IMG/VR virus record: IMGVR_UViG_3300020442_003619
Span: 1-27,343 of that record
From: a virus
Strand: one strand, 5' to 3'
Length of the DNA stretch: 27,343 nt
A program made the translations under genes and the position numbers. The notes below the pieces were generated by a model. The model saw only the letters and a program-made list of their open reading frames with translations, ran no database searches and had not been told where the DNA came from. Shown one piece after another: positions 1 to 27,343 of this stretch (its first letter is position 1; each line of letters opens with the position of its first letter).

Positions 1-258
1 ATGGTTATAGGAATCGTATCGATTGCAGGTGTTTGGTTTACTTTGCAAGGCGAGATAGCTCAATTACAACTTGATGTAATACGAATGCAAGATGATGTTG
101 AGTTAAACCATGAATTTAGAGTCAAATGGCCTAGAGGAGAAATGGGGGCGTTACCTGATGACGCAAAACAAGATCTTAGAATCGAGTATCTACAAAAAGA
201 AGTAGACGAATTAAGATCAGTAGTAAAAAAATTAGAAATTGAAAATGCTAAAAAATAA
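1..258 (+). CDS. Small membrane-anchored coiled-coil protein (5' end may lie outside window)
   Basis: The reading frame is open from the first base, so the true start may lie upstream; as seen it encodes 85 residues. Residues 1-15 form one hydrophobic segment (MVIGIVSIAGVWFTL). The rest is charged and predicted helical, with a heptad-like stretch near residues 60-85 (EYLQKEVDELRSVVKKLEIE). A single N-terminal membrane anchor followed by a coiled coil is the layout of many phage inner-membrane spanins and small lysis accessory proteins. The next gene is a lipoprotein only 4 nt downstream, which would fit an i-spanin/o-spanin pair. That role is inferred from layout only, because spanins have no conserved sequence. 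It could equally be a virion-associated or unrelated membrane protein. Confidence 0.6.
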   Translation: MVIGIVSIAGVWFTLQGEIAQLQLDVIRMQDDVELNHEFRVKWPRGEMGALPDDAKQDLRIEYLQKEVDELRSVVKKLEIENAKK

Positions 259-262
259 AAAA

Positions 263-835
263 ATGAAAAAAGTATTTTACGAATATTGGATAAGACCATG
301 GGCACCTATAATGTTATTATTTGTATTATTTTCTTTCACTAGCTGTGAAAAAGATGAAGATCTAACTCCAGTTATTGAAATCGCTTTAGATGGTGAATCA
401 TTTGATCCATATGAAAGATATGCTCAAATTAAATCATTTGGAGGTGTAAAATATGTTGATAATGTAATTAAAAAAATATTTATTCTTTATCTACAAGTAG
501 ATGATGGAGAACCAAGATTAGATAGACAACACTTTGCTTTGTATGTACTAGATTCTGATGGAGATGATAATGATGCTTTATTAGATATCGGAACTTATAC
601 TTGGGAAAGCCCAGATAGTAAATATGCTGGCGTAGAAATTCCAGGTGATCAAGAATATGTTGTTTGGAACAATGTTCAAGTAATGGATGTACATAATGGA
701 TTAATTTGTTTAACCGCTGAAGGTGAGTTTTATAATCCTTATATTCAAAGAAACATGACAGTTGATTTAACATTAGAAAACTGGGAAATTGGATTAGATA
801 TTAACGCAACACCTTATGGGTATTTATTAGATTAA
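263..835 (+). CDS. Predicted secreted lipoprotein, unknown function
   Basis: The product is a 190-residue protein with a positively charged N-terminus, a hydrophobic stretch at about residues 12-26 and a lipobox-like end (FSFTSCEKDED). The cysteine at about residue 27 would be lipidated, and the acidic residues after it resemble Bacteroidetes lipoprotein export signals. I chose the ATG at 263 because it follows the upstream stop by 4 nt and gives a compact signal peptide; an in-frame ATG at 245 and a TTG at 239 would overlap the upstream gene. The mature part is acidic, probably beta-rich, and matches no family I recognise. Next to a membrane coiled-coil gene and a DUF5675-type gene it may belong to a lysis or envelope cassette, or act in superinfection exclusion. 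Neither role is shown by sequence. Confidence 0.7.
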   Translation: MKKVFYEYWIRPWAPIMLLFVLFSFTSCEKDEDLTPVIEIALDGESFDPYERYAQIKSFGGVKYVDNVIKKIFILYLQVDDGEPRLDRQHFALYVLDSDGDDNDALLDIGTYTWESPDSKYAGVEIPGDQEYVVWNNVQVMDVHNGLICLTAEGEFYNPYIQRNMTVDLTLENWEIGLDINATPYGYLLD

Positions 836-837
836 TT

Positions 838-1305
838 ATGAAATTAGAAGTATTAAGATTTAGTTCTCAAGAAGATAGCACAAATGGTTTACTTTTTGAT
901 GTAACAGACAAAAGAGAATTTTTAGCTTATACATTAGAAGATGAAGCTAGAGATGAAAAAGTTAAAGGTGAAACCAGAATCCCAGCTGGAACTTATAAAA
1001 TAACTTTAAGAACAGTTGGTGGTTATCACGCTAGATACACTAAAAAATATGGTTCTTGGCATAAAGGGATGTTATGGGTACGTGAAGTTCCTGGTTTTGA
1101 ATATATTTTAATTCATACAGGTAATACTGATGAACATACAATGGGTTGTTTACTTGTTGGTGATACACAACAACAAAATGTTTCTAAATCAAAAGATGGT
1201 TTTATAGGAGCTTCAAATGATGCCTATAAGAGAATCTATCCTCCTATTGCTGAGGCACTATTGCGTGGAGATGAGGTAGAAATTTCGTATATTGATTACG
1301 ATTAA
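838..1305 (+). CDS. DUF5675-like phage protein
   Basis: The product has 155 residues. Its pattern matches what I recall of the DUF5675 family: an early YTLED element (about residues 31-35), GETRIPAGTYKI (about 44-55), then VPGFEYILIHTGNTDEHTMGC (about 84-104). The closing H-T-G-N...H-T-x-G-C arrangement, with a conserved His and Cys, resembles the active-site region of L,D-transpeptidase-type enzymes. This has led to suggestions that the family acts on peptidoglycan, but I know of no firm biochemical proof. It starts 2 nt after the lipoprotein stop, so the two are probably co-transcribed. A lysis or cell-wall role is a reasonable guess from position. A promoter-like TTCGTATATT lies inside its 3' end (1284-1293). 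Confidence 0.7.
   Translation: MKLEVLRFSSQEDSTNGLLFDVTDKREFLAYTLEDEARDEKVKGETRIPAGTYKITLRTVGGYHARYTKKYGSWHKGMLWVREVPGFEYILIHTGNTDEHTMGCLLVGDTQQQNVSKSKDGFIGASNDAYKRIYPPIAEALLRGDEVEISYIDYD
1284..1293 (+). promoter_or_regulatory. Promoter-like TTCGTATATT element inside gene end
   Basis: This is an exact copy of the 10-mer found 6 nt before start codons elsewhere in the window (15521, 17846). Here it overlaps the last codons of the DUF5675-like gene and lies 23 nt before the ATG at 1317. It could drive the membrane coiled-coil gene with a short leader. The same bases encode residues of the protein, so chance cannot be excluded. Confidence 0.3.
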
Positions 1306-1316
1306 AAAAAAGTATT

Positions 1317-2384
1317 ATGTTTAATAATATAAAAAAAGGGATGTTTCCATTCCTGGTGGCGTTTTCTGCGCTATCGGTATCGGCATCTGCTGCTTTTTAT
1401 TCGGTTTATGGTTTAAGTAAGTTATTTGCTGGGGCTAGTACAGAGGTTATTATAATGGCAGGTTCTTTAGAAATAGCAAAGTTAGTAACTGCCTCATTAC
1501 TTTATCAATATTGGGAATCAATTAATAAAGCTTTAAAATATTATTTAAGTCTTGCAGTAATTATTTTAATTCTTATCACAAGTATGGGGATTTATGGATT
1601 TTTATCATCTGCTTATCAGGATACTTTTAATCAATTAACTTATGTAGATAATGAAAAGAAATTTTTACAACAAAAAGTAGATTTTTACGAACAAGATTTA
1701 ACAAGATATGATAAAGAAATTGACCAAATATTGGCAAATATTACTACTCTTAGTAATGCCAAGTCGCAGTCTATACAAATCAAGGACACCAGTGTGGTTG
1801 GAGGTGTTCGAAACACCATCAGCACAGCTGAGTTACGCTTGGCACAAAGTCGTATTGAAGTTGAAGAAGAAAATAGAAAAGCTGTACAAGTAAAAAGAGA
1901 TATTGCAGTAGATTCATTACGTACTTATCAACGAAAAATATTAGATTTAGACAATAACACCGACGTAGCTGGTGAATTAGGACCCCTAAAGTATTTATCG
2001 GGACTCACGGGTTATCCTATGGATAGAATTATAAACATATTACTTTTAGTAATAATTTTTGTGTTTGATCCTTTAGCAGTTTCTCTAGTTGTTGCTGCTA
2101 ATTTTGCTTATAACCAAGCATTTCCAAAAAAAAGAGAAAATTTATATGGAGAAAAGGTAGACCCAAAACCTAGTTTTATCTATAGTGAAGAAGATGAAAA
2201 AAGAATGGATATTATTGGGCAAAATGGAAATGATGGTGAACATTATGATAACACAGAAAGAATAAAAGAATTAGAAAGTAAATTAGAAAGTATTGCTTCA
2301 TATACAGCGCATCAAAAAGAAAAAAAAGCAATAGAGTCTGAATTAAGAAGATTAAGAGAAGACGAAAATACTAAAACTTATTAA
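1317..2384 (+). CDS. Multi-pass membrane protein with central coiled coil, unknown function
   Basis: The product has 355 residues. Hydrophobic segments lie at about residues 10-32, 42-62, 75-98 and 232-262, giving about four membrane passes. Between the third and fourth is a long charged, heptad-rich region (about 105-215) that should form a periplasmic or cytoplasmic coiled coil. The C-terminal 75 residues are charged and helical (IKELESKLESIASY), with a lysine/arginine-rich end. The small-residue-rich start (FSALSVSASAAFYSVYGLSKLF) looks strongly constrained. I do not recognise a characterised family. Because the size and layout suit an envelope-spanning phage membrane protein, roles such as superinfection exclusion or DNA-entry control are possible but unsupported. 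Bases 1753-1855 use noticeably more G/C-ending codons than the rest of the gene. Confidence 0.75.
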   Translation: MFNNIKKGMFPFLVAFSALSVSASAAFYSVYGLSKLFAGASTEVIIMAGSLEIAKLVTASLLYQYWESINKALKYYLSLAVIILILITSMGIYGFLSSAYQDTFNQLTYVDNEKKFLQQKVDFYEQDLTRYDKEIDQILANITTLSNAKSQSIQIKDTSVVGGVRNTISTAELRLAQSRIEVEEENRKAVQVKRDIAVDSLRTYQRKILDLDNNTDVAGELGPLKYLSGLTGYPMDRIINILLLVIIFVFDPLAVSLVVAANFAYNQAFPKKRENLYGEKVDPKPSFIYSEEDEKRMDIIGQNGNDGEHYDNTERIKELESKLESIASYTAHQKEKKAIESELRRLREDENTKTY

Positions 2385-2399
2385 AAATAATTTGGAGCC

Positions 2400-2426
2400 A
2401 TGAACAAAACTACGTACATTGTTCAT
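2400..2426. repeat. Perfect 8-bp inverted repeat around TACGTA
   Basis: ATGAACAA (2400-2407) and TTGTTCAT (2419-2426) are exact reverse complements separated by 11 nt, and the loop contains the palindrome TACGTA. The loop and its right arm also contain TACGTACATT (2411-2420), one base different from the TACGTATATT element at 13513. The site lies in the 129-nt non-coding stretch before the beta-barrel gene. It could be an operator, a terminator-like hairpin for the upstream membrane-protein gene, or both. No T-tract follows it. Confidence 0.45.
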
Positions 2427-2453
2427 CGTTCTTAAACATACTTAAAGATAAAA

Positions 2454-2475
2454 AATCGGTCTTACCTGGCTGATT
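2454..2475 (+). promoter_or_regulatory. 5'-leader hairpin upstream of beta-barrel gene
   Basis: AATCGGTC (2454-2461) can pair along its full length with GGCTGATT (2468-2475), counting two G-U-type wobbles, around the 6-nt loop TTACCT. It lies 38 nt before the ATG at 2514 in a relatively G+C-rich patch of an otherwise A/T-rich leader. It may stabilise the mRNA or control translation of the outer-membrane protein. Function is inferred from position only. Confidence 0.35.
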
Positions 2476-2513
2476 GTTTCAATTAACCCGAATATTAACT
2501 AAATTTTAAAATT

Positions 2514-2927
2514 ATGAGAAAATTGATGATTTTGCTTGCTTTTGTATTTACATTTTCAGCAAGCGCACAGGTAAAAGGTGACTGGTTCGTAGGAACTGGT
2601 GACGTTGCAAATGTAGCATGGACAGATTTGTCTATCAAACCATTCATAGGATATGGATTTACAGATAACTTAGCAATAGGTTTAAATGTAGCTCAAGAAG
2701 ATTCTTCGGATGATTTAGGCATTGATGTTTCAGCAAGGTACTTTTTTGATTTAAAGAATCAGTTCTTTGCTTATGCTTCAGTTCAAGATTTCGATACTGA
2801 CTTACTTAAAGTAGGTGTTGGAAAAATGTTTAAAGTCCATAAGGGCGTTTTCATTGATCCTAAAGTAGTATACGATGTTAATGCAAAAACAACAAATCTG
2901 ACATTAGGATTTGGTCTTAGATTCTAA
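2514..2927 (+). CDS. Small secreted outer-membrane beta-barrel protein
   Basis: The product has 137 residues. A clear signal peptide (MRKLMILLAFVFTFSASAQ) ends in a SASA-Q signal peptidase I site at about residue 18. The mature part alternates polar and hydrophobic residues with aromatic girdle residues (FIGYGF, LAIGLNVAQ, VSARYFF, FFAYASVQ, LTLGFGLRF). It ends in a terminal phenylalanine, as substrates of the outer-membrane barrel assembly machinery usually do. With about 118 mature residues an 8-strand barrel is likely. It sits alone between a 129-nt leader and a strong hairpin, so it is probably its own transcription unit. A phage-borne outer-membrane barrel is unusual; blocking receptors against other phages is one possible role. 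It is most similar in style to Bacteroidetes porin-family proteins, so it may be host-derived. Confidence 0.8.
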   Translation: MRKLMILLAFVFTFSASAQVKGDWFVGTGDVANVAWTDLSIKPFIGYGFTDNLAIGLNVAQEDSSDDLGIDVSARYFFDLKNQFFAYASVQDFDTDLLKVGVGKMFKVHKGVFIDPKVVYDVNAKTTNLTLGFGLRF

Positions 2928-2953
2928 TTTTAGATTAAGATAAAGTTAAGAAG

Positions 2954-2993
2954 TATGCGAAGGGGCTTGGATTTTCAAGTCCCTTTTCGTATA
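2954..2993 (+). terminator. Terminator-like hairpin after beta-barrel gene
   Basis: The core stem pairs GGGGCTTG (2962-2969) with CAAGTCCC (2976-2983) around a 6-nt A/T-rich loop. It extends outward through AA/TT, a 2-nt bulge, and GCGTAT with CGTATA-type pairing to 2954 and 2993. It starts 26 nt after the beta-barrel stop and is much more G+C-rich than its surroundings. Its 3' arm contains TTTTCGTATATTT, so the hairpin overlaps a promoter-like element. Confidence 0.65.
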
Positions 2994-2995
2994 TT
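2986..2995 (+). promoter_or_regulatory. Promoter-like TTCGTATATT overlapping terminator
   Basis: This is an exact copy of the recurring 10-mer, located in the 3' arm and just past the terminator hairpin. The next start codon is the ATG at 3026, 30 nt downstream, so a transcript begun here would have a short A-rich leader. It would restart transcription for the 44-aa membrane peptide and the modification genes behind it. Confidence 0.5.
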
Positions 2996-3025
2996 TACAC
3001 ATTGTAAATAATAAAAATAAAAGTT

Positions 3026-3160
3026 ATGTTAGATTTTATCAAAGATTCACTCGAAGCATTTATGAAAAAACCTTGGGAAGCTATCACTAGTTTTCTGTTT
3101 ATTGCTTTAGTATTTTATTTATTATATTTTAGTTTATGGGTATTTTGCCCTTGTGGATAG
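3026..3160 (+). CDS. 44-aa single-pass membrane peptide
   Basis: The ATG at 3026 opens a 44-codon frame ending in TAG at 3160. The first 18 residues are amphipathic and charged (MLDFIKDSLEAFMKKPWE), followed by one strong hydrophobic segment (about residues 22-40, FLFIALVFYLLYFSLWVF) and a short CPCG end. It has the favoured start context (AAGTTATG), lies just behind a promoter-like element and directly abuts the next gene, which supports it as real. Small phage membrane peptides of this shape include holins and inhibitors of host functions, but nothing in the sequence identifies the target. Confidence 0.6.
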   Translation: MLDFIKDSLEAFMKKPWEAITSFLFIALVFYLLYFSLWVFCPCG

Positions 3161-3161
3161 T

Positions 3162-3632
3162 ATGTTTAAAGTACCTCATAGTAGAAAACATATAGAAAAA
3201 CATCTTAATAGTAATTATCAAAAAATTAATTACAATAAGTTTAGATGGTGGAGATGGTATCAAGACAAAAATTCACCATTACCATATAAATCGTCTTTTA
3301 GAGATAAAATATTAAATGGTGATTTTGATCCATCTGGGTATCAATGGCAAGCTTGGCTATGTGAGCATATGTTAAATGATTTATTAATAGAGTGTGATAA
3401 TGATTACCAAAAATATTTAGAAAAAGGTAAATTATTACTAGCTCGGAGAAAAAGATTGTTAGAGGATTACGAAAAAGATGAAAATGGGAAATTAGATAAT
3501 TTATTTGCCCATTTTAGAAAATATTTTAAGATAGATAGAAGAGAGGTAGAAGAAGAAGCTTTAAAATGCTGTGGAGAATTGATAGATTTTTATTATATTA
3601 TAGAAGACAAATATGGAAAAATATACACCTAA
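3162..3632 (+). CDS. Conserved-looking phage protein of unknown function
   Basis: The product has 156 residues from the ATG at 3162; a GTG at 3153 would add three residues but overlap the upstream stop. The protein is basic, rich in aromatics near the N-terminus (FRWWRWYQDK, about residues 28-37) and mostly helical, with a YEKDENGKLDN loop in the middle. The C-terminal half is acidic and helical and holds the only paired cysteines (CC, about residue 138). No signal peptide or membrane segment is visible. Its last 20 nt overlap the start of the DpdA-like gene, so the two are probably translationally coupled. That makes a role linked to DNA modification possible, but I do not recognise the family. 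Confidence 0.6.
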   Translation: MFKVPHSRKHIEKHLNSNYQKINYNKFRWWRWYQDKNSPLPYKSSFRDKILNGDFDPSGYQWQAWLCEHMLNDLLIECDNDYQKYLEKGKLLLARRKRLLEDYEKDENGKLDNLFAHFRKYFKIDRREVEEEALKCCGELIDFYYIIEDKYGKIYT

Positions 3633-4449
3633 AATTTCACATGAAGTACCTAGATGCCTTTTAACAGCATCTATAGAATTTAATGATTATGATTATTGTT
3701 TACCTCATCTATTAGATATAGATGAAGAATATAAACAATATTTTATTAATGCTAAAAAATCAGGTCGTTACATTATTATGGATAATTCACTTCATGAATT
3801 AGGTGAAGCATATAAATGGGATAGATTACACCATTGGATTCAAGAATTAAAACCAAATGAATTTATTGTTCCTGATGTTTGGATGGAAGGACATGCTACA
3901 GCAGCTCAAGCAAAATATTGGAAACAACATACTTATCCTAAAGGAACTAAAATTACTGCTGTAGTTCAAGGTAAAGATAAAAATGATGCATATTTATGTG
4001 CCAACCTATTAAATAATCTTGGTTATGATAAATTATGTATTTCATATGGTGCAACTTGGTATAATGATTTTTTCCCACATTTAAATCCAGATATGGGTAA
4101 GGCATTAGGTAGAGTTAGATTTGTTCAAGGGTTATTGAATTTAGACCATTTTAAAGATACTAAATTCCATTTATTAGGATGTTCAATACCTCAAGAATTT
4201 GGATGGTATGATAATCACCCACAAATAGAATCAATTGATACTTCTAACCCAGTTATGGCTGCTTTAGAAGGTGTAGAATATAGTGATAATGGTTTAAATT
4301 CAAAACCAAAAGCTAATATGAATGATTATTTTGATATCGATTTTAAAGATGTTGATTATTGGAAAGTAGCACAAAATGCTCAAAAATTTAGGATAATAAA
4401 CGGATTTAGGCCCTATCCGGAACATACTGGGTCAAATATTAATTTTTAA
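3613..4449 (+). CDS. dpdA: DpdA-like DNA-guanine transglycosylase (TGT superfamily)
   Basis: The product has 278 residues. Queuine tRNA-ribosyltransferase (TGT) enzymes swap guanine for a 7-deazaguanine in tRNA, and phage DpdA relatives do this in DNA. TGT-like landmarks appear in order: MDNSLHELG (about residues 56-64) at the position of the substrate-binding Asp loop, FIVPDVW (about 93-99), TAVVQGKD (about 117-124) matching the TGT VQGG loop, ISYGA, LGCSIP, and ESIDTSNP (about 208-215) matching the nucleophile Asp region. The CxCxxC zinc site of tRNA-type TGT is absent, and the protein is about 100 residues shorter than TGT, as in short phage DpdA forms. Overlap with the upstream gene and queC 5 nt downstream tie it to the deazaguanine pathway. 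The superfamily is likely; DNA rather than tRNA as substrate is inferred. Confidence 0.75.
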   Translation: MEKYTPKISHEVPRCLLTASIEFNDYDYCLPHLLDIDEEYKQYFINAKKSGRYIIMDNSLHELGEAYKWDRLHHWIQELKPNEFIVPDVWMEGHATAAQAKYWKQHTYPKGTKITAVVQGKDKNDAYLCANLLNNLGYDKLCISYGATWYNDFFPHLNPDMGKALGRVRFVQGLLNLDHFKDTKFHLLGCSIPQEFGWYDNHPQIESIDTSNPVMAALEGVEYSDNGLNSKPKANMNDYFDIDFKDVDYWKVAQNAQKFRIINGFRPYPEHTGSNINF

Positions 4450-4454
4450 TTATT

Positions 4455-5249
4455 ATGAATAAACATGCAGTTGTTTCGCTAAGTGGAGGAATGGATAGTT
4501 CCACACTTTTACTCAGAGCGTTATCTGAGTATGATACAGTTACAGCTTTATCTTTTGACTATGGTCAAAAACATAGAGTTGAACTAGAAAGAGCACAGTC
4601 TCTTATTGACTATCTTGCTAAGGAAGGTCATAAAGTAACTTACAAGCAAATCAAGCTTGATGGGTTAGTAGATTTACTTAATTCTGCCCTTGTTCAAGGT
4701 GGGGATGATGTTCCAGAAGGACATTATGAGCAAGATAATATGAAAGAAACAGTAGTACCTAATAGAAATAAAATGTTTGCTTCTATTACTCAAGCAGTAG
4801 CTTTATCTAAAGCAAATGCTACAAAGGAGCAAGTTGATATTTGTTTAGGAATACATGCTGGTGATCATGCTATTTATCCTGATTGTAGACAAGAATTTAG
4901 AGATGCAGATGATGCAGCTTTTAGAATTGGCAATTGGGAGGCTGAAAGAGTAGGATACTTTACACCTTATCTTGATACAGATAAATTAGGTATTTTACAA
5001 AACGGAGAGTATTTATGTGAAATTTTAGAAATCAATTTCGATGATGTCTATTCTAGAACTAATACTAGCTATAAGCCTTTTCCTAGTGGGAACAGTGATT
5101 ATAAGTCTGCTTCGTCTGTTGAACGAATTGAAGCATTTATTGCTTTGGGTAGGAAAGACCCTGTTCAATATGAAGACGAAACTGGTCCAGTGGATTGGGA
5201 AGTAGCAAGAGATTCTGTTGCAAAGGTCTTGGCTGAATATTCAGCCTAA
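4455..5249 (+). CDS. queC: QueC-like 7-deazaguanine synthase lacking the zinc site
   Basis: The product has 264 residues. QueC uses ATP to turn carboxy-deazaguanine (CDG) first into the amide (ADG) and then into the nitrile preQ0. The PP-loop ATP-binding motif SGGMDSS is at residues 10-16, followed by ALSFDYGQKH (31-40), VVPNRNKMF (100-108) and IHAGDHAIYPDCR (133-145), all typical of QueC. The usual C-terminal four-cysteine zinc site is missing: the matching stretch (about 200-230) reads TNTSYKPFPS...SASSVERIEAF, with serine or other residues where cysteines should be. The fold and ATP site look intact. It may have a different product or a partner, as discussed in the findings. The gene follows dpdA by 5 nt and precedes a tRNA pair. 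Confidence 0.9.
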   Translation: MNKHAVVSLSGGMDSSTLLLRALSEYDTVTALSFDYGQKHRVELERAQSLIDYLAKEGHKVTYKQIKLDGLVDLLNSALVQGGDDVPEGHYEQDNMKETVVPNRNKMFASITQAVALSKANATKEQVDICLGIHAGDHAIYPDCRQEFRDADDAAFRIGNWEAERVGYFTPYLDTDKLGILQNGEYLCEILEINFDDVYSRTNTSYKPFPSGNSDYKSASSVERIEAFIALGRKDPVQYEDETGPVDWEVARDSVAKVLAEYSA

Positions 5250-5254
5250 AAGGC

Positions 5255-5327
5255 TGGCTCGTGGTGTAACTGGCAACACGTCTGGTTTTGGTCCAGAAGA
5301 GTCTAGGTTCGATCCCTAGCGAGCCAA
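5255..5327 (+). tRNA. tRNA-Gln (anticodon TTG)
   Basis: A complete cloverleaf can be drawn. The acceptor TGGCTCG/CGAGCCA has 7 bp, with the T1-A72 pair typical of glutamine tRNAs. The D arm is GTGT/ACAC with GG in its loop, the anticodon arm is TCTGG/CCAGA with loop TTTTGGT, and the T arm is CTAGG TTCGATC CCTAG. Discriminator A is at 5327 and no CCA is encoded. The anticodon TTG reads CAA, the glutamine codon strongly preferred in these A/T-rich genes, so the tRNA probably supports phage translation. It starts 5 nt after queC. Confidence 0.93.
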
Positions 5328-5329
5328 CA

Positions 5330-5471
5330 AACCCAGTAGAGCAGTAGGTAGCTCGCTTTGGCTTAACTCGGCGCGAAGTTGAACTTTAACGTGAAGGGAA
5401 ACTTGTAATACAATCGATCGTGAAAAGCAAAGAGGTCAAAGAGGTCACAGGTTCGAGTCCTGTCTGGGTAG
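5330..5471 (+). tRNA. tRNA-like gene with ~70-nt insertion in the anticodon loop
   Basis: The outer parts of a tRNA are clear. The acceptor ACCCAG (5331-5336) pairs with CTGGGT (5464-5469), with an A-A mismatch outside it. The D arm is GAGC/GCTC (5339-5342/5351-5354), the T arm is ACAGG TTCGAGT CCTGT (5447-5463), and a 5-nt variable loop AGGTC sits between 5442 and 5446. D arm, variable loop and unpaired 1-72 position resemble bacterial initiator tRNA. The anticodon stem would be CTTTG (5356-5360) with CAAAG (5437-5441), but 76 nt lie between instead of 7. The insert has a possible hairpin (5372-5393) and ends in a 9-nt tandem repeat (CAAAGAGGT, 5428-5445). No CAT anticodon lies in it. It could be an intron-bearing tRNA, a tRNA-derived RNA or a decaying gene. 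Confidence 0.5.
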
Positions 5472-5486
5472 CTAAATAAATTAAAA

Positions 5487-5690
5487 ATGAGAAAATTTTT
5501 AGAAAACAAATATACAAAATTAATTTTTAGTATAGCAATTATGGGCTCTGCTATTCCATCTATCTATCAAGATTTTACTTATGGTCATGATGGTGAATGG
5601 ACACATTATGGAATGATGTTAGTTGGAGTTTTATATTTTATTGAATCATTACTTTGGACACTAGACTTATGGCAACAAAAGGACAATTAA
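5487..5690 (+). CDS. Small two-pass membrane protein, unknown function
   Basis: The product has 67 residues. It has a basic start (MRKFLENKYTK), a first hydrophobic segment at about residues 12-26 (LIFSIAIMGSAIPSIY), a polar loop (DFTYGHDGEWTHYG), a second hydrophobic segment at about 42-60 (MMLVGVLYFIESLLWTLDLW) and a short polar tail. It begins 15 nt after the tRNA-like gene and overlaps the CorA-like gene by 22 nt, so it is probably co-translated with that gene. It might form part of the same membrane complex. No family is recognised. Confidence 0.6.
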   Translation: MRKFLENKYTKLIFSIAIMGSAIPSIYQDFTYGHDGEWTHYGMMLVGVLYFIESLLWTLDLWQQKDN

Positions 5691-6052
5691 AAAAAGCTTT
5701 AGAATATTATGAAATAGTAATATTTGAAAATAAAGCATTTGATACGAACGATTTTTATAATTTGAAGAGAGAATTATTAAAAGGAGAACACTTAGATTTA
5801 TTAGATATATTTGAAGTGTTAGAATCTATGATTGAAAAAAGACATAATGATCTTATGAATCGTAGATTAAATTTATTAACAATATGGTCTACAATATTTT
5901 TACCATTATCTTTTTATACTGGACTTTGGGGAATGAACTTTGATGATGTTCCTTTAATTTCAGATGATCATGGATTTTGGATATTTGCAGTTTTAACTGT
6001 AGGTACAGTGGTAGGTATGTGGACTTACTTTAAAAAAAATAACTGGATATGA
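5669..6052 (+). CDS. Miniature CorA-like Mg2+ channel protein
   Basis: The product has 127 residues from the ATG at 5669 (a TTG at 5654 is in frame but less likely). The C-terminal half matches the CorA magnesium-channel core: a stalk helix with HNDLMNRRLNLLTI (about residues 59-72), a first membrane helix with STIFLPLSFYTGLWGMNF (about 74-91) carrying the signature GMN (88-90), a short acidic loop, a second membrane helix (about 102-118) and a basic tail (YFKKNNWI). Cellular CorA proteins are about 300 residues, with a large N-terminal cytoplasmic domain; here only about 60 residues precede the stalk. It might form a small constitutively open pentamer or modify the host CorA. The stop overlaps the next start (ATGA). 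Confidence 0.88.
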   Translation: MATKGQLKKALEYYEIVIFENKAFDTNDFYNLKRELLKGEHLDLLDIFEVLESMIEKRHNDLMNRRLNLLTIWSTIFLPLSFYTGLWGMNFDDVPLISDDHGFWIFAVLTVGTVVGMWTYFKKNNWI

Positions 6053-6288
6053 TACATAGAGCACCAATGACAAAAAAAGAAATGCTTGATAATATAGATA
6101 TTGATGGCATTCAAAGAGAAAGAGAAAATTTAGAACATATGCCAAATCAAAAATGGCATCAAATAGTTAGTTTTGTAAAATCTGGAATTAGATTAGGGGG
6201 ATATTTTCTTCTACTATTTAATTTGGAGGTTGCAGTGGGGATTCTTATATTATCGGAAATAATAGGAATCGTAGAAGAATTAGTATAA
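6049..6288 (+). CDS. Small membrane protein, unknown function
   Basis: The product has 79 residues. The ATG at 6049 overlaps the CorA-like stop as ATGA, implying translational coupling; a second in-frame ATG at 6067 would also work. The first 47 residues are polar and charged. A hydrophobic region from about residue 50 to 75 (GGYFLLLFNLEVAVGILILSEIIGIV) is long enough for one membrane helix or a tight hairpin. Together with the two preceding genes it makes a cluster of three small overlapping membrane proteins. The function is not recognisable; a shared complex is only suggested by the overlaps. Confidence 0.6.
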   Translation: MIHRAPMTKKEMLDNIDIDGIQRERENLEHMPNQKWHQIVSFVKSGIRLGGYFLLLFNLEVAVGILILSEIIGIVEELV

Positions 6289-6305
6289 CAAATTAAATTA
6301 AAATT

Positions 6306-6557
6306 ATGAGTAAAGTACTTTATTTTACTGCCCCTTGGTGTGGACCTTGTAGAATGTTAGGTCCAATCATGGATGGCTTAAGTGGTCAAATTCCATTTTC
6401 AAAAATTGATATTGATAATGATATGGAAACAGCTGCTAAATATAGTGTTAGGAGTGTCCCAACACTACTTAAAATCGATTCTTCTGGTGAGCAAGTAGGC
6501 GATAGATTAGTTGGCTTAGCACAAGCAGAAGAAATTAAAAAATGGTATAATGGGTAA
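6306..6557 (+). CDS. Thioredoxin/glutaredoxin-like protein
   Basis: The product has 83 residues. The redox motif WCGPC is at residues 11-15, right after the first beta strand, and the cis-proline signature SVPT sits at about residues 50-53. A KIDIDND strand-turn lies between them. The length is short for bacterial thioredoxin (about 105) and lacks its first strand and helix, giving a compact form like other phage thioredoxins. It probably reduces disulfides in the cytoplasm, for example to support ribonucleotide reductase or other phage enzymes. Its 3' end overlaps queD by 8 nt, placing it in the deazaguanine operon. Confidence 0.93.
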   Translation: MSKVLYFTAPWCGPCRMLGPIMDGLSGQIPFSKIDIDNDMETAAKYSVRSVPTLLKIDSSGEQVGDRLVGLAQAEEIKKWYNG

Positions 6558-7014
6558 ATTTCAATCAAGTAAAGTTTTTGACGGATTTAGTACAGTGTTT
6601 CGTCAATGGAAAGCTGAAACAACACACTGTAGATTTGTACACGGTTATGGAATTTCATTTAAAGTTTACTTTGAGGGTGAATTAGATGAAAGAAATTGGG
6701 TTTGGGATTTTGGAGGTATGAAAAGAGCTAAAACTAAAATTGATGGTTTAGCTCCTAAAGAATGGATGGATTATATGTTTGACCATACTTTAGTAGTTGC
6801 TGAAGATGATCCTGAATTAAGAGCATTTCAACAAATGGATGTTGCAGGAGTAGCTCAAGTAAGAGTTATTGAAGCAACTGGCGCTGAAAAATTTGCTGAA
6901 TATATTTATAACAAGCTTAATGAGTTTGTACTTACTGAAACTGATGGTAGAGTTAGAGTTACCAAAGTTAAGTTCATGGAACACGGTAAAAATGCAGCTT
7001 ATTATAGCGAATAA
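6550..7014 (+). CDS. queD: QueD-like 6-carboxytetrahydropterin synthase
   Basis: The product has 154 residues. QueD converts 7,8-dihydroneopterin triphosphate to 6-carboxytetrahydropterin, the second step of 7-deazaguanine synthesis. Family signatures are visible: THCRFVHGYG (residues 25-34, the catalytic Cys and His zinc-ligand region), VWDFGGMK (51-58), FDHTLVV (77-83), EATGAEKFAEYIYNKL (108-123, with the conserved Glu at 113) and a C-terminal KFMEHGKNAAYY. In textbook QueD the zinc motif is HGH; here the third position is tyrosine (HGY), and the first His-Cys spacing is compressed. Such a variant seems to be a distinct QueD subgroup, so activity is likely but less certain than for a canonical enzyme. 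It overlaps the thioredoxin gene and is followed by queE. Confidence 0.85.
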   Translation: MGKFQSSKVFDGFSTVFRQWKAETTHCRFVHGYGISFKVYFEGELDERNWVWDFGGMKRAKTKIDGLAPKEWMDYMFDHTLVVAEDDPELRAFQQMDVAGVAQVRVIEATGAEKFAEYIYNKLNEFVLTETDGRVRVTKVKFMEHGKNAAYYSE

Positions 7015-7056
7015 GTTTTATATAGTGACTGTAAAACCACTTAAAAAAATTAACAT

Positions 7057-7839
7057 ATGCATAAAAAATTAAAAAGGATAGAGGACTATCAAAAGACTCT
7101 AGGGGTGTTAGAACTTTACACCGCAGTACAATCAGAAGGTTCAAGACAAGGTTATCCTACAATTGTTGTTAGGACATCAGGATGCACACATAGATGCTAT
7201 TTTGGAGAAGGTGGATGGTGTGATTCTTGGTATACAAGTATCCATCCAGAAAAAGGTACTTTTTGTTTCCAAGATATTATAGACATGTATGATGCAAATC
7301 CTCATATTAAGGAGATGATGTTGACAGGAGGTTCTCCTACAATGCATCCCGCTTTAGTAAACGAACTTACACATTTTGCGAAAGATAGAGAGATTTTTAT
7401 TACAATTGAAACAGAAGGATCCCATTTTCTGGCTACAGATTATCCTATTAATCTCTTATCTATTAGTCCTAAGTTTAGCAACAGTATACCAGTGGTGGGA
7501 GCTTTAACTCCTCAAGGAGCTGTTGTAGATGAAAAAATGGTTAAAAAACATAATTCAAAAAGATGTAATGTTGAAGCCATTAAACAATCTATTGAGTATC
7601 ATGATGATTATCATATCAAACCAGTATTAGATAAAGAATTATCTATGGTAGGTGAGGTAGAAGAATTCCTAAAAGAATGTAATATCCCAGATCATAAAGT
7701 TTGGGCTATGCCTGCAGGTGATGATAGGGAATCATTAATGGAATCTTATGGACCAGTTATGAATTTCGTTAGAGATAGAGGATGGAGATATACAGGTCGT
7801 TCTCATATTATGGCGTTTAATACTGAACGTTGTGTCTAG
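7057..7839 (+). CDS. queE: QueE-like 7-carboxy-7-deazaguanine synthase (radical SAM)
   Basis: The product has 260 residues. QueE is a radical-SAM enzyme that turns 6-carboxytetrahydropterin into CDG. Visible features are LYTAVQSEG (20-28, the EGE-like start), RTSGC (39-43), the Fe-S cysteines C43, C47 and C55 followed by D56 (WCDSW), LTGGSPTMH (89-97, the SAM-binding GGEP equivalent), IETEGS (117-122), SISPKF (135-140) and a late MPAGDD. Cysteine spacing is CX3CX7C, not the usual CX3CX2C, which fits QueE variants with an expanded cluster loop. It has an ordinary ATG with a 42-nt gap after queD and overlaps a possible 44-aa gene at its end. Confidence 0.92.
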   Translation: MHKKLKRIEDYQKTLGVLELYTAVQSEGSRQGYPTIVVRTSGCTHRCYFGEGGWCDSWYTSIHPEKGTFCFQDIIDMYDANPHIKEMMLTGGSPTMHPALVNELTHFAKDREIFITIETEGSHFLATDYPINLLSISPKFSNSIPVVGALTPQGAVVDEKMVKKHNSKRCNVEAIKQSIEYHDDYHIKPVLDKELSMVGEVEEFLKECNIPDHKVWAMPAGDDRESLMESYGPVMNFVRDRGWRYTGRSHIMAFNTERCV

Positions 7840-7966
7840 AGAAGAAGCATTAGAAATTTTAGAAGAAATTGAGGAAAATGTTGGTGTTTGTTGTGCTATC
7901 ACAATGGAACCTGATGAAGTACTTGTTCTTATAGATAAATTAAAAGAATATTTAAATGAAAATTAA
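7832..7966 (+). CDS. Possible 44-aa acidic protein (GTG start)
   Basis: A GTG at 7832 opens a 44-codon frame that fills the space between queE (overlap 8 nt) and the oxygenase gene (overlap 11 nt). The predicted peptide is acidic and helical (REEALEILEEIEENVG, then VCCAITMEPDEVLVLIDKLKEYL), with a Cys-Cys pair. Codon choice looks like that of neighbouring genes, and no other frame explains this stretch. The weak point is the lack of an ATG. It could also start at the internal ATG at 7904, giving about 20 residues. No function is suggested. Confidence 0.45.
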   Translation: MSREEALEILEEIEENVGVCCAITMEPDEVLVLIDKLKEYLNEN

Positions 7967-8564
7967 AGACGCAATTGGTATTTTTGATAATGTTTTTACT
8001 GAAGCTGAATGTAAAGACCTTATTAATATATTAGAAGAAGCTAAAATCAATGGTGAAACTTATAAGGGAGAAAGTGGTCAAGGAGGTGATACTCAGATTA
8101 AAAAATCTACTGATTTTAATATTCTTTTAAATAAAAAATATAGTTATGCCTCTTCTTCAGTAATGGGTAAATTTAATAATACTTTATCTAATGAATATTT
8201 AGATAACTTTCCAGGTGTTGAGGATTATTATCATCATAGAATTGTAAATGGAAAAACATATTATCCTTTATTACAAATTCAAAAATATGATAAAGGTTCT
8301 GGGCATTATAATACTTGGCATGTTGAACAAGAAGATTTAAGAACATCTGAAAGAGTATTTGTATTTATTCTTTATTTAAATGATGTAGAAGAAGGAGGTG
8401 AAACAGGATTTTTAATAAAAGAAGATGGGGAGTATATTAAAGTAAAACCTAAAACAGGTAGATTAATTATACACCCAGCATCTTGGCCTTTTGTTCATAA
8501 AGGATTTAAACCTGAATCATCAGATAAGTACATTCTAACAACTTGGTTATGTTGGAATCAATAA
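7956..8564 (+). CDS. 2-oxoglutarate/Fe(II) oxygenase, prolyl-4-hydroxylase-like
   Basis: The product has 202 residues. The C-terminal half shows the double-stranded beta-helix core of the prolyl 4-hydroxylase type. YNTWHVEQED (118-127) carries iron ligands H122 and E124 (an HxE in place of the usual HxD), followed by FVFILYLNDVEEGGETGF (135-152), VKPKTGRLIIHP (163-174), distal ligand H181 in VHKG, and K191 as the likely 2-oxoglutarate anchor before a WLCW end. Such enzymes are common in marine phages and hydroxylate proteins or nucleobases; the substrate is unknown here. Its position between queE and folE raises the possibility of a role in base modification, but that is only context. Confidence 0.85.
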   Translation: MKIKDAIGIFDNVFTEAECKDLINILEEAKINGETYKGESGQGGDTQIKKSTDFNILLNKKYSYASSSVMGKFNNTLSNEYLDNFPGVEDYYHHRIVNGKTYYPLLQIQKYDKGSGHYNTWHVEQEDLRTSERVFVFILYLNDVEEGGETGFLIKEDGEYIKVKPKTGRLIIHPASWPFVHKGFKPESSDKYILTTWLCWNQ

Positions 8565-8593
8565 AACAATTTGGATATTAAATAAAATTTTAT

Positions 8594-8605
8594 TATATTA
8601 TAGTT
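8594..8605 (+). promoter_or_regulatory. Promoter-like TATATT-ATAGTT directly before folE
   Basis: TATATT (8594-8599) is followed by the same 6-nt spacer ATAGTT that precedes the ATG at 17862. The CG of the TTCGTATATT form is replaced by TT. If TATATT acts as a -10 box, the transcript would start at about the A of the folE ATG, giving a leaderless mRNA. Confidence 0.5.
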
Positions 8606-9295
8606 ATGGCAAGAAAAAAAATACACAATGATTTAGAGGTAGTACAAGAAGGATTTGCAAATGGAGTTGCACCTGGTTTTCCTCTAAGTGATAAAGAAAA
8701 ACAAAAAATGATAAATAAAGCCACTAAAGCCTATGCTAGGTTTTTAGAGGCATTAAAATGTGATTGGCAAAATGATCCTAATTCAGCTGATACACCTCAT
8801 AGAGTAGCTAAAGCCTATGTAAATGATTTATGGGCTGGTAGATATACTGCTATGTCTCCTATTACTTCTTTCCCTTCAGATGGTTATGATGGGATTGTAA
8901 TTGAGAGAAATATTCCACTAACTTCAATGTGCTCACATCACCACCAAACAATTGGAGGAGTTGTTCATATTGGTTATGTAGTTGGGGATAATGGTAGAGT
9001 AATTGGATTATCTAAGTTAAATAGAATAGTAGAATTGTTTGGAAGGAGAGGAGCAATTCAAGAACAACTAACATCAGCAATTCATAATGCTGTAGATAAA
9101 ATTTGTGAAAACAATAAAGGTGTAATTGTTACAGTAGTTGGGACACATAATTGTGTAAGTTGTAGAGGTGTTAAACATCAAGGTGCTGCTATGGTTACTA
9201 CAAAAGCAACTGGGGTGTTTAGAGATAATGATAACTTAGCTAGAAAAGAATTTTTTGATAGTTTAAAAATAAATAATGGGGGACACAATATCTAA
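8606..9295 (+). CDS. folE: GTP cyclohydrolase I
   Basis: The product has 229 residues. It converts GTP to dihydroneopterin triphosphate, the entry step for 7-deazaguanine (and folate) synthesis. Zinc ligands C109 and H112 lie in SMCSHHHQT (107-115), and C183 in THNCVSCRGV (180-189). VIGLSKLNRIVELFGRR (132-148) and QEQLTSAI (152-159) match the family core, and DTPHRVAKAYV (62-72) is the typical N-terminal helix. The protein is close in length to cellular FolE. With queD, queE and queC nearby, its role is almost surely precursor supply for the modified base. It overlaps the phosphoribosyltransferase-like gene by 20 nt. Confidence 0.96.
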   Translation: MARKKIHNDLEVVQEGFANGVAPGFPLSDKEKQKMINKATKAYARFLEALKCDWQNDPNSADTPHRVAKAYVNDLWAGRYTAMSPITSFPSDGYDGIVIERNIPLTSMCSHHHQTIGGVVHIGYVVGDNGRVIGLSKLNRIVELFGRRGAIQEQLTSAIHNAVDKICENNKGVIVTVVGTHNCVSCRGVKHQGAAMVTTKATGVFRDNDNLARKEFFDSLKINNGGHNI

Positions 9296-9665
9296 AGTAT
9301 ACCTTGAATGGTCTGAAATACATGAATGTGTAAACATATTATGTAAAAAAATTATTACTGATTATCCAAATATAGATTCAGTAATGGGTTTACCTAGAGG
9401 AGGTATGATACCAGCAGTATTAATATCACATGAATTAAATATACCCTTTGTACTCCACCCAGGTAAAAATACTTTAGTAGTAGACGATATTAATGATACA
9501 GGTGGAACATTAAGTAAAGCACCTGGTGTTTATTGGGCTACTTTACATCATAAACCTACTTCAAGTTTTCAGCATAATTTTTATGCTAAAGAAGTAGATA
9601 ACCAATGGATTGTGTATCCATGGGAAAGAGAAGATTCAGAAACAATACAAGATTATTTAAAATGA
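9276..9665 (+). CDS. Phosphoribosyltransferase-like protein
   Basis: The product has 129 residues. GLPRGGMIPAVLISHELNIP (38-57) and the PRPP-binding loop TLVVDDINDTGGT (66-78) are the hallmark of type I phosphoribosyltransferases (hypoxanthine/xanthine/orotate types). The protein is short compared with cellular enzymes (about 150-200), with a reduced hood. It could salvage a base into a nucleotide, for example a purine, or act on a deazapurine made by the neighbouring genes; the latter is speculation. The start overlaps folE and the stop overlaps the next gene (ATGA), so it is in the middle of a coupled set. Confidence 0.8.
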   Translation: MGDTISKVYLEWSEIHECVNILCKKIITDYPNIDSVMGLPRGGMIPAVLISHELNIPFVLHPGKNTLVVDDINDTGGTLSKAPGVYWATLHHKPTSSFQHNFYAKEVDNQWIVYPWEREDSETIQDYLK

Positions 9666-10237
9666 GTAAACAATTAACAATTTTTGACGAATTAAATTAC
9701 GAAATTCCTGCACCCCCATCGGTGGCTTTCGTAGATGAAGTTGAAATATTTAATGCCACATTTGGCAAACCAAACAATTATGAAGCAACAATACCAGAAA
9801 AAAAGGAATGGAAGTTCGTATACGACTTTATCCTTGAAGAACTTGAAGAGTATAAGGAAGCTTGCGAAAGAGGAGACATCGTGGAGGTTCTGGACGCTCT
9901 GTGCGATATTGCTTACGTTTCCATTGGGAACGGTACTATGTTACACGGCCTTAAGAGTAAGATATGGCCAGCATATTGTGAAGTACAAGCGTCTAATATG
10001 TCTAAAGCTTGCAAATCTGAAGAAGAAGCCTTGGATACCGTCAGGGTTCGAAGTGAGGAGCAAGGTGAGGCCTGCCATTTTGAAAAACTTGAGGAAGGAA
10101 GGTATATTGTCTACAGAACAAGAGACAAAAAGGTAATGAAATCAATTAATTACTTTAGACCTAATTTATATAAGTTTTTTACTGAGAAAGAAATTGATTC
10201 ATGTAGACCCAATTATAACCCAGGAACAATTATTTAA
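9662..10237 (+). CDS. MazG-like nucleotide pyrophosphohydrolase
   Basis: The product has 191 residues from the ATG at 9662, which overlaps the upstream stop as ATGA; a longer frame from 9605 would run inside the upstream gene. The all-alpha NTP-pyrophosphatase signature is present: EELEEYKEA (59-67) followed by DIVEVLDALCDIAYV (72-86), giving the ExxE...ExxD metal-binding pattern. CEVQASNMSKAC (106-117) is also typical. Such enzymes hydrolyse (d)NTPs to monophosphates, perhaps removing unwanted or modified nucleotides, or altering ppGpp-linked metabolism. The region 9813-10125 uses many more C/G-ending codons than its neighbours, hinting at a separate origin. The polymerase gene starts on its last base. 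Confidence 0.87.
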   Translation: MSKQLTIFDELNYEIPAPPSVAFVDEVEIFNATFGKPNNYEATIPEKKEWKFVYDFILEELEEYKEACERGDIVEVLDALCDIAYVSIGNGTMLHGLKSKIWPAYCEVQASNMSKACKSEEEALDTVRVRSEEQGEACHFEKLEEGRYIVYRTRDKKVMKSINYFRPNLYKFFTEKEIDSCRPNYNPGTII

Positions 10238-11940
10238 TGTATAAAAAGTGTTATACTACTAAGATAAAAGACAATAAATACAAAGTATATCTTTGGGATG
10301 ATATTGGCTATGATGAAATTATTTGGTATAATGCTTCTTATGTAGAAGATAATGAGGGTGATTTAAAAGGAATTAATGGGGAGAAATTAAAGAAAATAAC
10401 AAATTGGGATAGAAATACACCTAATTTACATTTTCATGATATGAAACCTCATCAAAAATATCTTGTTGAAAGATATGGTACTGCAGATGAACCTTCAACA
10501 ACACATAAAGAATTATTTTTTGATATTGAGTGTGAAATTGGAGGTGCCTTAACTGAAGAATACATTGAAAGTGCCCCTATGCCTATTACTTCTATTGCTT
10601 GGTGGGATAAACAAAATGATTGGTGGGCTATATTAATTCTTGATAAAAAAGGAGAATTAAACCACACTAAAGCTAAGAACAAAGAAATTATTCCTTGTAA
10701 AACAGAAAGTGAATTATTAGGTAAATTCCTAGAAAAATTTAGAGAAATTGATCCTGATATTTTAATTGGTTATAATAGTGATTTTTTTGATATACCTTAT
10801 CTATATTACAGAATGTGTAATGTGTTAGGTAAAGATTGGGCAGATCATTTATCACCAATTAATAAAGTTAACGCTAAAAAAAATAATGAATATTTTTTTA
10901 AACGTAATCAATTTGTAGATATAATTGGAGTTGAATCTTTAGACTATATGAGATTACACAAAAAGTATAGTTGGAAGGATGAACCAAGTTGGAAATTAGA
11001 TGCTATTGGAGAAAAGTATGCTGGTGTAAATAAAATAGAATATGAAGGTAATTTAGATCAACTATTTGAAACTGATATTCATAAATTTATTCAGTATAAC
11101 TTTCGTGATGTAGAAATACTAAAATTATTAGATGAAAAACTTCAATATATTGCTTTAACTAAAAACTTATCTCATAAGGGTAAACATAATTACAGTGAAG
11201 TTTATTCTAATAGTGTAACACAGGATGGAGCAATATCCGCTTATTTATTATCTCAAGGAATTATCCCTCCAGCTAGACATGCTAACCCAAAAGCTAAAAA
11301 AGGTTATGCAGGTGGTTATTTATTTTGTCCTAAAGCAGGATTATATAAATACATGTTTGATGAGGATTTAACATCACTGTATCCATCTATAATTATGTCT
11401 TTAAACATAGGTAGAGAAACATTTGTGGGACGTATTATAGATGCAGATGATCGTAATAATAGATTGGGTCTTAACGATTTAAAGAAACGTGATCCTGAGG
11501 AAGAATTATTAGTTAAAAATTCTAAAGATAAATCAACTAGAGTAAATGTTGGTAGATTAGTATCTATGATTGAACAAAATGAATTCTCAATATCAGCTAA
11601 CGGTTCTATTTTTTCTACTGAAAAAGAATCAACACTATCAACTGTATTAAATAAATGGTTTGATGAGAGAGTTGATTATAAAAACAAAATGAAAAAAGCA
11701 TTTAAATCAGGGGACAAAGCAATGGGAGATTATTATTACTTAATGCAATATACAATGAAAATTTTGCTTAATAGTTTATATGGTGCTACAGCTTTACCTG
11801 GATTTAGGTATGGATTACCTGAGTCTATTTTAAGTGAAGCAATTACTTTATCTGGCCACAGAATTATTCAAGAATCTGCTTTATGTGCTAATAAGCATAT
11901 GAACAAAGTAATAAGAAACGAAATTAAATTAGAAATATGA
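10237..11940 (+). CDS. 43A: Family B DNA polymerase, N-terminal part (exonuclease, palm motif A, fingers)
   Basis: The product has 567 residues. The 3'-5' exonuclease motifs are ExoI FFDIECEIGG (94-103), ExoII DILIGYNSDFFD (174-185) and ExoIII YNFRDVEIL (287-295). Polymerase motif A is DLTSLYPSII (377-386) and motif B is KILLNSLYGA (508-517). The frame then ends after about 50 more residues, before motif C (DTD) and the thumb, which are found in a separate gene at 12570. The two products together total 878 residues, close to T4/RB69 gp43 (about 900). Both key active-site aspartates would be supplied only by association of the two chains. Its stop overlaps the next start (ATGA). This is the phage replicase. 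Confidence 0.95.
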   Translation: MYKKCYTTKIKDNKYKVYLWDDIGYDEIIWYNASYVEDNEGDLKGINGEKLKKITNWDRNTPNLHFHDMKPHQKYLVERYGTADEPSTTHKELFFDIECEIGGALTEEYIESAPMPITSIAWWDKQNDWWAILILDKKGELNHTKAKNKEIIPCKTESELLGKFLEKFREIDPDILIGYNSDFFDIPYLYYRMCNVLGKDWADHLSPINKVNAKKNNEYFFKRNQFVDIIGVESLDYMRLHKKYSWKDEPSWKLDAIGEKYAGVNKIEYEGNLDQLFETDIHKFIQYNFRDVEILKLLDEKLQYIALTKNLSHKGKHNYSEVYSNSVTQDGAISAYLLSQGIIPPARHANPKAKKGYAGGYLFCPKAGLYKYMFDEDLTSLYPSIIMSLNIGRETFVGRIIDADDRNNRLGLNDLKKRDPEEELLVKNSKDKSTRVNVGRLVSMIEQNEFSISANGSIFSTEKESTLSTVLNKWFDERVDYKNKMKKAFKSGDKAMGDYYYLMQYTMKILLNSLYGATALPGFRYGLPESILSEAITLSGHRIIQESALCANKHMNKVIRNEIKLEI

Positions 11941-12200
11941 CATTAAAAAAACAAACCATAAGAAAAAATATGCATATAATTGCTAATGGTCAACCTATAA
12001 GCAAAGAAGAAGTAATAGAAATGAGTAAATTGTGGACTGAAAAACAAGAAAATGCATTTAAAAAATTTTTAAAACAGGGAGTTTTTAGATTTAAAATTAA
12101 TAATGTTATGTTTCAAATAGATGTTGATAATCCTTTAAAAGACTCGCAAGGTAATAAACCTAGTCCTATAATTAAAATTCCAGGCGATTCAAGATTTTAA
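11937..12200 (+). CDS. Small protein inserted between polymerase halves, unknown
   Basis: The product has 87 residues. It starts on the polymerase stop (ATGA) and ends 1 nt before the next gene. The N-terminus is basic (TLKKQTIRKN), then a helix with aromatic and charged residues (KLWTEKQENAFKKFLKQG, about 31-48), a beta-like stretch (FRFKINNVMFQIDV) and a polar C-terminus with NPLKDSQGNKP. There is no endonuclease motif (no GIY-YIG, LAGLIDADG or HNH), so it is not an obvious mobile gene. It may be a neutral insertion or a helper that bridges the split polymerase. Confidence 0.6.
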   Translation: MTLKKQTIRKNMHIIANGQPISKEEVIEMSKLWTEKQENAFKKFLKQGVFRFKINNVMFQIDVDNPLKDSQGNKPSPIIKIPGDSRF

Positions 12201-12201
12201 T

Positions 12202-12573
12202 ATGAAAACAATAAAAATATCAAATGGGGAGTTATTAGATAGAATTTCTATTCTAGAATTAAAAAAACTTAGAATGGAAGATTCATTTAAGTTAGCAATT
12301 GTAGAAAGAGAATTTCAACAACTTAATCCTAAAATTATTGATTTATTTACTAAAAATGATTCAACACTTCAGGTACTTTATTTGGAGTTATCAGAAGTAA
12401 ATGGTAAATTGTGGGATCTAGAAAATGAAGTAAGAGATAAAAAAATTGGTGATAAAAATTTTATAATTGCATCTAAAAAAATATTTAAACTAAATCAAAC
12501 TAGAAATAAATTAAAAAATGATATTAATATAATTACAGGTAGTGATTATAGAGATGTAAAAGAGTATTCATGA
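12202..12573 (+). CDS. DUF6165-like protein between polymerase halves
   Basis: The product has 123 residues. The start IKISNGELLDRISILELKKLRM (about residues 4-25) matches the GELxDRIxILExK pattern that I associate with DUF6165. Proteins of this family are usually found near sugar and glycosyltransferase genes and have no known biochemical role. The remainder is helical with a coiled-coil tendency (ELSEVNGKLWDLENEVRD, then IFKLNQTRNKLKND). Its usual partners, glycosyltransferases, are present in this phage but about 9 kb away, so finding it inside the polymerase region is odd. The stop overlaps the start of the polymerase C-terminal gene (ATGA). Confidence 0.65.
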   Translation: MKTIKISNGELLDRISILELKKLRMEDSFKLAIVEREFQQLNPKIIDLFTKNDSTLQVLYLELSEVNGKLWDLENEVRDKKIGDKNFIIASKKIFKLNQTRNKLKNDINIITGSDYRDVKEYS

Positions 12574-13505
12574 AACATTTAGAGGAAACACCTTGGTTTA
12601 TTTGTGATAAAGAAGATACAAATTATTGTGCTTATGTGGATACAGACTCAAATTATTTTAATGCTGAACCAATATTAAAACATTTATTTCCTAACTTTGA
12701 AAGTTTATCAGATGAAGAAAAAGATAGTAATTTAGAAAAGGTAGCTTTAGCATACCAAGATATTATTACAGAAGATTATAATAGGTTAGCTCGTGAGACC
12801 TTTAACGTCACGAATCACAGACTTGAAATGAAAACTGAATGTGTTATTCGTTCAGCTTATTTCAGGGCAACAAGAAGATATGCACAATGGATTACAAAAC
12901 AAGAAGGTATAAACAAAGAAGTCTTGGATATCAAAGGTCTAGAGTTTATGAAGGCAAACTTTCCACCTATTTTGGGGGAATTTTTCAACGATATCCTTCA
13001 ACAAGTTCTAAAGGGTGAGGAAAAGAGTAATATAATAAAACAAATAAAGGATTTTAAATCTAAAATAATTAATGGAACAATACCCTTAACTAAATTAGGT
13101 AATCCTACAGCAGTTAAAAAATTACAAAAATATTCTGGACATTCAGCTAGAGCAGGAGAATTATTTACTGAAATATTAAAAGGAGCACCTGCACCAGTTC
13201 GTGCAGCTATTCGTTATAATGATTTACTTAAGTTATGGAAATTAGATAGAAAATATAATCTTATTACTATGGCGGATAAAGTAAAATGGATTTATTTAAA
13301 AGATAATCCATATAAAATAGAGGCATTAGCATTTTTTGATTATGATATGCCAGATAAAATTAAAGAATTTTTAGAAAATTATGCTGATAGACAAAAAGTA
13401 TTTGATTCTATATTATTAAATAAATTAGAGGGATTTTTTAGTGATTTACAATGGAATTTAGATTTAAATCCTTATATAAATGCATTTGATTCCTTTGAAG
13501 TATAA
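12570..13505 (+). CDS. 43B: Family B DNA polymerase, C-terminal part (motif C, thumb)
   Basis: The product has 311 residues. Motif C, AYVDTDSNYF, is at residues 21-30 with catalytic D24 and D26. The stretch RLEMKTECVIRSAYFRATRRYAQ (about 84-106) and DIKGLEFMK (about 119-127) match the palm and thumb-proximal KKRY and KxxGxE regions of T4-type polymerases. The rest forms the thumb. The final residues (INAFDSFEV) contain a hydrophobic-acidic-aromatic tail like the clamp-binding C-terminus of gp43. The first 16 residues continue naturally from the end of the upstream fragment, so little if anything is lost at the break. The ATG overlaps the previous stop. Bases 12785-13020 have distinctly higher G+C codon choice. 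Confidence 0.93.
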   Translation: MKHLEETPWFICDKEDTNYCAYVDTDSNYFNAEPILKHLFPNFESLSDEEKDSNLEKVALAYQDIITEDYNRLARETFNVTNHRLEMKTECVIRSAYFRATRRYAQWITKQEGINKEVLDIKGLEFMKANFPPILGEFFNDILQQVLKGEEKSNIIKQIKDFKSKIINGTIPLTKLGNPTAVKKLQKYSGHSARAGELFTEILKGAPAPVRAAIRYNDLLKLWKLDRKYNLITMADKVKWIYLKDNPYKIEALAFFDYDMPDKIKEFLENYADRQKVFDSILLNKLEGFFSDLQWNLDLNPYINAFDSFEV

Positions 13506-13512
13506 AAAAAAT

Positions 13513-13522
13513 TACGTATATT
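13513..13522 (+). promoter_or_regulatory. Promoter-like TACGTATATT 6 nt before sliding-clamp ATG
   Basis: TACGTATATT is followed by GACGTT and then ATG at 13529. It has the same spacing and layout as the elements at 15521 and 17846. A TTTG about 20 nt upstream of TATATT resembles a Bacteroidetes -33 element. It lies in the only real gap between the polymerase and clamp genes. Confidence 0.6.
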
Positions 13523-13528
13523 GACGTT

Positions 13529-14251
13529 ATGATAAATAAAAACACATTACAATCTTTTATTTCCAAATACTACATTAATGGGTTAAATAACCAAGTTAAA
13601 TGGAGAATTAAAGATAATACACTAACTGTGTATGCTGGTGAATCAGGTAGAGTATGTAGAGTAGTATTAAATGACTTTCAATTTGAAGATTGTGAAATTG
13701 GAGTATTTGATACAAATAAATTAATAAAACTTCTAGCAATTACAAATGGGGATTTATTATTGTCATCAGAAAAACAAGGTGAACTACATACTAAATTAAA
13801 TATTTCAGATGCTAATTTTGAACTAGCTTATGCTTTAGCTGATACTCTTATTATGGGTAAATCACCTTGGTATAGTGATCCAGAAGAAGGATTTGAAATT
13901 GAATTAGAATTAGAAAGAGAAGAAGTTGATAATTTAATTAAAGCTAAAAATGCACTTAGTGATGTAGATAATATGTTAGTTCAATCAACTAAGGATTTAG
14001 ATGGAAATTTAGTATGCCAGTTCTTATTTGGTGATAATACAGGATTTTCAAATAAAATAGAATATCAATTACAAGGAACAATTAAGGATGAAGATGTTAA
14101 ATTACCTTTTAATTCCGATATATTTAAAGACATTTTAAATGCTAATAAAGATATAGAAAATTGTTCTATTAAAATATCTAAACAAGGAATGATGAAAATT
14201 GCATTCGAAGGAGATATAAACAGTATTTATTATATAGCACGAAACGAATAA
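13529..14251 (+). CDS. 45: DNA polymerase sliding clamp (gp45-like)
   Basis: The product has 240 residues, close to T4 gp45 (228). It opens with NKNTLQSFISKYYINGLNNQVKW and has regular beta-strand/helix duplication with features such as YAGESGRVCRVVL (about 35-47), FDTNKLIKLLAI (about 60-71) and a DVKLPFNSDIFKDIL segment (about 190-204). No enzyme motif is present, and the family is recognised from overall pattern plus location between the polymerase and the clamp loader. It would trim to a trimeric ring tethering the polymerase to DNA. In T4, gp45 also activates late transcription, so it could matter for the short promoter elements seen here. Confidence 0.88.
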   Translation: MINKNTLQSFISKYYINGLNNQVKWRIKDNTLTVYAGESGRVCRVVLNDFQFEDCEIGVFDTNKLIKLLAITNGDLLLSSEKQGELHTKLNISDANFELAYALADTLIMGKSPWYSDPEEGFEIELELEREEVDNLIKAKNALSDVDNMLVQSTKDLDGNLVCQFLFGDNTGFSNKIEYQLQGTIKDEDVKLPFNSDIFKDILNANKDIENCSIKISKQGMMKIAFEGDINSIYYIARNE

Positions 14252-14260
14252 ACTATAATT

Positions 14261-14941
14261 ATGAGTGAAATAAAAAAAACAGATTTAGCCCCAGATAGTC
14301 AGTGGGGAGTTATTTACACAAATGAATTTAAACCCAATCCAGAACCTAAACCTAGAATGTGGATTGTTGATAATTTTTATGAAGATCCAGATGCAATAAG
14401 AGAATTTGCTTTAAAACAATTTTATTTTGATGATCCAGGTTATCTTGGAATGAGAACTAGAAAACAGTTTTTATTTGATGGAGTTAAAGAACGATTTGAG
14501 CAAATTATAGGTTCAAAAATTAATGGACCTGAAATGTGGGAAAATTATGGTATGAATGGAAGATTCCAATCCGCTAGCTCAGGTACTTCTTTGGTTTACC
14601 ATTGTGACCAACAAATGTGGGCTGGGATGATTTATTTAACCCCAAATGCTCCCGTTGCATCAGGAACCAGATTGATGCAACATAAAGAAACTAAAATAAG
14701 GCATAGTCAAGAACCAGTAAATGGTAAAAATATTGATCATGCTTTTAATCAACATACTTTTGTTGATCCTCATCCTTATGAAGATGTTGATGTTGCTGGA
14801 AATGTTTATAATAGATTAGTTATTTTTGATGCTAAATGTATCCATGCAGCTCAAGATTATTTTGGGTGGGATATTGAGTCAGGTAGATTATGGCATATGT
14901 TCTTTTTTGATACAGAACCATTACCAGGACAAATAGGATAA
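14261..14941 (+). CDS. DUF6445-like putative Fe(II)/2OG-type oxygenase
   Basis: The product has 226 residues. WIVDNFYEDPDAIREFAL (about 34-51) is the usual opening of this phage family. Iron-site-like elements follow: LVYHCDQQMWAGMIYLTP (about 111-128, H114 and D116), SGTRLMQHKET (about 134-144) and, later, RLVIFDAKCIHAAQDYFG with a distal His and R..HMFFF near the end. This resembles double-stranded beta-helix 2OG oxygenases although the family has no firmly known substrate. It starts 9 nt after the clamp gene. After its TAA, the same frame stays open for 26 further codons (14942-15022) that look coding-like, so the protein may once have been longer. Confidence 0.75.
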   Translation: MSEIKKTDLAPDSQWGVIYTNEFKPNPEPKPRMWIVDNFYEDPDAIREFALKQFYFDDPGYLGMRTRKQFLFDGVKERFEQIIGSKINGPEMWENYGMNGRFQSASSGTSLVYHCDQQMWAGMIYLTPNAPVASGTRLMQHKETKIRHSQEPVNGKNIDHAFNQHTFVDPHPYEDVDVAGNVYNRLVIFDAKCIHAAQDYFGWDIESGRLWHMFFFDTEPLPGQIG

Positions 14942-15022
14942 TTTGGAGAAGTTAATTTTCCTTATTATATTGATATGTATAATAAACAAAACATTGTAGC
15001 TAGGGCACAAGTTGTGTTTTAA
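14942..15022 (+). other. In-frame 26-codon tail after the DUF6445-like stop
   Basis: Directly after the TAA at 14939-14941, the same frame continues for 26 sense codons before the next TAA, translating to FGEVNFPYYIDMYNKQNIV and a few more residues. Composition looks like real protein. It may be an old C-terminal extension cut off by a stop mutation, a remnant of another gene, or a tiny gene starting at the ATG at 14975. The following bases to 15060 hold only a weak hairpin (CCGA 15028-15031 with TCGG 15037-15040). Confidence 0.35.
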
Positions 15023-15060
15023 ATTAACCGAGAGCTTCGGCCTCACTAAATAAAAATGAT

Positions 15061-15483
15061 ATGAGTACATTAGAAATCTTTGAAAGGCATATAAGTCCTT
15101 TCGACATCCTTTTTAGGAACCACTTTAAATCTGACAGCACATTTCAACCTGTTGGACAATTCAAACAACCACATCCCGTTAATATTTTTTACAATGATGC
15201 AGGACTTCATTTTGAAGTTGCTTGTACTGGTCTTACTAAAAAAGACATTGTAATAGATATAGAGGGAGATATTTTAAAAATAAGTTATAAAAAACCAGTA
15301 GATGAAGAAATTCACCCAGGAATGATTCATCATGGTTTATCTAAAAAATCATTTGATTTAAGGTATAAAATAGCACCTAAATTTAATTTGGGGGATATTG
15401 ATGCATCTTTAGCAAATGGTAAATTAGATATTTTTATACCTTTAGCTGAAGAAGCTAAACCAAAATCAATTAAGATTAAATAA
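15061..15483 (+). CDS. Hsp20/alpha-crystallin small heat shock protein
   Basis: The product has 140 residues. The alpha-crystallin domain occupies about residues 40-130: VNIFYNDAGLHFEVACTGLTKKDI (about 40-63), ISYKKP, RYKIAPKFNLGDIDASLANGKLDIFIP (about 101-127, matching the conserved A-x-G-V-L hallmark as ANGKLDI) and a C-terminal IKIK like the IXI oligomer motif. The N-terminal arm is short. These are ATP-independent holdases that keep unfolding proteins soluble. Small heat shock proteins are frequent in T4-like phages of photosynthetic and marine hosts. Located 350 nt upstream of groES-groEL, it forms part of a chaperone block. Confidence 0.93.
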   Translation: MSTLEIFERHISPFDILFRNHFKSDSTFQPVGQFKQPHPVNIFYNDAGLHFEVACTGLTKKDIVIDIEGDILKISYKKPVDEEIHPGMIHHGLSKKSFDLRYKIAPKFNLGDIDASLANGKLDIFIPLAEEAKPKSIKIK

Positions 15484-15494
15484 AAGTTTTACTG

Positions 15495-15522
15495 AAAAAA
15501 CGTGTCCTAGCAAATGTTTTTT
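15495..15522 (+). terminator. Terminator-like hairpin after hsp20
   Basis: AAAAAACGT (15495-15503) can pair with ATGTTTTTT (15514-15522), including one G-T wobble, around a 10-nt loop. It lies 12 nt after the hsp20 stop. The A/T-rich stem with a run of T on the 3' side could terminate in either direction. The terminal T run is the start of the next promoter-like element, the same arrangement as at 2954-2995. Confidence 0.5.
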
Positions 15523-15530
15523 CGTATATT
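15521..15530 (+). promoter_or_regulatory. Promoter-like TTCGTATATT 6 nt before ATG
   Basis: TTCGTATATT then GTCGTT then ATG at 15537. It would give a leaderless transcript covering the 101-aa gene and the groES-groEL pair behind it, separating chaperonin expression from hsp20. Confidence 0.6.
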
Positions 15531-15536
15531 GTCGTT

Positions 15537-15842
15537 ATGAAAAAAAGCAAACAACTTACAATCATTGAGGATCCAAAATTGGAACCTTACTTTATAACAA
15601 AAGATGATCATTGTTATACTGTACAAGAACGTATTAAGCCTAATGCCGACCATTTTAGAACAAAAGGTAAAGGAAAGGAATATAGTAAACCCCAAACTTA
15701 CCACCCTAATTTAGGTAGTGCCTTAGAATCTATTTCAAAAATGCAATTGCATACGAAAGAAAATTACACATCTATTGATGATGTAATAGAAAATTACAGA
15801 AAAATTGAATCAAACATTAAACAATACATTAAACAATTATGA
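15537..15842 (+). CDS. 101-aa protein of unknown function upstream of groES
   Basis: The product has 101 residues. It is basic in the first two thirds (KKSKQLTIIEDPKLEP, RIKPNADHFRTKGKGKEYSK) with a central LGSALESISKMQL helix and a helical, charged C-terminus (SIDDVIENYRKIESNIKQYIKQL). No membrane segment, signal peptide or known motif is evident. It begins directly at a promoter-like element and its stop overlaps the groES start (ATGA), so it leads the chaperonin operon and might be regulatory. That is inference from position only. Confidence 0.65.
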   Translation: MKKSKQLTIIEDPKLEPYFITKDDHCYTVQERIKPNADHFRTKGKGKEYSKPQTYHPNLGSALESISKMQLHTKENYTSIDDVIENYRKIESNIKQYIKQL

Positions 15843-16195
15843 ATTTAGAAGCATTATTTGATGCAGTTATAGTTAAACCTATTGAAAATGAGGAAGTTAC
15901 TTATGGGGGTATTATTGTACCTGATATGGGTAAGGAATTAAATGAAGTAGGAGAAGTTATAGCTGTTGGTCCTGGAAAATATACACATTCAGGAGAATTT
16001 TTAGAAACTATTATTAAGGTAGGAGATAGAGTTGTCTTACCAACTATGGGATTCACTAAGCTACAATTTGATGGTGATGAATATTATGTTGGTCCTGAGA
16101 ATCAAATCTTAGCCAAGGTAAAAGTGCCAGTAGAAGATATACTAGCAGAAACAGAAGTAAGTGATATTGATAAAGAACATTTAACTGATATTTAA
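15839..16195 (+). CDS. groES: Co-chaperonin GroES (Cpn10)
   Basis: The product has 118 residues. DAVIVKPIENEEVTYGGIIVPD (about 8-29) contains the mobile loop with the hydrophobic IIV tripeptide that docks onto GroEL. GEVIAVGPGKY (about 38-48) and VGDRVVLPTMGF (about 61-72) match the family core, and the final strand is YYVGPENQILAKV. The protein exceeds the usual 97 residues because of an acidic C-terminal tail of about 20 residues (from PVEDILAETEVS on). It caps the folding chamber of GroEL. ATGA overlap with the upstream gene and 1 nt to groEL show a tight operon. Confidence 0.95.
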   Translation: MNLEALFDAVIVKPIENEEVTYGGIIVPDMGKELNEVGEVIAVGPGKYTHSGEFLETIIKVGDRVVLPTMGFTKLQFDGDEYYVGPENQILAKVKVPVEDILAETEVSDIDKEHLTDI

Positions 16196-16196
16196 T

Positions 16197-17837
16197 ATGA
16201 AAAAAGTAGAATTTGGTAAAGAAGCCAGACAAAATTTAATTAAAGGAATTGATATTTTAGCTGATGCTGTAGTTTCAACTTTAGGGCCTAACGGTAGAAA
16301 TGTTGTTATAGGTAAAGGTATTGTTGAAGCTCCTATGAGCACAAAAGATGGTGTTACAGTAGCTAGAAATATTGTATTAAAAGAAACTAATCAAGAACTT
16401 GGTGTTCAATTAGTTAAATATGCTGCTATTAAAACAGCAGATAGAGCAGGAGATGGTACAACAACATCTACCCTATTAGCAAGAGAAATTATTAAAAATG
16501 GTTTAACAGCTCTAGATAATAAAGAAAATGCTGTTCAAATTAAAAGACAAGTTGATAAAGCAGTTAAAGAAGTTGTTTCTCAATTAAAAGAAATGTCTGA
16601 AGATATTAGTGAGGAAAACCAATTAGAACAAATTGCTACTGTTTCAGCTAATAATGATCAAGAAGTAGGTAAATTAATTTCTACTGCTGTTGATAAAGTA
16701 GGACAACAAGGTGTTGTACATATTGAATCTTCTAGAACTGCAGATAATTATATTGAAACTGTAGAAGGTATGCAATTTGCTAGAGGTTACAAATCACCTT
16801 ATTTTGTTACTGATAATAATAATATGACTTCAGTACTTGAAAATCCTGCTATTCTTATTGTTGATGGTAGATTATCATCAGTTAAAGAGTTACTTCCAAT
16901 TTTAGAAGCGGTTGGTGCACAAGGAAAATCATTACTAATTATAGCTGAAGATATTGATAATGAAGCTTTAGCAACTCTTATTGTTAATAAGATGAGAGGT
17001 ACATTAAGTGTTTGTGCTGTAAAAGCTCCTGATTTTGGAGACAGAAGAAAACTTATCCTAGAAGATATAGCTATTACTACAGGTGGTACTGTATTTAGTA
17101 AAGATAAGGGAATGAAGTTAGATAAATTCTCTTGGGATTGGTTTGGTGAAGCTAGAGTAGTTACTGTAGAAAAAGAACAAACTACTATAGTTGATGGTAA
17201 AGGTGAAGTAGAAAAGATTGAAGCAAGAATTGAAGAAATTAAAAATCAACTTGATAAGTCTAAAACACCATACGAAACAGAACAATTACAAAATAGATTA
17301 GCTAAATTTGTAGGTGGAGTAGCTATTATTCATGTAGGTGGATTTACTGAAACTGAAATGAATGAAAGAAAAGATAGAGTTGATGATTCATTACACGCTA
17401 CTAAAGCTGCTATTGAAGAAGGTGTTCTTCCAGGGGGTGGAGTTGCTTTACTTTATGCTAGAGAAGCTATTAAAGATAAAAGTAATACTGGTGCCCAAAT
17501 AGTTTATAAAGCATGTGGTAAACCATTTGAACAAATATTACTAAATGCTGGATATGATAAAACTGAAGCACAACTATTAGGTAAATATAAGTTAGTTGAT
17601 TCAGGTAATGATCATTGGGCGGGTATTCATGTAGATGAAGGTAGTGTAATTGACTTTAAAGAAGCAGGTATTATTGATCCTACTAAAGTTACTAGATTAG
17701 CATTACAAAATGCTGCTTCAGTAGCAGGTACAGTTTTATTAACAGAATGTACTATTATTGAAGATAAAGATAGTGATGAATTTAAAGATAGAGGTTACGA
17801 TAATAATGGAGTTCCTCAACCATCGGTTGGAATGTAA
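16197..17837 (+). CDS. groEL: Chaperonin GroEL (Cpn60)
   Basis: The product has 546 residues, a normal full length. ATPase residues are in place: STLGPNGRNVVI (about 27-38), KDGVTVA (with the D52 equivalent), AGDGTTTSTLLA (the D87 equivalent) and RVDDSLHATKAAIEEGVLPGGGVALL (the D398 equivalent). The apical domain carries hydrophobic client/GroES-binding stretches. The C-terminus ends VPQPSVGM without the usual GGM repeat tail that lines the cavity. So it should be an active ATP-driven folding machine working with the GroES just upstream. Many large phages use host GroEL; carrying an own pair suggests a demanding virion protein such as the major capsid protein. Host origin by transfer is likely. 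Confidence 0.97.
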   Translation: MKKVEFGKEARQNLIKGIDILADAVVSTLGPNGRNVVIGKGIVEAPMSTKDGVTVARNIVLKETNQELGVQLVKYAAIKTADRAGDGTTTSTLLAREIIKNGLTALDNKENAVQIKRQVDKAVKEVVSQLKEMSEDISEENQLEQIATVSANNDQEVGKLISTAVDKVGQQGVVHIESSRTADNYIETVEGMQFARGYKSPYFVTDNNNMTSVLENPAILIVDGRLSSVKELLPILEAVGAQGKSLLIIAEDIDNEALATLIVNKMRGTLSVCAVKAPDFGDRRKLILEDIAITTGGTVFSKDKGMKLDKFSWDWFGEARVVTVEKEQTTIVDGKGEVEKIEARIEEIKNQLDKSKTPYETEQLQNRLAKFVGGVAIIHVGGFTETEMNERKDRVDDSLHATKAAIEEGVLPGGGVALLYAREAIKDKSNTGAQIVYKACGKPFEQILLNAGYDKTEAQLLGKYKLVDSGNDHWAGIHVDEGSVIDFKEAGIIDPTKVTRLALQNAASVAGTVLLTECTIIEDKDSDEFKDRGYDNNGVPQPSVGM

Positions 17838-17845
17838 TAAATAAT

Positions 17846-17855
17846 TTCGTATATT
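17846..17855 (+). promoter_or_regulatory. Promoter-like TTCGTATATT 6 nt before ATG
   Basis: TTCGTATATT followed by ATAGTT then ATG at 17862, in the only gap (24 nt) between groEL and the clamp-loader operon. A TTGG lies about 20 nt upstream, where a -33 element would be. It would make a leaderless mRNA for the 88-aa gene and the clamp-loader genes behind it. Confidence 0.6.
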
Positions 17856-17861
17856 ATAGTT

Positions 17862-18128
17862 ATGTCAAAAAAGAAGGTTATAGAAGAGAATATATTAATT
17901 GCTCGCAGAGTACCACCAGGAGACAAGTGGAGACTTGTTGCTAATGAGCCTGATGGTCAAGTCCATAATACGCTTACTGATACCTTGGAAGCATATATGG
18001 TGAAAACTGGCTTTAAGGGGGAGTATAGGTTAGCTCCCCTGAAAAGTGAGTTATATGCTATTTCTACAACTGAAGAAGAAATAAAACCAGAACCAATTAA
18101 ACAATATTCTATTTATGGAGAATACTAA
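17862..18128 (+). CDS. 88-aa protein of unknown function upstream of clamp loader
   Basis: The product has 88 residues. It is a small soluble protein with a basic start (MSKKKVIEENILIARRVPPGDKW), a central polar region with LTDTLEAYMVKTGF (about 38-51) and a C-terminus rich in E, P and I. No known motif is visible. It begins at a promoter-like element and overlaps the clamp-loader gene by 14 nt, so it leads that operon. The short length, position and translational coupling suggest a replication or regulatory helper, but the sequence gives no direct sign of that. Confidence 0.65.
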   Translation: MSKKKVIEENILIARRVPPGDKWRLVANEPDGQVHNTLTDTLEAYMVKTGFKGEYRLAPLKSELYAISTTEEEIKPEPIKQYSIYGEY

Positions 18129-19029
18129 TCATAGTTTATTAGTTGAAAAATACAGACCTAATGTACTAGAAAATTATGTAGGTAATAAGAATATTAAATC
18201 TGTAATATCAAAATATCTAGAACAAAATGATATCCAGAATTTTATATTTTATGGGCCTGCTGGTACAGGAAAAACAACATTAGCTAAATTAATAGTTAAT
18301 AATTTAGATTGTGATTATGTTTATATAAATGCTAGTGATGAAAGAGGTATTGAAACAATTAGAGATAAAGTATCTAGTTTTGCTTCTGTAGCATCATTTA
18401 AACCAATTAAAGTAGTTATTTTAGATGAAGCGGATTTTCTTACTATTCAAGCTCAAGCTTCATTACGTAATATAATAGAAACATTCTCCAGAACTACTAG
18501 ATTTATTTTGACCTGTAATTATGTAGAACGAATAATAGATCCACTACAATCAAGATGTCAAGTATTAAAAGTAGTTCCACCTACTAAAAAAATTACGGCA
18601 CTTCATTTGTTAAAAATATTAAATCAAGAAAATATTAGACATACAGATGAAGATATAATTAGTATAGTAAACCAATTCTATCCTGATTTAAGGAAGTGTA
18701 TTAATGCTATTCAAGCTAATACTGTTGATTCACAACTTAAATTAGATAAATCTGTTTTATTTTCATCTAATTATGTTAATAAAGTAATAAATGAATTAGG
18801 CAAAGATAAACCTAATTTTAAAAATATAAGGCAAATAATTGCTGATGCTAATACAGATGATTATGAAGAGTTATTCCGAGAATTATATGATAGTGCAAGT
18901 GAATATATGCCTGGTAAAGAAGGTACAGTAGCTATTTTAGTTAATGACCATCAATACAAAGCAAATTTCCGAATAGATAAGGAAATTAATATAATGAGTT
19001 TAATTAATAATTTAATAAATAATAAATAA
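18115..19029 (+). CDS. 44: Clamp loader large subunit (gp44/RFC-like AAA+ ATPase)
   Basis: The product has 304 residues. Walker A GPAGTGKTT is at 47-55, Walker B VILDEAD at 101-107, the sensor I region ILTCNYVERI at 131-140 and the SRC arginine-finger motif at 146-148, in the order expected of RFC-small/gp44 proteins. LVEKYRPNVLENYVG at the N-terminus (about 9-23) is also typical. The subunits form a pentamer with gp62 that opens the sliding clamp and loads it on primed DNA. gp62 is encoded two genes downstream. The length matches T4 gp44 (319). Full conservation of ATPase motifs indicates activity. Confidence 0.95.
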   Translation: MENTNHSLLVEKYRPNVLENYVGNKNIKSVISKYLEQNDIQNFIFYGPAGTGKTTLAKLIVNNLDCDYVYINASDERGIETIRDKVSSFASVASFKPIKVVILDEADFLTIQAQASLRNIIETFSRTTRFILTCNYVERIIDPLQSRCQVLKVVPPTKKITALHLLKILNQENIRHTDEDIISIVNQFYPDLRKCINAIQANTVDSQLKLDKSVLFSSNYVNKVINELGKDKPNFKNIRQIIADANTDDYEELFRELYDSASEYMPGKEGTVAILVNDHQYKANFRIDKEINIMSLINNLINNK

Positions 19030-19030
19030 T

Positions 19031-19303
19031 ATGAGAGGAAGTGCAGGTGGTGCTACACCACAACAACCACAAGTAAATGTTGATTTAACATCAACTAAAC
19101 CAGTTAAAAATTCTAAAGGTACAGATATTTGGAAATCAAGAGTCATCCTTAGAAAAATTTCTAAGTATGTTGCAGGTACAGAAAGTGATGCAATTATGCC
19201 TATTCCAGTTTTTGTTGATCCTTATACTGATAAAATTTTAGCAGATGGATTACCAGTAGAATTAAGAGAGGAACTAGCAGACAACAGCATATTATCTGAG
19301 TAG
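19031..19303 (+). CDS. 90-aa protein of unknown function between clamp-loader genes
   Basis: The product has 90 residues. It starts 1 nt after the gp44 stop. The N-terminus is flexible and low in complexity (GSAGGATPQQPQVNVDL), then KGTDIWKSRVILRKISKYV (about 29-47) and a compact C-terminal part (VFVDPYTDKILADGLPVELREEL). The last part has an acidic end. No family recognised. Because it lies between the two clamp-loader subunits with almost no spacing, it is expected to be expressed with them. Confidence 0.65.
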   Translation: MRGSAGGATPQQPQVNVDLTSTKPVKNSKGTDIWKSRVILRKISKYVAGTESDAIMPIPVFVDPYTDKILADGLPVELREELADNSILSE

Positions 19304-19304
19304 A

Positions 19305-19718
19305 ATGATTAAAAATGTTTGGGATTGGTTAAAACAGATTAATTCAATTAAATCCGATCCCTCATCATTCTCAGATAAAGATTGGGAACTTTGGAATAGT
19401 TATATGATTCATAGATTTATGTCTATGAATAGTGATTTTTTAGAGTTAGTAAATGAAGCTCAAAAAATACATCCTCAAAACAAAGAACAAATATACTCAA
19501 TTTATAGAGAATATGTTCCTAAAAATAATAAGTGGAATAAATACATTAAATCTAATATCAAACAACAGAAAAAGGAGTTATTAGAGTATTTATCTCGGTA
19601 TTGGGAATGTTCACAAAATGAAGTAAGAGAATATTTGAATTTTTTGGAAGATGATGAAGTTCTTCGTATATTGAATAGAATGGGAATTCAACAAAAAGAA
19701 ATAAATAAATTATTATGA
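19305..19718 (+). CDS. 62: Clamp loader small subunit (gp62-like)
   Basis: The product has 137 residues. The beginning NVWDWLKQINSIKSD (about 4-18) and WELWNSYMIHRFMSMNSDFLELVN (about 27-50) match the pattern of T4-type gp62 (FDWLxxI...FNxYMxNRFLSM). A YREYVPKNNKWNKYIK segment (about 67-82) follows. The protein is shorter than T4 gp62 (187) but similar in length to marine T4-like versions. It has no ATPase motif, as expected, and would form the fifth position of the clamp-loader pentamer. Assignment rests on this pattern and on gp44 just upstream. Its 3' end contains a TTCGTATATT at 19663. Confidence 0.8.
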   Translation: MIKNVWDWLKQINSIKSDPSSFSDKDWELWNSYMIHRFMSMNSDFLELVNEAQKIHPQNKEQIYSIYREYVPKNNKWNKYIKSNIKQQKKELLEYLSRYWECSQNEVREYLNFLEDDEVLRILNRMGIQQKEINKLL

Positions 19719-19942
19719 AATTAGAAGTATACAAATTTTTAAAATCAGAAGCAGAGGCTGATAAAAATAAAGCTCTTGCAAGTATAGAATTACTTACAAA
19801 CAATCCAGCTGGAATTGGTGATCATTCAACTAAAGATTATTGGGATAATTGTACAGAAGCCCTTAAATTATTATCTTCAGCTGATGAAAGATTAGAGATA
19901 TTAGAAAAATATTTTAAACCAAATGTACAGGTAAATGGGTGA
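19715..19942 (+). CDS. 75-aa helical protein, unknown function
   Basis: The product has 75 residues. It overlaps the gp62 stop (ATGA) and its own end overlaps the next gene by 8 nt. It is nearly all helical: KLEVYKFLKSEAEADKNKALASIELLTN (about 2-29), an Asn-Pro-Ala-Gly turn, then DYWDNCTEALKLLSSADERLEILEKYF (about 41-67). It resembles small phage accessory proteins with a helical hairpin, but there is no identifying motif. Co-expression with the replication genes is likely. Confidence 0.6.
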   Translation: MKLEVYKFLKSEAEADKNKALASIELLTNNPAGIGDHSTKDYWDNCTEALKLLSSADERLEILEKYFKPNVQVNG

Positions 19943-20363
19943 TAGTGTAAGTAAATACTACGAATTAGTTAGTGAAGAAGAATTTGATAAAGAAGTGAAA
20001 AAATCACAAAAAGAAACTATTGATGGCCTAGGTGTCATTGAAGTATTTGAAACTGAGTATCCCGAATTAGCGGATGAGTTTAAATCCATTCAATCAGAAA
20101 TGTATGAAATGTTTGCTCGCAAACATATGGATTATGGTTTAAATAATATAGCTTTAGGAGGTGACTTAACTGTTGAATCAGATAAAAAATTCTCATTAAC
20201 TGGGTTATGTATCAGATTAACTGATAAAATATCTAGATTAAAAAACCTTCTTGCTAATGGAAAGAATTTCGTTAAAGGTGAAGGTATGGAAGACACGTTT
20301 ATTGATATTGCTAATTATGGAATAATTGGTTTATTAGTAGGACGTGATAAATGGAAAAAATAA
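19935..20363 (+). CDS. DUF1599/Nmad1-like protein (nucleotide-modification associated)
   Basis: The product has 142 residues. The core MFARKHMDYGLNNIALGGD (about 56-74), then IRLTDKISRLKNLLA (about 95-109), and GMEDTFIDIANYGIIGLLV (about 120-138) match the DUF1599 family, also named nucleotide modification associated domain 1 from its frequent occurrence in phages with modified bases. Its biochemical role is unknown to me, although the helical shape resembles nucleotide-binding/MazG-type proteins. Finding it in a phage that also carries the 7-deazaguanine pathway fits a role in modified-nucleotide handling. It starts inside the end of the previous gene. Confidence 0.75.
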   Translation: MGDSVSKYYELVSEEEFDKEVKKSQKETIDGLGVIEVFETEYPELADEFKSIQSEMYEMFARKHMDYGLNNIALGGDLTVESDKKFSLTGLCIRLTDKISRLKNLLANGKNFVKGEGMEDTFIDIANYGIIGLLVGRDKWKK

Positions 20364-20366
20364 ATT

Positions 20367-21338
20367 TTGGCAAGAAAATTACCTAAAATAGTTAGGGAAA
20401 TTCAAAATAATTCCCCTGAGAAGATTAACTTTGCTTTTCAAAGAAATATATCTTATTCTCAAATGTCTATCTTTAGAGGTTGTGCTCATAGATGGAAATT
20501 ACAGTATAAAGATAAGATTAAAAAGTTTGATTCTTCAATACACACTGTTTTTGGGACTTCAATTCATGAAACAATTCAACATTATTTAGATATAGCATAT
20601 GCAAAATCTTTTGCTGCAGCTGATAGAGAAATAAACATTAAAGAATATTTTCAGGAAAAATTTATTGGTGAATACCAAACACAATATAAGAAAAATAAAG
20701 ATACCCATTTCTCAGATGCTACTGAAATGAGAGAATTTTTTGAAGATGGTGTAGCTATATTAGAGTGGTTTAAGAAAAAACGTAGTAGGTATTTTAGTAG
20801 AAAAGGAACATATTTAGTTGGTTGTGAGGTACCAATTGTAATTGCTCCAAATAAAATGTATAATAACGTATTATACATGGGGTATTTAGATGTTGTAACA
20901 TATAATGAAAGAACAGATACCTTTAAGATAATCGACATAAAGACAAGTACTAAAGGTTGGAATAAATTTGCTAAAGCAGATGAAGATAAGCAATTCCAAT
21001 TATTATTATATAAACAATTCTTTTCAGAACAATATAATATTCCTTTAGAAAAAATTGATATAGAATTTTTTATTGTTAAAAGAAAAGTATTAAGTTGGGA
21101 TGATAGTAATATTATGTCACCTCATCAAGCATATAGAGTTCAAACTTTTACTCCTCCAAGTGGAAAAATAAAGTTAAATAAAGCAAAAACTGCTATTAAT
21201 GAATTTATAAAAGAATGTTTTAATAGTAGTGGTAATATCAAAGAAAGAAATTATCCTGCAACTCCGTCAAAATGGAATTGTACTTTTTGTCCTTTTAAAG
21301 AAGAACAAGAATTATGTGGAGAAGGGATAATTTATTGA
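20367..21338 (+). CDS. Cas4/AddB-like PD-(D/E)XK nuclease with Fe-S cluster
   Basis: The product has 323 residues. The RecB-family nuclease core is visible: SYSQMSIFRGCAHRW (29-43), GTSIHETI (63-70, conserved His), MGYLDVVTY (171-179, D175), IIDIKTSTKGW (188-198, D190-x-K192) and a Q-x-x-x-Y helix (KQFQLLLYK, 208-216). Four cysteines, C39, C305, C308 and C317, match the spacing of the Cas4/AddB 4Fe-4S site (CX2CX8C near the C-terminus). It is a DNA exonuclease or endonuclease of recombination type. The only start giving a full N-terminus is TTG at 20367, 3 nt after the previous stop. No Cas1/Cas2 or CRISPR is present, so a recombination or host-DNA-degradation role is more likely. Confidence 0.88.
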   Translation: MARKLPKIVREIQNNSPEKINFAFQRNISYSQMSIFRGCAHRWKLQYKDKIKKFDSSIHTVFGTSIHETIQHYLDIAYAKSFAAADREINIKEYFQEKFIGEYQTQYKKNKDTHFSDATEMREFFEDGVAILEWFKKKRSRYFSRKGTYLVGCEVPIVIAPNKMYNNVLYMGYLDVVTYNERTDTFKIIDIKTSTKGWNKFAKADEDKQFQLLLYKQFFSEQYNIPLEKIDIEFFIVKRKVLSWDDSNIMSPHQAYRVQTFTPPSGKIKLNKAKTAINEFIKECFNSSGNIKERNYPATPSKWNCTFCPFKEEQELCGEGIIY

Positions 21339-21388
21339 TATTTTGATATATGTATAAACAAATATAATGTTATTAAATAATCAAGATT

Positions 21389-21577
21389 ATGAGTAATAAA
21401 AAACCAATGACACTAACAAGTGTAAAAGTTCAATCTGGTCTATTTGAAAATTTTAAAATCGAGTGTGTAAAGAGAAAATTCTCATTCCAAAAACTTGCTG
21501 ATCGAGCAATTTATTTGTACCTTACAGATGAAGATTTTAGAAAGCAAATTACTAATCAAACAAATTTAGAACTTTAA
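21389..21577 (+). CDS. Small possible ribbon-helix-helix-type DNA-binding protein
   Basis: The product has 62 residues. It has a beta-like start (PMTLTSVKVQ), then FENFKIECVKRKFSFQKLADRAIYLYLTDEDFRKQI (about 20-55), giving the strand-helix-helix layout of Arc/MetJ-type repressors: a short strand that could pair in a dimer, helix A and helix B. Size and charge fit a DNA-binding dimer. It follows a 50-nt A/T-rich gap that is a likely promoter region and precedes the glycosyltransferase block, so it may regulate that operon. The fold is judged by eye only. Confidence 0.55.
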   Translation: MSNKKPMTLTSVKVQSGLFENFKIECVKRKFSFQKLADRAIYLYLTDEDFRKQITNQTNLEL

Positions 21578-21590
21578 ACCAAAAAATTAA

Positions 21591-23039
21591 ATGAATAAAA
21601 GTTATAAGTATCTTCCTAAGGATAAAAGGAAGAAAATATTATTAATCACTGACGATATTAGAGTACATTCCGGTGTAGCCACAGTAGGAAAGGAAATAGT
21701 TTTAGAAACTTGCCATCACTATAACTGGGTACAAATTGCTGGGGCTTTAAAACATCCCGATAAAGGTAAAAGAATGGATATTAGTGCTGACTGTAATAAG
21801 GAAGCTGATATTAAGGATGCTAGTGTATTTCTTTGGTGTGTTGATGGATATGGTACACCTGATCTCTTAAGACAAGTAATGGCTACTGAAAAACCTGATG
21901 CAATTTTACTTATTACAGACCCAAGATATTTTACTTGGGTGTTTAATATGGAACATGAAATTAGAAAAGTATGTCCTATTACTTACTTAAATATTTGGGA
22001 TGATTATCCAGCACCAATGTATAATAAGGCATTTTATGAATCTTGTGATTTATTAATGGGTATTTCTAAACAAACTGTTAATATTAATCAATTAGTTTTA
22101 GATGATGTAGATAATAGTAGAAGAGTTTTTAAATATGTTCCACATGGTTTAAACTCAGACCATTATCACCCAGTTGATAAAACAGATGAAAATTATTTAG
22201 CTTTTAGAAAAAGAGTATTAGGTAAGGATGATAAAAAAACAAAATTTGTTGCTTTCTTTAATTCTAGAAATATTAGAAGAAAACAAATTCCTGATACTAT
22301 GTTAGCTTTTAGAGCATTTTTAGATACTTTACCTAAAGAAGAAGCTGAGGGATGTAAATTAATTTTACATACTGAAGTTAATTCTAACCATGGAACTAAT
22401 TTAGCTAAAGTAAATGAGTTTTTATTTGGAGAAAAATATAAAAATAATATTTTATTTTCCCAAAATAAATTATCAAGACAAGAATTAAATTACTTTTATA
22501 ATTTAGCTGATGTTCAAATGTTATTAACTTCAAATGAAGGTTGGGGGTTAACAATAACAGAGGCAATATTAGCAGGTACTCCTATTATAGCAAATACTAC
22601 AGGAGGAATGCAAGATCAAATGAGGTTTGTAGATGAAAATGGAGAATGGTATACACCAAGTGCTGATGTTCCTTCTAACCACAGAGGTACTTATAAAGAA
22701 CATGGTGAATGGGCGTTTCCAGTTTACCCTTCTAATAGATCAGTTCAAGGTTCTCCTCCTACACCTTATATTTTTGATGATAGATGTAAGTGGGAAGATG
22801 CTACAGAAAGATTAATTGAGGTTTATAATTTATCTCCTGAAGAAAGAAATAGAAGAGGATTAGCAGGTAGAGAATGGGCTATTAGTGATGAAGCTGGATT
22901 TACAGCTAAACATCAAGGCCAGAGAGTATTGGAAGCATTTGATGAATTATTTGAAATTTGGGAACCTAGACCTAAAATGTCTATTACAAATCTTAATGAA
23001 TACAAAGGTAAATTTTTAAATCATAAATTAATATATTAA
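21591..23039 (+). CDS. GT-B glycosyltransferase (GT4-like)
   Basis: The product has 482 residues. The N-terminal domain begins with ILLITDDIRVHSGVATVGKEI (about 16-36), the glycine-rich acceptor-domain start. The C-terminal nucleotide-sugar domain shows FVAFFNSRNIRRKQIPD (about 218-234) and the donor-binding EGWGLTITEAILAGTPIIANTTGG (about 318-341), with the E-x7-E arrangement typical of GT4 enzymes. PHGLNSDHYHP is the linker motif. It transfers a sugar from a nucleotide donor; the acceptor could be a virion protein, lipid, or DNA. It overlaps the next glycosyltransferase by one base (TAATG). Confidence 0.88.
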   Translation: MNKSYKYLPKDKRKKILLITDDIRVHSGVATVGKEIVLETCHHYNWVQIAGALKHPDKGKRMDISADCNKEADIKDASVFLWCVDGYGTPDLLRQVMATEKPDAILLITDPRYFTWVFNMEHEIRKVCPITYLNIWDDYPAPMYNKAFYESCDLLMGISKQTVNINQLVLDDVDNSRRVFKYVPHGLNSDHYHPVDKTDENYLAFRKRVLGKDDKKTKFVAFFNSRNIRRKQIPDTMLAFRAFLDTLPKEEAEGCKLILHTEVNSNHGTNLAKVNEFLFGEKYKNNILFSQNKLSRQELNYFYNLADVQMLLTSNEGWGLTITEAILAGTPIIANTTGGMQDQMRFVDENGEWYTPSADVPSNHRGTYKEHGEWAFPVYPSNRSVQGSPPTPYIFDDRCKWEDATERLIEVYNLSPEERNRRGLAGREWAISDEAGFTAKHQGQRVLEAFDELFEIWEPRPKMSITNLNEYKGKFLNHKLIY

Positions 23040-24340
23040 TGAGTAAACCAACGTTTTATATAAGTGCACCTTTTGATACCTACAGTGGTTATGGGGCACG
23101 TTCAAGAGATATTATTAAAGCTATTATTGAGCTTGATAAATATGATGTTAAATTAATCCCTCAGAAATGGGGAGATACAACATGGGGTTTTTGTGCTAAA
23201 CATGAAGAATGGAAATTTTTATGGAATCATGCGGTTCAAGGAATACCTCAAGGTACTCAACCTGATATTTGGATGCAAATTACTATTCCTAACGAATTTC
23301 ATCCTATGGGTAAATTTAATATTGGGTGTACAGCTGGGATAGAAAGTACTGGTTGCCAAGGTGAATGGGTAGTTGGGTTAAATAGAATGAACATGAATTT
23401 TGTTTCTTCTAAACATAGTAAATATGTTTTTGAAAACATTGAATTTGATGCTTTAGATCAAGCTGGAAAACCTACTGGAGAAAAAATACGTAATCAAAAA
23501 CCTATTCATGTTGTTTTTGAAGGTGCTGATTTAGATATTTACAAATATTTGCCATCTAAAGATGTTAAATTAAATTTAGATGAGATTAAAGAATCATTTT
23601 GTTTTCTATTTGTTGGTATGTGGATGGAAGGAGCAATTGGACATGATAGAAAAAATGTAGGATTAATGGTTAAAAACTTTTATGAAACATTTAAAAATAG
23701 AAAAGGAGCAAAACCAGCTTTAATTTTAAAAGCATCAACTGGAGTGGATAATCATTTAAGTAAAGATGCTATACAAGAAAAGGTAAAAGACATTAGAGAA
23801 TCAGTAGTTGGTAGTGATTTACCTAATGTTTATTTACTACAGGGAGATTTTACAAATCAAGAAATGAATGAATTGTATAACCACCCAAAAGTTAAAGCTA
23901 TGGTTTCTCATACTAAAGGAGAGGGTTATGGTAGACCACTAATGGAATTTTGTTTATCTAAAAAGCCAGTAATCGCTTCTGGTTGGTCGGGTCAATTAGA
24001 TTTCTTAAACCCTCAATTTGCTTATTTATTACCTGGTAAAATGGAGAATGTCCATGAATCAGCAGCTAATAAATGGTTATTAAAAGAATACCAATGGTTT
24101 AGTGTTGACCAAGGACATGCTACTAAAGCATTTAAAAATGTTTATAATAATTATAAAAAATATAATGTGTCAGCTAAACAACAGGGTCATTTTATAAGAA
24201 CTAATTTTAGTAAAGATAAAATGAAGGAATTAGTAGGTAAAATATTAGATGCTAATATACCTGATTTTCCTAGACAAGTAGATTTAAAATTACCTACTAT
24301 TAACCCTGGAAAAAATGTAGAATTACCTAAATTAAATTAA
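23039..24340 (+). CDS. GT-B glycosyltransferase (GT4-like), second copy
   Basis: The product has 433 residues. SAPFDTYSGYGARSRDII (about 9-26) opens the first domain; VVFEGADLDIY (about 158-168) is the inter-domain motif; FLFVGMWMEGAIGHDRKN (about 188-205) and KGEGYGRPLMEFCLSKKPVIASGWSG (about 297-322) form the donor-binding half with E-x7-E-like spacing. The sequence is clearly different from the upstream GT4-like protein, so this is not a recent duplication. It starts on the last base of the upstream gene. Probably both work in one glycan pathway with the GT2-like and aminotransferase genes downstream. Confidence 0.85.
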   Translation: MSKPTFYISAPFDTYSGYGARSRDIIKAIIELDKYDVKLIPQKWGDTTWGFCAKHEEWKFLWNHAVQGIPQGTQPDIWMQITIPNEFHPMGKFNIGCTAGIESTGCQGEWVVGLNRMNMNFVSSKHSKYVFENIEFDALDQAGKPTGEKIRNQKPIHVVFEGADLDIYKYLPSKDVKLNLDEIKESFCFLFVGMWMEGAIGHDRKNVGLMVKNFYETFKNRKGAKPALILKASTGVDNHLSKDAIQEKVKDIRESVVGSDLPNVYLLQGDFTNQEMNELYNHPKVKAMVSHTKGEGYGRPLMEFCLSKKPVIASGWSGQLDFLNPQFAYLLPGKMENVHESAANKWLLKEYQWFSVDQGHATKAFKNVYNNYKKYNVSAKQQGHFIRTNFSKDKMKELVGKILDANIPDFPRQVDLKLPTINPGKNVELPKLN

Positions 24341-24342
24341 TT

Positions 24343-24786
24343 ATGCAATACGACGAAATAATCAATTGTCCCAAGTCAGGAGGTGACTTATGTTACAAAG
24401 TAGAAATAAGTAAAGATATAACTAACTTTTTAAGTTTATCTTGTGGATTTTGGACTAATACATTAATGACAGAAGAGTCAGAGTTTTATAAAGAACAGTT
24501 AATTACATTACCTGAGTTATATAAAGATTTGGCTTGGACTGATCCAAAAACAAATTTAATATGGATTCCAAATACAATTAACCTACCAGAATCTGGAATG
24601 GTTTTTGCTAATGGAGCAAGTAAAGATGAATGGAGTTGGGCAGGTGTAAAAGCAGTTCCTTTATCTGAAGGAGAAACTGGAAAAGTAGAAGGACAAACCC
24701 ATAAAATGGATATGTCAACACTTAAATCATTTGCAGAACGTGATTATATGGAAGCTCTTTCGTATATTGGAGTATTACCTGAATAA
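24343..24786 (+). CDS. Phage protein of unknown function in glycosyl cluster
   Basis: The product has 147 residues. The start contains NCPKSGGDLCYKVEI (about 8-22), with two cysteines that might bind metal or form a turn, and FLSLSCGFWTNTLM (about 29-42). The middle is rich in W, P and polar residues (LAWTDPKTNLIWIPNTINLPESG) and looks beta-rich; the end is helical. No catalytic motif is recognised. It is flanked by glycosyltransferases with spacing of 2-3 nt. A role with them is inferred from position only. A TTCGTATATT element sits in its 3' end (24759-24768), 21 nt before the next ATG. Confidence 0.65.
   Translation: MQYDEIINCPKSGGDLCYKVEISKDITNFLSLSCGFWTNTLMTEESEFYKEQLITLPELYKDLAWTDPKTNLIWIPNTINLPESGMVFANGASKDEWSWAGVKAVPLSEGETGKVEGQTHKMDMSTLKSFAERDYMEALSYIGVLPE
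24759..24768 (+). promoter_or_regulatory. Promoter-like TTCGTATATT inside gene end
   Basis: An exact copy of the recurring 10-mer, 21 nt before the ATG at 24790. As at 1284 it overlaps coding sequence, so chance remains possible. If active it would give the downstream glycosyltransferase and aminotransferase genes an internal start. Confidence 0.3.
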
Positions 24787-24789
24787 ATT

Positions 24790-25413
24790 ATGAAGATAAG
24801 TTACGCAATAACAGTTTGTAATGAATTAGATGAAATAACTAGATTACTAAATTTTCTTATTAAGAAAAAACGTGAACAAGATGAAATAGTTATTTTGTTT
24901 GATAAAGCTAATGGTTCTCCAGAAGTATGGGATCGATTAGCAGAATTAAGAGGAGATGGTTGTTGTACTTATCATGCTAAAACATTTAAAAAACATTTTG
25001 CAGATTGGAAAAATCATTTAACTTCTTTATGTAGTGGTGATTATATTTTCCAAATAGACGCAGATGAAATACCTCATAGTATCTTAATTGAAGCATTACC
25101 AGAAATACTTGAAAGTAATCCTGATAATGAAGTATATTTAGTACCGCGTGTTAATACTGTTACAGGTATAATGACAGAACATGTTAAAAAATGGGGTTGG
25201 AGATTATCAAATGAAGGATGGGTAAATTGGCCTGATTATCAATGGAGAATTTGGAAAAATAAACCAGAAATAAAATGGGTAAATAAAGTACATGAAAAAT
25301 TAGAAGGATTTTTAACTTATGCACCTTTACCTAAAGCAGAACAATATGCCTTATATCATCCTAAGACTATAGAAAAACAAGAAAAACAAAACGCATTTTA
25401 TGAAACCATCTGA
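24790..25413 (+). CDS. GT-A glycosyltransferase (GT2-like)
   Basis: The product has 207 residues. ISYAITVCNELDEITRLLNFL (about 3-23) is the nucleotide-binding beginning of GT2 enzymes. The metal-binding DxD motif is in IFQIDADEIP (about 91-100), followed by WRIWKNKPEIKWVNKVHEKL (about 172-191), the conserved acceptor-side segment with VHE. The length is short but covers the catalytic domain. It uses a nucleotide-sugar with a divalent metal; substrate unknown. Its end overlaps the aminotransferase start by 14 nt, linking the two in translation and probably pathway. Confidence 0.85.
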   Translation: MKISYAITVCNELDEITRLLNFLIKKKREQDEIVILFDKANGSPEVWDRLAELRGDGCCTYHAKTFKKHFADWKNHLTSLCSGDYIFQIDADEIPHSILIEALPEILESNPDNEVYLVPRVNTVTGIMTEHVKKWGWRLSNEGWVNWPDYQWRIWKNKPEIKWVNKVHEKLEGFLTYAPLPKAEQYALYHPKTIEKQEKQNAFYETI

Positions 25414-26596
25414 AACAATACCTTTATTTAAAGTTTTTATGGCTGACACAGCTGCCCCCGAAGTTACTAAAGTACTTAATAGTGGGTTTATAGGACAAGG
25501 CCCTAAAGTAGACGAATTTGAAAAACAACTACAAGATTATTTTAATTTTAAAAATATACAAACTTTAAATGCAGGTACTTCAGCATTGCATATGGCTCTT
25601 CATTTACTTAAAAAACCTAAACCACACTGGGATGAAGATGTATTTCAAGGTGTAGCTTATGTTTCCCATAATTGGCCAGGTTTAGAACCAGGTGATGAAG
25701 TATTATGTACAGCTATGACTTGTACAGCTTCTAACTGGCCAGTTTTAGCTAATGGTTTAAAAATAAAATGGGTAGATATAGATCCAAAAACATTAAATAT
25801 GGATCTTGATGATTTAAAAAGAAAAATTACTCCAAAAACTAAAGTCATAATGGCAGTTCATTGGGGTGGTTATCCAATTGATTTAGATAAACTAAGAGAC
25901 ATTAGAACAAGTTTTAGAAAAGAATTTGGTTGGGCTCCAGCTGTAATAGAAGATGGTGCTCATTCATTTGGATCTAAATATAAAGGTAAATTTATAGGTA
26001 CTAATAATAATTTAACTATGTTTTCTTTACAAGCAATAAAGCATGTTACTTCGATAGATGGTGGTTTATTATTTAGTCCACATCAAGAATTACATGATAG
26101 AGGTAAGCTAATTAGATGGTATGGTATTGATAGAGATGGTGATAGAAAGGATTTTAGATGTGAAGCAGATATTCCTGAATGGGGTTATAAATTTCATATG
26201 AATGATGTTTGTGCTACAGTTGGTATAGAAAACTTTAAACATTTAGATAGTATTATTTCTAAACATAAAGAAAATGCTGCTTATTATGATGAACATTTAC
26301 AAAATATTCCTGGTGTTACTTTACTTGAAAGACAAGAAGGATTTGAATCGGCTTTTTGGATTTATTCACTATTAGTTGATGATAGAGATGGTTTTTATAA
26401 ATACATGGATGAATGTAACATTTCAGTTTCCCAAGTACATGAAAGAAATGATAAACATACTTGTGTAGCAGAATTTAAATCTGAATTACCTAATTTAGAT
26501 AAAACTATAGGTAAAATAGTTAACATACCTGTAGGATGGTGGATTACACCAGAACAAAGAAAATATATTGTAGATTGTATTAGAAAAGGTTGGTAA
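25400..26596 (+). CDS. DegT/DnrJ/EryC1-type PLP sugar aminotransferase
   Basis: The product has 398 residues. Family signatures are GFIGQGPKVDEFEKQLQDYF (about 29-48), LNAGTSALHMAL (about 56-67), MAVHWGGYPIDLDKL (about 151-165), VIEDGAHSFGSKYKGKFIG (about 182-200, D185) and FSLQAIKHVTSIDGGLL (about 208-224), where K214 would bind pyridoxal phosphate. WGYKFHMNDV is the conserved MNDxxA-type segment. These enzymes put an amino group on a keto-sugar nucleotide, so the phage may make its own amino sugar for the neighbouring glycosyltransferases. Residues 70-100 contain an insertion compared with the usual family pattern. Confidence 0.92.
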   Translation: MKPSETIPLFKVFMADTAAPEVTKVLNSGFIGQGPKVDEFEKQLQDYFNFKNIQTLNAGTSALHMALHLLKKPKPHWDEDVFQGVAYVSHNWPGLEPGDEVLCTAMTCTASNWPVLANGLKIKWVDIDPKTLNMDLDDLKRKITPKTKVIMAVHWGGYPIDLDKLRDIRTSFRKEFGWAPAVIEDGAHSFGSKYKGKFIGTNNNLTMFSLQAIKHVTSIDGGLLFSPHQELHDRGKLIRWYGIDRDGDRKDFRCEADIPEWGYKFHMNDVCATVGIENFKHLDSIISKHKENAAYYDEHLQNIPGVTLLERQEGFESAFWIYSLLVDDRDGFYKYMDECNISVSQVHERNDKHTCVAEFKSELPNLDKTIGKIVNIPVGWWITPEQRKYIVDCIRKGW

Positions 26597-27343
26597 TGTA
26601 TAAGGCTTGGGAAGTTAAAACATTTGATTATGTTATAAATTTTTGGTTTGGTCCTCGATCTACTAAAAAGAAATACAAGTATGATCCTAAGACAAAACAG
26701 GCTAAAAAATTACAAGCAACTTATGGGCAATGGTATAATCAGATTCACCATTATTATTTAGTTAATGCTCATTGTAAATTCCTTAAAAAACATAATATTA
26801 ATAATTTACAAAACATTGTTTTTGTAATTAATGAATGGGAAGAACAGGATACTAACCAAGTAGTAAAAGAAGTAAAAGAAGTAGTTAATTGGTATGGTTT
26901 AGATAATAAAATAAAAGTTATAACACATGATAATACTAATCATTCTTATGGCGCATGGAATAGAGGTATTAAACAATTAATTAAAGATAAAAGCAATTCT
27001 AATTTTGTATTTGTATGTGAGGATGATTATCTACCAACTGATGGTGATTTCTTCAAACCATTTTTTCATAAATTTAATGATAAAATAGGTTATGTAGCAC
27101 AGCACATAGACAATGTTAAGTATCATATTAATGAAACTAAAGAAGGTGTCGGAAGAGTTAATACCCATCATAGTAGAAAACATGCAGCCGTAAGTAATGG
27201 GTTTATTGATTTTAATTTAGCTAAAACTCTTTATAATAAACATAAAGAAATATTTACCTTTAATCTTTCAGAATATAGTGATGCAAATTTATCTACTCGA
27301 GCTAAGGAACAAATAATTTTTGCAGATAATATTTTAAATGAAG
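26596..27343 (+). CDS. GT-A/GT2-like glycosyltransferase, 3' end outside window
   Basis: The ATG at 26596 overlaps the aminotransferase stop (TAATG) and the frame stays open for 249 codons to the window end. NIVFVINEWEEQDTNQ (about 74-89) resembles the beginning of a GT2 Rossmann-like fold, SYGAWNRGIKQLI (about 120-132) the mid-domain N-x-G motif, and FVFVCEDDYLP (about 139-149) the metal-binding acidic DxD-like motif. The N-terminal 70 residues are basic and unlike standard GT2. The partial protein fits the surrounding glycosylation block. The substrate is unknown. Confidence 0.7.
   Translation, partial: MYKAWEVKTFDYVINFWFGPRSTKKKYKYDPKTKQAKKLQATYGQWYNQIHHYYLVNAHCKFLKKHNINNLQNIVFVINEWEEQDTNQVVKEVKEVVNWYGLDNKIKVITHDNTNHSYGAWNRGIKQLIKDKSNSNFVFVCEDDYLPTDGDFFKPFFHKFNDKIGYVAQHIDNVKYHINETKEGVGRVNTHHSRKHAAVSNGFIDFNLAKTLYNKHKEIFTFNLSEYSDANLSTRAKEQIIFADNILNE

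Follow-up and report, generated by a model that had tools for sequence, protein, structure and literature searches.

A QueC subfamily lacking the Cys4 zinc site, found in phages and several bacteria, that very probably still makes preQ0

Introduction

Mutagenesis of E. coli QueC has defined a catalytic signature of four residues (Y35, R99, Y131 and Y189), the Y189A mutant being inactive, and a 2026 survey still counts the Cys4 motif among the hallmarks of the enzyme (PMC13329287). QueC-like enzymes with a conjugating activity are also known (PMC13329287, PMC13279940), of which the protein-conjugating defence enzymes Cap9 and QatC are members of the QueC family. Close known relatives among phage proteins include the Rosebush type, from Mycobacterium and Arthrobacter phages. 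Hutinet and co-workers remarked that none of the phage QueCs had yet been tested individually (PMC6884629). Our search of the literature found no description of a QueC without a Cys4 zinc site. A precedent of a more general kind is provided by the 'Cys-minus' paralogs FolE2 and DksA2, in which a member of a zinc-dependent family has lost the ligands and keeps its activity, as we propose for the QueC described here.

The window, that is the whole stretch of DNA analysed, comprises 27,343 nt of the marine phage record IMGVR_UViG_3300020442_003619 (positions 1 to 27,343) and encodes a QueC-family protein in which all four zinc ligands are replaced. Our preferred reading, to which we give a probability of roughly 0.8, is that this protein belongs to a subfamily without the Cys4 site that still converts CDG to preQ0, and that a DpdA-like enzyme inserts the base in phage DNA.

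Results and Discussion

The gene at 4455-5249 (plus strand) encodes a product of 264 aa which matches PF06508 in a profile search at 2.5e-38 (132 bits, against a cut-off of 22), and its AlphaFold model (pLDDT 83.5; a metal-free prediction) keeps the QueC fold, with the solved QueC structures 2pg3 and 3bl5 as top Foldseek matches. In common with canonical QueC (E. coli, B. subtilis 3BL5) it has the SGGxDS ATP pyrophosphatase loop (S10-GGMDS-S16, 4482-4502, plus strand), which is invariant in the alignment of relatives, as well as YxQxHxxE at 36-43 (Y36, Q38, H40 and E43), VPxRN at 101-105 (V101, P102, R104 and N105), YPDC at 141-144, the lysine K177 and the essential tyrosine Y206, and it shares with canonical QueC the pathway neighbours QueD, QueE and FolE. 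The whole E. coli catalytic signature is retained, as Y36, R104, Y141 and Y206. The protein departs from canonical QueC in its longer C-terminal tail, in its score against TIGR00364 (132.1 bits, under the equivalog cut-off of 150.3 bits) and above all in the zinc site. Its C-terminal stretch from T202 to R224, RTNTSYKPFPSGNSDYKSASSVERIEAF, begins with T202-N-T-S205-Y206 (5058-5072, plus strand), where S205 occupies the position of the first Cys ligand and Y206 is the essential Tyr, and continues through KPFPSGN to S214-D215-Y-K-S218-A-S-S221-V-E-R224 (5094-5126, plus strand), where D215, S218 and S221 occupy ligand positions 2 to 4. The canonical C(x)8CxxCxxC motif is therefore absent. Set against 16 further phage QueCs in an alignment, the window protein has S, D, S and S in columns that read CCCC in 14 of them, and the two exceptions are both members of a second zinc-site-free clade discussed below. 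The first-pass annotation of this DNA had located a QueC with all four zinc cysteines replaced by 'serine or another residue' within a conserved frame that includes the SGGMDSS loop. Alignment with phage QueCs bears this out at the right coordinates, the replacements being three Ser and one Asp, and adds that the remaining catalytic motifs are kept too.

The loss of the Cys4 site extends well beyond one phage: dozens of phages and several bacteria share it as a fixed trait. A scan of viral contigs with the window QueC gave at least 600 relatives, and the best 80 of these together with the isolated Flavobacterium phage immuto (L081), whose QueC is 68% identical to that of the window, form a set of 81 related loci, all of which contain the stretch RTNTSYKP...SDYKSASSVER with minor changes at most. 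Among 93 distinct coding sequences from phage contigs, immuto and cellular genomes, the bacterial members of which are 51-57% identical to the window QueC, S205, D215, S218 and S221 are invariant (93/93), as is S214. Both TCN and AGY codons are used at each of the serine sites 205, 218 and 221. These two families of serine codons are not interchangeable by one silent change, and their joint use at sites that are invariant in all 93 sequences argues that the replaced ligand residues are under strong purifying selection and rules out decay or a pseudogene. The recurrence of the stretch in 81 further loci together with the same invariance likewise excludes chance or assembly error. It had been proposed from the window alone that so orderly a loss of cysteines reflects selection rather than decay, and the codon comparison agrees. 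One other apparent case of ligand loss, L198, was set aside, as its C-terminus bears no relation to the motif and a frameshift or truncation is probable.

The enzyme might still bind a metal through other residues, its zinc dependence having moved to Asp215 and serines together with His40, His90, His134 or His138, and D215 and all four of these histidines are indeed invariant in the alignment. However, the same histidines are present in the Cys4-keeping relatives ItsyBitsy and Sonali, in the motifs GHY and VHxGDHAVYPDC, and so are not newly acquired ligands, and serine is in general chemistry a poor ligand for zinc. We therefore consider a moved metal site improbable and reject the conserved histidines as the basis of a new one. 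The Rosebush-type QueCs, about 36% identical to the window protein, likewise share with it GHYxxxNM, VHxGDHAVYPDC and a DPxxY C-terminal tail, but keep the full Cys4 site. With all four ligands lost and no replacement metal site evident, the window protein is apparently a previously undescribed, zinc-independent variant of QueC. The canonical zinc knuckle lies beside the essential Tyr and probably serves to hold the Tyr loop; in the zinc-site-free enzyme S205, D215, S218 and S221, along with Y216 (invariant among relatives) and K217 (nearly so), would probably hold the Tyr206 loop by hydrogen bonds in place of zinc. The route from CDG to preQ0 would still comprise the two ATP-dependent steps of other QueCs.

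The strongest indication of the product comes from bacteria. In a scan of bacterial and archaeal genomes, QueC of this zinc-site-free type turned up in Cysteiniphilum, Facilibium, Fangia, two other Thiotrichales and Legionella gresilensis, while some further matches are short MAG contigs that may be phage. We examined nine cellular genomes, from Fastidiosibacteraceae, other Thiotrichales and Legionella gresilensis, and in all nine the zinc-site-free protein is the only full-length QueC, the extra weak PF06508 matches that we examined being asparagine synthetase-like or MnmA-like. This differs from FolE2 and DksA2, which as a rule are additional copies switched on when zinc is low. Tgt, QueF, QueD and QueA are present in all nine genomes and QueE in each of the five that were searched for it, and QueD and QueE adjoin the zinc-site-free queC in several. 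A DpdA-like protein was found in none of the nine, a set without a positive control for that search. The best Tgt frame of Legionella gresilensis (G007:C9:17695-18807) contains one in-frame TAG. In a gammaproteobacterial MAG (L114:65-1761), a complete queF, whose product matches QueF at 7.7e-34 and 2.7e-18, precedes the zinc-site-free queC, with 2 bases between the two genes. QueF is the preQ0 reductase and acts on the nitrile of preQ0. To judge by genome context and the logic of the pathway, a zinc-site-free protein that is the sole QueC alongside QueF must supply the preQ0 for queuosine in these nine genomes, although the presence of the genes does not by itself prove that queuosine is made.

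These bacteria bear directly on the suggestion of the first-pass annotation that the enzyme stops at the amide. Without zinc, only the first step would take place, ADG would be released and the phage DNA would carry dADG, a base that does occur in phage DNA (PMC6884629, PMC8306585); that the zinc site is not only gone but its absence conserved is in keeping with such a change. Yet the same type of protein is the only QueC in bacteria whose QueF needs the nitrile, and in the MAG the two genes lie side by side, so that we think it unlikely that ADG is the product and do not adopt it as the main reading. The phage enzyme and its bacterial relatives are 51-57% identical and might not make the same product. 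The S-D-S-S loop would in that case be a changed active-site element peculiar to the phage enzymes, either ADG or an amide of CDG would be released, and the DNA of these marine phages would contain a 7-deazaguanine other than dPreQ0, which we judge to have little likelihood. Very probably, in our reading of these sequences, the zinc-site-free QueC still makes preQ0, its normal product.

Phages with a reported DNA base allow a second comparison. Phage Iggy, whose QueC has no zinc site, reportedly has dPreQ0 in its DNA (Olsen 2023, cited in both PMC11008142 and PMC11945000), whereas Campylobacter phage CPt10 reportedly has all of its G as dADG (100%; PMC8306585). In our alignment the CPt10 QueC keeps all four zinc cysteines. 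As far as the second-hand accounts of Iggy go, zinc-site status therefore does not predict the base, which argues further against ADG as the product here and against the annotated expectation that loss of the site gives a different DNA base. P. aeruginosa, the host of Iggy, has its own QueC, and the dPreQ0 of Iggy is thus weak evidence by itself and no proof that the Iggy QueC is active. The zinc motif would appear to be a poor guide to the base in phage DNA, and predictions that use it call for caution.

Iggy belongs to the second clade of phage QueCs without all four cysteines, which also includes the proteins of PCCM_PaP002, Rhizobium N17, MMDA13, R5C, Pan1, Baskent_P4_1 and HD01. These Iggy/Rhizobium/MMDA13-type QueCs resemble the window protein in lacking the ligands and in lying beside QueE, QueD and FolE, and in some phages of the clade a queF or QueF-like gene is annotated close to queC. 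They differ in forming a separate clade and in the residues that stand in for the cysteines (S or A, T or V, N or D, and N, T or S at the four columns), which marks the loss of the zinc site as independent. In a QueC tree built by a quick method with the motif columns left out, zinc-site-free QueCs stand in two places at least, and the starred branches require the state of the site to have changed no fewer than two times. The clade of the window protein (19 rows, support 100) branches from within the Cys4 phage QueCs. If a zinc-site-free protein that serves as sole QueC has indeed arisen at least twice, then the zinc of QueC would be structural and replaceable, and these proteins would form a natural set for asking what role zinc plays in the enzyme.

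The surroundings of the gene are those of a base-synthesis pathway. Related phage loci have in common a cassette of a DpdA-like gene, QueC, thioredoxin, QueD, QueE, FolE, a phosphoribosyltransferase, MazG and DNA polymerase. QueD was counted in 61, QueE in 58 and FolE in 35 of the 81 related loci, many of which are partial, and this is the linkage known from canonical QueC. The phage enzyme would thus complete a FolE-QueD-QueE-QueC route to preQ0. Immediately upstream, the gene at 3613-4449 (plus strand) encodes a DpdA-like transglycosylase, which probably carries out the exchange of bases in DNA for this pathway. A Pfam profile search of its product gave no match, but its AlphaFold model (pLDDT 94) has a TGT-like barrel fold, with Foldseek matches to the TGT structures 2pot (2.1e-7) and 2ash and to the solved DNA preQ0 insertase DpdA, 7ui4 (8.0e-7). 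A homolog was found in 47 of the 81 related loci, and in all seven phage records searched whole, immuto included, the DpdA-like gene occurs together with QueD, from which it is most likely that the pathway ends in DNA. On the strength of the model, the 3613-4449 product most likely inserts a 7-deazaguanine into phage DNA, and the base would most likely be dPreQ0. A literature search on DpdL found nothing relevant.

This context also bears on whether the protein might resemble Cap9 and QatC, which attach CDG to proteins, and use some amine in place of ammonia, so that a new base or a conjugated protein would result. Cap9 ranks fourth among the fold matches of the window model, and the two defence enzymes share its fold and ATP-dependent chemistry. 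Both, however, retain the Cys4 site and are found in CBASS IV or qat operons rather than a que cassette, whereas the QueD-QueE-DpdA context here is one of base synthesis and the bacterial relatives belong to queuosine pathways. We regard such a conjugating activity as very improbable, and CDG to preQ0 conversion remains our preferred reading.

Other members of the cassette have peculiarities of their own. QueD (6-carboxytetrahydropterin synthase; 6550-7014, plus strand; PF01242 at 7.9e-15, phrog_2389) has a variant ligand region, with Phe at the canonical first zinc His (FSTVFRQW) and HGY for HGH, and the His preceding the catalytic Cys (THC) may substitute as a ligand. This type of QueD is common to Thiotrichales QueDs and several phages with a Cys4 QueC (phi38:2, L164), and the reverse pairing, of a zinc-site-free QueC with an HGH QueD, is found in Baskent_P4_1. 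The changes in QueD and QueC are therefore uncoupled, and we rejected the idea of a coordinated zinc-sparing cassette. In QueE (7057-7839, plus strand; TIGR03365 at 2.3e-13, phrog_2076 at 3.9e-46) the cluster motif is CX3CX7C (CTHRCYFGEGGWC) where CX3CX2C is usual, and a similar stretch occurs in L109 and L117. FolE (GTP cyclohydrolase I) lies at 8606-9295 (plus strand; PF01227 at 4.2e-42), followed by a purine phosphoribosyltransferase-like gene at 9276-9665 (plus strand; PF00156 at 1.2e-8), which is found in 37 of the 81 related loci and whose product may salvage the guanine released by DpdA-like base exchange.

Between QueC and QueD, a tRNA-Gln at 5255-5328 is followed at 5331-5472 by a second tRNA-like sequence, possibly an interrupted tRNA, in which acceptor and T-arm halves can be seen by eye around a long middle; ARAGORN and Rfam did not report a tRNA in this interval. 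Further along the window, a family B DNA polymerase is apparently split into two ORFs (10237-11940 and 12570-13505), which are separated by two small ones, and the region 15061-19029 holds genes that, judged from their translations, are Hsp20-, GroES-, GroEL- and clamp-loader-like.
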